In this document: piece by piece, positions 1 through 64,000 of the stretch
Numbering within the stretch: the first letter of the stretch is position 1
Layout of the letters: every line of letters starts with the position of its first letter
Assembly (NCBI GenBank): GCA_018662005.1
Contig: JABJHA010000004.1
Location: 186,001-250,000 of the forward strand
Direction: 5' to 3'
Length of the DNA: 64,000 nucleotides
From: Rhodospirillaceae bacterium
GTDB taxonomy: Bacteria; Pseudomonadota; Alphaproteobacteria; Rhodospirillales; JABHCV01
Program-made: the position numbers and the translations under genes
Notes under the pieces: generated by a model
Databases searched by the model: none
What the model was told of the DNA's origin: nothing
The model's input: the letters and a program-made list of their open reading frames with translations, nothing else

Positions 1-747
1 CGGATCAAAACCGTTGTCCTTTTGTTGCAGGGGAAACAATGCGGAAGCCACCTGGGCGCGTACCGGGTCCATCCATTCCGGCTCCTGGGGGCCCAGGAAA
101 AATACCGGAATGCGACCTTGTTCGGCCTGGGTCTGGGCAAGGCGGATAAAGTTTTCCAGATCCCAGCACTTGGGTTTGCCGCCGCTGCCCGGCGCAAAAC
201 CGACATACGCGGCCCCCACCGGTAGTAATTTCAGGGCGTCGACCCGGTACTGGGGGCTGGGCTCCAGATCGAGGCCGCGTGGTGTTGGGAAGTGTTCACC
301 ACTGGCCAGTTCGAGCAGGTCAAGAAGCTGACGTTGCATGGATTTGGGAAACTTATAACCGCTTGGTGGTTTATTAGAGGACAACAAAAACCGCGCTGCG
401 GGCGAGATAAAGGTCTTGTGGGGGATGCGCCACAGGGACAGGGAGGCCCAAAAGATTTTCTGACTGTCGATGACAAGATCGAAGCGCCGACCGGCTAACG
501 GCATTTTCAGCAACTCGGACGGGTGCAGACCGATACCGGCGTATTCGATCACCTCGTCAATCAGTCCCTCAACAAGAGGCGCCAGAACCGATGCGTAAAC
601 ACTGGTTTCCTTACCGGCAAGCCAGGTTATATGGGCATCGGGGAATGCCTTCCTGAGACCACGCACGAACGGCAGTTTAAGCAAACCGTCACCGACCCGA
701 TCGAGACCGACATAGACGAGGACACTTTCAGGTTTGTTGGTGTTCAT
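1..747 (-). CDS. Glycosyltransferase family 9 (heptosyltransferase-like), partial
   Basis: Reading the reverse strand from the ATG at 747 gives 249 codons with no stop before the window edge, so the C-terminal part is missing. The first residues (ESVLVYVGLDRVGDGLLKLP) match the N-terminal Rossmann-like strand and loop of GT9 enzymes. Residues 183-200 carry the GT9 hallmark GFAPGSGGKPKCWDLENF, the start of the nucleotide-sugar-binding half. Family members transfer heptose or related sugars from ADP- or GDP-sugars to LPS core or other surface glycans at the inner face of the inner membrane. The acceptor here cannot be told. The gene is divergent from ppa. A full-length GT9 enzyme is about 330-350 residues, so roughly 90 residues lie outside the window. 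Confidence 0.8.
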   Translation of the reverse strand, partial: MNTNKPESVLVYVGLDRVGDGLLKLPFVRGLRKAFPDAHITWLAGKETSVYASVLAPLVEGLIDEVIEYAGIGLHPSELLKMPLAGRRFDLVIDSQKIFWASLSLWRIPHKTFISPAARFLLSSNKPPSGYKFPKSMQRQLLDLLELASGEHFPTPRGLDLEPSPQYRVDALKLLPVGAAYVGFAPGSGGKPKCWDLENFIRLAQTQAEQGRIPVFFLGPQEPEWMDPVRAQVASALFPLQQKDNGFDP

Positions 748-905
748 GGTAAACCGTTTCAGAAATATGCTCTCCATCGGTTATCATATTGCGGTCAAAG
801 TAACCAAGTTTCTATGGATTTTTTGTTGCGACGATAAGTCCGGGCCGTTAAACACTGCCTATACATTAGTTTTTTTTAATATAAACAAGCAGGATTCTTA
901 AGCGC

Positions 906-1433
906 ATGGATATCAGTAAAATACCGGTCGGGGAAAACGCCCCGTACGATGTGAATGTTGTCATCGAAATTCCGATTGGCGGCAATCCGGTCAAATACGA
1001 ACTCGATAAGGCTTCGGGCGCTATGTACGTCGACCGCTTCCTGCACACGGCGATGTACTACCCGTGTAACTATGGCTTCATCCCCCATACCCTGTCCGAC
1101 GACGGCGACGCAGTTGACGCCGCCATAATGGGGCAAATTCCGGTCATGCCGGGTTGTGTCATTCGTTCCAGGCCGATCGGGGTGTTGTTGATGGAAGACG
1201 AGAGCGGCATTGACGAGAAAATTCTCTGTGTGCCGGTCGATAAACTGCATCCCTATTATGCCAATGTCGGTTCTTACCGGGATTTGCGTCAGGTGCAGCT
1301 CGATCAGATCGAACATTTCTTCACCCACTATAAAGACCTGGAAAAAGGCAAATGGGCTAAAACCAAGGGTTGGGGTGAGGCCGAAGAAGCAATGGAACTG
1401 ATCCGCATCGGCATGCAGCGGGCCCAGGATTAA
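906..1433 (+). CDS. ppa: Inorganic pyrophosphatase, family I
   Basis: Cytoplasmic Mg-dependent enzyme hydrolysing PPi to two phosphates, which pulls biosynthetic reactions forward. The 175-residue length is normal for bacterial family I. By alignment to the well-known E. coli enzyme from memory, every active-site residue is present: E21, K30, E32, R44, Y52, Y56, D66, D68, D71, D98, D103, K105, Y142 and K143. The signature is DGDAVD where DGDPxD is usual, so only the proline is changed. A SulP transporter gene follows after 12 bases, suggesting co-transcription, and a phosphate transporter lies nearby on the other strand. Confidence 0.97.
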   Translation: MDISKIPVGENAPYDVNVVIEIPIGGNPVKYELDKASGAMYVDRFLHTAMYYPCNYGFIPHTLSDDGDAVDAAIMGQIPVMPGCVIRSRPIGVLLMEDESGIDEKILCVPVDKLHPYYANVGSYRDLRQVQLDQIEHFFTHYKDLEKGKWAKTKGWGEAEEAMELIRIGMQRAQD

Positions 1434-1445
1434 ACGGTTTTTTCC

Positions 1446-3083
1446 ATGAACCTTATCCACGGCCTCCGGTTTGACAATATTCGTGGTGATATCTTTGGTG
1501 GCCTGACGGCGGCCGTCGTTGCCCTGCCGCTGGCCCTGGCTTTCGGCGTCGCTTCGGGCGCAGGCCCAATGGCCGGATTGTGGGGGGCCATTCTGGTCGG
1601 CTTCTTCGCCGCCTTGTTCGGCGGCACCCCAAGCCAGATTTCCGGGCCGACCGGGCCGATGACCGTGGTCATGGCGGTGATCATCACCAAATACGCCCAT
1701 GATCCGGCCATGGCCTTCACTGTGGTGATGATGGGCGGGGCCTTGCAGACCGTCTTCGGCGCGTTGCGCCTGGGCAGTTATATTTCGCTGGTCCCGTTTC
1801 CGGTGATATCCGGGTTTATGAGCGGCATTGGCTGCATCATCATCATCTTGCAAATTGCCCCGCTATTGGGACAGGCGACGCCGGGCGGCGGCACCTTGGC
1901 GGTGCTGGCGGCGCTGCCGGAAATTTTCGCGGGCATCAGATTTGAGGCGGTGCTGATCGGGACCGGTGCGCTGGCCATCGTCTACCTGACCCCCAGGCCC
2001 ATTGACCGACTTTTGCCATCCCCCTTGATCGCCCTTGTGGTTGGCACGGTTGCCGTCTGGGCGTTGTTTCCGGGTGTGCCGACTTTGGGGGAAATTCCCG
2101 TCGGTTTCCCCGACCCGCAACTGCCAACCCTTAGCATCAAGGCGTTGCCCGACATGATCGGCTCGGCCCTGATTCTGGCCCTGCTGGGCTCAATCGACAG
2201 TTTATTGACATCGTTGATTGCCGACTCGGTCACCCATTCCCATCACAAGTCAGACCGTGAACTGATCGGCCAGGGCATCGGTAATATGATCGCCGGCGCT
2301 TTTGGCGCCATTCCCGGCGCTGGGGCGACCATGCGCACTGTTGTCAATGTACGGGCCGGCGGGGCGAGCCCCTTGTCGGGCATCCTTCATGCTATTGTCT
2401 TGCTCGCCGTGGTGCTCGGGCTGGGGCCGCTGGCCGAGAAAATCCCCCACGCCGTGCTGGCTGGCATCCTGTTCAAGGTCGGCATTGATATTGTCGACTG
2501 GTCCTATATCAGGCGATTGCCGGGCGCTCCCAGGGCGGGTGTGGTGTTGATGTTCGTTGTCCTGGGCCTGACCGTCTTTGTCGACTTGATCATGGCGGTG
2601 GCTGTCGGTGTCGTCGCCGCCAGCCTGCTGTTCGTCAAACGCATGTCGGACCTGCAACTCGAAAGCATCCGTGCCTCTGATGGCTCCCACGGCCCGGTTC
2701 CCATGAGCGCCGAGGAGGAAGCGGCGCTCGCGGCCGCCGCTGATACAGTGCTGCTCTATCACTTTAGCGGCCCGGTCAGCTTTGGTGCGGCAAAGGGTCT
2801 GGCCCGGCGCGTTGTTCCCGGCGACAGCCACAAGGCATTAATCATGGACATGACAGACGTCACCTTTGTCGATACCAGCGCCTCTATGGCGCTGCAGGAT
2901 ATTATCGTCAAATGCACAGGCCAGGGCCTGCGGGTTTATATCGCCGGTTTGCGTGAACCGGTCGAAAGGGTGTTAATAAAGCTGGCCGTGCTTGATGGCC
3001 TGCCTGCCGACCAGCGGCCCTCATCGCGCCTGCAGGCCATTGAGGCGGCGACAAGGAACATCAATGACAATTCATCGCATTGA
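1446..3083 (+). CDS. SulP family anion transporter with STAS domain
   Basis: This 545-residue inner-membrane protein has about 10-12 hydrophobic segments over residues 1-400, including the SulP-type stretches LTAAVVALPLALAFG and SQISGPTGPMTVV. A C-terminal cytoplasmic STAS domain covers about residues 430-540, with the typical strand-helix MDMTDVTFVDTSA. SulP proteins move sulfate, bicarbonate or other anions by symport or exchange, and the substrate cannot be read from sequence. No carbonic anhydrase domain is fused. The ATG lies 12 bases after ppa, and the last 20 bases overlap the macrodomain gene, so the three genes look like one operon. Confidence 0.9.
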   Translation: MNLIHGLRFDNIRGDIFGGLTAAVVALPLALAFGVASGAGPMAGLWGAILVGFFAALFGGTPSQISGPTGPMTVVMAVIITKYAHDPAMAFTVVMMGGALQTVFGALRLGSYISLVPFPVISGFMSGIGCIIIILQIAPLLGQATPGGGTLAVLAALPEIFAGIRFEAVLIGTGALAIVYLTPRPIDRLLPSPLIALVVGTVAVWALFPGVPTLGEIPVGFPDPQLPTLSIKALPDMIGSALILALLGSIDSLLTSLIADSVTHSHHKSDRELIGQGIGNMIAGAFGAIPGAGATMRTVVNVRAGGASPLSGILHAIVLLAVVLGLGPLAEKIPHAVLAGILFKVGIDIVDWSYIRRLPGAPRAGVVLMFVVLGLTVFVDLIMAVAVGVVAASLLFVKRMSDLQLESIRASDGSHGPVPMSAEEEAALAAAADTVLLYHFSGPVSFGAAKGLARRVVPGDSHKALIMDMTDVTFVDTSASMALQDIIVKCTGQGLRVYIAGLREPVERVLIKLAVLDGLPADQRPSSRLQAIEAATRNINDNSSH

Positions 3084-3588
3084 CGTCATAGAAGCCGACA
3101 TCACCACCCTTGATGTGGATGTTATCGTCAACGCCGCTAACGAAAGCTTACTGGGCGGCGGCGGTGTTGACGGGGCTATTCACGCCGCCGCAGGGCCAGG
3201 TTTGCTGGAAGAATGCAAGACCATCCCCGGCGGCTGCCCGACCGGCGAGGCGCGCCTGACCCATGCTCATGCCCTGCAAGCAAAGTACATCATTCATACC
3301 GTCGGTCCCATCTGGCAGGGCGGCGAAGCCAACGAAGACGGCTTGCTGGCCCAGTGCTATCGCCGCGCGCTGGGGTTGATGGTGGGTAACAATCTGACAA
3401 CAATCGCCTTCCCGGCTATTTCAACCGGTGTCTACCGTTTTCCGCTGGACCGGGCAGCAAGCATAGCCCTGAGCACAACAGCCGCTTTCCTGACTGGCGA
3501 TGACCGCATCAAAAAAGTAACGTTCTGCTGCTTCGGCGAGCCCTCACTCAACGCCCACGAAAAGGCGCTTGCCGGGCTCGCCCCTTAA
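3064..3588 (+). CDS. Macrodomain protein (O-acetyl-ADP-ribose deacetylase-like)
   Basis: A 174-residue single-domain macrodomain protein of the YmdB/MacroD type. The ADP-ribose pocket is visible as VNAANESLLGGGGVDGAIH (about residues 20-38) and the second loop AFPAISTGVYRFP (about 115-127). Family members bind ADP-ribose and remove O-acetyl-ADP-ribose or protein mono-ADP-ribose esters. The ATG at 3064 is chosen because AAGGAAC precedes it at proper spacing and it starts with the usual first strand (IDVIEADIT). A longer in-frame reading from 2992 adds 24 atypical residues inside the SulP frame. The gene overlaps sulP by 20 bases, implying translational coupling. It ends 5 bases before the convergent pit gene. 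Confidence 0.93.
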   Translation: MTIHRIDVIEADITTLDVDVIVNAANESLLGGGGVDGAIHAAAGPGLLEECKTIPGGCPTGEARLTHAHALQAKYIIHTVGPIWQGGEANEDGLLAQCYRRALGLMVGNNLTTIAFPAISTGVYRFPLDRAASIALSTTAAFLTGDDRIKKVTFCCFGEPSLNAHEKALAGLAP

Positions 3589-3593
3589 AAAAG

Positions 3594-5126
3594 CTAACCC
3601 GCGTTGACCGCCTCAAGCGCCTTGAATAAAAGCGCCGCCAGCAGGGCTGCGGCCGGGACGGTGACGATCCAGGCTGTGGCGATGGTGGTCAGGTGTTGGC
3701 GGCGGACAAGCATTCGTTTTGCTGATTTTTTGATTTTCTTGGCTTGCAACTCCATCAGCATTTCGTCGGCTTCGGCAGCGGCCCCGCTCAGTTCGTCGCT
3801 GCCCAGGGCGTTTGGTTTGACAAGTTTGCGCTTGCGGTTGGTGATAAACTCCCGGTACAGCCCGACCCCGAAGACGCCCCCGACGGCGATGTGGGTCGAT
3901 GATACCGGAAGCCCCAGCCCCGAGGCGATAATCACCGTGATCGACGCGGCCAGGGCGACGCAGAAGGCGCGCACCGGGTTTAGTTTGGTGATTTTCTCGC
4001 CGACGGTTCTGATCAGTTTTGGCCCGAACAGCACCAGCCCGGCAGAGATACCCGCCGCACCGACCAGCATCACCCATAAAGGGATGTCGACCTTGGAGGC
4101 GATATCGCCGCTGGTTGACGCTGAAACAATGGCAGCTAAAGGTCCAACCGCGTTAGCAACGTCGTTAGCGCCATGGGCGAAGGACAGCAGGGCGGCTGAG
4201 CCAATCAGCGGGATCACGAACAACTGATTGACGGATTTTTTACGGTTTTCCATGGTCGCCGAACGTTTGTCGACCCACAACTTGACGATGAAGTACACCG
4301 CCACGTAAGCAATCGCGCCGATGACCATGATGCTGACTGCGTCGACTTTGATGATTTTCTTCAGGCCCTTCATCACCAGATAGACTGAAAAAGCGGAGCC
4401 CATGATGCCGACGACGACCGGCACCCAGCGCCGGGCTGCGGCGATTTTGTCTTTCTGGTTGAGCACCGTGTATTTCAAGAAGGCTAGAAACAGGGCGGCG
4501 ATAATGCCACCCATCAGCGGCGAGATCACCCAGCTTGCAGCGATCTTGCCCATGGTCGGCCAGTTAACGGCCTCCATGCCGGTGGCGGCGATGCCAGCCC
4601 CCATGACGCCCCCGACAATGGAGTGGGTGGTCGATACCGGTGCGCCAACATAAGTCGCCAGATTAAGCCACAGGGCGGCAGCCAGAAGGGCGGCCATCAT
4701 TGCCCAGATGAAGACTTGCGTATCGGGCATCAGCGACGGATCGATAATGCCCTTCTTGATGGTTTTGATGACATCGCCACCAGCCAGAATGGCCCCCGAT
4801 GATTCAAACACGGCGGCGATCACCAGTGCGCCAACCAGGGTCAGGGCTTTTGAGCCGACCGCCGGGCCCACATTGTTGGCGACATCGTTGGCGCCAATGT
4901 TCAGGGCCATGTAACCACCAATGATAACGGCGGCGATGACGTAGGCGCTGTTATCGATGGAGCCCGTCTGCATGGAGGCGAAGATCCAGACGATGACGAG
5001 GAACAGGATGCTCAGGCCGACTTTAACAAACTTCTGGCCGGACTCCTGTGTTGCCTTTTCAAGGCGGACAATTTTCTTGAGGTCTTTGTCGAGTGACGTT
5101 TTCTTTTTAAAAGCATGCTCATTCAT
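3594..5126 (-). CDS. pit: PiT family low-affinity phosphate transporter
   Basis: A 510-residue inner-membrane symporter for metal-phosphate or phosphate with protons. It has the two inverted PiT signatures: NIGANDVANNVGPAVGSKA in the N-terminal half and FAHGANDVANAVGPLAAI in the C-terminal half, with about ten membrane segments. A hydrophilic N-terminus (about 35 residues, Lys-rich) and a charged loop near residues 440-475 are predicted to be cytoplasmic. The ATG at 5126 is preferred because GAGAGAAA precedes it. The reading can be extended in frame to 5189 but without a ribosome site. No PhoU-like partner gene (often next to pit) is present in this window. Confidence 0.93.
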   Translation of the reverse strand: MNEHAFKKKTSLDKDLKKIVRLEKATQESGQKFVKVGLSILFLVIVWIFASMQTGSIDNSAYVIAAVIIGGYMALNIGANDVANNVGPAVGSKALTLVGALVIAAVFESSGAILAGGDVIKTIKKGIIDPSLMPDTQVFIWAMMAALLAAALWLNLATYVGAPVSTTHSIVGGVMGAGIAATGMEAVNWPTMGKIAASWVISPLMGGIIAALFLAFLKYTVLNQKDKIAAARRWVPVVVGIMGSAFSVYLVMKGLKKIIKVDAVSIMVIGAIAYVAVYFIVKLWVDKRSATMENRKKSVNQLFVIPLIGSAALLSFAHGANDVANAVGPLAAIVSASTSGDIASKVDIPLWVMLVGAAGISAGLVLFGPKLIRTVGEKITKLNPVRAFCVALAASITVIIASGLGLPVSSTHIAVGGVFGVGLYREFITNRKRKLVKPNALGSDELSGAAAEADEMLMELQAKKIKKSAKRMLVRRQHLTTIATAWIVTVPAAALLAALLFKALEAVNAG

Positions 5127-5235
5127 GCGGTTTCTCTCTTTTTCATTTGCTGTACATATCGAGGCATCTTTGACCCGATTGGCAAACAAAAAACAAGGCT
5201 GTTCTTTTGACCTGAAAGTGGTAACTTTAAAAGTT

Positions 5236-5289
5236 CCAGCCTAGGTGATTCGCATGTCCCTATACATGCGGGTGGGGGCTGGTTTTTTT
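5236..5289 (+). terminator. Terminator-like double stem with a T7 tail, forward strand
   Basis: An outer stem CCAGCC (5236-5241) / GGCTGG (5277-5282) encloses a perfect inner stem CGCATGT (5251-5257) / ACATGCG (5264-5270). Seven T residues follow directly (5283-5289). This looks like an intrinsic terminator on the forward strand, yet both neighbouring genes (pit and maeB) are on the reverse strand. Just to the left, AACTTT A AAAGTT (5223-5235) is another small palindrome. In the reverse direction the stem is followed only by AACTTTT, so it may be weakly bidirectional. Confidence 0.5.
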
Positions 5290-5319
5290 ATGTCCGCAAG
5301 TCCAGCAAAACAGTCACTT

Positions 5320-7578
5320 TTAAGTGGCGTCGTGAGCGGCCAGCGCCGCCATGTTGACCATGTCCGAAACCGTCGCACCCATGGGTACGATCTGCGCCGG
5401 CTTTGATAGCCCCATCAGCATTGGCCCAATGACCGTACCGCCGCCCAATTCGTGGAGCAGGTTTGTGGCGATTTGCGATGAGTGAAGCCCCGGCATAATC
5501 AGCACGTTGGCAGGCTCTGACAGGCGGCAAAACGGATAATGTTTCAGAAGCTCTGAATTGAGCGCCACATCGACACCCATCTCGCCGTCGTATTCAAATG
5601 AAACCTGGCGTTCGTCAAGAACATGAACGGCGTCGCGAATAATTTCAGCGCGCTCCAGCATGGGGTTGCCGAAATTGGAAAACGACAACAGCGCCACCCG
5701 CGGTTCATGGCCCATACGGCGGGCTACGGCTGCGGTCTGAATGGCGAAATCGGCGAGTTGGTGCGGATCGGGTAATTCGTGGACCGAGGTGTCGGCGACA
5801 AACAACGTGCGATCGCGGGCCAGCACCAGCGACAGGCCGAAGATGTACTCATCTGGCCGGGGGTCAAGGACGCGGGTGATTTCGTCAAGGGCGACATAAT
5901 AATTTCGCGTCAGTCCGGTCAGCATGGCGTCGGCGTCGCCAAGGGCAACCATACAGGCGGCGAAAAGATTGCGCTCCTGATTGACCATGCGCTGGCAATC
6001 CCTGTAGAGCGCACCCTTGCGCTGCAAGCGCTCGTACAGGAAGTCCGTGTAGTCTTTGTTTGAGGTGCTTAAGCGGGCATTGTGAATTTCAAGACCATCG
6101 ATTTTGGGCAGGCCCAGGGATTTCATGGTTTCAAGAACCTTGTCCTCACGGCCCAGCAGGATTGGTACGCCATAGCCTGAGTTGAAAAAGGACGCGGCGG
6201 CGCGAATACTTTTTTCTTCCTCGCCTTCGGCAAAAACAACGCGCCTTGGGTGGGCGCGTACTGATTCAAAAATCGCCTGCAGGCTTGCGGCCGTTGGATC
6301 AAGGCGGGCAGACAGCTCATTGCCGTAGGCTTCCATATCGATAATCGGTTTGCGGGCGACGCCGGAATTCATCGCCGCATTAGCAACGGCTTGCGGCACG
6401 GCCTTGATCAGGCGCGGATCAAAGGGAGCCGGGATCATGTATTCGGGGCCGTACTGCAAAGAACGTCCGTAAGCCGCACCGACTTCATCGGGGACGTCTT
6501 CACGGGCCAGTTCGGCAATCGCATGTGCGGCGGCGATTTTCATTTCATCATTGATGGTGGAGGCGCGGACATCCAGTGCGCCGCGGAAAATATAGGGAAA
6601 TCCGAGAACATTGTTGATTTGATTGGGATAGTCAGAACGACCGGTGGCGATCAGTGCGTCCGGCCTTGCCGCCTTGGCGTCTTCGGGCAGGATTTCCGGA
6701 TCCGGGTTGGCCATGGCGAAAATAATAGGCTTGTCGGCCATGGACTTGACCATTTTGGGGCTGACCGCGTCCTTGACCGAAAGACCCAAAAAGACATCGG
6801 CGTCGACCATGGCGTCTTCAAGGGTGCGCGCCTCCGTGTTGATGGCGTGGGCAGATTTCCACTGGTTCATGCCGTCTTTGCGATCTTGATGAATGACCCC
6901 TTTTGAATCGCACATGATGACATTGTCGTGGAGCACACCCATGCTTTTGATCAACTCGACACAGGCAATGGAAGCAGCACCCGCGCCGTTGGCGACGACC
7001 TTGACCGAGGACATATCCCGGCCGGTCAGATCAAGGGCGTTAATCAGTCCTGCGGCGGTGATGATGGCGGTGCCATGCTGGTCATCATGGAAAACCGGAA
7101 TGTCCATGATTTCGCGCAATTGCTGCTCGATAATGAAACATTCAGGGGCCTTAATATCCTCAAGATTAATGCCGCCGAATGTGGCGCCCAGGAATTTAAC
7201 GCAGTTTACGAACTCATCGACGTCTTCCGTGCTGACTTCAAGATCGATACCATCAACATCGGCAAAGCGCTTAAACAGCACCGCCTTGCCTTCCATCACC
7301 GGTTTTGAGGCGAGCGCACCCAGATTGCCCAGTCCCAGCACGGCTGTGCCGTTCGAGATAATGGCGACGATGTTACCCTTGGCCGTGTAGTCGTAGGCAA
7401 AGGAGGGGTCGCGCTCGATTTCAAGGCACGGTGCGGCGACACCCGGCGAGTAGGCAAGGGAAAGGTCGCGTTGTGTGGTAAGCGGTTTTGTCGCCTGAAT
7501 TTCAAGTTTTCCGGGCCGTCCCCGGGCGTGAAATTTCAGGGCTTCGGCATCGAGGTTGTTGTTTTTTTTATTGGCCAT
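5320..7578 (-). CDS. maeB: NADP-dependent malic enzyme, malic enzyme-phosphotransacetylase fusion
   Basis: Oxidatively decarboxylates malate to pyruvate, giving NADPH and linking the TCA cycle to gluconeogenesis and acetyl-CoA supply. The 752-residue length is that of the MaeB class. The N-terminal malic enzyme domain (about 1-425) has LSLAYSPGVAAPC, the FHDDQHGTA metal-binding stretch and a Rossmann motif VVANGAGAASIA. The C-terminal phosphotransacetylase-like domain (about 430-752) has VVFAEGEEEKSIRAA and the late motif LIMPGLHSSQIATNLL. In characterised MaeB proteins that domain is regulatory (acetyl-CoA binding) and not catalytic. A small stress-type protein gene sits 24 bases upstream on the same strand. 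Confidence 0.96.
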   Translation of the reverse strand: MANKKNNNLDAEALKFHARGRPGKLEIQATKPLTTQRDLSLAYSPGVAAPCLEIERDPSFAYDYTAKGNIVAIISNGTAVLGLGNLGALASKPVMEGKAVLFKRFADVDGIDLEVSTEDVDEFVNCVKFLGATFGGINLEDIKAPECFIIEQQLREIMDIPVFHDDQHGTAIITAAGLINALDLTGRDMSSVKVVANGAGAASIACVELIKSMGVLHDNVIMCDSKGVIHQDRKDGMNQWKSAHAINTEARTLEDAMVDADVFLGLSVKDAVSPKMVKSMADKPIIFAMANPDPEILPEDAKAARPDALIATGRSDYPNQINNVLGFPYIFRGALDVRASTINDEMKIAAAHAIAELAREDVPDEVGAAYGRSLQYGPEYMIPAPFDPRLIKAVPQAVANAAMNSGVARKPIIDMEAYGNELSARLDPTAASLQAIFESVRAHPRRVVFAEGEEEKSIRAAASFFNSGYGVPILLGREDKVLETMKSLGLPKIDGLEIHNARLSTSNKDYTDFLYERLQRKGALYRDCQRMVNQERNLFAACMVALGDADAMLTGLTRNYYVALDEITRVLDPRPDEYIFGLSLVLARDRTLFVADTSVHELPDPHQLADFAIQTAAVARRMGHEPRVALLSFSNFGNPMLERAEIIRDAVHVLDERQVSFEYDGEMGVDVALNSELLKHYPFCRLSEPANVLIMPGLHSSQIATNLLHELGGGTVIGPMLMGLSKPAQIVPMGATVSDMVNMAALAAHDAT

Positions 7579-7602
7579 AATGGTCAGTATCCATTGGTGT
7601 AA

Positions 7603-8097
7603 TTATGCGGGCTCGTGAATGTGGACATTGCTGGCGCCCGTGTCGCCCAAGACCCGGGTCGCGATGTCTTCACGGTCTTTGCTATCGGCGCGCACCCACA
7701 AGATGACGCTTCCGGCCTCCAGCGAGCGGGCGAAATCTTCGGTGTGGGGACTTGATGTTACCCCTTCGATTACTTCCTTGGCGGCGATAACGCCGGTGGT
7801 CGCGCCGATCAGGCCGGCAACCGTCGCGGCCATCGGCCCGCCAGCCAGAAAAATTGCCCCCGAAGCGACCAGCGGCGCCTCGAATTTCAACTCGCCGACA
7901 AGCGCGGTCAGGACGTCGCGCCAGGGTTTGGCTGGCTCACCCGCAGCATCAAGTGATTCATGGGATGACAACAGACTCAGGTCCGAATGCTCGAACCCGG
8001 CCTTACGCAAGGCATTGATGGCGGCCTCGAAAGTGTCTCGTTCGGCAAACAGGCCCACGACCTCACGGGCTGATGTGGCTGAAGAGTTTTCGGTCAC
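7603..8097 (-). CDS. Hypothetical protein, general-stress YflT-like fold with Gly-rich hydrophobic segment
   Basis: A 164-residue protein. The N-terminal part (about 12-50) reads [22 protein letters not shown], resembling the ferredoxin-like domain of YflT/17M-type stress proteins. A glycine/alanine-rich hydrophobic stretch follows (about residues 78-112, [20 protein letters not shown]), long enough for one or two membrane-inserting helices. The C-terminus ([20 protein letters not shown]) looks like a second ferredoxin-like half. No enzyme motif is visible. It is upstream of maeB on the same strand and divergent from mutS. Function unknown, and the family resemblance is by eye only. Confidence 0.7.
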
Positions 8098-8249
8098 GAT
8101 GTATTTTCCTTAAAAGTCCCAGGGTGTTCGGCCTATTGTGCCCAACGATGACACTGAATCCTAGTCTAAAGAGGGAAAATCATCATCGCCCGAGTAGCCG
8201 CCGCCAAATCGGGTGTGATAAGGTAGCCCAACTTTTACTGTCCCGGATC

Positions 8250-10994
8250 ATGCCAGTGCCCAAGTCAGCGCCAAAGACCAGCTCCCTTGAAAGCGCGCCC
8301 GCGCAGACAGATACCCCGGCCAAAGCCCCCTCCATGGCATCAAAAACGGACGGGGTGACGCCGATGATGGTTCAGTTCATGGAAATCAAGAACGCCCATC
8401 CCGATTATATCCTGTTCTACCGGATGGGGGATTTCTACGAACTGTTCTTTGATGATGCGATCAAGGCCGCCGCCGCCCTAGATATCACCCTGACCAAGCG
8501 CGGCAAGCATCTGGGCGAGGACATTCCCATGTGCGGGGTGCCGGTTCACAGCCACGAGAGCTATCTTGAAAAACTGATTTTTAGCGGCTTCAAGGTTGCC
8601 GTCTGCGAACAGGTTGAAGACCCGCTGGAAGCAAAAAAGCGTGGCCCCAAGGCGGTTGTCAGACGCGCCGTTCAGCGTCTGGTGACACCGGGAACCCTGA
8701 CCGAAGAGACATTGCTCGATGCGCGCCAGCATAATTATCTGGCCGCCATTGCCGAAGCTGGCGGAAAACTCGGCTTATCCTGGATCGAAATATCAACCGG
8801 GGAATTTTTGTGCCAGCCCATACAGGCGGACTATCTGGCTGCCGCCCTGGCCCGCATTGGGCCCGGCGAGGTGCTGGTTTCAGACACCTTGATCGAAAAA
8901 CCGACGCTGTTTGAAACCCTGGCGGACTGGCGCGACAAGCTGTCGGTCCTGCCCCCTGCCCGTTTCGATAGCGCCAATGGCGAAAAGCGCCTGCAATCCC
9001 TGTTCGGGGTTAAGACCCTTGAGGCCTTTGGCGACTTTGGGCGGGCCGAACAGGCCGCCGCCGCCGCCCTGGTTGATTACGTTGAGCTAACCCAAAAAGG
9101 GCAGCTGCCCCGCATCGCGCACCTGAAACAGTTGAGCACAACCCAGGTTATGGAAATCGACGCGGCGACCCGGCGCAATTTGGAACTGACCCTGACCCTG
9201 AGCGGCGAACGCAAGGGTTCGCTGCTCAGTATCATTGACGCGACCTTGACCGGCGCTGGCGCCAGATTGCTGGCGTCCCACCTTGCAGCGCCGCTTCGCG
9301 AACCGGCAGAGATCGACACCCGCCTCGACATGGTGCAATTCTTTATGGATGGCGAGAGGCTCTGCGAGGATGTGCGTGGCGGCCTCAAGCGCTGTCCCGA
9401 CATCGCCCGCGCCCTCTCAAGGCTGACACTTGGCCGTGGCGGTCCACGTGATCTGGGGGCTGTCCGTGATGGTCTGGCCATGAGCGCAACGTTAAGGGCT
9501 GTTCTTGAGGACCCGACCGTTTCCGGCGTTCCCCAGGGCATCGAGGCCGCCGTGCGTGGCCTTGGTCATCATGGCGAGTTGATTGAACGGCTGGCCCGGG
9601 CGCTCTCCCCCGACCTTCCGCTGTACGTCCGCGATGGCGGCTTTATCGCCGAAGGATATGCCGCCGAGCTTGATCAGTTTCGCTTGCTCAGGGATGAAAG
9701 TCGGCGCCTGATCGCCGGTCTGCAAAGCCGTTATGTTGAGGCCACTGGAATCTCAGCATTGAAAGTCAAACACAACAATGTGCTTGGCTATTTTGTCGAG
9801 GTTCCGGCCAAGCATGGCGACACCGTACCGTGCGGCCCGGAAGACGCTTTCATCCACCGCCAGACCATGGCCAACGCCATGCGCTTTTCTACGATTGAGT
9901 TAAACGAACTGGAGCAAAAGATTGGCCGCGCCGCCGATCAGGCGCTGGCCCTGGAGCTCAGCTTGTTTGATGATTTGCTTGGTGAAATCACCGGCCGGGT
10001 TGAAGACATTGCTCTTAGCGCCTCCTCCCTTGCCAGCATAGACGTTGCCACAGCTCTTGCGCATCTGGCCCGGCAGCGGCGCTATACCCGCCCCCGGGTT
10101 GATGCTTCCATGGAATTTGATATTCAGGGCGGCCGCCACCCGGTGGTCGAGGCGGCGTTGCAACAACGCGGCGAGGCGGCCTTCGTCGCCAATGATTGCC
10201 GGCTTGGCGGGGACGGCGCGGACGATGGCCACTTGTGGCTTCTGACCGGCCCCAATATGGCCGGCAAAAGCACCTTCCTGCGCCAGAATGCCCTAATTGC
10301 CGTGCTTGCCCAGATGGGCTCATTCGTACCCGCCGACAGCGCCCACATTGGTGCCGTCGACAGGCTGTTCTCGCGGGTTGGGGCGGCGGATGATCTGGCT
10401 CGCGGGCGCTCCACATTCATGGTTGAAATGGTCGAAACGGCGGCCATTCTTAATCAGGCCGGGCCGCAGGCGCTTGTCATCCTTGATGAAATCGGCCGTG
10501 GCACTGCCACCTTCGACGGCCTGTCCATCGCCTGGGCGGTGATCGAGAATTTGCACGAGGTCAACCGCTGCCGGGCCCTGTTTGCGACCCACTACCATGA
10601 ACTGACGGCGTTGACGGCACGGTTGGACCAGCTTGCCTGTCACACGATGAAAGTCAAGGAATGGCAGGGCGATGTGGTCTTTCTGCACGCCGTCGGCCAC
10701 GGCGCTGCCGACCGATCCTACGGTATTCATGTGGCGGGTCTGGCCGGGTTGCCAGGTGCTGTGATTACCCGGGCTGAAGAAATTCTTGAAAGCCTGGAAG
10801 CCGGTGAACAGTCTTCGGCCCTGACCAAATTGGCCGATGACCTGCCGCTGTTTCAGGCCAGCCCGCAAGCCGCTGCCAAACCCAGCGGGCCCTCTCCGTT
10901 TGATGAGGCGCTGGCTGAAATCCATCCGGACGAACTGACACCGAAGGAAGCCCTCGAGGCGCTTTATCTTCTTAAAGGCTTGCTGAAGAGTTAG
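8250..10994 (+). CDS. mutS: DNA mismatch repair protein MutS
   Basis: Recognises base mismatches and small loops and uses ATP to recruit MutL. The mismatch-binding motif [11 protein letters not shown], with the wedge Phe and Glu, is near the N-terminus. The ATPase shows Walker [13 protein letters not shown] (about residue 667), the [11 protein letters not shown] loop and Walker [19 protein letters not shown]-terminal tail ends with the usual dimer/tetramer-type helix. From the ATG at 8250 the protein is 914 residues, a normal length. The frame stays open to 8073, and ATGs at 8148 and 8334 are also possible because no start has a strong ribosome site. glnD follows after 3 bases. Confidence 0.97.
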
Positions 10995-10997
10995 GCC

Positions 10998-13778
10998 ATG
11001 TCCGCAACCCTTAAAAAGATTCCCCGCCAACGTGATATCATCGACCGCAAGGCGTTGTTCGCCCGCTTTACCGAGATGGCCGCCTGGTCAGGCATCGGCA
11101 CCCGCAATCGCGGCGAGGTGCTTGTTCTTTTCAAGGAAACGCTGGCCGCCGGTAATGCCGAAATCAGGCGACGATTCGAGCATGAACGGGTCAAGGGCGC
11201 CGATACGGTGCGGGCCCAGTCGTTCCTGATCGACCAGTTGATCCGGGTGCTTTACGACACCGCCGTGACGTATGTTTATCCGGTCGCCAATCCAACAATC
11301 GGCGAGCAGATTTCCATCATCGCCACCGGCGGCTACGGGCGCGGCGAACTGGCCCCGTATTCAGATATCGATCTGATGTTTTTGCTCAATTACAAACGCA
11401 CTCCCCGTACCGAGCAGGTCATCGAATACATGCTCTACATGCTGTGGGACTTAGGGCTAAAGGTCGGCCATGCGACCCGTTCTGTCGAGGAGGCGGTGAA
11501 ACTTTCCCATGATGATCTGACCATTCGCACGTCGCTGCTGGAGGCCCGCTACCTGTGGGGAGATGAAGCTCTATACAAGCGCTTCAAGGAGAAATTTTCC
11601 GCCGATATCGAAGCGTCGTCCGGCCCTGCCTTTGTTGATGCGAAGCTGGCCGAAAGGGACGAACGTCACGAACGCATGGGCGATACCCGTTATGTGCTGG
11701 AGCCCAACGTCAAGGAAGGCAAGGGCGCTTTGCGGGATGTTCAGACCCTGTTCTGGATCGCCAAGTATCTGTACCGGGTTGAAGCCGTCGAAGAGCTGAT
11801 TGAAAAGGCCGTGCTGACCAAGCGCGACGCCAAGCGCTTTGCCAAGGTGCAAAACTTCCTGTGGACGGTGCGTTGCCACCTGCACTATCTGGCTGGCCGC
11901 CCCGAAGAACGCCTGACCTTTAATGTTCAGAGCGAACTGGCCGCGCGCATGGCCTACAAGGACCACGCTGGCTCCCGGGGCGTTGAGCGCTTCATGAAGC
12001 ATTATTTTCTGGTCGCAAAGGACGTTGGCGATCTGACCCGGATTATCTGCGCGGTTCTTGAATCCGAACATAAAAAAAAGCGTTTCCGTTTGCCCAGGCT
12101 GTCGTTCCTGCGTCGTGATGTGCAGGGTTTCAGGTTTGATGTTGATCGCCTCGCCCTGGAAACGCCAGACGCTTTCAAGAAAGACCCGATCAAATTGCTG
12201 ACCCTGTTTGCCGAAGCCCAGCGCCTTGAGCTTGATATCCACCCCAGTGCGCTAAGGTCGGTTACCGAATCCCTGCGCCTGATTGATAAAGTTATGCGCC
12301 GTGAGGAGGCGGCCAACGCCGTGTTCATGGATATTCTGACGTCCCGGAAAAACCCGGAACTGGCGCTCAGGCGATTGAACGAAGCCGGTGTGTTTGGCCG
12401 TTTTATCACCGAGTTCGGCCGGGTCGTCGCCCAGATGCAGTACGACATGTACCATGTCTATACGGTTGACGAGCACACCATCCGCGCCATCGGCATTCTT
12501 GCCCGTATCGAGGAAGGCAAGCTCGCCGATGATCACCCCGTCGCCACCTCGGTGATCCGCGAACTGCAATCCCGTCGCGCCCTTTATGTGGCCGTCCTGC
12601 TGCATGACATCGCCAAGGGCCGGGGCGGCGATCATTCGGAAATTGGCGGCACCATTGCCCGCAAGCTGTGCCCGCGCCTGGGACTTAACGAGTGGGAAAG
12701 CGATACCGTTGTCTGGCTTGTCGAACAGCATTTGAGCATGAGCCGCACCGCCTTTAAACGCGATGTCGATGATCCCAAGACGATCAGTGATTTTGTCGAG
12801 GTGGTGCAATCACCCGAACGTTTGCGCCTGCTTTTGATCCTGACGGTGGTTGATATCCGAGCCGTTGGCCCCGGCGTCTGGAATGGCTGGAAGGCGCAGT
12901 TGCTGCGTGATTTGTATTATAGCGCCCAGGAAACCATGGCCGGGGGGACCACCGCCGAGGTTCGCTCCAAACGGGTCGCCCGGGCCAAGGAAAAACTGGT
13001 CGCCGAACTTGCCGATTGGAAAGCGGAGGATATCGATGCCCATATCGCCAAGGGCTATGATGATTACTGGCTTTGCTATGATGAGGTGGCCCACGCTCAC
13101 CACGCCCGCATGATTGCCGGGGCTGATGCCAAGGGCCGCGACATTACCATCGAAAATCGTCTCGATCAGGAACGCGAAGTAACCGAAGTGGTGATCTACA
13201 CCCACGACCATCCAGGCGTCTTCGCCCGCATCGCCGCCGCCATGTCGCTGACCAATGCGACAATTGTCGACGCCCGCATTTCCACCCTGGCAAACGGAAT
13301 GGCCCTGGATACGTTCTGGATTCAGGACGCGGACGGCGGTCCTTTTGATAGAAAAGAACACCTGAAACGCCTGAAGGGGCGTATTGCCGACGCCCTGAAT
13401 GGCAAGTTACAACCTGCCCAGGAACTGAAAAAACTGCGTGAGCGGGCCATTCCCAGCCGCACCGGCGTCTTCAAGGTGCCGCCGCGGGTGTTGATCGACA
13501 ACACGGTCAGCGCCAAGTACACGGTGATCGAGGTCAACGGGCGGGATCGTCAGGGATTCTTGAGCGACGTCACCGGGGCGCTGACCGGCATCGGTCTGCA
13601 AATTGCCTCGGCCCATATTTCCACCTACGGCGAGCGCGTCGTCGATGTCTTCTATGTCAAGGACGTGTTTGGTCTTCGTGTTGACCACGACAGGAAAACC
13701 GAGCAAATCAAGAAGGCGCTTCTCGAAGCGATCACTCCGCCTGAGGATAAAAAACAGGCGGCCACCGTCACCAGTTAG
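10998..13778 (+). CDS. glnD: [Protein-PII] uridylyltransferase / uridylyl-removing enzyme
   Basis: The primary glutamine sensor of nitrogen control: it uridylylates PII proteins when nitrogen is low and removes UMP when glutamine is high. The 926-residue protein has all four parts. The nucleotidyltransferase has GGYGRGELAPYSDIDLMFL (about 110-128), followed by the PII-UTase linker. An HD hydrolase has LLHDIAKGRGGDHSEIGG (about 533-550). Two ACT domains start at YTHDHPGVFARIAAAM (about 733) and VNGRDRQGFLSDVTGAL (about 845). The gene begins 3 bases after mutS and precedes murJ. Confidence 0.97.
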   Translation: MSATLKKIPRQRDIIDRKALFARFTEMAAWSGIGTRNRGEVLVLFKETLAAGNAEIRRRFEHERVKGADTVRAQSFLIDQLIRVLYDTAVTYVYPVANPTIGEQISIIATGGYGRGELAPYSDIDLMFLLNYKRTPRTEQVIEYMLYMLWDLGLKVGHATRSVEEAVKLSHDDLTIRTSLLEARYLWGDEALYKRFKEKFSADIEASSGPAFVDAKLAERDERHERMGDTRYVLEPNVKEGKGALRDVQTLFWIAKYLYRVEAVEELIEKAVLTKRDAKRFAKVQNFLWTVRCHLHYLAGRPEERLTFNVQSELAARMAYKDHAGSRGVERFMKHYFLVAKDVGDLTRIICAVLESEHKKKRFRLPRLSFLRRDVQGFRFDVDRLALETPDAFKKDPIKLLTLFAEAQRLELDIHPSALRSVTESLRLIDKVMRREEAANAVFMDILTSRKNPELALRRLNEAGVFGRFITEFGRVVAQMQYDMYHVYTVDEHTIRAIGILARIEEGKLADDHPVATSVIRELQSRRALYVAVLLHDIAKGRGGDHSEIGGTIARKLCPRLGLNEWESDTVVWLVEQHLSMSRTAFKRDVDDPKTISDFVEVVQSPERLRLLLILTVVDIRAVGPGVWNGWKAQLLRDLYYSAQETMAGGTTAEVRSKRVARAKEKLVAELADWKAEDIDAHIAKGYDDYWLCYDEVAHAHHARMIAGADAKGRDITIENRLDQEREVTEVVIYTHDHPGVFARIAAAMSLTNATIVDARISTLANGMALDTFWIQDADGGPFDRKEHLKRLKGRIADALNGKLQPAQELKKLRERAIPSRTGVFKVPPRVLIDNTVSAKYTVIEVNGRDRQGFLSDVTGALTGIGLQIASAHISTYGERVVDVFYVKDVFGLRVDHDRKTEQIKKALLEAITPPEDKKQAATVTS

Positions 13779-13824
13779 ACGCTGCCGCCTTTTCAGGGCC
13801 ACAAATAACCTTTAATCAGGGGTC

Positions 13825-15366
13825 ATGACTTTATTGCGTTCCATCGCCACGGTCGGCTCAATGACCATGGTCAGTCGTGTTTTTGGCTTTGTTCGCGACA
13901 TTCTGATTGCCGCCGTGCTGGGCGCCGGCATGTTGGCGGATGTGTTTTTTGTCGCCTTCAAATTTCCCAACCTGTTCCGTAGGCTTTTCGCCGAAGGGGC
14001 GTTCAACATGGCGTTTGTGCCGATCTTCGCCGGTATTCTGGAAGAAGAAGGCGAAGAGGCGGCCAGGCAGTTTGCCGATCAGGCCCTGGCGGCGCTGTTG
14101 TGGGCGTTGCTGGTGCTGGTCATTGTTCTGGAACTGACGATGCCGTGGGCGATGATGGTGTTTGCGCCAGGGTTCCTTGCGGAGCCTGAAAAATTCGACC
14201 TTGCCGTCGCCCTGACCCGCATTACCTTCCCCTACATCATTTTTATCTCGCTGGTCTCGCTAATGGCCGGTGTGCTCAATTCCTTTGGCAAATTTGCCGC
14301 CGCCGCGGCGAGCCCGATTTTACTGAACATTTGCCTGATTGGCGCGGTGCTGATTTTCGCGCCACTGGCCAAAACCCCGGCCCATGCATTGGCGTGGGGT
14401 GTTTTTGTCGCAGGTGTTGTTCAGTTCGGCTGGCTTGCGGCGCACTGTCGGCGGGTTGGATTTCAACCCCGTTTGCGGATGCCTGCTCTCAGCGACAACG
14501 TCCGCTTGCTGGTCAGGCGGGCCTTGCCGGTCGCCCTGGGGGCCGGAATTTATCAAATAAACCTGCTGATCGACACCATCATCGCCTCGTTCCTGCCTGC
14601 GGGTTCGATCTCCTATCTGTTTTTTGCTGACAGGGTTAACCAATTGCCGCTGGGGGTTGTCGGTGTCGCCGTTGGCACCGCCTTGCTGCCGATGCTGTCT
14701 CGGCAAATCAGGGCCGGTGACGACGGCGCTGTGCAACACAGCCAAAACCGGGCCGTCGAATTTTCCTTGCTGCTTACCCTGCCCGCCGCTTGCGCGCTTT
14801 TTGTCATTGCCGACCCGCTGGTTCGGGTGTTGTTCGAGCGCGGTGCCTTTGGCGAGCCACAAGCCGCTGCGACGGCTGCAGCGCTGAGTATTTTCGCCTT
14901 GGGCCTACCGGCCTATGTTCTGGTCAAGGCACTGGCGCCGGGCTTTTTTGCCCGCGGCGATACGGCCAGCCCGGTAAAAATCGCGGTCTGCGCCATGGTC
15001 GTTAATGTTGCTCTCTCACTGATCCTGATGGGGCCGTTTCTGCATGTCGGCATTGCCATGGCGACGGCGGCGTCAAGCTGGCTCAATGCAGGCTTGATGG
15101 CCTATGTTCTGCATCGCAGAGGACATCTGGTCATTGACGCCCGACTGAAAGAACGCCTGCCGCGCACGTTGCTTGCCAGCGTCGGCATGGGAGCGGTGCT
15201 TTATTTTTCCATGCCGGGGCTGGCTCCCTGGCTGGTCGGGGCAGAGCTTGAACGCGGGCTTGCCCTTGGTGTGTTGATTGCCGCCGGCCTTGCCAGCTTT
15301 GCCGTGCTCGCACAGCTGAGCGGTGCGGCCCGTCTTGATGATATAAAAAGTCTGCGTCGCCCTTGA
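13825..15366 (+). CDS. murJ: Lipid II flippase MurJ (MviN)
   Basis: Inner-membrane flippase of the MOP superfamily that turns the peptidoglycan precursor lipid II to the periplasmic side. The 513 residues form about 14 hydrophobic segments. The family N-terminus is clear: SMTMVSRVFGFVRD, AFKFPNLFRRLFAEGAFN and FVPIF. Charged residues in the central cavity segments (ADRVNQLPLG) are retained. It follows glnD by 46 bases and precedes trpS, a conserved order in this bacterial group. Function is inferred from family, but motifs and length agree throughout. Confidence 0.95.
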   Translation: MTLLRSIATVGSMTMVSRVFGFVRDILIAAVLGAGMLADVFFVAFKFPNLFRRLFAEGAFNMAFVPIFAGILEEEGEEAARQFADQALAALLWALLVLVIVLELTMPWAMMVFAPGFLAEPEKFDLAVALTRITFPYIIFISLVSLMAGVLNSFGKFAAAAASPILLNICLIGAVLIFAPLAKTPAHALAWGVFVAGVVQFGWLAAHCRRVGFQPRLRMPALSDNVRLLVRRALPVALGAGIYQINLLIDTIIASFLPAGSISYLFFADRVNQLPLGVVGVAVGTALLPMLSRQIRAGDDGAVQHSQNRAVEFSLLLTLPAACALFVIADPLVRVLFERGAFGEPQAAATAAALSIFALGLPAYVLVKALAPGFFARGDTASPVKIAVCAMVVNVALSLILMGPFLHVGIAMATAASSWLNAGLMAYVLHRRGHLVIDARLKERLPRTLLASVGMGAVLYFSMPGLAPWLVGAELERGLALGVLIAAGLASFAVLAQLSGAARLDDIKSLRRP

Positions 15367-15420
15367 CCGATAGTGTCCTGCCCCATAAGTTCGCCGTCTT
15401 CATTTAAGGTTTTTGAAATT

Positions 15421-16413
15421 ATGAGCAGAATTTTTTCCGGCGTGCAGCCGACAGGCGATCTTCACCTTGGCAACTATTTGGGCGCGATCCGCAACTGGGT
15501 ACGCTTGCAAGATGACTATGAATGCCTGTTCTGTGTCGTCGATATGCACGCCATCACCGTCTGGCAGGATCCGGCCGAGCTGCGCGCCAGCACCCGCGAG
15601 GTTACCGCCGCCTTGCTGGCTTCCGGTATCGATCCCAAGCGCCATATCGTCTTCAACCAATCCCAGGTGCCGGGACATGCCGAACTTGCCTGGATTTTCA
15701 ATTGCGTCGCCCGCATGGGATGGCTCAACAGAATGACCCAGTTCAAGGAAAAAGCCGGTAAGCACAAGGAAAACGCATCGATCGGTCTGTATGCCTATCC
15801 ATGCCTGATGGCCGCCGATATTTTACTCTACAAGGCGACCCACGTGCCGGTCGGCGAAGATCAAAAGCAGCACCTGGAATTGACTCGCGACATCGCCCAG
15901 AAGTTCAACAATGACTTTAAGAAAGAACTATTTCCTGTTGTTGAACCTTTGATTTTTGGCGCAGGAACCCGGGTAATGTCATTGCGCGACGGAACCAGCA
16001 AGATGAGTAAATCCGACCCTTCACAGCAATCACGCATCACCATGACCGATGATGCGGACACCATCGCCAGGAAAGTCAGAAAGGCGAAAACCGATCCGGA
16101 CGCCCTGCCGGATAGCCCGACCGGCTTTGTCGACAGGCCCGAAGCGGCAAACCTTATGGGCATTTACGCGGCTTTATCAGATACTGACATTAGCAAAGTC
16201 TGCCAAGACTTTGGCGGTCAACAATTTTCCACATTCAAGCAAAGTCTGGCCGATTTGGCGGTTGCCAAGCTGTCACCCATTCAGGATGAAATGCGCCGCT
16301 TGATGGACGACCCGGCTTATGTTGAAGGGGTTCTGGCTGACGGTGCAAAAAGGGCCCAGGCCATGGCCGCGCCGATCCTTAAGGAAGTGCGTGAAACGGT
16401 CGGGTTTCTGTAA
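15421..16413 (+). CDS. trpS: Tryptophanyl-tRNA synthetase
   Basis: Class I aminoacyl-tRNA synthetase charging tRNA-Trp. The 330-residue protein has the HIGH-type motif [12 protein letters not shown] (residues 10-21), the DMHAIT strand and the KMSKS loop (SKMSKSDPS). The ATG at 15421 is used because the protein then begins [17 protein letters not shown] as in the family and an AAGG lies upstream. The 16 extra in-frame residues from 15373 are not family-like. It lies 54 bases after murJ and is probably part of the same transcript. Confidence 0.97.
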
Positions 16414-16540
16414 GTAGATAAATCAGCCCTGAATCGAGCGACCCCTTGAAATTTTTCTCATTTAGGCCCATCTAGTAGCTTCCAGTTAACGAGGCTTTTT
16501 CAGGCCAACCCGTTCAACGTTGTAAAGGTTAAGATTGAAA

Positions 16541-17104
16541 ATGTTTATTCAGACCGAAGGCACCCCCAATCCGGCGACCCTTAAATTTTTGCCAGGCTGC
16601 GATGTGATGAACGCCACCGGCCAGGGCGGCGCTAATTTTACTGGTGCCGAAATGGCGACGCGCTCTCCATTGGCTCTGCGGTTGTTTGAGCTGGATGGCG
16701 TCAACGGGGTTTACCTGGGCGGTGATTTTATCACCATCACCAAGACCGACGCCAAAGAATGGGAAACCATGAAGCCGTTGGTTCTCGGCGTCATCATGGA
16801 ACACTTCACCGCCGGCAAGCCAGTGATCGAAAACAGCTCTGCTGATGATGATGACGACGATGATGCGGCCGATGGCAGCATTGAAGGGCAAATCAAGGAG
16901 TTGCTCGATACCCGCGTTCGTCCGGCCGTCGCCCAGGATGGCGGCGACATCGTTTTCCACTCCTTTGAGGACGGTGTTGTTTACCTGACCATGCAAGGCG
17001 CCTGTTCGGGCTGCCCGTCATCAAGTGCAACGCTCAAGCACGGTATAGAAAACATGCTGCGTCATTACATTCCTGAAGTCACGGAAGTGCGGGCCTCCGA
17101 ATAA
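16541..17104 (+). CDS. NifU/Nfu-type Fe-S cluster carrier
   Basis: A carrier that receives Fe-S clusters and passes them to target proteins in the cytoplasm. The 187-residue protein has an Nfu N-terminal domain (about 1-88, FIQTEGTPNPATLKFLPG) and a C-terminal NifU domain (about 110-187) with the cluster-binding CxxC in GACSGCPSSS. The two domains are joined by a linker with seven consecutive aspartates (about residues 104-110). The ATG at 16541 is preferred, with AAGGTTAAG upstream. A TTG two codons earlier is also in frame. It is the Nfu class and not the three-domain nitrogenase NifU. Confidence 0.94.
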   Translation: MFIQTEGTPNPATLKFLPGCDVMNATGQGGANFTGAEMATRSPLALRLFELDGVNGVYLGGDFITITKTDAKEWETMKPLVLGVIMEHFTAGKPVIENSSADDDDDDDAADGSIEGQIKELLDTRVRPAVAQDGGDIVFHSFEDGVVYLTMQGACSGCPSSSATLKHGIENMLRHYIPEVTEVRASE

Positions 17105-17269
17105 TCATATAAATAGTGTGGCATCCATGCATCTGTTGCAGGGGTGATATGCGGTTGCGGTTGCTGAATCTGCGTGACTCCGGGCCGCAAAATTGACTAC
17201 TATCCGATCCTTCGCCGGCCATTCTTCCACTCGATATACGCGCTTTGGGCACAATATTTAGCGCGTTAT

Positions 17270-17302
17270 TTGATTTTCTCACAATATAGTGTATATATTG
17301 TG
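17270..17302 (+). promoter_or_regulatory. Candidate promoter with overlapping 9-bp inverted repeat
   Basis: A perfect inverted repeat CACAATATA (17280-17288) / TATATTGTG (17294-17302) with a 5-base spacer lies 32 bases before the Bax-like gene. A sigma70-like pair TTGATT (17270-17275) and TATATA (17292-17297) with 16-base spacing runs through it, so a bound repressor would cover the -10. A single half-site copy CACAATAT occurs 30 bases upstream (17250-17257). The palindrome is seen directly, but its role as an operator is inferred. Confidence 0.45.
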
Positions 17303-17333
17303 GCGATTTTGAAGAGACGGAACGGGCTTATTT

Positions 17334-18431
17334 ATGGGGCATGAACAACCAGAATCGAGCCAAAGTGACGTGGTTCGGCCAATTCCAGAGAAAATGATGA
17401 ATTTTGAACGTGGCGCACTCGCCCTCGTCGGGGGCTTTGTATCTGTCTTGATTGCGGCGGCCTGGATCAGCCCGCCAGCAAGCGGCAGTGCTGCGCCGCG
17501 CGCTTCCCTGAACAAGGCTGAGCCGATGATTCTGACCGGCGGCCTGGCACCCGGTGCTGTGACAAGCGAAATCATCAAGCCGCTTGAAGTAAGTCAGGAG
17601 TTAAAGGATTTCGATGTAGCCTCGGGTCCTGTCGCGGCGACCGCGAGAAGTTTGCACACGACCTTTGGCCGTCTTGGCTATCATCTTGACAAGGTCAAGT
17701 CCGGCGATAAACCAGTGCCGCGTGTTTTCCTCGCCACCCTTCCTGAAGACCTGGCCCAGGTGCCCGAGAACAAGCAACGCAAAGCGCTGTTTTTTCAGAC
17801 CATGTTGCCGTTGGTGTTGCAGGTAAACGAAGAGATTCTTGCCGATCGGGCGCGTTTGTGGAAACTGCGCTACAGCACCGGCCTTGGCATAAAGCATAGC
17901 GCCGCCGAGCGTTTGTGGCTTCGGGTGATGACCGAACGCTACGGTGTTAAGGCTGGCGATATTGACGCCTTGATCAGCCGTATCGACATTATCCCGCCAG
18001 CCCTTGCCCTGGCCCAGGCGGCCGAAGAAAGCGGCTGGGGGACGTCACGCTTCGCCAAGGAAGGCAACGCCATTTTCGGTCAGTGGACATTTGCCTCAAG
18101 CACCGGCTTGACCCCGCTTAAGCGCGATCAGGGCAAGAAGCATCAGGTCAAAGCCTTTGATTCGCTGATTGATTCGGTCCGCGCCTATACCATGAATTTA
18201 AACAGTCACCGCGCCTACAAGGGTTTCCGAAACACCCGTCAGGCTATTCGTCGCGCCGGAGCGCCCCTCGACAGCCGGGTGTTGGCCGGCAAGCTGCATA
18301 AATATTCGGAACGCGGTCAGGCTTATGTGGCGGCGTTGCGTAATCTTATTGAATACAACGGCTTAAGCCCCCTCGATGGGGCCCGTCTTGATGACGGCGC
18401 GCCTGACGAAAAAATCGCCTCGGCGATATAA
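17334..18431 (+). CDS. Bax-like N-acetylglucosaminidase domain protein, membrane anchored
   Basis: A 365-residue protein with one N-terminal membrane segment (about residues 28-48, ALALVGGFVSVLIAAAW) and a periplasmic region. The C-terminal half (about 190-345) is a glucosaminidase/Bax domain: PALALAQAAEESGWGTSRFAKEGNAIFGQ contains the likely catalytic Glu, followed by YTMNLNSHRAYKGFR. Family enzymes cut peptidoglycan glycan strands, and the cellular role of Bax proteins is poorly known. The middle region (about 75-185) has no recognised domain. It has its own AT-rich promoter region and is followed by the long inverted-repeat element. An alternative ATG lies at residue 21. Confidence 0.85.
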   Translation: MGHEQPESSQSDVVRPIPEKMMNFERGALALVGGFVSVLIAAAWISPPASGSAAPRASLNKAEPMILTGGLAPGAVTSEIIKPLEVSQELKDFDVASGPVAATARSLHTTFGRLGYHLDKVKSGDKPVPRVFLATLPEDLAQVPENKQRKALFFQTMLPLVLQVNEEILADRARLWKLRYSTGLGIKHSAAERLWLRVMTERYGVKAGDIDALISRIDIIPPALALAQAAEESGWGTSRFAKEGNAIFGQWTFASSTGLTPLKRDQGKKHQVKAFDSLIDSVRAYTMNLNSHRAYKGFRNTRQAIRRAGAPLDSRVLAGKLHKYSERGQAYVAALRNLIEYNGLSPLDGARLDDGAPDEKIASAI

Positions 18432-18440
18432 GAAAACCGC

Positions 18441-18661
18441 CTCATTAAGGTTCAAGCCCCTCAAGCCCCTCAAGCGCCGGGCGGGTTCTCCGAACCCTTG
18501 GCTCGCCGCATAAGCGCCGGCCCGCGGTCGCGGGCTTGGGGAGAAATATTTTCAATGGCGATAGAATATTCTCCTGTCGCTATTTATATTTTGACTTCCA
18601 GAGGCCCAGCCAAGCGAACGGAGTGAGCGCCCGGCGCTTGAGGGGCTTGAACCTTAATGAG
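18441..18661. repeat. Long palindromic intergenic element, copy 1
   Basis: A 221-base element fills the gap between two convergent genes. Its ends are a 34-bp inverted repeat: 18628-18661 is the exact reverse complement of 18441-18483, once a tandem 9-bp duplication (AAGCCCCTC, 18463-18471) in the left arm is discounted. Inside are two smaller hairpins, GGGTTC/GAACCC and GCCCGCG/CGCGGGC. A second, diverged copy of the whole element is found inverted at 46066-46284, also between convergent genes. No open reading frame of note is inside. It resembles a non-autonomous mobile (MITE-like) or REP/BIME-type element and could serve as a two-way transcription terminator. Confidence 0.85.
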
Positions 18662-18670
18662 GGGCTATCA

Positions 18671-19717
18671 CTATTTCTTAAAAAACTGACGTCCGAACCA
18701 GTACCAGCGGTCATTTTTGGCTGGCAGGGTGCAGTTAAACCGGGTGCGACCCCGCGGCAGGGCTTTTTGCATTCTGATTTCAATGCGCGTCTGACCAGCT
18801 TCCCCGGCAAGTCGTGAAACGTCCAGCTTGCCTTCGTGAGAACCGAAACATGATAATCGGTTCAGGCTTTTTGTCAGGGCTTCATCGCCATTGATGGTGA
18901 AACCGAAAGCCGGCGGGTTGTCATCTTCCACATCAATCAACTGATCGTTCGGGGTAACGTCAACGATGTTCAGGGCCAGGGCGTTAGCGGCCAGCTTGAA
19001 GCGTTTCATGTCGCCGTAGGTTTCGTTCAGGGCAAAGCGTGGCAAATAATAAATATCCGGGGTTTTGGCCGCGACTCCCGAATGTTGGCCAAGCCCGGCC
19101 TTAAAGCCGGTTGAGCGGACAAGGTCGATAACACGTTCGCTGGCCTCGCCATAAGGATAGGCGATGAAGGCGGGTTTTGAGCCAAGCTCTTTCTTGAAGC
19201 GGGCGTTGGATTTATCCAGATCGCGGCGATTGGCGAGAACGCTGGAACTGGCCATGTGCAGGTGAGAGGCAGTCTGACTGCCGATACCGGCGCCGTCCTG
19301 TTGCAACTCACGGATTTGATCCCAAGACATATAGCCGCGAATGCCCCGGTCGACAGGATCGGTGGCGACAAACAGCGTAAAGGGAAAACCCAGCGCCTTG
19401 AAGCGCGGCCAGGCTTTCTCGTAAACGGACAAATAGGCATCATCAATGGTGATGGCGACGGCTTTATCGGGAAGTTCTTCGCCATCATGCAGAGCCTTGA
19501 TAATGTCGGCCAGCGCCATCACCTGATAGCCACCGGATTTTAATTCCTCAAGATGAGCCTCAAACTGGGCGATTTTGATGGAGGTTGTCGGGAAATCATC
19601 CTCACCAAAACGGTGATACATAAAGATAACGGCCGAATTGCCGGCATGGGCCGGAAGCGGCACAACGCACAGGCCAAGCACAATGATAAAAAAAACTGAC
19701 AGAATATGTCGCAGCAC
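18671..19717 (-). CDS. Secreted polysaccharide deacetylase family protein (NodB fold)
   Basis: A 348-residue exported protein. The GTG at 19717 is chosen because AAGGGG precedes it by 6 bases and it gives a clean signal peptide ending LPAHA (residue 25). The ATG at 19789 would add 24 residues with no signal-like charge pattern. The NodB motif 1 is ITIDDAY with D92 and D93 present. Motif 2 reads SQTASH, so the first metal-binding His is Gln (Q148) while H152 remains. Motif 3 is AYPYGE. The C-terminal ~110 residues form an unrecognised extension. The likely substrate is an extracytoplasmic glycan or similar ester/amide, and activity is uncertain given the changed ligand. It is divergent from the RutE-like gene. 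Confidence 0.82.
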   Translation of the reverse strand: MLRHILSVFFIIVLGLCVVPLPAHAGNSAVIFMYHRFGEDDFPTTSIKIAQFEAHLEELKSGGYQVMALADIIKALHDGEELPDKAVAITIDDAYLSVYEKAWPRFKALGFPFTLFVATDPVDRGIRGYMSWDQIRELQQDGAGIGSQTASHLHMASSSVLANRRDLDKSNARFKKELGSKPAFIAYPYGEASERVIDLVRSTGFKAGLGQHSGVAAKTPDIYYLPRFALNETYGDMKRFKLAANALALNIVDVTPNDQLIDVEDDNPPAFGFTINGDEALTKSLNRLSCFGSHEGKLDVSRLAGEAGQTRIEIRMQKALPRGRTRFNCTLPAKNDRWYWFGRQFFKK

Positions 19718-19788
19718 ATTAAACCCCTTGATGACACCACATTCTCCACCGTAATGGTTAATGCAAAGCAAATGAAGGACGAAGCCCA

Positions 19789-20373
19789 ATGAAAGCCGAT
19801 GATGCGACCCTCGATTTGTTGTTTAACAAGGCCCGGACAAGAAATGGCTGGACCGACAAGCCATTGCCCGAAGGGATGCTCGAGGATATCTGGAACCTGA
19901 CCCGCATGGCCCCGACCAGCGCCAATTGCTCACCCGCCCGCATTGTTTTTGTGACAAGCGACGAGGCCAAGGAGAAACTGCGACCGGCCCTGATGGACGG
20001 TAATGTGGCCAAGGTGATGGCCGCCCCGGCAACGGCGATCATCGGCTACGATATGGAATTTTATGAACACCTGACGAAACTGTTTCCGCACACGGACGCG
20101 CGCTCCTGGTTTGCCGGGGATGATGAACTGATCCAGACAACGGCGTTTCGCAACGGCACCTTGCAGGGCGGTTATTTTCTGATGGCGGCAAGGGCTCTGG
20201 GGCTTGATTGCGGCCCCATGTCCGGCTTCGATAACGTCATGGTCGATGCGGATTTCTTTGCCGGAACGACGGTTAAATCGAATTTTATCTGTTCCATCGG
20301 CTACGGCAATGATGACCATCTGTACGGGCGCAGCCCCCGCTTCAGTTTTGATGAAGTATGCCGGGTTGAATAA
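19789..20373 (+). CDS. rutE: RutE-like malonic semialdehyde reductase, nitroreductase family
   Basis: A 194-residue FMN-dependent nitroreductase-fold enzyme. It closely follows the RutE/HadB pattern, with [50 protein letters not shown] and [11 protein letters not shown]. RutE reduces malonic semialdehyde to 3-hydroxypropionate in the Rut pyrimidine-degradation pathway. No other rut gene is in this window, so the true substrate here may be a different aldehyde. AAGGAC precedes the ATG. The gene is divergent from the deacetylase and ends 7 bases before the convergent dipeptidase gene. Confidence 0.9.
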
Positions 20374-20380
20374 TTGGCCT

Positions 20381-20938
20381 TTAGCCCATCATCGGCTGAT
20401 CCAGAACATGATCATTCATGACCTCGTAGGAACGGCTGTCGAAAAGCTGGTAGTGCCACCACTCTTTCAGGTAACAGTCCCAACCCGCCGCCGTCATTAA
20501 ACCCAACAGGCGATAGCGATTTTCCTGAGCGACCGGGGAAATATCGGTATTGCCGTGATGAGACAGCGGCGTGAAGGCATCAAACGCGGTGCCCATATCA
20601 AGGGCTTCACCGGAACCGGCATCAACAAGCGTCAAATCAATGGCGACACCCCGTGAATGGGGCGAACCCCGGTTAGGATCGGTCAGAAAATCCGGGTCCG
20701 GGGTATGATCCCAAAGTTTGAACTGGGCCTCGGACGGGCGGAAGGCGTCAAAGATCTGAAAACGCCACCCCTGAGCACGGGCGAGGTCAATGGCGCGCCG
20801 TAAAAGCACTTCGGCATCACTGTGCAGGTAGCATCCGGGTCGAGTGTAGACCGGCTGGCCGGTGAAGTTGTCAGCGGTGGCGTACATTATGGTGATCGCC
20901 ACATCGTGGCTTTCGGTGGAAATGGGGATCAGTGTCAT
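20381..20938 (-). CDS. D-alanyl-D-alanine dipeptidase (VanX/DdpX family)
   Basis: A zinc dipeptidase of 185 residues that splits D-Ala-D-Ala, used for recycling or catabolism of peptidoglycan dipeptide and not necessarily for vancomycin resistance. The VanX motifs are present: FDAFRPSEAQ, the zinc site SPHSRGVAIDLTL (SxHxxGxAxD) and the C-terminal EWWHYQLF (ExWH). The ATG at 20938 gives a family-like start. A longer in-frame reading to 21064 overlaps the divergent tsaB gene. No signal peptide is visible, so it appears cytoplasmic. There is no vanH/vanA or D-Ala transporter nearby. Confidence 0.93.
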   Translation of the reverse strand: MTLIPISTESHDVAITIMYATADNFTGQPVYTRPGCYLHSDAEVLLRRAIDLARAQGWRFQIFDAFRPSEAQFKLWDHTPDPDFLTDPNRGSPHSRGVAIDLTLVDAGSGEALDMGTAFDAFTPLSHHGNTDISPVAQENRYRLLGLMTAAGWDCYLKEWWHYQLFDSRSYEVMNDHVLDQPMMG

Positions 20939-21009
20939 ATTTAAGACGAACCTTGTCGTTGACGAGATTCCCAGTATAACCCTCACAGTAACAAACGGAG
21001 CAAGGCAAG

Positions 21010-21705
21010 ATGCGTATTTTGGCCATGGACACGGCGACCAGCGCCTGCTCGGTGGCGCTGTCAATTGACGGCGCTATCGTCAGCCATCGCCTCATCGAAA
21101 TGGTCCGTGGTCAGGCAGAGGCCCTGGCCCCGATGATCGCCGATGTGCTGGAGGAAGCCGATATTGACGCAAGCGAACTTGATTTGCTGGCCGTAACGGT
21201 TGGGCCCGGCGCGTTTACGGGTTTGCGTATTGGCCTTGCCACGGCCCGCGCCATGGCGCTGGCCACTGATGTGCCCTGTCTTGGCATAAGTACGACGGAA
21301 GTTATTGCCCAGGCCGTTCCCGAACTGACATGGCCCGATGGCTCTTTACTGGTGGCGCTGGATTCGAAGCGTTCCGACATTTATGTGCAGCTGTTTTCAA
21401 AACCGGGTCAGGGGGTTGGGGAACCGCAAGCCATTGAACCTGAAAACCTGAGCCAGTGGCTGGGCGCTGTTTCGGGCCCCATTGGAATTGTCGGTGATGC
21501 CGGGCCTGTTGCGCTTGCCGCCCTGGTCGAAAAAGAAATTGATGTTTCCCCAGTAGACGCCCCCGGCGTTCCTGATGCCCGGGCGCTGGCGGCCGTTGCG
21601 GCGCGGCGCTGGAAAATTGGTGATCCGGCGCCAACGCCGAGCCCATTATACCTGCGCCCGCCGGATGCCAAATTGCCCCGCGATGGCGGCAAGCTGCGCC
21701 CATGA
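21010..21705 (+). CDS. tsaB: tRNA threonylcarbamoyladenosine biosynthesis protein TsaB
   Basis: Partner protein of TsaD in making t6A37 of ANN-decoding tRNAs. The 231 residues form an ASKHA fold with the N-terminal strand MRILAMDTATSACSVAL, the loop TVGPGAFTGLRIGLATA and ALDSKRSDIYVQLF. It lacks the metal-binding histidines of TsaD, as expected for TsaB. The rimI start overlaps its stop by 4 bases (ATGA), the common tsaB-rimI pairing. Confidence 0.95.
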   Translation: MRILAMDTATSACSVALSIDGAIVSHRLIEMVRGQAEALAPMIADVLEEADIDASELDLLAVTVGPGAFTGLRIGLATARAMALATDVPCLGISTTEVIAQAVPELTWPDGSLLVALDSKRSDIYVQLFSKPGQGVGEPQAIEPENLSQWLGAVSGPIGIVGDAGPVALAALVEKEIDVSPVDAPGVPDARALAAVAARRWKIGDPAPTPSPLYLRPPDAKLPRDGGKLRP

Positions 21706-22157
21706 ACAGCCAAATTATCGAGGCTGGCATCGCCCACGCCGAGGTTTTGGCAACCCTGCACGGCGACTGTTTTGACAGCGCCTGGGATCGTCAGGCGATC
21801 ATCGACATTCTCGCCATGCCGGGTGTCTGTGCGCTGATTATCAGCACTGATCATCAGCCACAGGGCTTTGCCTTGTTCCGCCTTGCCGCCGACGAAACCG
21901 AAATTATCAGTATTGGCGTTTCACCGAAGGGCCGTCGGGAAGGACAGGCAGGGCGGCTCTTGCGGGCGATTATCGACCAAGCGAGCAGGCAGGGAGCGGA
22001 AAAAATATTCCTTGAGGTCGGTGAAGATAATGTGGCGGCTCGCGGACTTTATGAGAAGAGCAGCTTCACCCTGGTTGGAAGGCGAAAAGGGTATTATAAC
22101 CACGGCGCGAAAAAAACCGACGCTTTGATTTACAGTCTTGAAATAACAGCCAAGTAA
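21702..22157 (+). CDS. rimI: Ribosomal protein S18 alanine N-acetyltransferase-like, GNAT
   Basis: A 151-residue GNAT acetyltransferase. The acetyl-CoA site is ISIGVSPKGRREGQAGRLL (Q/RxxGxA type), followed by the family helix LEVGEDNVAARGLYEKSSF and GRRKGYY. It is named RimI because it overlaps tsaB and matches RimI length and motifs. The actual protein target cannot be shown from sequence. Confidence 0.88.
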   Translation: MNSQIIEAGIAHAEVLATLHGDCFDSAWDRQAIIDILAMPGVCALIISTDHQPQGFALFRLAADETEIISIGVSPKGRREGQAGRLLRAIIDQASRQGAEKIFLEVGEDNVAARGLYEKSSFTLVGRRKGYYNHGAKKTDALIYSLEITAK

Positions 22158-22194
22158 TAAAGATAAATAATTATAAGTCGCGCAGACTCTAAAA

Positions 22195-22470
22195 TTACCT
22201 TTTACGGATCAGCAAACGATGAATTCCATCGTTAACCGCGGTCTCGGCTTCGGGTTCAAGACTGACCACTTCATGGCCCATATCGAGCACGGAACGGGGC
22301 ACATTTTCAAGCGGTTCTGCGCCTTGCAGCCGCACTTCGGCCAATTCTCCCGGGGCCATTTTCTCAATCACCAACTTGGTCCGAACGAAGGTCATGGGAC
22401 AGGTTTCCGGCGTGATATCCAGGAAGTAATCGGCATTTGGCTGATTCTTGCTTTGATTGTTTTTATTCAT
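22195..22470 (-). CDS. TusA/SirA family sulfurtransferase-like protein
   Basis: A 91-residue protein with the small TusA fold: LDITPETCPMTFVRTKLVIEK followed by MAPGELAEVRL and a final strand IHRLLIRKR. The sulfur-carrying Cys is in CPMT, so the second proline of the classic CPxP motif is absent. Family members carry persulfide sulfur or regulate sulfur-dependent redox steps. It is divergent from mucR. Confidence 0.85.
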   Translation of the reverse strand: MNKNNQSKNQPNADYFLDITPETCPMTFVRTKLVIEKMAPGELAEVRLQGAEPLENVPRSVLDMGHEVVSLEPEAETAVNDGIHRLLIRKR

Positions 22471-22479
22471 GCTATTAAC

Positions 22480-22510
22480 TTGCGATTGGTGTGTGTGTTC
22501 TTTATATAAT
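22480..22510 (+). promoter_or_regulatory. Candidate mucR promoter
   Basis: A perfect -10 TATAAT (22505-22510) lies 34 bases before the mucR ATG. The best -35 is TTGCGA (22480-22485), but the spacing is 19 bases, longer than ideal. The surrounding AT-rich gap also separates the divergent TusA-like gene, so it may hold two promoters. MucR-family proteins commonly bind AT-rich DNA and repress themselves, so autoregulation here is an inference. Confidence 0.4.
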
Positions 22511-22543
22511 GCTAAATCATTAATTTAATGGAATTTTTTGAAA

Positions 22544-22966
22544 ATGAGCGACAAGCCAAACATAAACGAGGTGCTGGAACTGACGACCGAGATCGTCTCG
22601 GCCCATGTCGGCAACAATACGGTTGCTGTCAATGACCTGCCCAATCTGATACAGGAAGTATATAAAACCCTGTCATCTATTGGAAGCGATCAGGGCACGG
22701 CAGAACGTCCTCGCCCGGCAGTTGCTGTTAAAAAATCGATATTTCCTGATTACATTATCTGTCTGGAAGATGGCAAAAAACTTAAAATGCTGAAACGCCA
22801 CCTGAAAACATCTTACAATATGTCGCCTGAAGAATATCGTGAACGCTGGAATCTGGGTGCGGATTATCCGATGGTTGCGCCGAATTACGCGAAACACCGC
22901 TCCAATCTGGCGAAGAAAATCGGGCTTGGCACAAAACCCCGCAAGGGTCGCGGCAAAGCAGCTTAG
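22544..22966 (+). CDS. mucR: MucR/Ros family transcriptional regulator
   Basis: A 140-residue DNA-binding regulator. The conserved domain (about 67-130) contains YIICLEDGKKLKMLKRHLKT, YNMSPEEYRERW, and ADYPMVAPNYA. In zinc-binding Ros the finger ligands are C-x2-C-x9-H and a following His. Here they read C73, D76, H86 and no His (S90, Y91). The Cys-to-Asp change is familiar in MucR proteins, but loss of the last His is less so. Homologues act as broad regulators of exopolysaccharide, motility and cell-cycle genes in alphaproteobacteria. The ATG at 22544 is preferred over a TTG two codons upstream. A Fur-type regulator follows after 38 bases. Confidence 0.92.
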   Translation: MSDKPNINEVLELTTEIVSAHVGNNTVAVNDLPNLIQEVYKTLSSIGSDQGTAERPRPAVAVKKSIFPDYIICLEDGKKLKMLKRHLKTSYNMSPEEYRERWNLGADYPMVAPNYAKHRSNLAKKIGLGTKPRKGRGKAA

Positions 22967-23004
22967 GGAAGCTGTCTTCAGAAGTGAAAGTTTATGAACC
23001 TTAA

Positions 23005-23433
23005 ATGACGGCGATATCACGGATCGAGCAGATCTGCATTGACAAGGGCATGAAGATGACCGGCCAGCGCCGGGTTATCGCCCGGGTTCTTTCGGAATCA
23101 GACGATCATCCCAATGTTGATGAAGTGCATAAAAGGGCCTCGGACATTGACCCGAAAATTTCCATTGCCACGGTCTACCGTACCGTTCGCCTGTTCGAGG
23201 AGGCGGCGATTCTTGAAAAGCATGATTTTGGCGATGGCAGCGCTCGTTATGAAGAAGCCACCGACGATCATCACGACCACCTGATCGATATTCGCAGTGG
23301 CGCGGTTCTTGAATTCCATAACGAGGAGATCGAGGCCCTGCAACGCAAGATCGCTGAAAGCCATGGTCTCAAACTTGTTGGCCACAGGCTCGAACTTTAC
23401 GGCGTCCCCATAGGCGACGATGAAAAGGAGTGA
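23005..23433 (+). CDS. Fur family regulator (alphaproteobacterial Fur/Mur type)
   Basis: A 142-residue metal-responsive repressor. The winged helix contains KMTGQRRVIARVLSES and the recognition helix region SIATVYRTVRLFEEAAI. The metal-site stretch DDHHDHLIDIRSG is present. The CxxC pairs that bind structural zinc in gamma-proteobacterial Fur are absent, as usual in the alphaproteobacterial Fur/Mur group, which often senses manganese. Whether this one answers to iron or manganese cannot be decided from sequence. It lies between mucR and miaB, and the Irr homologue of this genome is at 43053. Confidence 0.92.
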   Translation: MTAISRIEQICIDKGMKMTGQRRVIARVLSESDDHPNVDEVHKRASDIDPKISIATVYRTVRLFEEAAILEKHDFGDGSARYEEATDDHHDHLIDIRSGAVLEFHNEEIEALQRKIAESHGLKLVGHRLELYGVPIGDDEKE

Positions 23434-23544
23434 TCCAAGGCACGTGCGCAACCAGCTTGACACACCCAAACACAGTGTTACCATTTTGTCAGATAACATG
23501 CCCTCGCAAGCCAGGACTCATTGGTATAAGGACGGGCCTGACAC

Positions 23545-24972
23545 TTGACCAAGAAACTGCATATCAAGACCTACGGCTGTCAGATGAACGTTTATGACTC
23601 GGCCCGGATGACTGATGTCCTGATGCCTTTGGGATATCAGGTGACGGACAACCCAGATGATGCCGATATGGTTGTTCTCAATACCTGCCATATCCGTGAA
23701 AAAGCGGCCGAAAAAGTATACTCGGAACTGGGCCGCCTGAACCGAACCAAGCAACGCAAACAAGACCAGGGATCGGATATGATCCTGGCGGTTGCCGGCT
23801 GCGTCGCCCAGGCCGAGGGTGAGGAAATGCTGCGCCGGGCACCATTTGTCGATCTGGTTTTCGGGCCGCAAACCTATCACGATCTGCCTGAAATGATCGC
23901 CCGTCTCTCGCGCCAGGGCGGGACCGTGCTGAATACGGATTTCACGGTTGAGGCAAAGTTTGATCACTTGCCTGATACGACGGCGGACAGTGGCGCGCTT
24001 GATGGCGCATCGGCTTTCCTGACCGTTCAGGAAGGCTGTGATAAATTTTGCGCCTTTTGTGTTGTTCCCTATACACGGGGCGCGGAATTCTCGCGCAGGC
24101 CTTCTGAAATCCTTGAAGAAACCCGCAGGCTTGTTGATCTTGGCGTTAAGGAAGTGACTCTGCTGGGGCAGAACGTCAACAGCTATCATGGGCTTGGCGA
24201 TGATGACGAGTGGGGGCTTGGCCGCCTGATCCGGGCGACAAGTAAAATCGCCGGGATTGAGCGGATCAGGTACACCACGTCTTATCCGGCTGATGTTGAT
24301 GATGCGCTGATTGCTGCCCACCGGGATGTGGAACAGCTGATGCCGTTCCTGCATTTGCCGGTTCAGTCGGGATCGGACCGGGTCCTTAAGGCTATGAACC
24401 GCCGCCACGGCGCCGATGAGTATCGGGCGTTGGTCGAAAGGTTGCGTTCGGCGCGTCCAGACCTGGCCCTGTCGTCGGATTTTATTGTCGGCTTTCCCGG
24501 TGAAACCGATGATGATTTCAAAGCGACCATGAAGCTGGTCGAAGATATCGGTTTTATTCAGGCTTACTCGTTTAAATACAGCCCGCGACCGGGAACCCCG
24601 GCGGCCATTCTTGAAAATCAAGTCGACGAGGCTGTTAAAAGTGAGCGACTGGCCATTTTACAAGACGCCCTGAACGCCCGGCAACTGGCCTTCAATAAAA
24701 GCTGTGTCGGGGCCGTGATGCCGGTTCTGCTCGACAGGCCGGGGCGAAAGGTCGGGCAGATAGTTGGCCGTAGCCCCTATATGCAGCCGGTCCACGTCAC
24801 CGCATCTGAGGAACTGTTCGGAACCATCGCCGATATACGCATCGATGAAGGCAAAGCCAACAGCCTGGCCGGATCATTACCAGAAAGACAAAACCTGGCT
24901 TTCGTAAATTCCGACAAAAAACCAGGCCTGGCTTCCAGAAACCCCAAACAACAAAAAGAGAACGCCGCATGA
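23545..24972 (+). CDS. miaB: tRNA-2-methylthio-N6-isopentenyladenosine synthase
   Basis: Radical-SAM methylthiotransferase modifying A37 of tRNAs that read U-starting codons. The 475-residue protein has the N-terminal UPF0004 domain with three cluster Cys (C12 in YGCQMN, C48 in NTCHIRE, and AVAGCVAQ), the radical-SAM CxxxCxxC (C165, C169, C172) and a C-terminal TRAM domain. The start is a TTG. An in-frame TGA lies only two codons upstream (23539-23541), so no earlier start is possible, and [14 protein letters not shown] is the normal N-terminus. phoH overlaps the stop by 4 bases. Confidence 0.97.
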
Positions 24973-26003
24973 CACCACCGACCAAGCCGCGCAGTTTGCA
25001 GGACAACGCCGATGACAGCCGCAAGTTGACCTTTGATGATAACAGTCTTGCCATGCAGCTTTTTGGCGCCCATCAGGCGCACCTGACAATTATTGAGCAA
25101 CAACTTGGTGTGACCGCCCAGTCTGTTGGGAACGAGGTGACGCTGATCGGCGAGGCCGACGCCATTAACGCCGCCGCCGAAGCACTCGACGGATTATACG
25201 GGCGTCTTAAAAAAGGCATGTCAGTTGATCGCCACGAAGTCGAGGCGGTGCTGCGGATGGCGTCCACATCCGGATCGCAGGTCACAGACGCTGATATCGA
25301 GATCAAAACCCGCAAGCGGACGATTTCTCCACGCACCCCGACCCAGGCCAAATATCTTCAGGCTATTGATGAAAATGAACTGGTTTTCGGAATTGGCCCG
25401 GCCGGTACGGGAAAAACATATTTGGCCGTTGCCAAGGCGGTTGAGCGGCTTGTCAGGGGTGACGTCGAGCGGATCATCCTGTCACGCCCCGCCGTCGAGG
25501 CCGGTGAACAGCTGGGCTTCCTTCCCGGGGACATGCAGGAAAAAGTCGACCCCTATTTGCGTCCGCTCTATGACGCCTTGCACGACATGATGCCGGGAGA
25601 ACAAGTGGCCAAGCGACTGGAGAGCGGTGAAATCGAAGTGGCACCCCTGGCCTTCATGCGCGGACGTACCTTGGCCAATGCCTTTGTTATTCTTGATGAA
25701 GCCCAGAACACGACGGCCGTTCAGATGAAAATGTTTTTAACCCGGCTGGGCGAAAATGCCCGCATGGTGGTGACTGGCGATTTGACACAGGTCGACCTTC
25801 CCCGGGGCATCCGCTCGGGTTTGCGTGATGCCTCTGACATTCTCAGCCAGACCAAGGGCATCGGTTTTACCCGTTTTGGCAAGGACGATGTGGTTCGCCA
25901 TCATCTGGTGTCAAAGATCGTCGGTGCTTATGACGAGGCCGAAATGCGCCGCCAGGCAGCGGCCCGGTACGAGAAAGGCAACGGCGCGAAAAGCGATGAG
26001 TGA
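24969..26003 (+). CDS. phoH: PhoH-like ATPase
   Basis: A 344-residue P-loop protein of the PhoH2/YbeZ class. An N-terminal KH-like region (about 1-100) precedes the ATPase, with Walker [15 protein letters not shown] and Walker [14 protein letters not shown]. It is thought to act with YbeY in RNA handling or ribosome quality control. It overlaps miaB by 4 bases and ybeY by 8, the widespread miaB-phoH-ybeY-corC-lnt order. Confidence 0.95.
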
Positions 26004-26484
26004 ACTGGACATTGACGTTTCAATTTCCGAGCCTGAGTGGACGACAGCTTTGGGTAATGTCGAGGAATTGTGCCGCGTCGCTGTAAAAGCCTGCCCGCAT
26101 CCGGATGCCGGACCCGGCGAAGTCAGCATTTTGCTCAGTGATGATGAACAGGTTCGCCAACTCAATCGGGATTATCGTCATCAGGACAAGGCGACAAACG
26201 TGTTGTCATTTGCAAACAGTGAAGATACGGAATCTTTAGAATTTGCGCCTAGGCTACTGGGTGACATTGTCATCGCTTATGGCGTGACAAGTGTCGAGGC
26301 GGAAAATGAAGGCAAAACACTGGCCGACCATCTAACCCATCTGGTCATACACGGCATGTTGCATTTGCTTGGCTATGATCATCAGGACGATGCAGAAGCG
26401 GGGGATATGGAAGCCCTTGAAGTCAGCACCCTGGCTGGCCTTGGCATCGGCAACCCATACAGCGAACAAGCGGATTTGAAATGA
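25996..26484 (+). CDS. ybeY: Endoribonuclease YbeY
   Basis: Metal-dependent single-strand endoribonuclease used in 16S rRNA 3'-end maturation and ribosome quality control. The 162-residue protein has the zinc-binding H3xH5xH motif in HLVIHGMLHLLGYDH and the conserved RQLNRDYRHQDKATNVLSF. The start at 25996 gives the normal N-terminus, and a longer in-frame reading lies inside phoH. It overlaps corC by 4 bases. Confidence 0.96.
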   Translation: MSELDIDVSISEPEWTTALGNVEELCRVAVKACPHPDAGPGEVSILLSDDEQVRQLNRDYRHQDKATNVLSFANSEDTESLEFAPRLLGDIVIAYGVTSVEAENEGKTLADHLTHLVIHGMLHLLGYDHQDDAEAGDMEALEVSTLAGLGIGNPYSEQADLK

Positions 26485-27401
26485 ACGACCCGGCGTCACT
26501 GAAATCTTCCAACGACAATGGAAATGCTGAAGCGGACGAACCCTCCAGCGGGCCGCTCGACTGGCTGAAAACCCTGTTCGGAATAAAAGCCGCCGAAGGG
26601 TCTGCCCGCGACGTGCTTGAGGAATTGATTGAAGAGCGCGAAGAAGCCGAAGTGCCTATTGATGCCGAAGAGCGTTTGCTGATGGCTAATATTCTTGAGC
26701 TTAAAGGCAGAACCATCCATGACGTTATGGTGCCCAGGGCCGATATTGTTTCTATCGAATGCGAAACCGGCCTGTCGGAATTAATTGATCTTTTAACCCG
26801 CGAAGGCCATTCCCGGGTGCCGGTTTTCAACGAGAACCTGGACGATTCTATCGGCATGATTCATATCAAGGACGTGCTCGCCTGGCGTGGCAAAGACGAA
26901 GATTTCGCCTTGCGCCAGATCGTTCGCAAGGTTTTGTTCGTACCACCTTCCATGCAGGTGTTGGAGCTGTTGCTGGAAATGCGCGCCACCCGCTGCCACA
27001 TGTCTTTGGTGGTTGATGAATTTGGCGGTATTGACGGGCTGGTGACAATTGAAGACCTGGTAGAGGAAATTGTCGGCGAGATCGAAGATGAACACGACCG
27101 CACGGATGAACCGGCCATGGTTGACGGCCCGAACGCCACCATCGTCGCCGATGCACGGGTGCCAATTGAAATGCTGGAACAACGTCTTGGCATCATCGTC
27201 AGTGATGAAGAGCGCGAAGATATCGACACGCTGGGCGGGCTTGTCTTTTTGCTGGCTGGCAGGGTGCCGGTGCGCGGCGAGTTGATCAGTCATCCTTCGG
27301 GAATTGAATTTGAAATCCTTGACGCCGATCCCCGGCGCATCAAAACAGTGCGCCTGCGCGGCGCAGAGGCCCTGACCCCGCCCTACTTGGGTGATGGTTA
27401 A
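26481..27401 (+). CDS. corC: CBS-pair / CorC_HlyC domain protein
   Basis: A 306-residue cytoplasmic protein of the CorC/TlyC type without the membrane DUF21 domain. It has a CBS pair (about 75-195, GRTIHDVMVPRADIVSI, EGHSRVPVFNENLDD, VVDEFGGIDGLVTIEDL) and a C-terminal CorC_HlyC domain (about 215-300). Homologues bind adenine nucleotides and are linked to magnesium/cobalt efflux or resistance. It is translationally coupled to ybeY by a 4-base overlap and to lnt by an 8-base overlap. Confidence 0.92.
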   Translation: MNDPASLKSSNDNGNAEADEPSSGPLDWLKTLFGIKAAEGSARDVLEELIEEREEAEVPIDAEERLLMANILELKGRTIHDVMVPRADIVSIECETGLSELIDLLTREGHSRVPVFNENLDDSIGMIHIKDVLAWRGKDEDFALRQIVRKVLFVPPSMQVLELLLEMRATRCHMSLVVDEFGGIDGLVTIEDLVEEIVGEIEDEHDRTDEPAMVDGPNATIVADARVPIEMLEQRLGIIVSDEEREDIDTLGGLVFLLAGRVPVRGELISHPSGIEFEILDADPRRIKTVRLRGAEALTPPYLGDG

Positions 27402-28977
27402 TTTTGTGAAGAGCAGGCTTTATCTCAGGGTCATTGCGCTGGGCGGATGGCGGCGCTGGGCGCTGACCTTTTTGCTGGGGGTTCTGGCTGCGGGGGCTAT
27501 GGCGCCCTTGCACGGGGTGTTTCTGCTGGTTCCGGGCTTAAGCGGATTATTGTGGCTGGTGTTCTCCAAGGGCACGGCGCGGGCCGCTTTTGGCGTTGGT
27601 TGGTGGTTTGGCTTTGGCCATTTTTCAGCTGGTTTATATTGGGTTGCCAACGCCTTGCTGACCTATCCTGATCGTTTTGGCTGGATGGCGCCCTTTGCAG
27701 TGTTTGGGCTGGCCGCGGTGCTGGCCTTGTTTCCCGCCTGCGTTACCGTGCTGACAAGACTGTCGGCCCGTCGGTGTAGCGGTATTGGGCGGGTCCTTGT
27801 CTTTGCCGCCCTGTGGACGACTTTCGAGTGGCTGCGAAGCTGGGTCTTTACCGGCTTTCCCTGGAACCTGATCGGCAGCGTCTGGGCTTTTTCCGATCCG
27901 ATGATTCAATTGTCGGCACTTGCCGGTGTTTACGGTCTTGGCTTGCTCACGGTCATTGTCGCCGCGATGCCAGCGCTTTTGGCCGGTGGCGACGAATGGG
28001 CGGTCAAGGGAAGCCCATTACGACCGCTGACACTGGCCGTCCTCGCCCTTGTCGTTGTCTGGGCCGGTGGGGCGGTGCGATTATCAGGGGCGACGGCGGA
28101 CAGGGTTCCCGATGTGCGTCTGCGATTGGTGCAGCCCAACATTGATCAAAAACTGAAATGGGATCGTCAATACCGATCAAGTCATTTCAATGATCAATTG
28201 GCCATGAGCGTGGCCCCGCCTTCCCCCGGTGTGGAGCAACCGACACATGTGATTTGGGCCGAAACGGCGACTACCTTCTTTATCAGCAAGGATGGAAATG
28301 TACGCAAGGCCCTTGCCGGGGCGACACCCAAGGGCGGCCTGCTGATGACCGGCGCGCCGCGCACAAGCTCGCAAAGTGAGCCTGTCTATCGGGTCTGGAA
28401 CAGTTTTCAGGTGATTGACGAAGAAGCCCGCATTGTCGGGACGTATGATAAATCTCACATGGTTCCGTTCGGCGAGTATATGCCTTTTCGCAAGGTCTTG
28501 AATTTAGCCAAAATAACCGACGGGGCGACGGATTTCTCGCCAGGCCCGGGCCCTAAAACCCTGCGTCTAAAAGGATTGCCGCCCGTCTCGCCGCTGATTT
28601 GCTACGAAGTAATTTTTCCGGGCGAGGTTGTCGATCAACGGGACCGGCCGGAATGGTTGCTCAACCTGACCAATGATGGCTGGTACGGTGTCAGTTCCGG
28701 GCCTTATCAACATTTCGCGGCTGCCCGCTTTCGGGCGGCAGAACAAGGTTTGCCCCTTGTTCGGGTCGCCAACACGGGAATATCCGGTGTCGTCGATGGC
28801 TACGGGCGTGTCATTGCCAAACTGGGGCTGTCCGAACAGGGCGTTCTTGATAGCGCCTTGCCATCAGCACTTGGGCCAACGCTTTATGGGCGGCTGGGTG
28901 ACTGGATTGTTATATTGCTGGTCCTGCTTGTTTCCGGGGCCGGTCTTTTAATGAAGCCTGGGCGACGTGCAGGTTGA
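27394..28977 (+). CDS. lnt: Apolipoprotein N-acyltransferase
   Basis: Inner-membrane enzyme adding the third acyl chain to the N-terminal Cys of lipoproteins. The 527-residue protein has about six to seven N-terminal membrane segments (to about residue 230) and a periplasmic nitrilase-like domain. The catalytic triad is visible as the Glu of VIWAETATTFF, the Lys in YDKSHMVPFGEYMPF and the Cys of PLICYEVIFPG. A C-terminal membrane segment follows. The start is the ATG at 27394, and a GTG one codon before is also in frame. It is the last gene of the miaB-phoH-ybeY-corC-lnt run. Confidence 0.96.
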   Translation: MVNFVKSRLYLRVIALGGWRRWALTFLLGVLAAGAMAPLHGVFLLVPGLSGLLWLVFSKGTARAAFGVGWWFGFGHFSAGLYWVANALLTYPDRFGWMAPFAVFGLAAVLALFPACVTVLTRLSARRCSGIGRVLVFAALWTTFEWLRSWVFTGFPWNLIGSVWAFSDPMIQLSALAGVYGLGLLTVIVAAMPALLAGGDEWAVKGSPLRPLTLAVLALVVVWAGGAVRLSGATADRVPDVRLRLVQPNIDQKLKWDRQYRSSHFNDQLAMSVAPPSPGVEQPTHVIWAETATTFFISKDGNVRKALAGATPKGGLLMTGAPRTSSQSEPVYRVWNSFQVIDEEARIVGTYDKSHMVPFGEYMPFRKVLNLAKITDGATDFSPGPGPKTLRLKGLPPVSPLICYEVIFPGEVVDQRDRPEWLLNLTNDGWYGVSSGPYQHFAAARFRAAEQGLPLVRVANTGISGVVDGYGRVIAKLGLSEQGVLDSALPSALGPTLYGRLGDWIVILLVLLVSGAGLLMKPGRRAG

Positions 28978-28993
28978 GCGATAGCGTTATAAA

Positions 28994-29025
28994 TATTACC
29001 GGTAATAATTAAATATTCTTGAATA
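28994..29025. promoter_or_regulatory. Two small palindromes between lnt and the XRE regulator
   Basis: TATTACCGGTAATA (28994-29007) is a perfect 14-base palindrome. TATTC TT GAATA (29014-29025) follows 6 bases later. The 209-base gap otherwise shows no gene. The sites could be operators for the downstream XRE regulator, which starts 160 bases later, but nothing in the sequence proves this. Confidence 0.3.
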
Positions 29026-29186
29026 ACATTGTGTGGGAGATCATATTAGAGGCGGATGGGTGAGAATGATCTGGTTGCATGAATTGTGCTGGCAAGCGAC
29101 CTGTTTTAAGCGGCTGAAAGTGCGTCTTGAAGTCTTTGTCGCCAGCACGTGTTCCTGAAACCATATATAAAGGGTAGAAAATAAAG

Positions 29187-29669
29187 ATGAGTAAAGCAGC
29201 AGTTAAACGTAAACCCCGTGCCCCCAAACCAGATGACGCCCTTCTGGGCGTTCCCCGCGCCGTCGACATGCATGTCGGCGCCCGTTTGAGATTGCGCCGA
29301 ACATTGCTTGGCATCAGTCAGGAAAAACTTGGCGATTCCGTTGGCCTGACCTTTCAGCAAATTCAGAAGTACGAACGCGGTGCCAACCGGGTTGGCGCTT
29401 CCAGAATTTATGAATTCTCCCGTGTCCTCGATGTTCCGGTATCATATTTCTTTGATGAAATGAATGATGTCACGAAGGCAACCCGGGGCCGTCGTATTGA
29501 CCTCAAGGGCCTGACAGATGGCGATCAGGTGGAACTGGAATCTGACCCGCTGGCACGTCGTGAGACCTTGGAGTTGGTTCGTGCTTACTATAAAATAAAC
29601 GATCCAAAAATTCGCAAACGGCTGTTTGAATTGACAAAAACTCTGGCCAATAGCCAGGTCATTTCCTGA
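29187..29669 (+). CDS. XRE family helix-turn-helix regulator
   Basis: A 160-residue regulator. The HTH_3 domain spans about residues 30-88, with MHVGARLRLRRTLLGISQEKLGDSVGLTFQQIQKYERGANR split across the two helices and the end of the fold in VPVSYFFDEM. The C-terminal part (about 95-160) is a short helical tail (LVRAYYKINDPKIRKRLFEL) typical of a common alphaproteobacterial group. The Lys/Arg/Pro-rich N-terminus precedes the fold. AAAGGG lies upstream of the ATG. It sits directly before metK on the same strand but 269 bases apart. Target genes unknown. Confidence 0.9.
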   Translation: MSKAAVKRKPRAPKPDDALLGVPRAVDMHVGARLRLRRTLLGISQEKLGDSVGLTFQQIQKYERGANRVGASRIYEFSRVLDVPVSYFFDEMNDVTKATRGRRIDLKGLTDGDQVELESDPLARRETLELVRAYYKINDPKIRKRLFELTKTLANSQVIS

Positions 29670-29776
29670 AAAAAGCAAACGGCGGATAAACCCCCTGTTT
29701 ATGCACGGATTTATGGCTGTTGGGCAGTCGCGAATAATGCTTGACCGGTCTTCAAAATCTTGACAAAAGAACGTCA

Positions 29777-29802
29777 TCGACAAGCCTGTAAAGGCTTGTC
29801 GA
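29777..29802 (+). promoter_or_regulatory. 10-bp perfect stem in the metK upstream region
   Basis: TCGACAAGCC (29777-29786) and GGCTTGTCGA (29793-29802) form a perfect 10-bp stem with a 6-base loop TGTAAA, about 135 bases before metK. A second stem AAACGG/CCGTTT (29872-29888) follows. Neither is followed by a T-run, so a simple terminator is unlikely. I do not recognise a known SAM or SAH riboswitch class here. The 269-base gap before metK holds no gene I can support. Confidence 0.45.
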
Positions 29803-29938
29803 CTTGGTCGTGGATGGATTTGGACTACTTGCCGCCACGTTAAATATTGCGCTAAGTGGGCTATATGATTTAAACGGCATGACCGTTTCGGCCCTTGGTC
29901 CAGTTGGACAATTCTACAATGATTCGGAGGGATCGAAC

Positions 29939-31126
29939 GTGTCAAATACCGACTATCTGTTTACCAGTGAATCTGTTTCCGAAGGCCATCCTGACAAGGT
30001 TAGCGATCGGGTATCGGACGCTATTGTTGACGCCTTTCTGGCCGCCGATCCGTTATCGCGGGTGGCTTGCGAGACCTTATGCACAACCAATCGCATCGTT
30101 CTTGCCGGCGAAGTCCGTGGCCCCGAGCCGCTGGTTAACTCAAAAGGCGAAGTCGACAAAGAGCACATGGAACACATCGCCCGTCAGGCCGTCAAGTCCA
30201 TCGGTTACGAACAGGACGGTTTCCATTGGCAGCACGCCGACGTCAGCGTTCACTTGCATGGCCAGTCCGGCGATATCGCCATGGGCGTCGATGCGGCAGG
30301 TAACAAGGATGAAGGAGCAGGCGATCAGGGCATTATGTTCGGTTACGCCTGCACCGAAACCGACAGCCTGATGCCGGCGGCTATTCATTTTTCCCATGGT
30401 ATCTTGCGCTCCATGGCTGAAGCCCGTCATTCCGGCACGACTCCGGGCTTGTTACCGGATTCAAAAAGTCAGGTGACCTTGCGCTACGTTGATGGCAAGC
30501 CGGTCGGCGCGACATCCGTGGTGGTTTCGACCCAGCACACCGAAGACTTAAGCCAACAGGACATCCGTGAGCTTGTTCGCCCGCATGTTGAAGGCATTCT
30601 GCCGGATGGCTGGATGTGTCCGGAAGATGAATTCTATGTCAACCCGACTGGCCGTTTTGTCATTGGCGGGCCTGATGGCGACGCCGGGCTAACCGGTCGT
30701 AAAATTATTGTCGACACCTATGGCGGTTCCGCCCCCCACGGCGGCGGCGCGTTTTCCGGTAAAGACCCGACCAAGGTTGACCGTTCTGCCGCCTACGCTG
30801 CGCGTTACCTGGCCAAGAACGTGGTTTCCGCCGGCATCGCCGACGGCTGCACAATTCAACTCGCTTACGCCATCGGCGTTTCCAAGCCGCTGTCTGTCTA
30901 TGTCGATACCCACGGTACAGGCGAAGTCGATGAGGCAAAACTTGTAGCCACCTTGTGCGAGATGGTTGATTTGAGCCCGCGCGGTATTCGCGAGCATTTG
31001 AAACTGAGCCAGCCGATCTATGAGCGCACCGCCGCGTATGGTCACTTTGGCCGCGAGCCGGAAGCTGACGGCGGCTTCTCGTGGGAGAAAACCGATCTCG
31101 CCGATGCCCTCAAATCGGCCTTCTGA
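29939..31126 (+). CDS. metK: S-adenosylmethionine synthetase
   Basis: Makes S-adenosylmethionine from methionine and ATP. The 395-residue protein has [20 protein letters not shown] at the N-terminus, the hexapeptide GAGDQG and the phosphate loop [19 protein letters not shown]. The start is a GTG at 29939 with a strong GGAGGG 8 bases upstream, giving the normal N-terminus. The frame stays open upstream to 29804, but that extension is not family-like. trmB begins inside the last 23 bases. Confidence 0.97.
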
Positions 31127-31811
31127 CAAACCGGACTGGCACGGGCGCAGGCATGGAAAAAAACTGCGCCCCGGCCACAAGGAACTTGTCGAAAAACGCC
31201 TGCCGGCCTTAAGGGTTACGGCCCAAAGCCCCGATCCTGACTTTGCCGCCACCATGGCGGAGACTCCGACCCATGTATGGCTGGAAATCGGCTTTGGCGG
31301 CGGTGAACATCTGGCCGCCCAGGCCAGGGCTCATCCTGATATTGGCTTTATTGGCGCCGAACCGTTTGTTAACGGGGTCGCCAAGCTGCTCAGTGCCATC
31401 GACGGCGAGGATTTGAAAAATATCCGTATCTGCGACGATGACGCCAGGCCCCTGCTCGACGCCATGGCCGAAAAATCTGTCGACAGGGCGTTCGTTTTGT
31501 TTTCCGACCCGTGGCCGAAAAGGCGTCAAAACAAGCGCCGCTTTATTGTGAAGGAAAACCTCGATCGCCTGGCCCGGGTCATGAAAGATGGCGCCCAGTT
31601 GCGCTTTGCCAGCGACCATATGGACTTTGTTTCATGGTCCCTGCAGCGCCTGATTGCCCATCCCTGTTTCAGTTGGCAGGCGCGAACGGCCGGTGACTGG
31701 CGGACGCCGCCGCAAGACTGGCAACCGACTCGATATGAGGAAAAAGCCCTGGCCCGTGGCGAACGCCCGGCCTACCTGCTTTTCAACCGCCTGCCCCGCT
31801 CGCCCAAATAA
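31104..31811 (+). CDS. trmB: tRNA (guanine-N7)-methyltransferase
   Basis: SAM-dependent enzyme forming m7G46 in tRNA. The 235-residue protein has the class I methyltransferase motif [16 protein letters not shown], the second site [13 protein letters not shown] and the TrmB-specific [17 protein letters not shown]. The ATG at 31104 starts inside metK (23-base overlap) and gives the usual basic N-terminus [12 protein letters not shown]. Pairing with metK places SAM supply and a SAM-using tRNA enzyme in one transcript. Confidence 0.95.
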
Positions 31812-31863
31812 CCAAAAAAACCTTGTGTTTTAAATGCCATCGGGTGTATATGTGCGCCTCAAT

Positions 31864-31947
31864 CACGTAGGAATTATTACGTGTCTCGTTAGGTTCGGCA
31901 TTGATCGAAATTGATGGGGTGGGCCTTGCGGCCCGCCTTTTGTTTTT
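31864..31947 (+). promoter_or_regulatory. Candidate rimP leader with intrinsic terminator/attenuator
   Basis: A stem CACGTA/TACGTG (31864-31883) is followed by a strong GC stem GGTGGGCC (31918-31925) / GGCCCGCC (31930-31937) with loop TTGC and one G-U pair. A T-rich tail (31938-31947) ends 30 bases before rimP. Putative attenuators upstream of rimP are known in alphaproteobacteria (the rimP leader), and this structure and position agree. It could also end transcription from trmB, which stops at 31811. Confidence 0.6.
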
Positions 31948-31976
31948 GTGGAACGTGTTAAAGGCCCTTTAGTCGT

Positions 31977-32468
31977 ATGGAACTTGTCCATCGTATCGAG
32001 GAAATGATCTCGCCTACCGTTGAAGCGATGGGCTTTAGGCTGGTCAAGGTGGATTACACAGGCGGTCGCAAGCCGCGCCTTCAGATTATGGCCGAAGAGG
32101 CAGACACAGGCCGCATGAATGTTGAGGATTGCGCAACCATCAGCCGGGCCGTTTCGGCGATACTGGATGTGGAAGATCCGCTTGCCGGGACGTATGCTCT
32201 TGAAGTCTCCTCACCAGGCATCGACAGACCCCTGACCAGGCCCGGGGATTTCGAGAAATTTGTCGGCTTTGACGCCAAAATTGAAACCAGCCGCGCCATT
32301 GACGGACGCAAACGCTTTAAAGGGCGGCTGGCGCAGGTAAATGACGAGATGGTCAGGATCGAGACCAAGGAGAAGGCTTACGATCTTGCCCACCAGGATA
32401 TTAATAGTGCGAAACTGCTGCTCAGCGACGATTTGATCGCGGCAGCCCAAGGACAGCGAAAACAATGA
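31977..32468 (+). CDS. rimP: Ribosome maturation factor RimP
   Basis: Assists late 30S subunit assembly. The 163-residue protein has the RimP N-terminal domain (MGFRLVKVDYTGGRKPRLQIMAE, CATISRAVSAILDVED) with the conserved LEVSSPGIDRPL and the C-terminal Sm-like domain (about 90-155). The nusA ATG overlaps its end by 4 bases. It is the first gene of the rimP-nusA-ylxR-infB-rbfA-truB-rpsO-pnp cluster. Confidence 0.96.
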   Translation: MELVHRIEEMISPTVEAMGFRLVKVDYTGGRKPRLQIMAEEADTGRMNVEDCATISRAVSAILDVEDPLAGTYALEVSSPGIDRPLTRPGDFEKFVGFDAKIETSRAIDGRKRFKGRLAQVNDEMVRIETKEKAYDLAHQDINSAKLLLSDDLIAAAQGQRKQ

Positions 32469-34069
32469 ATGAGACAATGAGCGAAACCGATGCAGTCCAT
32501 GCCCGCCCGGAACTTTTGCAGGTTGCCGAAACAGTAGCGCGCGACAAGGGAATTGAGCAGGACGAAGTTCTCGAAGCGATGGAACAGGCCATTCAAAAGG
32601 CCGGGCGTTCCAAGTATGGCCACGAGCACGACATTCGCGCCACAATTGACCGTAAGTCTGGCGAAATCACTCTGGCCCGGTTCGTCGAGGTTGCCGAGGA
32701 AATCGAAAACGAAACTACCCAGACAACTCTGGAAGAAGCCCGCAAAACCAAGGCTGACGCCGAGCTTGGGGAGTTTCTGATTGATCCCCTTCCGCCCATT
32801 GATTTTGGCCGCATCGCCGCCCAGACCGCCAAGCAGGTGATTGTCCAGAAAGTCCGTGACGCCGAACGCAAGCGTCAGTACGAGGAATACAAAGAACGTT
32901 CCGGCGAAGTCGTCAATGGCCTGGTCAAGCGCGTCGAATTTGGCAATATCATTGTTGATCTTGGCCGCGCCGAAGCCTTGTTGCGTCGCGACGAGGCTAT
33001 TCCACGCGAACACTTTAACAATGGTGACCGTATCCGGGCATATATCGTTGATGTCCGTGAGGAAATGCGGGGCCCGCAGATTTTCCTGTCCAGAACACAC
33101 CCCAAGTTTATGGCCATGCTGTTTGCCCAGGAAGTGCCGGAAATTTATGACGGTATTATCGAGATTAAGTCGGTGGCCCGGGACCCCGGCTCACGCGCCA
33201 AAATCGCCGTGCTGTCCAACGATTCCAGCATCGACCCGGTTGGCCCGTGTATTGGTATGCGCGGTTCGCGCGTTCAGGCCGTCGTCGGTGAATTGCAGGG
33301 TGAAAAAATTGATATCATCCAATGGTCCATGGACCCGGCCACTTTCATCGTTAACGCCCTTGCCCCGGCAGAAGTCGCCAAGGTCGTTCTTGATGAGGAA
33401 AACAATAAAATCGAAGTCGTCGTTCCCGATGAACAGCTCAGTCTGGCTATTGGCCGGCGTGGCCAGAATGTCCGTCTGGCGTCGCAGCTTTCGGGCTGGG
33501 ACATCGATATCCTGACCGAGGCCGAGGAATCCGAACGCCGCCAGCAAGAATTTATCAGCCGTTCCCAGATGTTTGTTGAAGCTCTGGATGTTGATGAAGT
33601 GATCGCCCACCTGCTGGTCACTGAAGGGTTCTCGTCGATCGAACAGGTTGCTTTCGTGCCCGTTGATGATCTGGTTGAAATTGAAGGTTTTGACGAAGAT
33701 GTCGCCGAAGAATTGCGCGAAAGGGCTCGCGGCTTCCTTGAAGCGAGAGATCAGGAACTGGCGAAGCGTCGCAGCGAACTGGGTGTCAGCGATGACATCG
33801 CCGCCATTGCCGGGATCACACCGGTGATCATGGTGGCGCTTGGCGAAGGTGAAATTAAAACCCTCGATGACCTTGCCGACCTTGCCGGTGATGAATTGCT
33901 CGAGTTGCTGCCAGCTGATGTTTCCATGAGCCAGAACCAGGCCAATGAAATTATCATGGCCGCCCGTGCCCACTGGTTCCCGGGTGAGGATCTTGGGGCA
34001 AGCGAGACAGCTGAAAGTGAAGAAGCCGTGGCAGACGAAGCCGCAATTGAAGACGTGAAGGACGAGTAG
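32465..34069 (+). CDS. nusA: Transcription termination/antitermination protein NusA
   Basis: RNA polymerase-binding factor controlling pausing, termination and rRNA antitermination. The 534-residue protein contains the N-terminal polymerase-binding domain, an S1 domain (about 140-205), two KH domains ([35 protein letters not shown]) and a C-terminal region with two helix-hairpin-helix AR repeats ([33 protein letters not shown]). An acidic tail ends the protein. It overlaps rimP by 4 bases. Confidence 0.97.
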
Positions 34070-34083
34070 AGGGCTGGCAAAAT

Positions 34084-34716
34084 ATGGCCGGGCGAAAAAA
34101 TCCCCGCGTGAAGCAGAAAGGGGAAACATCGCTGCGACGCTGCATTGTCAGTGGCGCTGAAATGTCGAAAGACAAGATGGTGCGCTTTGTTGTTGGCCCG
34201 GGCGATGAAATTGTCGCCGATGTAGAAGCCCGTCTGCCGGGCCGGGGTTTTTGGTTGAGTGCTGAGCGTGGTATGATACATACGGCGTGCGCCAAAAACC
34301 TGTTTGCCAAGGCGGCGCGCGCAAAGGTCAACATCCCCGCCGATCTGGCTGATCGGGTTGAGGGCTTGCTGGCCAAGAGGTGCCTGAACCATGTTGGCTT
34401 GGCACGACGCGCCGGAGAGGCGGTTTCGGGTTTCGGTAAGGTCGAAGCCTGGTTAAAATCCGGCAAACCTGCCGGGGTGTTGATGGCTGCCGCTGACGGG
34501 GCCGAGGACGGGTTGGCGAAAGTTCGGGCATGGGCCGCAAAGACGCCGGTCATTGTCGCCCTCGACGCCAACGAATTGGGCCAGGCGTTTGCCCGCGAAC
34601 GGGCGGTCCACGTGATCGTCGCGCCGGGTCGATTGGCTCATAACCTGCTGGTTGATGCCGGCAGACTTGAAGGGTTAAGAAAGACCGGGGCGAAAGCCCA
34701 GGCAACGACGACGTAG
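34084..34716 (+). CDS. YlxR-L7Ae fusion-type RNA-binding protein
   Basis: A 210-residue protein. The N-terminal YlxR domain (about 15-90, [20 protein letters not shown] and [12 protein letters not shown]) is followed by an L7Ae/YlxQ-like domain (about 100-195, [22 protein letters not shown]). In alphaproteobacteria the two modules are commonly joined in one protein between nusA and infB, as here. It probably binds RNA in translation or transcription, but the precise role is unknown. Confidence 0.9.
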
Positions 34717-34765
34717 CTGGCTAAACTGGCCGCCCTTATGGGGTGGATTAATGAACGGAATACTG

Positions 34766-37345
34766 ATGAGCGAGACCATAGACAAAGACAAGAAAAAGAA
34801 GCCCCTGGGCCTGTCGCGCCCGGGCACGTTGGAATTGAACAAGACCATTGAATCCGGTCAGGTTCGCCAGAGCTTCTCCCATGGCCGCTCGAAAATGGTC
34901 CAGGTTGAGGTTCGCAAGAAACGAACCTTTGCCCAGAATGACTCAGGCCGCATGTCCGAGGTCAAAGATGAGCCTGAACTGGTCTTAGAGCCGGTTGAAG
35001 AAGTCGTCGAAGTTGAAGAGAAACAGCCCGAAGTCGAAGCAACGCCTACTCCTGGCGCATCCCTGACGGGCGAAGAAAAGGCTGCCCGCGCCCGCGCCCT
35101 GCAGGACGCCAAGGTTGCCAGCGAAGAAGCTGCCGTCCTTGCTGCAATGGCGCCGCCGGCACCGGATCCTGAGCCTGATCCTGAGCCTGAGCCGGAACCA
35201 GAAGCCGCCCTGTCCGCTGAAGACGAGGCCGCTGCTGCTGCTGCCAAAGTCCAGGCCGAAGAAGAGGCCGCTCAGCGCAAGAAAGAACAGGACGCCGCCA
35301 GCGCTTCTGCTGCTGCGCAAAAGCTGGAAGCCGCGCAAAGTGGTGAAGGAGATGCCGCAAAGCACCGGCCAAAGCACGCCGTCCCCCGTGAAGAAGAAGT
35401 TAAACGTCCAACCCCCAAACAGCGTGGCGAGAAACGCCGTCGTTCAGGCAAGTTGACCATCGCCGAGGCTCTGGTTGACGGCGAAGAGCGGACCCGCTCG
35501 CTGGCCTCTGTCAAGCGAGCCCGCGAGAAGGAAAAGCAGAAACAGAAAAAAGTTCTCTCCGAGGGCAAGAAGATTATCCGTGATGTCGTCATTCCCGAAT
35601 CCATCACCGTTCAGGAACTGGCCAACCGCATGGCCGAACGCGCCCACGATGTTATCAAGACATTGATGAAGATGGACGTCATGGCGACGATCAACCAGCC
35701 CATCGATGCCGATACGGCAGAACTTGTGGTTAGCGAATTTGGCCATAATCTGAAACGGGTCAGTGACAGCGATGTTGAAATCGGACTCAAGGACGGCGGT
35801 GATGATGATTCTCTTGAAAGCATGGAGCCTCGCGCCCCTGTCGTTACCGTCATGGGCCACGTTGATCATGGTAAAACGTCACTTCTGGACGCCCTTCGTG
35901 AAACCGATATTGCGGGCCGCGAAGCCGGCGGCATCACCCAGCATATTGGCGCCTATCAGGTAACCCATGACAGTGGCGAGAAAATCACTTTCGTTGACAC
36001 CCCGGGTCACGCGGCCTTTTCGGACATGCGCGCTCGCGGCGCCAAGGTCACCGACATTGTTGTGCTGGTTGTCGCTGCTGACGATGGCATCATGCCGCAA
36101 ACCGTCGAGGCGATCAGTCATGCCAAGGCTGCCGGTGTGCCGATCATTGTTGCCATTAACAAAATGGATGTGAGCGGCGCAGATGCCAGTCGTGTGCGTC
36201 AGGATCTTTTGCAGCACGATCTGGTGGTCGAGGAAATGGGCGGCGAAGTGATTACCGTCGAAGTTTCGGCCAAGGAAAAAACCAATCTGGACAAGCTCGA
36301 GGAAATGATCCTCCTGCAAGCCGAATTGCTTGACCTGAAGGCCAACCCGAACCGTCCGGCGGAAGGCGTTATTATCGAATCGAAAATGGAAACAGGTCGC
36401 GGTTCCGTGGCCACCATTTTGATCCAGCGCGGCACCTTGAAGACAGGTGATATTATTGTGGCTGGCGGTGAATGGGGACGGGTCCGCGCTTTGATAGATG
36501 ATCACGGCCAGCAAATTGATGAAGCCAAACCATCCATGCCGATCGAAGTGCTTGGCCTAAATGGTGCGCCCGATGCCGGTGATGAAGTGAGCGTGGTTGA
36601 AAACGATTCCCGCGCCCGCGAGGTTACCGAATTCCGTCAGCGTCGCGTGAAAGACGCCCGTCATGTTGCCGGTGCGCGTGGCACCCTGGAGGAAATGTTC
36701 GAGAAAATCGGCCAGGGCGAAGTGCAGACCCTGCCGGTGGTTCTCAAGGCCGATGCACATGGTTCTGTTGAGGCGATTACTGCCGCCCTTGATAAAATGG
36801 CGACCGACGAAGTTAAGGTGCAAATGCTGCATTCGGGCGTTGGCGGCGTTAACGAAGCCGACATCACGCTGGCCAACGCCAGTGGCGGTTTTGTCATCGG
36901 CTTTAACGTTCGCGCCAATCCTCAAGCCCGCGACCTGGCAAAGCAGGACGCCGTTGAGATTCGCTATTACTCGATCATCTATAATGTCATTGATGACTTG
37001 CGTAGCGCCCTGTCTGGCATGTTAGCCCCCACCTTGCGCGAGAACCTGCTTGGTTATGCTGAAATTCTTGAAGTCTTCGGCGTCTCAAAAGTTGGTAAAG
37101 TTGCCGGGTGTCTGGTCAGTGAAGGCATGGTCAAACGTGGCTCAAGTGTACGTCTGCTGCGCGATGACGTGGTTATCCATGAAGGCGAGCTCAGCCAGCT
37201 CAAGCGTTTCAAGGACGACGTCAAGGAAGTCAAGGAAGGTACCGAGTGCGGTATGGCCTTCGCAAATTATGAAGACCTGAAGATCGGCGACCGGATCGAA
37301 TGTTTCGATGTTGAGGAGATCGCCCGCGAGCTTGAAGCGTCTTAA
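34766..37345 (+). CDS. infB: Translation initiation factor IF-2
   Basis: GTPase delivering fMet-tRNA to the 30S subunit. The 859-residue protein has a long charged N-terminal region, the IF2_N domain near [22 protein letters not shown] split over residues 290-330, then the G domain with [26 protein letters not shown] and NKMD. Domains II to IV follow. The N-terminal linker includes a repetitive Asp/Glu-Pro run ([13 protein letters not shown]) and alanine-rich stretches. The ATG at 34766 ([12 protein letters not shown]) is family-like, and the ATG at 34751 adds five residues and is also possible, with GGTGG upstream. Confidence 0.97.
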
Positions 37346-37377
37346 GAAATAACTTCACGTCAGCTGGCTAAGTAGCC

Positions 37378-37785
37378 ATGAACAAGCGTAACGCCCGCGC
37401 GCCATCACAGCGCCAACTTCGTGTCGGCGAAGAAATTCGTCATGCCATTGCCCACGTTCTTGAGCGCGGCGAGGTTCGTGATCCTGATCTGGCCGGGATT
37501 GCCATCACGGTGACCGAAGTGCGGGTCAGTCCCGATCTGAAAAACGCCACTGCTTATGTGGTTCCGTTAGGCGGTCTTGGTGATATGGCCGGGATCGTTG
37601 ACGCCCTGAATCGTATCAGTTCGTTCTTGCGTCACCGGGTCGTTCAGGATGTCAAGTTACGCAGCGCCCCCAGGCTGTCATTCCTGGCAGATACCTCGTT
37701 TGATGAAGCCGGTCATATCAACGACCTCCTGCATTTGCCTGAAGTCGCCCGCGATTTGGAAAGCGACGACGACGATGGGGCGTAA
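37378..37785 (+). CDS. rbfA: Ribosome-binding factor A
   Basis: Cold-related 30S maturation factor binding the 5' helix region of 16S rRNA. The 135-residue protein has a KH-like fold with QRQLRVGEEIRHAIAHVLERG, ITVTEVRVSPDLKNATAYV and LRSAPRLSFLADTSFDEA. It follows infB by 32 bases and overlaps truB by 11. Confidence 0.95.
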   Translation: MNKRNARAPSQRQLRVGEEIRHAIAHVLERGEVRDPDLAGIAITVTEVRVSPDLKNATAYVVPLGGLGDMAGIVDALNRISSFLRHRVVQDVKLRSAPRLSFLADTSFDEAGHINDLLHLPEVARDLESDDDDGA

Positions 37786-38701
37786 ACGCAAGGGCGATCC
37801 GGTCCATGGCTGGTTAATTGTCGATAAGCCCCTGGGGCTTACCTCAAGCACTGTCGTGGGCAAGGTGAAGCGGTTGTTTAACGCCGCCAAGGCCGGTCAT
37901 GGCGGCACCCTGGATCCCCTGGCAAGCGGCGTTTTGCCCATAGCTTTTGGCGAGGCCACGAAAACCGTCTCTTATGTCATGGACGGCATCAAGGTTTATC
38001 AATTCACCGTTCGCTGGGGCGAAAGCCGGACCACCGACGATGGTGAGGGCGAGGTAACCCGGACCAGCGATGTGCGTCCCGATGAGGCGGCGATCAACGA
38101 TGCGCTGAAATCCTTTGTTGGTGATATCGAGCAAGTCCCGCCGGCGTATTCGGCAATCAAGGTTGATGGCAAACGGGCTTACGATTTGGCCCGCAACGAT
38201 ATCGCCGTTGAACTGAAACCCAGAACCATCCATATCGAGCGCTTTGACCTGATTGATATGCCCGGCCCGGACCACGGGACCTTTGAAGTGGTCGCCGGAA
38301 AAGGCTCTTATATGCGCGGCCTGGCCCGTGATTTGGCTTTAAAATTAGGCACTTGCGGGCATATCTCGGCCCTCAGGCGGCTCAAAGTCGGTCCTTTTGA
38401 TGAAAAGGTTGCGATTTCGCTGGATAAACTGGAGACCCTGGGGCATAGTGCGCCGCTCGCGGACCAATTGCTTGCTGTTGAGACCGCGCTGGACGACATC
38501 CCGGCGCTGGCCCTGACAGAAGAAGAGGCCCGCAACCTGCGGCACGGAAGGGCGATTTCCATCCTTCCCGTCGCAAACCGGTCATCCCTTGAAAAAGTCG
38601 ACCCTGACGCAGTTTATTGCGCCATGGCCGATGGGAAACTGGTTGCTTTAACCAAGATCGCAGGCGGCGAGATTCGCCCCTTGCGGGTATTGAACTATTA
38701 A
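37775..38701 (+). CDS. truB: tRNA pseudouridine-55 synthase
   Basis: Makes pseudouridine 55 in the T-loop of tRNAs. The 308-residue protein has WLIVDKPLGLTSS, the catalytic motif GHGGTLDPLASGVLP with the Asp nucleophile, PPAYSAIKVDGKRAYDLAR and SYMRGLARDL, plus a C-terminal PUA-like part. The start at 37775 overlaps the end of rbfA by 11 bases. Longer in-frame readings lie inside rbfA and are not family-like. Confidence 0.96.
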   Translation: MGRKRKGDPVHGWLIVDKPLGLTSSTVVGKVKRLFNAAKAGHGGTLDPLASGVLPIAFGEATKTVSYVMDGIKVYQFTVRWGESRTTDDGEGEVTRTSDVRPDEAAINDALKSFVGDIEQVPPAYSAIKVDGKRAYDLARNDIAVELKPRTIHIERFDLIDMPGPDHGTFEVVAGKGSYMRGLARDLALKLGTCGHISALRRLKVGPFDEKVAISLDKLETLGHSAPLADQLLAVETALDDIPALALTEEEARNLRHGRAISILPVANRSSLEKVDPDAVYCAMADGKLVALTKIAGGEIRPLRVLNY

Positions 38702-38712
38702 CTTAGTGCAAC

Positions 38713-38806
38713 CTGCCTTCGAAAGAAGGCAGACAAGTTGCCCTAATATTTTAAAATCGATCAAATTATCTGCCATCAACTGGCTTCATTTGATAGCAGT
38801 TTGATC
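38713..38806 (+). promoter_or_regulatory. Candidate rpsO mRNA leader, two stems before the ribosome site
   Basis: An 8-bp stem CTGCCTTC/GAAGGCAG with a GAAA tetraloop (38713-38732) is followed by a longer stem. There GATCAAA (38759-38765) pairs with TTTGATC (38800-38806), and CTGC (38770-38773) pairs with GCAG (38796-38799). The structure ends just before the GGAG ribosome site of rpsO. S15 controls its own mRNA through leader structures in several phyla, including alphaproteobacteria. S15 binding here is inferred from position and shape. Confidence 0.5.
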
Positions 38807-38823
38807 TAATAATGGAGTACACG

Positions 38824-39093
38824 ATGTCGATTACCGCTGACAAGAAGTCAGAGCTCATTGGCGAGTTCGCGACAGTTAAAGGCGACACAGGTTCGCCAGA
38901 AGTCCAGGTAGCGATCCTGACCGAACGGATCAACAACCTGACTGATCACCTGAAAACCCACAAAAAAGATCACCACTCCCGCCGCGGCCTGCTGATGATG
39001 GTTGGCCAGCGCCGGCGTTTGCTTGATTACCTCAAAAGCAGAAAAGTTGACCGCTATGAGGAACTGATCAAGCGCCTCGGGCTTCGCCGTTAA
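38824..39093 (+). CDS. rpsO: 30S ribosomal protein S15
   Basis: Primary 16S rRNA-binding protein of the central domain. The 89-residue length is exactly normal, with [33 protein letters not shown] and QRRRLLDYL. The ATG at 38824 is preferred because GGAG precedes it and the protein then begins MSITADKK. Four extra residues are possible from 38812. The order truB-rpsO-pnp is conserved. Confidence 0.97.
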
Positions 39094-39110
39094 GGCTTTA
39101 GTCCAGGGGC

Positions 39111-39160
39111 CACCCCGCGACCGCTTGCACTTTATTAATGAATGCGGCGCGGTGTTTTTT
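39111..39160 (+). terminator. Intrinsic terminator-like stem between rpsO and pnp
   Basis: CACC-CC-GCG-A-CCGC (39111-39124) pairs with GCGG-CGC-GGTG (39144-39154) with two small bulges, followed by TTTTTT (39155-39160). It probably reduces read-through from rpsO into pnp. In other bacteria this gap also carries the RNase III site that controls pnp. Confidence 0.6.
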
Positions 39161-39245
39161 ATCAATCCGGATGAAGTGGCCCCAAATGACAACCCCGCTT
39201 AAAGGAAGGCCTTGGCGGGTATGATAGATGAAGGATAAGAGAAAG

Positions 39246-41366
39246 ATGTTTAAAGAGTTTAGAAAAGAAATTGAATGGGGCGGACGTACCCTGGTTTTTG
39301 AAACCGGGAAAGTCGCTCGTCAGGCCGATGGGGCCGTCATGGTCACCTACGGCGACACAAAAGTTTTGTGTACGGTTGTTGGCGAAAGTAAGCCGAAGCC
39401 GGGATTGGACTTTTTCCCGCTGGGTGTTCACTACCTGGAAAAAGCCTACGCCGCCGGTAAAATTCCGGGCGGTTACCTGAAACGTGAAGGTCGTCCCAGC
39501 GACGCCGAAACCCTGACTTCCAGGCTTATTGACAGGCCGATCCGTCCGTTGTTCCCAAAGGACTACAAATGTGAAACCCAGGTCATTCTGACGTGCGTTT
39601 CCCATGACATGGAAAACCAGCCCGACATCGTCGCCATGATTGGCACATCAGCCGCGCTGACCATTTCCGGATTGCCGTTCATGGGCCCCATTGGCGGTTG
39701 CCGCGTTGGTTACATAAATGGCGAATACGTGCTCAACCCGCAGGTTGATGATATGGAGACTTCGGACCTGGACTTGATTGTCGCCGGTACCACCGAAGGC
39801 GTTCTGATGGTTGAATCAGAAGCTTCCGAGCTTTCCGAAGAAGTCATGCTCGGCGCTGTTGCTTTTGGTCACACGGCGTTCCAGCCGGTTATTGAAGCCA
39901 TTATCGAAATGGCTGAAGCCTGCGCCAAGGAACCCCGCCCGCTGCCCGAACCGGTAGAAGGTGCGGCTGAAATGGCCACCATGATTGGTGATAAAGCCGA
40001 AGCCGGTTTGCGTGACGCTTACGCTGAAACCGACAAGATGGAGCGTCAGACCAAAGTTTCCGCGGCCAAGACGGCTGTTAAAGAAGAGCTCCGCGAAGAT
40101 GAAAGCGTCGATCAGGAATTGCTCGAAAAAATCATGGGCGACGCCTTCAAGAAAATCGAAAAGCATATCGTGCGCCGCGATGTTTTGAAGACCGGCCTGC
40201 GTATTGATGGTCGCGACACCAAGACCGTGCGGCCCATTGCCGCCGAAGTAGGTGTCCTGCCACGGGCCCACGGCTCAGCCCTGTTCACCCGCGGTGAAAC
40301 CCAGGCTGTGGTTGTCGCCACTTTGGGTACGGGCCAGGACGAGCAGCGTGTTGACGCGCTGGCTGGTGAATACTTTGAAAACTTCATGCTGCATTATAAC
40401 TTCCCGCCGTATTCGGTTGGTGAAGCCGGTCGCTTCGGCTTTACCGGGCGACGTGAAATTGGTCATGGTAAACTCGCCTGGCGGGCTATCCATCCGGTGA
40501 TGCCATCGAAGGATGACTTCCCCTACACCATTCGCGTGGTTTCCGAGATTACTGAATCCAACGGCTCCTCGTCGATGGCTTCGGTTTGCGGCACCTCCTT
40601 AGCCATGATGGACGCCGGTGTGCCGATGGCGCGCCCTGTCGCCGGTATCGCTATGGGCCTGATCAAGGAAGATGACGGCCACGCTGTATTGTCTGATATT
40701 CTTGGTGATGAAGATCATCTGGGCGATATGGACTTTAAGGTTGCCGGCACGGATCAGGGTATTACCTCGCTGCAAATGGACATCAAGATCACCTCGATCA
40801 CCCAGGACATCATGAAGGATGCCCTGGCCCAGGCTAAGGATGGTCGTTTGCACATTCTGGACGAGATGGCCAAGTCCATCGATACGTCACGCGCCGAGGT
40901 TAGCTCAAACGCACCGCGTATTACCGCTTTCAAGATCAACAAAGACAAGATCCGCGAAGTGATTGGACCGGGTGGCAAGATGATTCGCGAAATTTGCGAA
41001 ACAACCGGCGCCAAGATCGACCTTGAAGACGATGGAACGGTTAAGGTTGCCGCTGTCGATGAAAAGGCCGCTGAAGCCGCGATCAAGTGGATCAAGGATT
41101 TGACCCAGGAACCTGAAGTCGGCGCGATTTACACCGGCAAGGTCGTCAAAACCGTCGACTTCGGCGCTTTTGTCAACTTCATGGGTGCCAAGGACGGGCT
41201 CGTTCATATCAGTGAACTGGCTCCCGAACGGGTTGGCAAGACCACCGATGTCGTCAACGAAGGCGATATGGTCAAGGTCAAGCTGATTGGCATCGATGAC
41301 CGCGGCAAGGTCAAGCTGTCCATGAAATCAGTCAATCAGGAGACTGGCGAGGAAATCGCTAAATAA
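39246..41366 (+). CDS. pnp: Polyribonucleotide nucleotidyltransferase
   Basis: Phosphorolytic 3'-5' exoribonuclease of the RNA degradosome. The 706-residue protein has two RNase PH domains ([22 protein letters not shown] split near residues 80-100; [20 protein letters not shown]), a helical linker, then KH ([12 protein letters not shown]) and S1 ([20 protein letters not shown]) domains. The ATG at 39246 has AAGGA about 10 bases upstream. An ATG six codons earlier lacks a ribosome site. Confidence 0.97.
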
Positions 41367-41390
41367 AGCCTTCAATTTGCTAGGTTATGA

Positions 41391-41425
41391 AAAGGGCGGA
41401 TGAAGTTATTGCATCCGCCCTTTTT
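41391..41425 (+). terminator. Strong intrinsic terminator after pnp
   Basis: A perfect 12-bp stem AAAGGGCGGATG (41391-41402) / CATCCGCCCTTT (41412-41423) with a 9-base loop ends in a run of T. It lies 25 bases after the pnp stop and should end the rimP-to-pnp transcript. Confidence 0.88.
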
Positions 41426-41497
41426 ACTGTCCCGGGGGCTTTGAATTCTATATTGTGCCCAAACATAAGCCCTTAAGTTTAAGTCTTAGGAGTCCTG

Positions 41498-42895
41498 TTG
41501 AAGTCTCTCGAACCTGTACTGATTTCCGGCCGTGAAGTTCTCCCGATTATCGAAGGTGGCAAGGGTGTTGCCGTGTCCAACGGCCTGAGCGCCGGGGCCT
41601 TTGCGGCGGCGGGTTGTGTCGGCACGGTGTCCGGCGTCAATGCGGATTCCTATGATCAAAACGGCGACGTTATCCCTCAGGTTTATCACGCCAAGACTCG
41701 ACGCGAGCGTTGGCACGAACTGATTGCCTACGCCATTGATGGCGGCATTGCCCAGCTTCAGATCGCTCACGAGAAATCTGCTGGTAATGGCTGCATTCAC
41801 GTCAACGTTTTGTGGGAAGCTGGCGGCACCCCGCAAGTTCTCGAAGGCATTCTTGAGGGCGCCAAGGGAATGGTCCACGGCGTCACTTGCGGCGCCGGCA
41901 TGCCCTACAAAGTCGCTGAAATTGTCTCAAGTTACGGCGTCTATTATCACCCGATCATTTCATCAGCCAGGGCCTTTCGGGCGTTGTGGAAGCGGGCCTA
42001 CCACAAATATGCTGAATTCCTTGGTTCTGTTGTCTACGAAGACCCGTGGCTGGCCGGGGGTCACAATGGCCTGAGCAACGTCGAAGATCCCGAGAAGCCA
42101 CAGGATCCCTATCCGCGCATTGTTGAATTGCGCAAGATCATGCGCGAGTTCGGACTTGATAACACACCCATCGTTATGGCGGGCGGGGTTTGGTATTTGC
42201 GTGAATGGCAAGACTGGCTGGATAACCCTGAATTAGGCCCCATCGCTTTTCAATTTGGCACTCGCCCCTTGTTGACCAAGGAAAGCCCGGTTTCCAAAGC
42301 CTGGCAGAAGCGGCTGCTGACATTGAAAGAAGGCGATATTTTCCTTAATAAATTCAGTCCCACCGGCTTTTATTCATCTGCCGTGCGCAACAATCTGCTC
42401 AACGAACTTGAAGGACGGACCCTGCGCCAGGTGCCTTACAGCCGTGCAGCCGAAGGCGACATGAGCGAAGCCTTGCCGGTCGGGGCACGCGGGCGACCAA
42501 TCTATTTAACGGCCGGTGACAAGGTCCGGGCGGAAGCCTGGATTGCCGAGGGTTACGATGAGGCTATGAAAACACCGGACGATAGTGTGATTTTCGTGGC
42601 CCGGGAAAAATCCCGCGAGATTGTCACCGATCAACAAAATTGCATGGGCTGTTTGTCCCAGTGCCGCTTCTCCAACTGGTCCGAAGGGGAATCCGGGACG
42701 ACCGGAAAGCGTGCCGATCCGCGCTCGTTCTGCATTCAGAAAACCCTGCAGGATATCGCCCACGGCGGTTCGATTGAGGACAATTTAATGTTCTCGGGTC
42801 ATAACGCATTTAAGTTTGGCAGCGACCCGTTTTACGAAAACGGTTTTGTTCCAAGCGTGCAACAACTTGTTGATCGTCTTGTCAGTGGCGATTGA
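41498..42895 (+). CDS. Nitronate monooxygenase-like FMN oxidoreductase with C-terminal Cys cluster
   Basis: A 465-residue flavin-dependent TIM-barrel protein of the NMO/2-nitropropane dioxygenase/FabK group: NGLSAGAFAAAGCVGTVSG at the N-terminus and flavin-phosphate stretches TPIVMAGGVWY and AFQFGTRPLLT. Beyond the barrel, a C-terminal segment has C382-x2-C385-x3-C389-x22-C412, a spacing that could hold an Fe-S cluster or zinc. The start is a TTG with AGGAG just upstream. Substrate is unknown: nitronate oxidation or enoyl reduction are both possible for the fold. It stands between the pnp terminator and the Irr gene. Confidence 0.82.
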   Translation: MKSLEPVLISGREVLPIIEGGKGVAVSNGLSAGAFAAAGCVGTVSGVNADSYDQNGDVIPQVYHAKTRRERWHELIAYAIDGGIAQLQIAHEKSAGNGCIHVNVLWEAGGTPQVLEGILEGAKGMVHGVTCGAGMPYKVAEIVSSYGVYYHPIISSARAFRALWKRAYHKYAEFLGSVVYEDPWLAGGHNGLSNVEDPEKPQDPYPRIVELRKIMREFGLDNTPIVMAGGVWYLREWQDWLDNPELGPIAFQFGTRPLLTKESPVSKAWQKRLLTLKEGDIFLNKFSPTGFYSSAVRNNLLNELEGRTLRQVPYSRAAEGDMSEALPVGARGRPIYLTAGDKVRAEAWIAEGYDEAMKTPDDSVIFVAREKSREIVTDQQNCMGCLSQCRFSNWSEGESGTTGKRADPRSFCIQKTLQDIAHGGSIEDNLMFSGHNAFKFGSDPFYENGFVPSVQQLVDRLVSGD

Positions 42896-43010
42896 AGGTA
42901 TGGAAAAGGCTTTCTTTTCAAACCCATAAAAAAAATATGGTTACAAGCGACTTTCAAAGTTGGATTATTCCAAACTAATTGTTAAAGTCATGGAAACAAA
43001 TAGAATCTTG

Positions 43011-43026
43011 CCACCCTTTAGGGTGG
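43011..43026 (+). promoter_or_regulatory. Short GC hairpin in the irr leader
   Basis: CCACCC (43011-43016) and GGGTGG (43021-43026) form a 6-bp stem with loop TTTA, 27 bases before the preferred irr ATG. It is not followed by a T-run. If translation begins at the earlier in-frame ATG (42990), this stem is inside the coding part. Role unknown. Confidence 0.35.
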
Positions 43027-43052
43027 GTACAACAAAAAAATGGAAACAACAC

Positions 43053-43466
43053 ATGCGTCCTTATAGTCATTTTCTCGATCAAATCAGATTAGCGGGTCTG
43101 CGCCCGACGCGGCAAAGACTGGCCCTGGCCAAATTATTGTTCAGCGGCGAAAACCGTCATGTAACCGCCGAGTCTCTGCACGGGGAAGCCCAGGCGGAAA
43201 AAATGCGGGTTTCATTGGCGACCGTCTACAACACCTTGCATCAGTTCACCAGCGCCGGGCTGTTGCGCGAAATCGTTGTCGACGCCCAACGCTCGTACTT
43301 CGACACCAATACCGGCGATCACCATCATTTCTATTTTGAAGAAAATGGCATGTTGACCGATATCTCTGACGACATGATGTCGCTCACCAAGGTCCCGGAA
43401 GCTCCCGAAGGTATGGCGATCAAAAGCGTTGATATCGTCGTGAGAGTTGTGGAAAAAACTCAATAA
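43053..43466 (+). CDS. irr: Irr-type Fur family regulator (iron response)
   Basis: A 137-residue regulator. The winged helix has LRPTRQRLALAKLLF and the recognition helix VSLATVYNTLHQFTSAGLLR. The Irr mark DHHHFYFEENG, including the His cluster linked to heme/metal sensing, is present, and the structural CxxC pairs of classical Fur are missing. Irr represses or activates genes under low iron through heme-dependent stability. ATG 43053 is preferred because it gives a family-like N-terminus. An in-frame ATG at 42990 and a TTG at 42960 would add 21 and 31 residues. It is followed by rubrerythrin, a likely target. Confidence 0.9.
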   Translation: MRPYSHFLDQIRLAGLRPTRQRLALAKLLFSGENRHVTAESLHGEAQAEKMRVSLATVYNTLHQFTSAGLLREIVVDAQRSYFDTNTGDHHHFYFEENGMLTDISDDMMSLTKVPEAPEGMAIKSVDIVVRVVEKTQ

Positions 43467-43496
43467 AATCAACTATTACAATAAGTTATGGAATAG

Positions 43497-43510
43497 TTTA
43501 GAATTAATTG
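43497..43510 (+). promoter_or_regulatory. Possible Irr/ICE-like half-site before rubrerythrin
   Basis: TTTAGAA (43497-43503), followed by TTAATTG, lies 107 bases before the rubrerythrin ATG. TTTAGAA is one arm of the iron control element known for Irr, but the second arm is poorly matched. Position next to irr makes it worth noting, though the match is weak. Confidence 0.25.
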
Positions 43511-43609
43511 ACTTTCCTTGCGCTTGACGACATATTGATGCCTGAAATTCGTTGCTACTGACGGCACAGGCCACAGACAGAATTAATCTTGAACAAAAGG
43601 AAGCATGAG

Positions 43610-44026
43610 ATGCCCGCACTGAAAGATTCACAAACCGAACAAAACCTCAAAGACGCCTTCGCCGGTGAATCCCAGGCTAACCGTCGTTACCTGTATTTCG
43701 CCCAAAAGGCTGACATTGAAGGCTACAACGATGTCGCTACGGTTTTCCGTTCGACCGCCGAAGGCGAGACCGGCCATGCGCACGGTCACCTGGAATTCTT
43801 GGAAGAAACCGGCGATCCGGCGACCGGACTGCCGATTGGCGCCACCGGTGACAACCTGAAGGCTTCCGTCGCTGGCGAAACCCACGAATACACCGACATG
43901 TATCCGGGCATGGCCAAGACAGCTCGCGATGAAGGCTTCGATGAAATTGCCGACTGGTTTGAAACCCTGGCCAAGGCTGAAAAGTCTCACGCCGGACGTT
44001 TCCAGAAAGCCCTCGACACTCTCTAA
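43610..44026 (+). CDS. Rubrerythrin without rubredoxin domain
   Basis: A 138-residue four-helix diiron protein that reduces hydrogen peroxide in related organisms. The diiron ligands appear as E20, E53xxH56, E90/E93 and E124xxH127. The C-terminal rubredoxin domain of classical rubrerythrins is absent, so electrons must come from another protein. The ATG at 43610 has AAGGA 8 bases upstream, and a TTG seven codons earlier is in frame. The next two genes (ferredoxin-CCG and DUF3501) are probable partners. A terminator-like stem separates it from them. Confidence 0.92.
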
Positions 44027-44051
44027 TCGGGCTTTCGCTACAAGGTTCAGG

Positions 44052-44087
44052 CGGGGAGTCCAGCAGTGGGCTTCCCGTTTTCGTTTT
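44052..44087 (+). terminator. Intrinsic terminator or attenuator after rubrerythrin
   Basis: CGGGGAG (44052-44058) pairs with CTTCCCG (44071-44077) including one G-U pair, followed by TTTTCGTTTT. It lies 25 bases after the rubrerythrin stop and 35 bases before the next ATG. It may leave rubrerythrin as the most abundant product while allowing some read-through. Confidence 0.55.
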
Positions 44088-44122
44088 GGGATATATCAGG
44101 ACACCATAAGGAGAGCCAATCT

Positions 44123-45463
44123 ATGGGCGAAGGTAGCCTGGAAGCACCGACCCGTCACGCTATTGACTGGCGCAGTGCGGATTTCACCAACCCTGAAAAG
44201 CTGGAGGCGGAGCTGCGGCGCGCTTTTGACATCTGTCACGGGTGTCGGCGCTGCTTTAATCTGTGCGACAGCTTTCCCAAGCTATTCGATCTTGTTGACG
44301 AGTCCGAAACCGGTGAGCTCGATAGTGTTTCCAGCACTGATTTCAAGCCGATTATCGATGCCTGCACCCTTTGTGATATGTGCTTCATGGTCAAGTGCCC
44401 GTATGTGCCGCCCCATGAGTTTGATCTTGATTTCCCGCATTTGATGCTGCGTGCCCGGGCCGCGCAGTTTAAAAATAATGACATTCCCAAAATCCAGCAA
44501 CGCCTGGGGGAAACGGACAAGAACGGCAAGCTCGGCTGTTCGGTTTCCGGCCTCGCCAATTGGGCCGGCAATTGCTCAAACGGCCTGACCCGGCCGCTTC
44601 TGCAAGCTGTTACCGGCATCGACAAGAACGCCGCCCTGCCCCGTTTTAATAAAAAACCATTGGCCACGCAGGATCAAACCTTCAACATCAACACCGAGGC
44701 CCCGGCTTACGGGCACCGCAAGGCGGTTATCTACACGACTTGCACGGGCCAATATCATAATGATGAATTGGCTTTGGCGACGGCGCGGGTGCTGGCTAAG
44801 AACGGTGTCGAGACGCAGATGCTTTATCCCGGTTGTTGCGGGATGCCGCAACTGGAACACGGTGATATTGCCCGGGTCGCCGAAAATGCCAAAAAAATCG
44901 CCACCGATCTTGGGCCCTGGATTGATAAGGGATATGACGTTATCAGCCCGGTGGCGTCCTGCTCGTTGATGTTGAAATTTGAATGGCCGCTGATTGAGCC
45001 TGAAGACGAAAACGTCAAAAAATTATCGCAAGCTACCTTCGATGCCAGTGAATATCTGGTCGGGATTGCCGCCAAGGAAGGCATGGCCGAGGGCCTGAAG
45101 CCGCTTGCCGGTGGGGTCACGCTTCATATCGCCTGCCACGCGCGAGCCCAGAACATGGGTCGCAAGGGGGCCGAGCTCCTCAACCTGATCCCCGATACGG
45201 ACATCAACGTGATCGAACGATGTTCCGGCCACGGTGGCTCGTGGGGGATCTATAAAGATAACTTTGAGGTCGCCCTGAAAGTTGGAAAACCGGTCGCCCG
45301 CGACACCGCAAAACAAGGGTCAGGGTACGTGGTTTCAGAATGTCCACTGGCCCGCGAACATATTTTGCAGGGTGTGGAAAGGCTGGACGCCAACAAACCG
45401 GCTGCGGCCCGCGACCAACTCCAGCACCCGATTCAGCTGATGGCGCTTTCTTATCAGGATTAA
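44123..45463 (+). CDS. Ferredoxin-CCG domain Fe-S oxidoreductase (GlpC/HdrB-like)
   Basis: A 446-residue soluble protein. Two [4Fe-4S] ferredoxin motifs lie at C38-C41-C44-C48 (CHGCRRCFNLC) and C81-C84-C87-C92 (CTLCDMCFMVKC). Two CCG domains follow. The first is complete (TTCTGQ, GCCGMPQ, SCSLMLK). The second has CH, then CSGHGG in place of CCG, and ECPLA. Such proteins pass electrons between donors and a thiol, quinone or diiron partner. A strong AAGGAG precedes the ATG at 44123. It lies between rubrerythrin and DUF3501, with the DUF3501 ATG directly after its stop. It probably feeds electrons to rubrerythrin (inference). Confidence 0.88.
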   Translation: MGEGSLEAPTRHAIDWRSADFTNPEKLEAELRRAFDICHGCRRCFNLCDSFPKLFDLVDESETGELDSVSSTDFKPIIDACTLCDMCFMVKCPYVPPHEFDLDFPHLMLRARAAQFKNNDIPKIQQRLGETDKNGKLGCSVSGLANWAGNCSNGLTRPLLQAVTGIDKNAALPRFNKKPLATQDQTFNINTEAPAYGHRKAVIYTTCTGQYHNDELALATARVLAKNGVETQMLYPGCCGMPQLEHGDIARVAENAKKIATDLGPWIDKGYDVISPVASCSLMLKFEWPLIEPEDENVKKLSQATFDASEYLVGIAAKEGMAEGLKPLAGGVTLHIACHARAQNMGRKGAELLNLIPDTDINVIERCSGHGGSWGIYKDNFEVALKVGKPVARDTAKQGSGYVVSECPLAREHILQGVERLDANKPAAARDQLQHPIQLMALSYQD

Positions 45464-46054
45464 ATGACAATGGCCAAAACACTAAGCCGCGACGATATTA
45501 TAGATATGGACACTTACGCCAGCGAGCGGGCAGAGCGCCGCCGCGCCATCACGGCACTGAAAAAAGATCGCCGCCTTGGCATTGGCCCCGACGCCACCTG
45601 TTATTTTGAAAGCTACGCCACCATGTGGCATCAAATTCACGAGATGCTGTACATTGAGAAGGGCGGCGAAGCGCAGATCGAAGACGAGCTCAACGCCTAC
45701 GCGCCCATGGTGCCAAACGGAAGAGAACTTGTCGTCACCCTGATGTTTGAAATCGATGACCCGGATCGCCGCGCGGCCTTGCTAAACGGGCTTGGCGGGG
45801 TCGAGGAAATGCTCAGCATCGAAGTTGGCGGGGATGTTATCAAGGGCGTCGCCGAAGATGATATCGACCGGACCACCGCCGATGGCAAGGCCTCAGCCAT
45901 CCAGTTTCTGCATTTCCCGTTCAGTGATCAGCAGGTCGCCGACTTTAAAAATAATGAAAACAAAATAATTATTTCCATTGGTCACGAAAAATACGGCCAC
46001 ATGGCGGTCATGCCAACAGCCATGCGCGAAGCTCTTATTAAAGATTTTGATTAA
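45464..46054 (+). CDS. DUF3501 family protein
   Basis: A 196-residue protein that I recognise as DUF3501-like from its context and from RRAITALKKDRRLGIGPDATCYFE, IHEMLYIEKGG and a conserved acidic middle. No catalytic motif is evident and no signal peptide or membrane helix is present. It starts directly after the ferredoxin-CCG stop, so the two are tightly coupled. Function unknown; the association with rubrerythrin suggests a role in peroxide or iron handling. The inverted-repeat element copy 2 begins 12 bases after its stop. Confidence 0.75.
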   Translation: MTMAKTLSRDDIIDMDTYASERAERRRAITALKKDRRLGIGPDATCYFESYATMWHQIHEMLYIEKGGEAQIEDELNAYAPMVPNGRELVVTLMFEIDDPDRRAALLNGLGGVEEMLSIEVGGDVIKGVAEDDIDRTTADGKASAIQFLHFPFSDQQVADFKNNENKIIISIGHEKYGHMAVMPTAMREALIKDFD

Positions 46055-46065
46055 ATCTTTTGCAT

Positions 46066-46284
46066 CTTATTAAGGTTCAAGCCCCTCAGTCGCCGGGCGT
46101 TCGCTCCGCTCTCTTGGCTTAGGCCTCTGGAAGTCAAGTTTCAAATGGCAACAGGAGCTTTATTCGTAATAACCTGGCTCACACACTTTCTTCTACAAGC
46201 CCGTGACTGCAGGCCGCCGCCCCTGCGGCGAGCCAAGGGTTCGGAGAACCCGCCCGGCGCCTGAGGGACCTGAACCTAAATGAG
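46066..46284. repeat. Long palindromic intergenic element, copy 2
   Basis: A 219-base element homologous to 18441-18661 over its full length but in opposite orientation. Its 34-bp ends (46066-46099 and 46251-46284) are inverted repeats with five mismatches. The interior keeps the CCTCTGGAAGTCAA segment and the GAGCCAAGGGTTCGGAGAAC segment found in copy 1, while the AT-rich middle has diverged. As in copy 1, it fills the gap between two convergent genes (DUF3501 and the SH3 protein). It has no open reading frame of note. Confidence 0.85.
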
Positions 46285-46292
46285 GGGTAGAA

Positions 46293-46811
46293 CTATTTCA
46301 GCACTTCGTCCCGGTAGGCGCCCCAGAATTCTACTTTTCTGAGCCAGCCCTTGATGCTTTCCGCCTCGACCCGGCACCAGCCGCCGCCGGTTGGGCATTG
46401 ATCCAGGGTGGCGATGGCACTGGATTCGATCAGCGCCACGGGTGGGCTTTTGGTGTCGGCGCTGCTGCGTAACGAGCGGCGCTTGCCGGTGATGATCACC
46501 GTGCGCTTGCCCGACAGCATAGACTGGTGAACCCAGCCCTGGGTGCTTTGCCAGTCGCGAATTTTGCGCCAGGTGCGATATTCGGCGATGATTTCAACAG
46601 GCAGGTTCTGGCGCTGGTAAACCCATTCTACGGGATACTGGACGCCCGGACCGGTGCGCAGATTGACCTGATCGGCGCGCAGGCTAACGAAGCGGGGTAA
46701 CGGCAGACCGGTTTCATCAGCGAACGCTTGTCCGGCAAAGATAAAAACGGCAGACAAAAGCATCAGTGAAACGCTGCAAACACATAAAAAGCGGGGTAAA
46801 TTGAAGCTCAT
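46293..46811 (-). CDS. Secreted SH3-like domain protein
   Basis: A 172-residue exported protein. The signal peptide is about residues 1-31 (LMLLSAVFIFAGQAFA). A bacterial SH3 domain follows (about 40-100, ADQVNLRTGPGVQYPVEWVY), with a second SH3-like region to the C-terminus (ATLDQCPTGGGWCRVEAESIKGWL). Two Cys in the second region (CPTGGGWC) could form a disulfide. Such domains bind peptidoglycan or act as periplasmic scaffolds. It is divergent from the hydroxyacid dehydrogenase. Confidence 0.88.
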   Translation of the reverse strand: MSFNLPRFLCVCSVSLMLLSAVFIFAGQAFADETGLPLPRFVSLRADQVNLRTGPGVQYPVEWVYQRQNLPVEIIAEYRTWRKIRDWQSTQGWVHQSMLSGKRTVIITGKRRSLRSSADTKSPPVALIESSAIATLDQCPTGGGWCRVEAESIKGWLRKVEFWGAYRDEVLK

Positions 46812-46928
46812 AAGAGCATTAGTAGGCGAGCCTGCGGGGTTCGGTCAAGGGCCGGGATCGTGATACCGGTTGCAGGGGTCAGGGGTTGCCGGTTAAGTTC
46901 ATAAAATAAGGTCGAGAGAGGATATTCC

Positions 46929-47915
46929 ATGTCATCAAAAAAACCGGTCGTTGTCGTTACCCGCAAACTTCCCGACAGCATTGAAACGCGCATGATGGAA
47001 CTGTTTGATGTCCATCTTAATCTTGATGATACGCCGATGGACAAGGCCGACCTGATCGAGGCGGTTAAGAAGGCCGACGTCCTTGTCCCTACCGTTACCG
47101 ACCGGATTGATGCGAAGATACTATCCCACGCCGGTGAAAATTTGCGCCTGATCGCCAATTACGGCACCGGCGTCGATCATATTGATCTGGCCAGCACCCG
47201 CCAGCGCGGTATTACCGTCACCAACACCCCGGATGTTCTGACCGAAGATACCGCCGACATGACCATGGCCTTGATGCTGGCCGTGCCCAGGCGGGTGGCG
47301 GAAGGTGAGAGGGCGTTGCGTTCGGATGACTGGCAAGGCTGGTCGCCAACCTGGATGCTGGGTCACCGAATCTATGGCAAAAGGCTGGGCATCATCGGCA
47401 TGGGCCGCATTGGTAGTGCTGTCGCCCGACGGGCCAGGGGATTTGGCCTTTCGGTGCACTATCACAACCGGCGCAGGGTCCACACGGAGATCGAGGAGAG
47501 CCTGGAGGCCACATATTGGGAAAGCCTGGACCAGATGTTGTCGCGGGTCGATATTGTCTCGGTCAATTGCCCCCATACACCGGCCACATTCCATTTGCTG
47601 TCAGCCCGGCGCTTGCAGTTGATGCAACCTCATTCCTATATTGTCAACACGTCGCGCGGCGAGGTCATCGACGAGAACGCCCTGACTCGCTTGCTCATTG
47701 CCGGTGACATTGCCGGGGCCGGACTGGATGTGTTTGAGCATGAACCGGCGGTCAACCCGAAATTGCTTAAGCTCGACAACGTGTTGTTGTTGCCGCACAT
47801 GGGCTCTGCCACCGTCGAAGGACGTATCGACATGGGCGAGAAAGTTCTGGTCAATATCAAGACCTTTGCCGATGGTCACAAGCCACCGGACCGGGTATTA
47901 GGCGACGCCTTCTAG
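46929..47915 (+). CDS. D-2-hydroxyacid dehydrogenase (glyoxylate/hydroxypyruvate reductase-like)
   Basis: A 328-residue NAD(P)-dependent enzyme of the GyaR type. It has the substrate loop ANYGTGVDHIDL, the cofactor motif GIIGMGRIGSAVARRA and the catalytic set Arg (NTSRGEVIDE), Glu (FEHEP) and His (LLPHMGSAT). The residues after the second beta strand (NRRRVHTE) favour NADPH. The likely reaction is reduction of glyoxylate or hydroxypyruvate, but the exact substrate is not fixed by sequence. GAGAGAGG precedes the ATG, and a GNAT gene follows after 8 bases. Confidence 0.9.
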   Translation: MSSKKPVVVVTRKLPDSIETRMMELFDVHLNLDDTPMDKADLIEAVKKADVLVPTVTDRIDAKILSHAGENLRLIANYGTGVDHIDLASTRQRGITVTNTPDVLTEDTADMTMALMLAVPRRVAEGERALRSDDWQGWSPTWMLGHRIYGKRLGIIGMGRIGSAVARRARGFGLSVHYHNRRRVHTEIEESLEATYWESLDQMLSRVDIVSVNCPHTPATFHLLSARRLQLMQPHSYIVNTSRGEVIDENALTRLLIAGDIAGAGLDVFEHEPAVNPKLLKLDNVLLLPHMGSATVEGRIDMGEKVLVNIKTFADGHKPPDRVLGDAF

Positions 47916-47923
47916 CAAACCTC

Positions 47924-48391
47924 ATGGGAAACACGGACATCACTTTCAGACATGCCGTCGATGACGACCTGCCGGCCATTGTCGCCCTGCTTGCTGATGA
48001 CGATATTGGTCAGCAGCGCGAAGACCCGAGCCTGCCGTTGGCGGCGCCGTATTTGAAGGTTTTTGAGACCATCAAGTCTGACCCTAACCAGAATCTCATC
48101 GTTGTGGAGGATGCAGGGGGGAACGTGATTGGCACCTTTCAGCTGTTTTTTCTGGCAGGCTTTGCCCGCATGGGCGCATGGCGCGGCGAGATAGAGGCGG
48201 TCAGGATCGCCAAACAGCATCGTGGATCAGGGCTTGGCCAGCAGATGATTGAGTGGGCGATCAGCCAGTGCCGGGAGCGGGATTGCAAGCTGGTTCAGCT
48301 GACCATGGACAAGAACCGCATAGACGCCCATCGGTTTTATGAAAAGCTTGGCTTTGAAGCCAGCCACGAGGGTTTCAAGCTTAAACTTTAG
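47924..48391 (+). CDS. GNAT family N-acetyltransferase
   Basis: A 155-residue single-domain acetyltransferase with the acetyl-CoA loop IAKQHRGSGLGQQMIEWAI and the C-terminal NRIDAHRFYEKLGFEASHEGFKL. The target is unknown. Its stop codon overlaps the stop of the convergent DsrE-like gene by four bases, leaving no room for a terminator between them. Confidence 0.88.
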   Translation: MGNTDITFRHAVDDDLPAIVALLADDDIGQQREDPSLPLAAPYLKVFETIKSDPNQNLIVVEDAGGNVIGTFQLFFLAGFARMGAWRGEIEAVRIAKQHRGSGLGQQMIEWAISQCRERDCKLVQLTMDKNRIDAHRFYEKLGFEASHEGFKLKL

Positions 48392-48822
48392 ATAAAAACC
48401 ATCTGGCCGCGGGCTTTGGCGTCGCTCAGGAACGTGACCATGCCGCCGGTCTCGATGGGGATGTCCTCGCGCATGGGCGCGCCTTCCAGATCCATCGCCC
48501 TTAAGCCCATGTCACAGACCATGAATTTGACACCAAGGCTGGTGCAAGCCTGTAGCAAATCTTCAAAATCGCCGACGGTGCGCTTCTTGAAACCATCATC
48601 CACGTCACCCGCTGTTTCACCGTCACGGCCAATTTCGCCTGCCGGAAGGTTGCGCCATGACGGGTTGGCAAGAAGCGCACGGCTGGCCCCCATAGTGAAG
48701 AAAAGGGTTGCCGGAATGTCGATTGCGGCGGCCGCACTGGCCATCACAAGGGCGTAGTGAATTTTATCAAAATCGCCGGAAAAAACCACGATCGACAGTT
48801 TTTCAGGGCGCTCTTCGGTCAT
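48388..48822 (-). CDS. DsrE-like (DsrE/F/DrsH fold) protein
   Basis: A 144-residue protein of the DsrE2 type: KLSIVVFSGDFDKIHYALVMASAAAAIDIPATLFFTM near the N-terminus and a Cys in VKFMVCDMGLRAM that may carry sulfur. Relatives take part in persulfide transfer. The start overlaps the stop of the upstream ThiF/MoeB-like gene by four bases (ATGA), so the two are co-translated. Together with cysK and the Rrf2 gene this forms a sulfur-linked run. Confidence 0.85.
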   Translation of the reverse strand: MTEERPEKLSIVVFSGDFDKIHYALVMASAAAAIDIPATLFFTMGASRALLANPSWRNLPAGEIGRDGETAGDVDDGFKKRTVGDFEDLLQACTSLGVKFMVCDMGLRAMDLEGAPMREDIPIETGGMVTFLSDAKARGQMVFI

Positions 48823-49625
48823 GATTTATGGCCTGAAAGATCGGTGATCTTCGGGCTTTCGCCACAAAGCGGACAGCCGGGATCGGCCTTGACGCGGATT
48901 TTCCTGAACTCGGAGGACAAGCCCTCGTAAATCATCAAGCTGCCAGCCAGACTGTCGCCGATGCCCAGCAATTCCTTGATAATTTCGGTTGCCTGCAGGG
49001 AACCGATGGTCCCGCACAAGGCACCCAGCACCCCGGCTTCGGCGCAGCTTGGGATTTGCCCAGGCGGCGGGGCTTCAGGGAACAGGCAGCGGTAACAAGG
49101 CAGTGCATGACCGTCGGCATCTTTCTGATGGGGCTTGAAGGTGTAAACTTGACCGTCGAAACGCAGGATGGCGGCCGACACCAGGGTCTTTTTTGCAAAA
49201 TAACAGGCGTCGTTGACCAGGAAGCGGGTGGCGAAATTATCGCTGCCATCGGCGACCAGATCATAATCACCAATCAGTTCCAGGGCATTATCGGCGGAGA
49301 TGCGTTCGTTATGGGCGGCGATGTTGACCTCCGGATTGATCGCGGCAATGGTTTTTTTTGCGCTCTCAACCTTGGCCATCCCGACACTGGCTGTGGAGTG
49401 GACGATTTGTCGCTGCAGGTTGGACAGATCGACCCGGTCATCGTCAATGACGCCAATGGTGCCAACCCCGGCGGCGGCAAGATACAGCAGTACAGGTGAC
49501 CCCAGACCCCCGGCGCCGACGACAAGGACTTTCGACTCCAGCAGCTTTGACTGGCCTGCGCCACCCACATGATCGAGCAGAATGTGACGGGCGTAGCGCT
49601 GAATTTGTTGTTCGTTAAAGTCCAA
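48819..49625 (-). CDS. MoeB/ThiF family sulfur-carrier adenylyltransferase
   Basis: A 268-residue E1-like enzyme that adenylates the C-terminus of small sulfur-carrier proteins such as MoaD or ThiS. It has the ATP motif VVGAGGLGSPVLLYLAAAG, DDDRVDLSNLQRQ, zinc pairs in CYRC and CPLC, and the candidate catalytic Cys in IPSCAEAGVLG. No rhodanese domain is fused. The start is a TTG with AAGG upstream, giving the usual N-terminus NEQQIQRYARHILL. The partner carrier is not in this window. Confidence 0.92.
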   Translation of the reverse strand: MDFNEQQIQRYARHILLDHVGGAGQSKLLESKVLVVGAGGLGSPVLLYLAAAGVGTIGVIDDDRVDLSNLQRQIVHSTASVGMAKVESAKKTIAAINPEVNIAAHNERISADNALELIGDYDLVADGSDNFATRFLVNDACYFAKKTLVSAAILRFDGQVYTFKPHQKDADGHALPCYRCLFPEAPPPGQIPSCAEAGVLGALCGTIGSLQATEIIKELLGIGDSLAGSLMIYEGLSSEFRKIRVKADPGCPLCGESPKITDLSGHKS

Positions 49626-49646
49626 GGGTGTCGCCTTCGCTGATGG

Positions 49647-50630
49647 TTATTCCTGACCCAGACCGTCAAACAGGGCCGTCGATAAATAGCGCTCGGCGAA
49701 CGAGGGCAGGACGACGACGATCATCTTGCCTTGCATTTGCGGGCGGGCGCCGATTTCAAGGGCTGCCGCCAGCACCGCACCCGAGGAGATGCCAACCGGA
49801 AGCCCTTCGCTGCGGGCGACAAACCGGGCCGTCGCCATGGATGTTTCATTGCCGATCTTGATAACTTCGTCGATCATTTCCTGATTCAGGTTAGCCGGGA
49901 TGAAGCCGGGGCCAATGCCCTGAATTTTATGGGGGCCAGGAACACCGCCGGACAGCACGGCGCTATCTTCGGGTTCGACGGCGACTATTTGAATAGCCGG
50001 ATTGCGGGCCTTCAAGACCTCGGCAATGCCGGTCAGGGTGCCGCCCGTGCCGACGCCGCAGATTACCATATCGACCTTGCCGTCACTGTCGTTCCAGATT
50101 TCCTCGGCGGTGGTGGTGCGGTGAATGTCCGGATTGGCGGGATTATCAAACTGCTGCAACATAACAGCGCCGGGAGTGTCACGGATCAGTTGTTCAGCCC
50201 GCTCGATTGCCCCCTGCATACCTTTGCCGGCAGAGGTTAAGTCGATTTCCGCACCAAGCAGGTAAAGCATCTTGCGGCGCTCCACGGACATACTGTCAGG
50301 CATGGTTAGAATCAACCGGTAACCCTTGGCGGCACAGACAAACGCAAGGGCGATGCCGGTATTGCCCGATGTCGGCTCAACCAGCACCGCGCCGGGACCG
50401 ATGCGGCCGTCGGCTTCGGCGGCGTTGATCATGGCAAGGCCGATGCGATCCTTGACCGAGGCCAGCGGGTTAAAAAATTCACATTTGCCGATGATTTCCG
50501 CCTTGCAATCGCTACCCGCAGAAAACCGCGACAAGCGAACAAGCGGCGTCGCGCCAATGGTATCGGTCAGATTGTTATAGATTTGGCCACGAAATGAAGT
50601 CTTTTCAGGGGCGGTCGTCTGGTCAGTCAT
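49647..50630 (-). CDS. cysK: Cysteine synthase A (O-acetylserine sulfhydrylase)
   Basis: PLP enzyme making cysteine from O-acetylserine and sulfide. The 327-residue protein has the PLP lysine K60 in FFNPLASVKDRIG, the substrate loop VEPTSGNTGIALAF and the glycine-rich phosphate cup GVGTGGTLTG. It lies 21 bases upstream of the MoeB-like gene and 14 bases downstream of the Rrf2 regulator gene, on the same strand, so regulator and enzyme are probably co-transcribed. Confidence 0.96.
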   Translation of the reverse strand: MTDQTTAPEKTSFRGQIYNNLTDTIGATPLVRLSRFSAGSDCKAEIIGKCEFFNPLASVKDRIGLAMINAAEADGRIGPGAVLVEPTSGNTGIALAFVCAAKGYRLILTMPDSMSVERRKMLYLLGAEIDLTSAGKGMQGAIERAEQLIRDTPGAVMLQQFDNPANPDIHRTTTAEEIWNDSDGKVDMVICGVGTGGTLTGIAEVLKARNPAIQIVAVEPEDSAVLSGGVPGPHKIQGIGPGFIPANLNQEMIDEVIKIGNETSMATARFVARSEGLPVGISSGAVLAAALEIGARPQMQGKMIVVVLPSFAERYLSTALFDGLGQE

Positions 50631-50644
50631 TGGGTGCCCCTTTG

Positions 50645-51100
50645 CTAAATTGAAAAATCAAGATTTTGGCGGCCTTCGCTGACGATGTTTGTCTCTGCCG
50701 CATTGTCGCACAAATCATCAATGGAAATGTTATCCAGTTCGCTCATGACGCCCTCTTGCAAGCGAATCCACATGGGCCTGACCACCTTGACGCCCAGTTC
50801 CGACCCGCCGGCATCAAGAATGGGATCGTCGCTGGTTTCAAGGTCACGCACCACCCGGACAATATCGCCGACAGATATACGGCGTCGTTCGCGGGCAAGC
50901 CGGTAGCCGCCGCGCGGTCCGCGCACCCCGATCAGAATGTTCGAGCGAACCAGTTGCTGCAACGCCTGTTCCAGATAGCGGCGGGGAATTTCCTGGCGGC
51001 GGGTAATCTCGCGGCTCTGCACAGGCTCACTGGCGGCGTGGTAGGCGATGTCGAGAACCGCCTCAATCGCGTAGAGCATTTTTTTCGATAACCGTAACAT
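50645..51100 (-). CDS. Rrf2 family regulator, CymR-like rather than IscR
   Basis: A 151-residue winged-helix regulator (LSKKMLYAIEAVLDIAYHA, REITRRQEIPRRYLEQALQQLV, GVRGPRGGYRLAR). The three clustered Cys that bind the Fe-S cluster in IscR are absent; only C131 is present. Its place directly upstream of cysK fits a CymR-type control of cysteine synthesis, where the regulator acts with CysK itself. This role is inferred from context. Its ATG overlaps the dut stop by one base (TGATG). Confidence 0.88.
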   Translation of the reverse strand: MLRLSKKMLYAIEAVLDIAYHAASEPVQSREITRRQEIPRRYLEQALQQLVRSNILIGVRGPRGGYRLARERRRISVGDIVRVVRDLETSDDPILDAGGSELGVKVVRPMWIRLQEGVMSELDNISIDDLCDNAAETNIVSEGRQNLDFSI

Positions 51101-51552
51101 CAGTTCCCCCCCGTAGAGCCAAATCCACCCTCTCCGCGGTCGCTTTGCGTCAGCTCGGAAACCTCTTCCCAGGTAGCCTGGCTGACCGGTGCTATGATCA
51201 TTTGAGCGATCCGCATTCCCCGTTCAACGATAAATGTTTCGGTTCCATGATTAATCAGAATGACGCCGATTTCTCCGCGGTAGTCGGCGTCAATGGTTCC
51301 GGGGCTGTTGAGCACCGCGATCCCGTGTTTAAGAGCCAATCCGGAACGCGGCCTGATTTGCGCCTCGAAGCCAGGCGGTAGCGCGATGGCGATGCCGGTG
51401 CTGACCATGCCACGCTCGCCGGGGTTCAATGACTGCGGGCCATCGTTGGCGGCCAGCAGATCCATGCCGGCGCTGCGTGTGGTGGCATATGCGGGTAAAT
51501 CCAGGCCATCATAATTGCGCAGCCGTTTAACCTGAACACTATGCGTACTCAC
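51100..51552 (-). CDS. dut: Deoxyuridine 5'-triphosphate nucleotidohydrolase
   Basis: Trimeric dUTPase that keeps uracil out of DNA and supplies dUMP. The 150-residue protein has the five motifs, including [39 protein letters not shown] and the C-terminal arm [10 protein letters not shown]. The start is a GTG that overlaps the coaBC stop by four bases (GTGA). The coaBC-dut pairing is widespread in proteobacteria. Confidence 0.96.
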
Positions 51553-52769
51553 GATTGGGGACCTTCCAGGATGTCGGCAATGCGGTCGGCAAGTTTGTCG
51601 GCGACGGCCTGTTTGGACATTTTCGGCCAGTCCTCGACGCCCTGATCTGAAATCAGATGAACCGTATTGTCCTGGCCGCCAAAAGTTCCTGTATCGGACG
51701 AGACGTCATTGGCGAGTATCCAGTCACAGCCTTTGGCAAGCCGCTTTTGGGTTGCGTGATCGATAAGATCATTCGTTTCGGCAGCGAAACCGACCACGAT
51801 AGCCGGGCGTTTATTGCCTGCGGCGGAAAGCGTGGCAAGAATATCGGGGTTTAAGGCCAGCTCCAGCGGCTTCGGAGCGGAACCGTTTTTCTTTAATTTG
51901 GATGGCGCTGCATCGGCGCTTCGCCAATCTGAAACGGCGGCGGCGCAGACAGCGATATCGGCGGGCAGGGCGCCCTCACAGGCGGCCAGCATCTCGCGGG
52001 CGCTTTGCACATGAATGACAGAAACACCGTACGGGTCAGGCTCGTTGCTGGGCCCCGACACCAGTGTCGTATCGGCGCCCAGCCCGGCCAGGGCGGCGGC
52101 GATGGCGTGACCTTGCTTGCCCGAAGATCGATTGGCGATGTAACGGACCGGATCGATGGGCTCAAAGGTCGGGCCGCTGGTCACCAGGGCGTGCTTGCCC
52201 ACAAGCCGTTTCCCGGATTTAAAAAATTTTTCTATGGCCCCGGCGATGTCTTCGGGCTCGCTCATGCGACCCAGTCCAAATTCTCCACACGCCATCTCGC
52301 CTTGTTCGGGGCCGATGACCATGACGCCCCGGTCCCGCAGGGTTTGCAGGTTTTGCCGGGTCGCCGGATGTTCCCACATGCGCACGTTCATGGCAGGGGC
52401 CACCATGACCGGCTTGTCGGTCGCGAGCAGCGCGGTGCTGGCCAGGTCATCGGCCAGTCCTGCAGCCATGCGGGCCAGAATATGGGCGGTGGCCGGGGCG
52501 ACAACGACCAGATCGGGGCTGCGCGAAAGCTCGATATGGCCCATTTCGTTCTCGTCGGTCAGGGAAAACAGGTCCTCATAGACTTTCTCACCACTGAGGG
52601 CGGCCAGCGACAGGGGCGTCACAAATTCCGCCCCGCCACGGGTCAGAATGCAGCGGGTGGTGATGCCTTTTTTGCCTAAATTCCGGATCAGTTGCGGACA
52701 CTTGACCGCCGCGATACCGCCCGAAACGATTAGTAAAACACTGTTTTCCACAGTTCTGTGAGCCTTCAT
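51549..52769 (-). CDS. coaBC: Bifunctional phosphopantothenoylcysteine decarboxylase / phosphopantothenate-cysteine ligase
   Basis: Carries out two consecutive steps of coenzyme A synthesis. The 406-residue protein has an FMN-binding CoaC domain (about 1-190, [51 protein letters not shown]) and a CoaB domain (about 190-400, [24 protein letters not shown] split by eye, AVSDWR and the lysine-rich segment KLKKNG). It is the first gene of the coaBC-dut-Rrf2-cysK run on this strand. Confidence 0.95.
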
Positions 52770-52851
52770 AATATTTAACGGGAAATTGGTGTGGTTAATG
52801 TAAGACCCAACAGGCCGATTGGCAAGAGGCGAATGCTTTTACTAAGCGCCT

Positions 52852-54387
52852 TTAGCTCAGGGCTAGCGCGACAAAGACGGCCAATACAGCCGCCGCGATG
52901 GCCAGGGTCAAGGGGCCGACGCTGAAACGATTGCCGCCCTCAAGGGCGCGGATGGTTTCCGGGTGCAGACGAATGCGACCGTTGGCAAGCTCGGCCGCAC
53001 CCCGGTCCAGGTTCTCAAGCAGCCGCGGCAATCGGGCAAGCCCGTCGCGCAGGTCTCCGGCGGCCTCGGCAAGCCGGGCTTCGGGCCCCAGATGGGTGAT
53101 CACCCACTGCTCAATCAGCGGTTTGGCCATCAGCCACATATTGGCCTCCGGGTTCAGCTTGCGACCGGTGCCTTCGGCGGTCAGCATGGTTTTTTGCAGC
53201 AACAACAACTGCGGCTGGGTTTCCATGTTGAATGTCTTGGTTATGGAAAACAGTTGCCCCAGTAGCTTGGCGATGGAAATTTCGTTCTGCGGCAAATCCA
53301 GAATCGGCTCGGCGATGGAACGGCAGGCCTGGGTGAAGGTATCGACGGGCTGGTCGGACGGGATCCAGCCAGCCTCGAAATGAATTTCAGCGGTACGCCG
53401 GTAGTTGCGGGTCAGGAACGACATCAGCAATTCGCCCAGATGGCGGCGTGTCTTGGCGTCAAGCCGCCCCATAATGCCGAAATCGACAGCGGCCAAACCA
53501 CCGTCGGCGCGAACGAACATATTGCCCGGATGCATGTCGGCATGGAAAAAACCGTCTCGAAACACTTGCAGGAAAAAAGCGCTGGCGGATTTTTGCAACA
53601 GGTCGTTTGTATCGTGCCCGGCGGCTTTCAGGGCATCGATATCATCGATGGGAATACCGTGGACCCGCTCGGTGACCAGAACCTTCTGGCCGGTCAGTTG
53701 CCAATCCACGGCGGGCACGGCGAAACTGTCATCATCTTTGAAATTTTCATGCAGCTCGGCGGCTGCGGCGGCTTCAAAACGCAGGTCCATTTCCATCTCG
53801 ATGGATTTGGCCAGGGTGCGCACGGTTTCGACCGGGCGTAAACGCCGGTATTCGGGTTTTGCCGCTTCTACAAGTTCGGCGACCCAGAACATTAGATCGA
53901 CATCACGCTGGAATGCCTCCTCAATATTGGGGCGTAGGACCTTGACGGCGACTTCCCGCCCGTCGTGGGTGAGCGCGAAGTGGACCTGAGCGATGGAGGC
54001 GGCGGCAATCGGCTGCTCGTCGAAATCTTTAAACAACGCGGCCATGGGCTTGCCAAACTCGGACTCGATAATGGTCCGGGCCTGGGCGCCGGGGAACGGC
54101 GGCAGGCTGTCTTGAAGTTCGGACAGATCGGCCGAAAATTCTTCGCCCAGCAAGTCTGACCGGGTCGACAGGGCTTGTCCCAGCTTGATAAAACTCGGCC
54201 CCGCCTGTTGCAGGGCAAGGGCCAGGCGCTGGCCGGGCCTGCCGCTACCCCGGCGCGAGAACAGTCGGGCCAGGGCGATCGCCGGGCCGCCGATTTCCAG
54301 CTTTTCAAGCATCATCAACGCATCATGGCGGGCCAGAATGCGGGCAATGGAAAACAGCCGGGTAATATTTCTGTATGACCGGTTCAT
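52852..54387 (-). CDS. ubiB: UbiB family ubiquinone biosynthesis protein kinase-like
   Basis: An atypical kinase/ATPase needed for aerobic ubiquinone synthesis. The 511-residue protein has the family KxGQ motif in GPSFIKLGQALSTRSDLLGEEF split at residues 65-86, the ATP-site lysine VAVKVLRPN and the loop FFHADMHPGNMF with VDFGIMG. One or two C-terminal membrane segments follow (TLAIAAAVLAVFVALA). The ATG at 54387 overlaps the ubiE stop (TGATG). The in-frame extension to 54567 is a shadow of ubiE. Confidence 0.95.
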   Translation of the reverse strand: MNRSYRNITRLFSIARILARHDALMMLEKLEIGGPAIALARLFSRRGSGRPGQRLALALQQAGPSFIKLGQALSTRSDLLGEEFSADLSELQDSLPPFPGAQARTIIESEFGKPMAALFKDFDEQPIAAASIAQVHFALTHDGREVAVKVLRPNIEEAFQRDVDLMFWVAELVEAAKPEYRRLRPVETVRTLAKSIEMEMDLRFEAAAAAELHENFKDDDSFAVPAVDWQLTGQKVLVTERVHGIPIDDIDALKAAGHDTNDLLQKSASAFFLQVFRDGFFHADMHPGNMFVRADGGLAAVDFGIMGRLDAKTRRHLGELLMSFLTRNYRRTAEIHFEAGWIPSDQPVDTFTQACRSIAEPILDLPQNEISIAKLLGQLFSITKTFNMETQPQLLLLQKTMLTAEGTGRKLNPEANMWLMAKPLIEQWVITHLGPEARLAEAAGDLRDGLARLPRLLENLDRGAAELANGRIRLHPETIRALEGGNRFSVGPLTLAIAAAVLAVFVALALS

Positions 54388-55151
54388 CAAATTCGCCAGG
54401 CGGAATGAATGGCGGCAATACCGCCGCTGAGATTGTCGTAGGTGACATGCTCCAACCCGGCATCGGCAATCATCGCGGCGAAGGTTTCCTGATCGGGAAA
54501 CTGGCGAATACTTTCGGCCAGATAGCGATAGGAGTCTTCGTCCTGGGCGACGACCTTGCCCAGCCACGGTAACAGCTTGAAGGAATAGTTGTCATACAGG
54601 CCTTCCAGCAACGGCAGCACAACCTGACTGAATTCAAGGCACAGGAAGTGGCCGCCGGGCTTCAGCACCCTGCGGGCTTCCTTCAGGGCTTTTTCAATAT
54701 GGGTAACGTTGCGAATGCAAAAGGCGGTGGTGTAGGCGTCGAAGGCATTGTCGGGAACGGGAAGATTTTCAGCGTCGCCGTTGATCCATTCGATGCCCGT
54801 GAGCAGGCCCTGATCGATGGCCCGATCGCGGCCGACGTCGAGCATTTCATCGTTGATATCGCACACACTGACATGGCCACCGCCACTTTTAAGGTACTTG
54901 AAGGCAATATCGCCGGTGCCGCCACCAACGTCGATCAGCTTCATATTTACTTGCGGGTTGAGGCGCTTGATAAAGGTTGATTTCCATAGCCGATGAACGC
55001 CCATGCTCATCAGGTCGTTCATCAGATCATAGCGCGAGGCGACATTATCGAAGACACCCCTGACCATGGCCGCCTTGTCGTCCGCGTTGACGGTGGCGAA
55101 GCCGAAATGGGTGGTCTCTTCGTTGTTGTCCGGATTTGATTTTCTGCCCAT
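54387..55151 (-). CDS. ubiE: Ubiquinone/menaquinone C-methyltransferase
   Basis: SAM-dependent C-methyltransferase of ubiquinone (and menaquinone) synthesis. The 254-residue protein has VFDNVASRYDLMNDLMSMG, the SAM loop LIDVGGGTGDIAFKYL, and the C-terminal marks YRYLAESIRQFPDQETFAAM and NLSGGIAAIHSAWRI. It forms an overlapping pair with ubiB and is divergent from mutM with only 68 bases between. Confidence 0.97.
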   Translation of the reverse strand: MGRKSNPDNNEETTHFGFATVNADDKAAMVRGVFDNVASRYDLMNDLMSMGVHRLWKSTFIKRLNPQVNMKLIDVGGGTGDIAFKYLKSGGGHVSVCDINDEMLDVGRDRAIDQGLLTGIEWINGDAENLPVPDNAFDAYTTAFCIRNVTHIEKALKEARRVLKPGGHFLCLEFSQVVLPLLEGLYDNYSFKLLPWLGKVVAQDEDSYRYLAESIRQFPDQETFAAMIADAGLEHVTYDNLSGGIAAIHSAWRI

Positions 55152-55219
55152 GGCGGCACCATAGCCGAAGCCGAAGAAAGGCGCTAGGTTGGCGTCACCG
55201 CAAAAGAAAAAGTTTTTTG

Positions 55220-56062
55220 ATGCCCGAATTACCCGAAGTTGAAACGGTCAGGCGCGGCCTGGCCCCGGTCCTTGAAGGATGCCGTCTTGCCCGCGCCGTC
55301 GCCCGCAGGCCCGACCTGCGCCTCCCCCTGCCTGAAGACTTCGGCCAGCGCCTGACCGGACGCACGGTGCTCAGGGTTGGCAGGCGAGCCAAGTACCTGC
55401 TGATAGAGCTGGACGACGGGGCAACGCTGATTTCCCATCTGGGCATGTCGGGCAGTTTTCGTATCTATACAGAGACACCGCCGGTGCTTGCCAAGCATGA
55501 TCATGTCATTCTGACCACTGATCAGGGGGTCGAGATCCGCTACAATGACCCGCGTCGCTTCGGATTTATGGTCATGGCCGAACCTGACCAACAGGAGAGC
55601 CATCCCATGATCAGAGACATCGGTCCCGAACCGCTGGACGGGGACTTTACGGCCCAGGTTCTGGCCCGCTCCCTGCACGGTCGCAAGGCGCCGATCAAGG
55701 CGGCCTTGCTGGATCAGTCGGTGGTTGCGGGCCTTGGCAATATTTATGTCGCAGAGGCGCTCTTTCAGGCCGGGATATCGCCAAAGCGCAAAGCCGCCAC
55801 CATCGCTGGCGTCAGGGCCGAAAAACTGCACCGGGCAATTGTCGATGTTCTGACCAGAGCCATTGAGGCCGGCGGTTCATCAATCAGCGATCATCGCCAG
55901 ACCGATGGTGAACTTGGCTACTTCCAGCACACCTTCGCCGTTTACGGACGGGCCGGGCAAGCGTGCCCGGGATGTGATTGCGATATAAGTAAAACAGGCG
56001 GTATCGCCCGCATTCAGCAATCGGGTCGTTCGACATTCTATTGTACGAAACGTCAAAGGTAG
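55220..56062 (+). CDS. mutM: Formamidopyrimidine-DNA glycosylase
   Basis: Base-excision repair enzyme removing 8-oxoguanine and ring-opened purines, with AP-lyase activity. The 280-residue protein begins MPELPEVETVRRGL with the catalytic P2-E3, and has SHLGMSGSF, YNDPRRFGFM and VVAGLGNIYVAEALF. The C-terminal zinc finger reads C249-x2-C252 ... C275-T-K-R278. The fourth zinc Cys is replaced by Arg (codon CGT at 56051-56053), though an extra Cys, C254, lies nearby. The DNA-contacting Arg of GRSTFYC is kept. ATG 55220 is fixed by the family N-terminus. Confidence 0.95.
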   Translation: MPELPEVETVRRGLAPVLEGCRLARAVARRPDLRLPLPEDFGQRLTGRTVLRVGRRAKYLLIELDDGATLISHLGMSGSFRIYTETPPVLAKHDHVILTTDQGVEIRYNDPRRFGFMVMAEPDQQESHPMIRDIGPEPLDGDFTAQVLARSLHGRKAPIKAALLDQSVVAGLGNIYVAEALFQAGISPKRKAATIAGVRAEKLHRAIVDVLTRAIEAGGSSISDHRQTDGELGYFQHTFAVYGRAGQACPGCDCDISKTGGIARIQQSGRSTFYCTKRQR

Positions 56063-56066
56063 TGGT

Positions 56067-56468
56067 ATGACGGGAGCCATGAAAATCCGATACCATTTAT
56101 TAACAGCATTGCTGCTCCTGGTCTTCGCCGTCGGGCCACAAAGCGCCATGGCCGAAGATCAGTTCCTCAGCGCTATTGAAGACCTGCCCCTGATGGACGG
56201 ATTAAACGAAGTCGAAGGCGAAGGGATGGCTTTTGATAGCTCCTCCGGACGTATTGTCGAAGCCCTGACCATGGGTAAAGTTGATAAAAACGATGTTATC
56301 GCTTTTTACAGCCAAACCCTGCCGCAGCTGGGTTGGTCGGAAACCGCGCCGGGCCAGTTCAGTCGTGAAGGTGAAATTTTAATACTGGAATTTCCGCCAA
56401 TGTTGGCTATATCAGGCGCGTCATCGGCGCCGCTTGGCGTCCGCTTCATGCTTTCACCCGCCCAATAA
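56067..56468 (+). CDS. Secreted hypothetical protein
   Basis: A 133-residue protein with an N-terminal signal peptide (about 1-29, LLTALLLLVFAVGPQSAMA) and a small mature domain. The mature part (FLSAIEDLPLMDGL, GRIVEALTMG, VIAFYSQTLPQLGWSE) looks like the small periplasmic fold of proteins often found beside ech in alphaproteobacteria. No catalytic residues are evident. It lies 4 bases after mutM and 11 bases before ech. An ATG four codons downstream (56079) is an alternative start. Confidence 0.8.
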   Translation: MTGAMKIRYHLLTALLLLVFAVGPQSAMAEDQFLSAIEDLPLMDGLNEVEGEGMAFDSSSGRIVEALTMGKVDKNDVIAFYSQTLPQLGWSETAPGQFSREGEILILEFPPMLAISGASSAPLGVRFMLSPAQ

Positions 56469-56479
56469 GGAGAAGCCAC

Positions 56480-57256
56480 ATGGCTTACGAAAACATCATT
56501 GTAGAAACCAAAGGCCGGGTTGGCTTGATCACCCTTAATCGCCCGAAGGCGATGAACGCCCTTAACGCGGCCTTGATTGGCGAGATGGCACAGGCCCTGG
56601 ACACCTTTGAGGCTGACGCAGATATCGGCGCCATTGTCCTGACCGGTTCGGAAAAGGCTTTCGCCGCTGGCGCTGATATTCTCGAGATGAAGGACAATAC
56701 CTATGCCGAAAATTACCTGAAGGATTTCATTACTGTTGGCTGGGAGAGGATCACCACGTGCCGCAAGCCGGTGATTGCCGCCGTTGCCGGATATGCCCTG
56801 GGGGGCGGTTGCGAAGTCGCCATGATGTGTGACTTCATTCTTGCCGCCGAGAATGCCAAATTTGGCCAGCCGGAAGTCACCATTGGTACGATACCCGGGG
56901 CTGGCGGCACCCAACGCCTGACCCGCGTGGTCGGCAAGTCGAAAGCCATGGAAATGTGCTTAAGTGGCCGCATGATGGACGCCGAAGAGGCCGAGCGTTC
57001 GGGCCTGGTCAGCCGGATCGTCGATGCCGACAGCCTGGTCGAGGAAGCCGTCAAGACCGCCGAGGCCATTGCCAAGCTGTCCCAACCGATTGTTTTAATG
57101 GCCAAGGAAGCCGTCAACAGCGCCTACGAAACGACCCTTGCGCAAGGGGTACATTTCGAGCGTCGGTTGTTTCACGCAACATTTTCAACCGAAGACCAAA
57201 AGGAAGGAATGGCCGCTTTCGCCGAAAAGCGCCAACCGGCATTCAAGAACAAGTAA
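56480..57256 (+). CDS. Enoyl-CoA hydratase
   Basis: A 258-residue crotonase-fold enzyme hydrating trans-2-enoyl-CoA in fatty-acid beta-oxidation. The oxyanion-hole segments are AFAAGADILEM and GYALGGGCEVAMMCDF. The two catalytic Glu are present in GGCEVAM and FGQPEVTIGTIPGAGGTQRL. The Ala/Gly-rich 258-residue form is that of short-chain mitochondrial-type hydratases. AAGGAG precedes the ATG. It sits in the conserved mutM-ech-rpsT-dnaA order. Confidence 0.94.
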   Translation: MAYENIIVETKGRVGLITLNRPKAMNALNAALIGEMAQALDTFEADADIGAIVLTGSEKAFAAGADILEMKDNTYAENYLKDFITVGWERITTCRKPVIAAVAGYALGGGCEVAMMCDFILAAENAKFGQPEVTIGTIPGAGGTQRLTRVVGKSKAMEMCLSGRMMDAEEAERSGLVSRIVDADSLVEEAVKTAEAIAKLSQPIVLMAKEAVNSAYETTLAQGVHFERRLFHATFSTEDQKEGMAAFAEKRQPAFKNK

Positions 57257-57288
57257 CCAAAACCGCCTGACAGGGCGCAGTTGCAGGC

Positions 57289-57317
57289 TTGACGCCGTCC
57301 GCAGGGGCCTATATAAG
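57289..57317 (+). promoter_or_regulatory. Sigma70-type promoter of rpsT
   Basis: TTGACG (57289-57294) and TATAAG (57312-57317) are spaced by exactly 17 bases, 50 bases before the rpsT ATG. This is the best consensus-like promoter noticed in the window, as expected for a ribosomal protein gene. Confidence 0.75.
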
Positions 57318-57366
57318 CCTGCCTTCAATTGCACAAACACAGTTAGATTTACGGACCCACAAGACA

Positions 57367-57633
57367 ATGGCAAATCACGAACAGGCAAAAAAGCGCATTC
57401 GCCAGATTGAACGCCGCACCGGTGTTAACAATGAACGCCGCACCCGCACCCGCACCATCATCCGCAAGGTCGAGGAAGCGATTGATGCCGGCAATCAGGC
57501 TGACGCTCTTGCCGCTTTTAAAGAAGCGCAACCGGTCATGATGCGCAGCGCCCAGAAGGGAATTTTTCACAAGAATACAGTGTCGCGTAAGTTGTCGCGC
57601 CTGTCGGCTCGTATCAAGGGCATGGCTGCCTGA
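57367..57633 (+). CDS. rpsT: 30S ribosomal protein S20
   Basis: Primary 16S rRNA-binding protein of 88 residues, rich in Arg and Lys: MANHEQAKKRIRQIERRTG, RTRTRTIIRKVEEAI and the conserved IFHKNTVSRKLSRL. The ATG at 57367 gives the usual N-terminus. The longer frame from 57289 overlaps the promoter. It has its own promoter and terminator. Confidence 0.97.
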   Translation: MANHEQAKKRIRQIERRTGVNNERRTRTRTIIRKVEEAIDAGNQADALAAFKEAQPVMMRSAQKGIFHKNTVSRKLSRLSARIKGMAA

Positions 57634-57679
57634 ACAAGCCCCCCCTTGTCGGCATCAAGTCGGCGTTATAATTTTAAAG

Positions 57680-57707
57680 GCCGCTGCCCATCGGGAGCGG
57701 CTTTTTT
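57680..57707 (+). terminator. Intrinsic terminator after rpsT
   Basis: GCCGCT (57680-57685) pairs with AGCGGC (57696-57701), continued by CCC/GGG across a small bulge, and ends with TTTTTT (57702-57707). It lies 47 bases after the rpsT stop. Confidence 0.85.
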
Positions 57708-58490
57708 CGTGGCCGCTGTTTGGGCCCATTTTTTTGGCGGGGACTCGAAGACGGGGATCATGTCAAGGCAATTATTTTCAACGTTCCCCTTACGATCACG
57801 TTGCATGTGAGCGTGTGGCTCTGTAGTTTGTAAATCAAGCGGGAGGCAACTCTCGTGGCGTCTGACAGTTAATTCAAAGTATTCGACTCTCTTACATCAA
57901 GTATAAATTTTTCTAATGTTTAGGCATTTCTAGAACACTTTGTTTGATAAGTTAAGATCACGAGTATTTTGAAGAAAACATACGGACAAGAGGGAATATA
58001 AAAGAACAATAAATCCTGTCAGGATTTTAGCGATTGGGGAGATTCTTTTCAAAATGTTCTAAACGCAAGACATGTATTTTTCGATAGTCCTGATTCAACT
58101 GATCGGGAACGGAATTTGGTCTTGGTTTATAGCTGCGAAAATCAGTCTCCAGGTGGTGAGTTGTCTGATTGATTAAAAAGACAATTCGGGTAAAAAAAAT
58201 AAACAAGTGTTCGTGACGGTTTTGCGATTATCCAAAAGACCGGACGAATGGAAAAATAATAGAGGGGTATTTCAGCATCTGGCCGTATTGATACGAACGG
58301 TCATCAAGAAATAATTTAAACCAGATTTTTTGCCCGGCGCCTGGCTGGCGGGATGAACACCACGAGGTTGGAGATACGCCAAATCGTACAGGGTGTTCTT
58401 TCAAAACACGGGACGAAAATTCTGGAGGCAGATGTTTTGCTGGTGATTGTTTCTTTTTATGGATGTTGACTCCTAGGGGCCTGGACGTAA
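57708..58490. other. Non-coding AT-rich region upstream of dnaA
   Basis: A 783-base stretch with no gene I can support. It visibly shifts to AT-rich sequence. It contains one near-match to the DnaA box (TTATCCAAA, 58228-58236, 8 of 9), a perfect 17-base palindrome AAATCCTG T CAGGATTT (58011-58027), five GANTC sites (57742, 57885, 58041, 58092, 58468) and four AGAACA/TGTTCT hexamers (57932, 58003, 58055, 58394). There is no DnaA-box cluster, so it is more likely the long dnaA control region than oriC. A 92-codon reverse reading at 58228-58506 is not convincing. Confidence 0.6.
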
Positions 58491-59909
58491 ATGACGAACG
58501 AAACAATTGATGGGCCGCACGAAGATAATTGGCGGCAGGTCTGTGAAAACCTCAGATCAGAAATAGGCGAGGCGGCTTATCAAAGCTGGGTCAAGCCTAT
58601 GACCATCAGGGGCGTCGCCGATGGCACCGCCCGTATATCTGTTCCCACCCGTTTCATGCGCGACTGGGTTGTCGCCCATTATGTTGATCGCCTTGGCGTC
58701 CTATGGAACGCCATTGACCAGGGCGTAGACATCGTCGATATCTCAATTCAGCCCGAACGCTCCCTGAAAGCCTCCGGCGAGGATGCAAAGACATCCATCC
58801 CGGCCGCCGCCGCCGCCGCGACCACTGCCGCCATTGATATGGCCCAGGGTGATTCGCCTCGGGCTTCGGATATTGGCAAGGTCGGGATCAGCGGTCCGCT
58901 GGATACGCGTTATACCTTTGATAATTTTGTCGTCGGCAAACCTAACGAGTTTGCTTATGCCGCAGCCCGTCGCGTTGCTGAAGCGGCCGCCGTTCCGTTT
59001 AACCCGCTGTTCCTTTACGGCGGCGTCGGTCTTGGCAAAACCCACCTGATGCACGCCATCGCCCAGCATATTTGCAGTCAGGATCCCAAGCGCACGGTTA
59101 TTTATTTGTCAGCTGAAAAGTTTATGTACCGCTTTATCCGTGCCCTGAAAGAACAAAATACCGTCGATTTCAAGGACATGTTCCGCAATGTTGACGTGTT
59201 GATGATCGATGATGTCCAGTTCATTGGCGGCAAGGGCGCGACCCAGGAAGAATTTTTCCATACCTTTAATGCGCTTGTCGATCAGGGCCGCCAGATTGTT
59301 ATTTCCTCCGATAAGTCACCTTCTGACCTGGAAGGCATGGAGGAGCGTCTGCAATCCAGGCTTAATTGCGGCCTGGTCGCAGATATTCACGCCACCACGT
59401 ACGAGCTGCGTCTGGGTATTCTTGAATCCAAGGCCGACCAGCTGAAGGTAGACGTGCCCCAGAAGATGATGGAATTTCTTGCCCACAAAATCACTGCCAA
59501 TGTGCGCGAACTTGAAGGTGCCTTGAATCGGGTTGTCGCCCATGCCCAGCTTGTCGGTCGTGAAATCACCCTGGAGACGGCCCAGGAAGTCCTGCATGAT
59601 CTTCTGCGCGCCAATGACCGCCGCGTCACCATCGAGGAAATCCAGAAACAGGTCGCCTCGCACTTCAATATTCGTGGTTCGGACATGCATTCGGCCCGGC
59701 GCGCCCGTTCCGTTGCCAGGCCCCGTCAGGTCGCCATGTATCTGGCTAAACAACTGACTTCGCGCTCGCTTCCCGAAATCGGCCGTAAATTCGGTGGCCG
59801 CGATCACACCACCGTTATGCACGCAGTGAAGAAGGTTGAAGAGCTGCGTGAGTGTGATTCGTCGTTCGCCGAAGATGTCGAGCTTTTAAGGCGTATGCTG
59901 GAAGGCTGA
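58491..59909 (+). CDS. dnaA: Chromosomal replication initiator DnaA
   Basis: Binds DnaA boxes, opens oriC and loads the helicase. The 472-residue protein has the N-terminal domain I (about 1-90), an alanine-rich linker (about 100-125), the AAA+ domain with Walker A GGVGLGKTHL (177-186) and Walker B VLMIDDVQF, and the DNA-binding domain IV with the DnaA signature IGRKFGGRDHTTVMHA. The last bases of the upstream AT-rich region precede the ATG without a clear strong ribosome site. Confidence 0.98.
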   Translation: MTNETIDGPHEDNWRQVCENLRSEIGEAAYQSWVKPMTIRGVADGTARISVPTRFMRDWVVAHYVDRLGVLWNAIDQGVDIVDISIQPERSLKASGEDAKTSIPAAAAAATTAAIDMAQGDSPRASDIGKVGISGPLDTRYTFDNFVVGKPNEFAYAAARRVAEAAAVPFNPLFLYGGVGLGKTHLMHAIAQHICSQDPKRTVIYLSAEKFMYRFIRALKEQNTVDFKDMFRNVDVLMIDDVQFIGGKGATQEEFFHTFNALVDQGRQIVISSDKSPSDLEGMEERLQSRLNCGLVADIHATTYELRLGILESKADQLKVDVPQKMMEFLAHKITANVRELEGALNRVVAHAQLVGREITLETAQEVLHDLLRANDRRVTIEEIQKQVASHFNIRGSDMHSARRARSVARPRQVAMYLAKQLTSRSLPEIGRKFGGRDHTTVMHAVKKVEELRECDSSFAEDVELLRRMLEG

Positions 59910-59947
59910 TTGCCTTTCCAGGCAGCCAAAAATTCCTTTGTTTGAAG

Positions 59948-59988
59948 TGCGGATAAAGGCTTCTGATTTGAGGCCCGTTTGCTATACT
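59948..59988. promoter_or_regulatory. DnaA-box-like site and -10 element in the dnaA-dnaN gap
   Basis: In the 198-base gap, TGCGGATAA (59948-59956) is the reverse of TTATCCGCA, an 8 of 9 match to the DnaA box. TATACT (59983-59988) could be the -10 of a dnaN promoter, although its -35 is weak. A link between DnaA and dnaN expression is plausible but not shown. Confidence 0.35.
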
Positions 59989-60107
59989 GTAGGGGTCCTC
60001 ATAGGGGGGGCTGGATTCGCTCCATTATCGGTCTTTCAGGCGGTTATAATGACTTGCGGGCGAACTCTGATAAATCAAATTTGAACGTTAAAATTAAAGA
60101 CTTAAAC

Positions 60108-61222
60108 ATGAAATTTACCATTGAACGAGCGGCGCTGTTAAAATCTCTGGGACATGTCCAGAGCGTTGTAGAACGCCGTAACACCATTCCCATTTTGTCC
60201 AATGTCAGGATCGAAGCCGGCGAAGGTCGTCTTAGCCTCAACGCCACCGATATGGACCTTGATATCGTCGATCAGGTTGCCGCCGATGTCAGCCAGCCCG
60301 GTGCGACCACGGCGCCAGCCCATACCCTTTATGAAATCATCCGCAAGCTGCCCGAAGGGTCGCAGGTTGAATTTGACAGCGACGGTGAGGGCCAACTGAC
60401 GATCAAGTCGGGGCGTTCGCGTTTTACCCTGACGTGCCTGCCCACAGATGACTTTCCGGTTATGTCCGGTGGCGACATGGGTCACACCTTTTCCCTGCCT
60501 GTGGCTGAAATTCGCGGCCTCATTGACCGCACCCGTTTCGCCATTTCGACGGAAGAGACCCGTTATTACCTGAACGGAATTTACCTGCACGCCGCCGAAC
60601 GCGATGGGGCCAAGGTGTTGCGCGCGGTGGCCACCGATGGTCACCGGCTAGCCAGTGTTGAAGGGCCGCTCCCCGGCAACGCCGAGGGTATGCCCGGTGT
60701 CATTGTTCCGCGCAAGACGGTTGGCGAATTGCGCAAGCTTATTGAAGAAACCGTCGACGAGGTTGCCGTTGAGCTTTCGGAAACCAAAATCCGCTTCACT
60801 TTTGATGGCGTCATTCTGACCTCGAAACTGATCGACGGAACCTTCCCCGATTACGAGCGGGTGATCCCGGCTGGTAACGACAAGGAAATGGTCGTCAGCT
60901 GCAAGACGTTCGCCGAGGCTGTTGACCGTGTTTCGGCTATTTCGTCAGAGAAATCACGGGCCATCAAACTGGCCTTGAGCAGCGGTATGCTGGTGCTTTC
61001 CGCCTCCAGCCCTGAATCGGGAACGGCGACGGAAGAACTGGAAGTCGATTATCAGGGTGATGCCGTCGAGATTGGCTTCAATTCGCGCTACCTGCTCGAT
61101 ATTACCCATCAGATTGAAGGCGATAACGCCCGGTTCACCCTGGCCGACGCCGCCTCGCCGACGATCTTAAGTGAAACCGATGACACCAGCGCACTTTATG
61201 TGCTGATGCCCATGCGAGTGTA

Positions 61223-61223
<1 letters not shown>
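60108..61223 (+). CDS. dnaN: DNA polymerase III beta sliding clamp
   Basis: Ring-shaped dimer that holds the replicative polymerase on DNA. The 371-residue protein starts MKFTIERAALLKSLGHVQSVVERRNTIPIL across residues 1-30, contains the central TRYYLNGIYLH and ATDGHRLA, and ends with the conserved YVLMPMRV. The ATG at 60108 is set by the family N-terminus, and the longer frame from 59979 is non-homologous. Its stop overlaps the recF start by one base (TAATG). Confidence 0.97.

Positions 61224-64000
<2,777 letters not shown>

Follow-up and report, generated by a model that had tools for sequence, protein, structure and literature searches.

The two homologous elements that lie between convergent genes in the 64-kb stretch of DNA analyzed here (hereafter, the window) belong to a multi-copy, modular family that occupies 22 separate sites in its own genome (G000; 3.5 Mb in 53 contigs, 96.5% complete), as revealed by a similarity search with copy 1 as the query. 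Both copies are probably REP/BIME-like non-autonomous palindromic repeats that are tolerated, and perhaps used, as a two-sided structure at the 3' ends of genes. This identity had been put forward in a preliminary description of the window, and it is supported by the number of sites, by the modular units and by hairpins with compensatory changes. Comparisons of orthologous loci show the family gaining new sites, and alignments of its units show the hairpins staying paired while their letters change. The family is widespread in Alphaproteobacteria and apparently unnamed.

Some of the 22 sites hold extra partial units beside a full one, and others hold partial units only; matches weaker than ~1e-9 (for example C25:42182, 26 bp, E 0.0013) were not counted as sites, and the three-mismatch match C45:21810 was likewise left out. 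The prospect that these two copies would be the only ones is dispelled by this count, and the 64-kb window itself yielded no full copies beyond copies 1 and 2.

The coordinates first assigned to copies 1 and 2 (Table 1) are borne out, as are their homology and opposite orientation. The copies align along their length with few gaps, with a mean column identity of 85% (~10 bp of flank included). In particular, the right arm of copy 1 spans 34 bp and its left arm is identical apart from one extra CCCCTCAAG, a 9-bp tandem duplication, while five mismatches separate the two 34-bp arms of copy 2, both as previously described. The closeness to stop codons also holds, at 9 and 9 bp for copy 1 and 11 and 8 bp for copy 2. 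Both copies fold much better than shuffled sequences (z of -9.8 for copy 1 and -7.5 for copy 2), none of 200 shuffles being equally good.

Table 1 Features of the two elements and their neighbors in the window (positions in L149, L214 and L156 are those of the respective loci)
Feature	Position	Strand	Basis
Copy 1, whole element with outer tails	18441..18661	+	sequence, genome search, alignment
Copy 1 core (CCCCTCA...TGAGGGG) of subfamily I, with the A half leading on the + strand	18466..18645	+	
Copy 1 left arm with 9-bp tandem duplication CCCCTCAAG (18457-18465 / 18466-18474)	18441..18483	+	
Copy 1 right arm (34 bp), the left arm's reverse complement	18628..18661	-	
Copy 1 three-hairpin A unit (model R1), 95.8 bits	18466..18538	+	
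Copy 1 hairpin 1 (covarying stem, TCCG in loop)	18483..18497	+	
Copy 1 hairpin 2	18504..18519	+	
Copy 1 hairpin 3	18520..18535	+	
Copy 1 terminator-like center: imperfect hairpin (18554-18584) with a T-rich tail (18585-18592)	18554..18592	+	looser scan; unflagged by stricter scan
Copy 1 inverted ~38-nt B unit	18608..18645	-	
Copy 2, entire element (subfamily II), in inverse orientation to copy 1	46066..46284	-	
Copy 2 core	46083..46268	-	
Copy 2 three-hairpin A unit, 92.9 bits	46196..46268	-	
Copy 2 B unit (reads inward on +)	46083..46119	+	
Copy 1 flanking gene, glucosaminidase domain (start possibly 17334)	17394..18431	+	
Copy 1 flanking gene, polysaccharide deacetylase domain	18671..19789	-	
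Copy 2 flanking gene, DUF3501	45464..46054	+	
Copy 2 flanking gene, bacterial SH3 domains (gene finder start: 46763)	46293..46811	-	
rho genes with a unit at the 3' end	L149:1661-2914, L214:239-1492, L156:2140-3393		

The core of the element (CCCCTCA...TGAGGGG, 177–192 bp) is built of two related units, A and B, which stand in inverse orientation on either side of a spacer. The A half is a 73-nt unit of three hairpins with the fixed linkers CCCTCAA, CGCCGGGCG and TTGGCT; in this genus it is joined through the central spacer to an inverted ~38-nt copy of its own end, which gives the ~180-bp core. Half units and 38-nt units also occur alone, and mosaic arrays with additional units are found at L003, L007, L015 and L019, such that the family shows the BIME arrangement, in which inverted palindromic units related to each other enclose a spacer and form mosaic arrays. 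The outer tails are variable and the outer boundary differs between copies. (Some copies, namely L002, L104 and window positions 18441-18465, carry one or two iterations of an outer 19-bp tail, TTAAGGATCAAGCCCCTCA, at either end, in the manner of a small tandem repeat.) A tree of the cores separates two subfamilies, I and II, that are distinguished by the center; copy 1 belongs to subfamily I and copy 2 to subfamily II.

The statement that the element sits exactly between convergent genes holds for copies 1 and 2, but not genome-wide: flanking genes are convergent at 12 of the 22 sites, co-directional at ten and divergent at none. The suggestion that only convergent 3' ends are tolerated is contradicted by the ten co-directional sites, yet convergent pairs are strongly enriched relative to the gene pairs of the window (6 convergent, 46 co-directional and 7 divergent; 12/22 against 6/59, p = 3e-7). 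The zero count for divergent pairs is by itself a weak signal (~0.06 by spacer length). A stop codon lies within 50 bp of the element at 21 of the 22 sites, the exception being L028, and no site lies inside a gene beyond an overlap of a few bases. The neighboring genes are ordinary ones, AdoHcyase, GAPDH, DnaJ, DapB, FliL and RNase PH among them. The remaining four convergent spacers of the window measure -4 to 37 bp.

Gene contexts were taken from a codon-usage gene finder trained on 32 open reading frames of the window and applied to the other genomes too (it called few or no genes in G002). There, 85 matches in 70 of 74 loci reduced to 71 distinct ones, 13 of which lay at the edge of a contig and 10 at a distance from any called gene; the 48 classified ones comprise 19 convergent, 24 co-directional and 3 divergent contexts and 2 that overlap a predicted gene. 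The unit shows no strand preference in the co-directional contexts (10 against 14). When outward ends are considered, 95 of 125 face a stop codon and 30 face a start codon, and GAGGG stands 5–12 nt before the start codon at eight of those 30, with no case at 0–4 or 13–20 nt; the eight include one orthologous pair (L011 and L101). This placement looks as if the element's end served for ribosome binding or, alternatively, as if only those insertions survived that supplied such a site. The outward GAGGG end lies 7–11 nt ahead of the start codon at L059, L061, L070, L076, L201, L217, L011 and L101. Separately, tRNA genes are found within ~200 bases of a unit at L220:1585-1657 and L063:1232-1305 (~10 bp in L220), and L063, from G053, contains near its units a sequence (about 1365-1450) that resembles a REP of the CGTC type.

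To follow gain and loss, we compared loci with those of a sister species (G001; coding identity 87%, and 68% at four-fold sites, 2538 of 3757, in flanking genes) and of other relatives. The copy 1 site is occupied in the sister species (spacer of 232 bp), while its spacer measures 12 bp in G003, 16 bp in G005 and 83 bp, with a unit-like fragment, in G004. The copy 2 site is empty, with a spacer of 3 bp in G001, 6 bp in G003, 19 bp in G005 and, by match ends, ~8 bp in G002; in G004 it measures 66 bp and holds a unit fragment. The undiverged arms of copy 1 had been read as a sign of recent movement, whereas these comparisons point the opposite way, since it is the site of copy 2, with its diverged arms, that is empty in the sister species. 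That the elements lie flush against both stop codons follows from the shortness of unfilled convergent spacers (only 3–19 bp).

The sites at C4:174990 (L008) and C4:177236 (L023) are also empty in the sister species. At L023, G001 and G005 both have flanking stop codons with a 4-bp overlap, and in G000 GCTTTA borders the insert on either side. Because the unfilled site with overlapping stops is present in both relatives, L023 is a gain with a 6-bp duplication, and it left both reading frames complete (in G004 the neighboring gene is further away). L008, between dnaJ and dapB, is empty in G001 and G002, and could represent either gain or loss because G004 and G005 carry elements there, in the same orientation. 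Target-site duplications, sought at the three polymorphic sites, were GCTTTA at L023, a 5-bp GGGAG at L008 and none that is clear at copy 2, so that only one of the three sites (L023) has a clean duplication. Of note for the reverse comparison, the sister species carries a full copy (G001:C166:1538-1733, L102), and the genes around it are without a match at the corresponding position in G000.

Most sites are shared even where their occupants are not. In the sister species, 16 of the 22 sites are occupied and three are empty, with L006, L007 and L028 in neither count. We tried 13 site pairs and aligned 12 (L011/L101 had no anchor). Seven have the same subfamily and orientation, among them L015 with a different central segment; the other five differ, L003, L017 and L021 in type, and L009 and L016 in both type and orientation. 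Six same-type orthologous cores are 83–93% identical, as compared with 68% at four-fold sites (p from 4e-6 to 3e-15), and three other pairs, with changed centers or types, are 75–79% identical. The central segments of L002, L012 and L014 are 92–96% identical between the species, and those of L001, L010 and L011 diverge at the neutral rate. In the A and B segments, paralogues are about as alike as orthologues. Homogenization among copies could explain the identity of the arms, but the center of L014 would speak against it at that locus: it is 93% identical to its orthologue, which is there at most 70% identical to any other copy in the own genome. Sites also persist between genera. In a comparison that covers five of the ~11 sites found in G005, a member of another genus, three of the five coincide with G000 sites, with matching flanking genes, against a chance expectation that we estimate to be far below one (~3,300 genes, 60 per 64 kb). 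(A unit also lies at the 3' end of rho in G005, G019 and G161, which represent three families of the order; we give this coincidence no weight, because by our estimate about two such cases are expected among ~60 loci from other genomes.)

The family extends well beyond the genus. DNA similarity detected half units or 38-nt units in 16 of 60 genomes of the same family and order, the own genome included. Twenty-seven units, six of them from four other genera, went into a covariance model of the 73-nt unit, which matched 91 of the 218 order genomes sampled (E <= 0.001) and 26 of the 289 class genomes sampled (E <= 0.0001), 24 of the latter from outside the order. Per-genome copy numbers were counted among at most 22 (order) and 17 (class) scored candidates. 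A pattern search for the A half in named genomes matched 11 stretches, from three MAGs only. In genomes other than G000, an extra hairpin of locus-specific sequence often lies directly beside the unit, as at L204, L219, L224, L228, L229, L230 and L231.

Across this range the hairpins remain paired. The stem of hairpin 1, for example, is GGGTTC/GAACCC, GGGGTC/GACCCC or GAGGCC/GGCCTC. Among 27 cores of the genus, hairpin 1 contains 21 double-change cells against 6.1 in shuffles (0/500 as high), though the number of double-changed pairs, 3/6, is ordinary (2.2 in shuffles; 166/500 as high). Covariation within the genus is almost confined to this hairpin, and RNAalifold, given the same 27 cores, instead chose a fold with long arms, for which the covariation term was close to zero. 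When units from the four other genera are added, an alignment of 27 units that was not fitted to structure has 34 double-change cells against 8.1, in 8 of 18 pairs. In an alignment of 49 matches from the order and class that was fitted to structure, there are 184 such cells, compared with 50.4 in shuffles and at most 42 in slid controls, and 15 of 18 pairs have double changes (11.0 in shuffles). G-U pairs are nearly absent, accounting for only 6 paired cells among these 49 matches, which fits a constraint that would act on both strands or on the DNA. Template-switch correction of imperfect palindromes would leave the same mark, namely double Watson–Crick changes with almost no G-U, and the double changes could stem from such correction rather than from selection.

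Two kinds of described repeat come closest. According to Di Nocera et al. 2013 (PMC3733652), GTAG and CGTC REPs form inverted dimers with structured spacers, and REPs are placed between convergent and co-directional genes. The present family resembles the GTAG REP/BIME elements of that account in being made of multi-copy intergenic palindromes, in its inverted pairs with structured spacers and in its convergent and co-directional placement; however, it lacks the GTAG tag, and its unit is a 73-nt array of three hairpins with the ends CCCTCAA and CTTG rather than a single hairpin of 20–40 nt. Unlike RAYT-linked REPs, it resides in a genome without a RAYT. As presented in PMC3733652, a CGTC REP has a CGTC (or TGTC, CCTC) tag beside an 8–9 bp stem that starts with two A-T pairs, a loop of 4–5 and a CCA tail, and the CGTC REPs of Alphaproteobacteria are inverted dimers with no dedicated transposase known. 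Our family shares with these the alphaproteobacterial hosts, the inverted dimers and the want of a known dedicated transposase, but its outer CCTC is a mere variant of that tag, with neither an 8–9 bp stem starting with A-T pairs beside it nor a CCA tail. It also departs from BIMEs proper in that its units are not REPs of a described family and neither described tag is present. Given that both tags are absent, that the unit is larger and that its own genome lacks a RAYT, we class the family as REP/BIME-like and not as a described REP family. A literature search that covered text other than supplements and most subscription journals gave no paper on the repeat among the matches listed, and exact pieces of the sequence went unmatched.

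No enzyme that would mobilize the repeat was identified. We found no match to the RAYT/Y1 transposase (PF01797) in the own genome (96.5% complete), whereas the same search was positive in 5 of 14 well-known genomes, and a RAYT was rejected as the resident mobilizer there. Among 60 relatives, own genome included, Y1 shows no association with the unit (8/23 genomes with the unit, 11/37 without), and none of 30 Y1 loci is flanked by units; G026 alone has a 39-bp unit ~1.1 kb away, in a unit-rich genome. Spread on plasmids or phages was likewise rejected: copy 1 has no match in either, and one pattern has none in viral contigs. A MITE, the alternative also proposed at the outset, would here derive by deletion from a transposon with a DDE transposase that recognizes the inverted ends and makes short target duplications. 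Like the MITEs NEMIS, ERIC and RUP (general traits as given in PMC3733652), the elements are of matching size, have inverted ends (34-bp arms in both copies), lack coding capacity and lie beside genes. Recent gains at copy 2 and L023 favor such an origin, as do the GCTTTA duplication, for which the unfilled site in G001 and G005 fixes the direction as gain, and the GGGAG repeat at L008. Nevertheless, a search for a transposase with matching ends, the check proposed for this idea, came up empty both among the genome matches, where no longer element with the same ends exists, and among the flanking proteins, of which 20, from 14 of the 22 sites, were scanned; 19 of these matched a family and none is a transposase. 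The varying outer boundary and the free-standing half units and 38-nt units also set the family apart from MITEs, and a clean duplication is found once only, being absent at copy 2, with L008 possibly a loss. We therefore consider a MITE quite improbable.

Unlikely, too, is a true two-way intrinsic terminator cassette, although subfamily I lends itself to this interpretation, as does placement between convergent genes. In each of its nine cores, at least one direction shows a 10–15-pair hairpin with a T-rich tail behind it, and in four of them both directions do; over all 27 cores, such sites number nine one way and five the other (one mismatch allowed), against 1.0 per 27 in one-strand mononucleotide shuffles. 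A stricter scan flags L004, and L002 on both strands. But that scan flags nothing inside copy 1 or copy 2; the site of copy 1 is imperfect and runs in one direction, copy 2 has no site in either direction by the looser or the stricter scan, and among the 18 cores of subfamily II, copy 2 included, only L008 has one, elsewhere in the core. Moreover, the three-hairpin unit found across the order has no T tail of its own in a reading of the unit alignments, and known bidirectional terminators, unlike this family, are not repeated mobile sequences. The earlier suggestion of a two-way terminator is thus possible for subfamily I only. A strand-specific non-coding RNA gene would account for the strongly covarying structure, yet is highly improbable: the unit has no preferred strand relative to the upstream gene (again 10 against 14), G-U pairs are nearly absent, and nested and tandem fragments are common. 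Nor is a known RNA family involved, as Rfam 15 gave no gathering-score match in the window and only two tRNAs in 15 loci. A more tenable alternative, which we hold possible but somewhat doubtful, is that the repeat is selfish and inert, with selection only purging insertions in genes and promoters, and with pairing kept by template-switch correction and gene conversion rather than by function. The equal use of both strands at co-directional sites, the scarcity of G-U pairs, the similar likeness of arms between paralogues and orthologues and the almost neutral divergence seen in three of the six same-type central segments are what such a repeat would produce; set against it are the sites that persist across genera, the three centers (L002, L012 and L014) conserved far above the four-fold level, and the 12 of 22 sites in convergent spacers, a tiny target by length.

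Under the REP/BIME-like reading that we prefer, the elements would be spread by an activity supplied in trans, and insertions would survive where neither a gene nor a promoter is broken. The center of subfamily I may terminate transcription. Where a site is fixed, its occupant might be exchanged either by a new insertion or by gene conversion that involves the inverted arms. It is a serious possibility, one that we would place a little short of even, that an inserted element is kept because, in whichever direction it is read, it folds at the 3' ends of the transcripts on both sides and curbs read-through as well as 3' decay. A bolder proposal, which at present we think rather unlikely, is that selection retains a class-wide, hitherto unnamed three-hairpin element at particular gene ends beyond the lifetime of any single copy, with the site stable while its occupant changes in subtype and orientation; the element would then be a portable, two-sided gene-end cassette, with the outward GAGGG doubling as a ribosome-binding site, that acts on both strands or as DNA. 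Such action would explain both the scarce G-U pairs and the absent strand preference.

If our preferred reading is right, a large part of Alphaproteobacteria is spanned by a REP-like family that has neither of the known tags and is not linked to RAYTs, and that provides natural filled and empty sites between close species. It would then become testable whether gene-end repeats are useful or merely tolerated, and what moves REP families that have no dedicated transposase; the conserved sites with changing occupants would, in turn, constitute a test of gene conversion versus repeated insertion.
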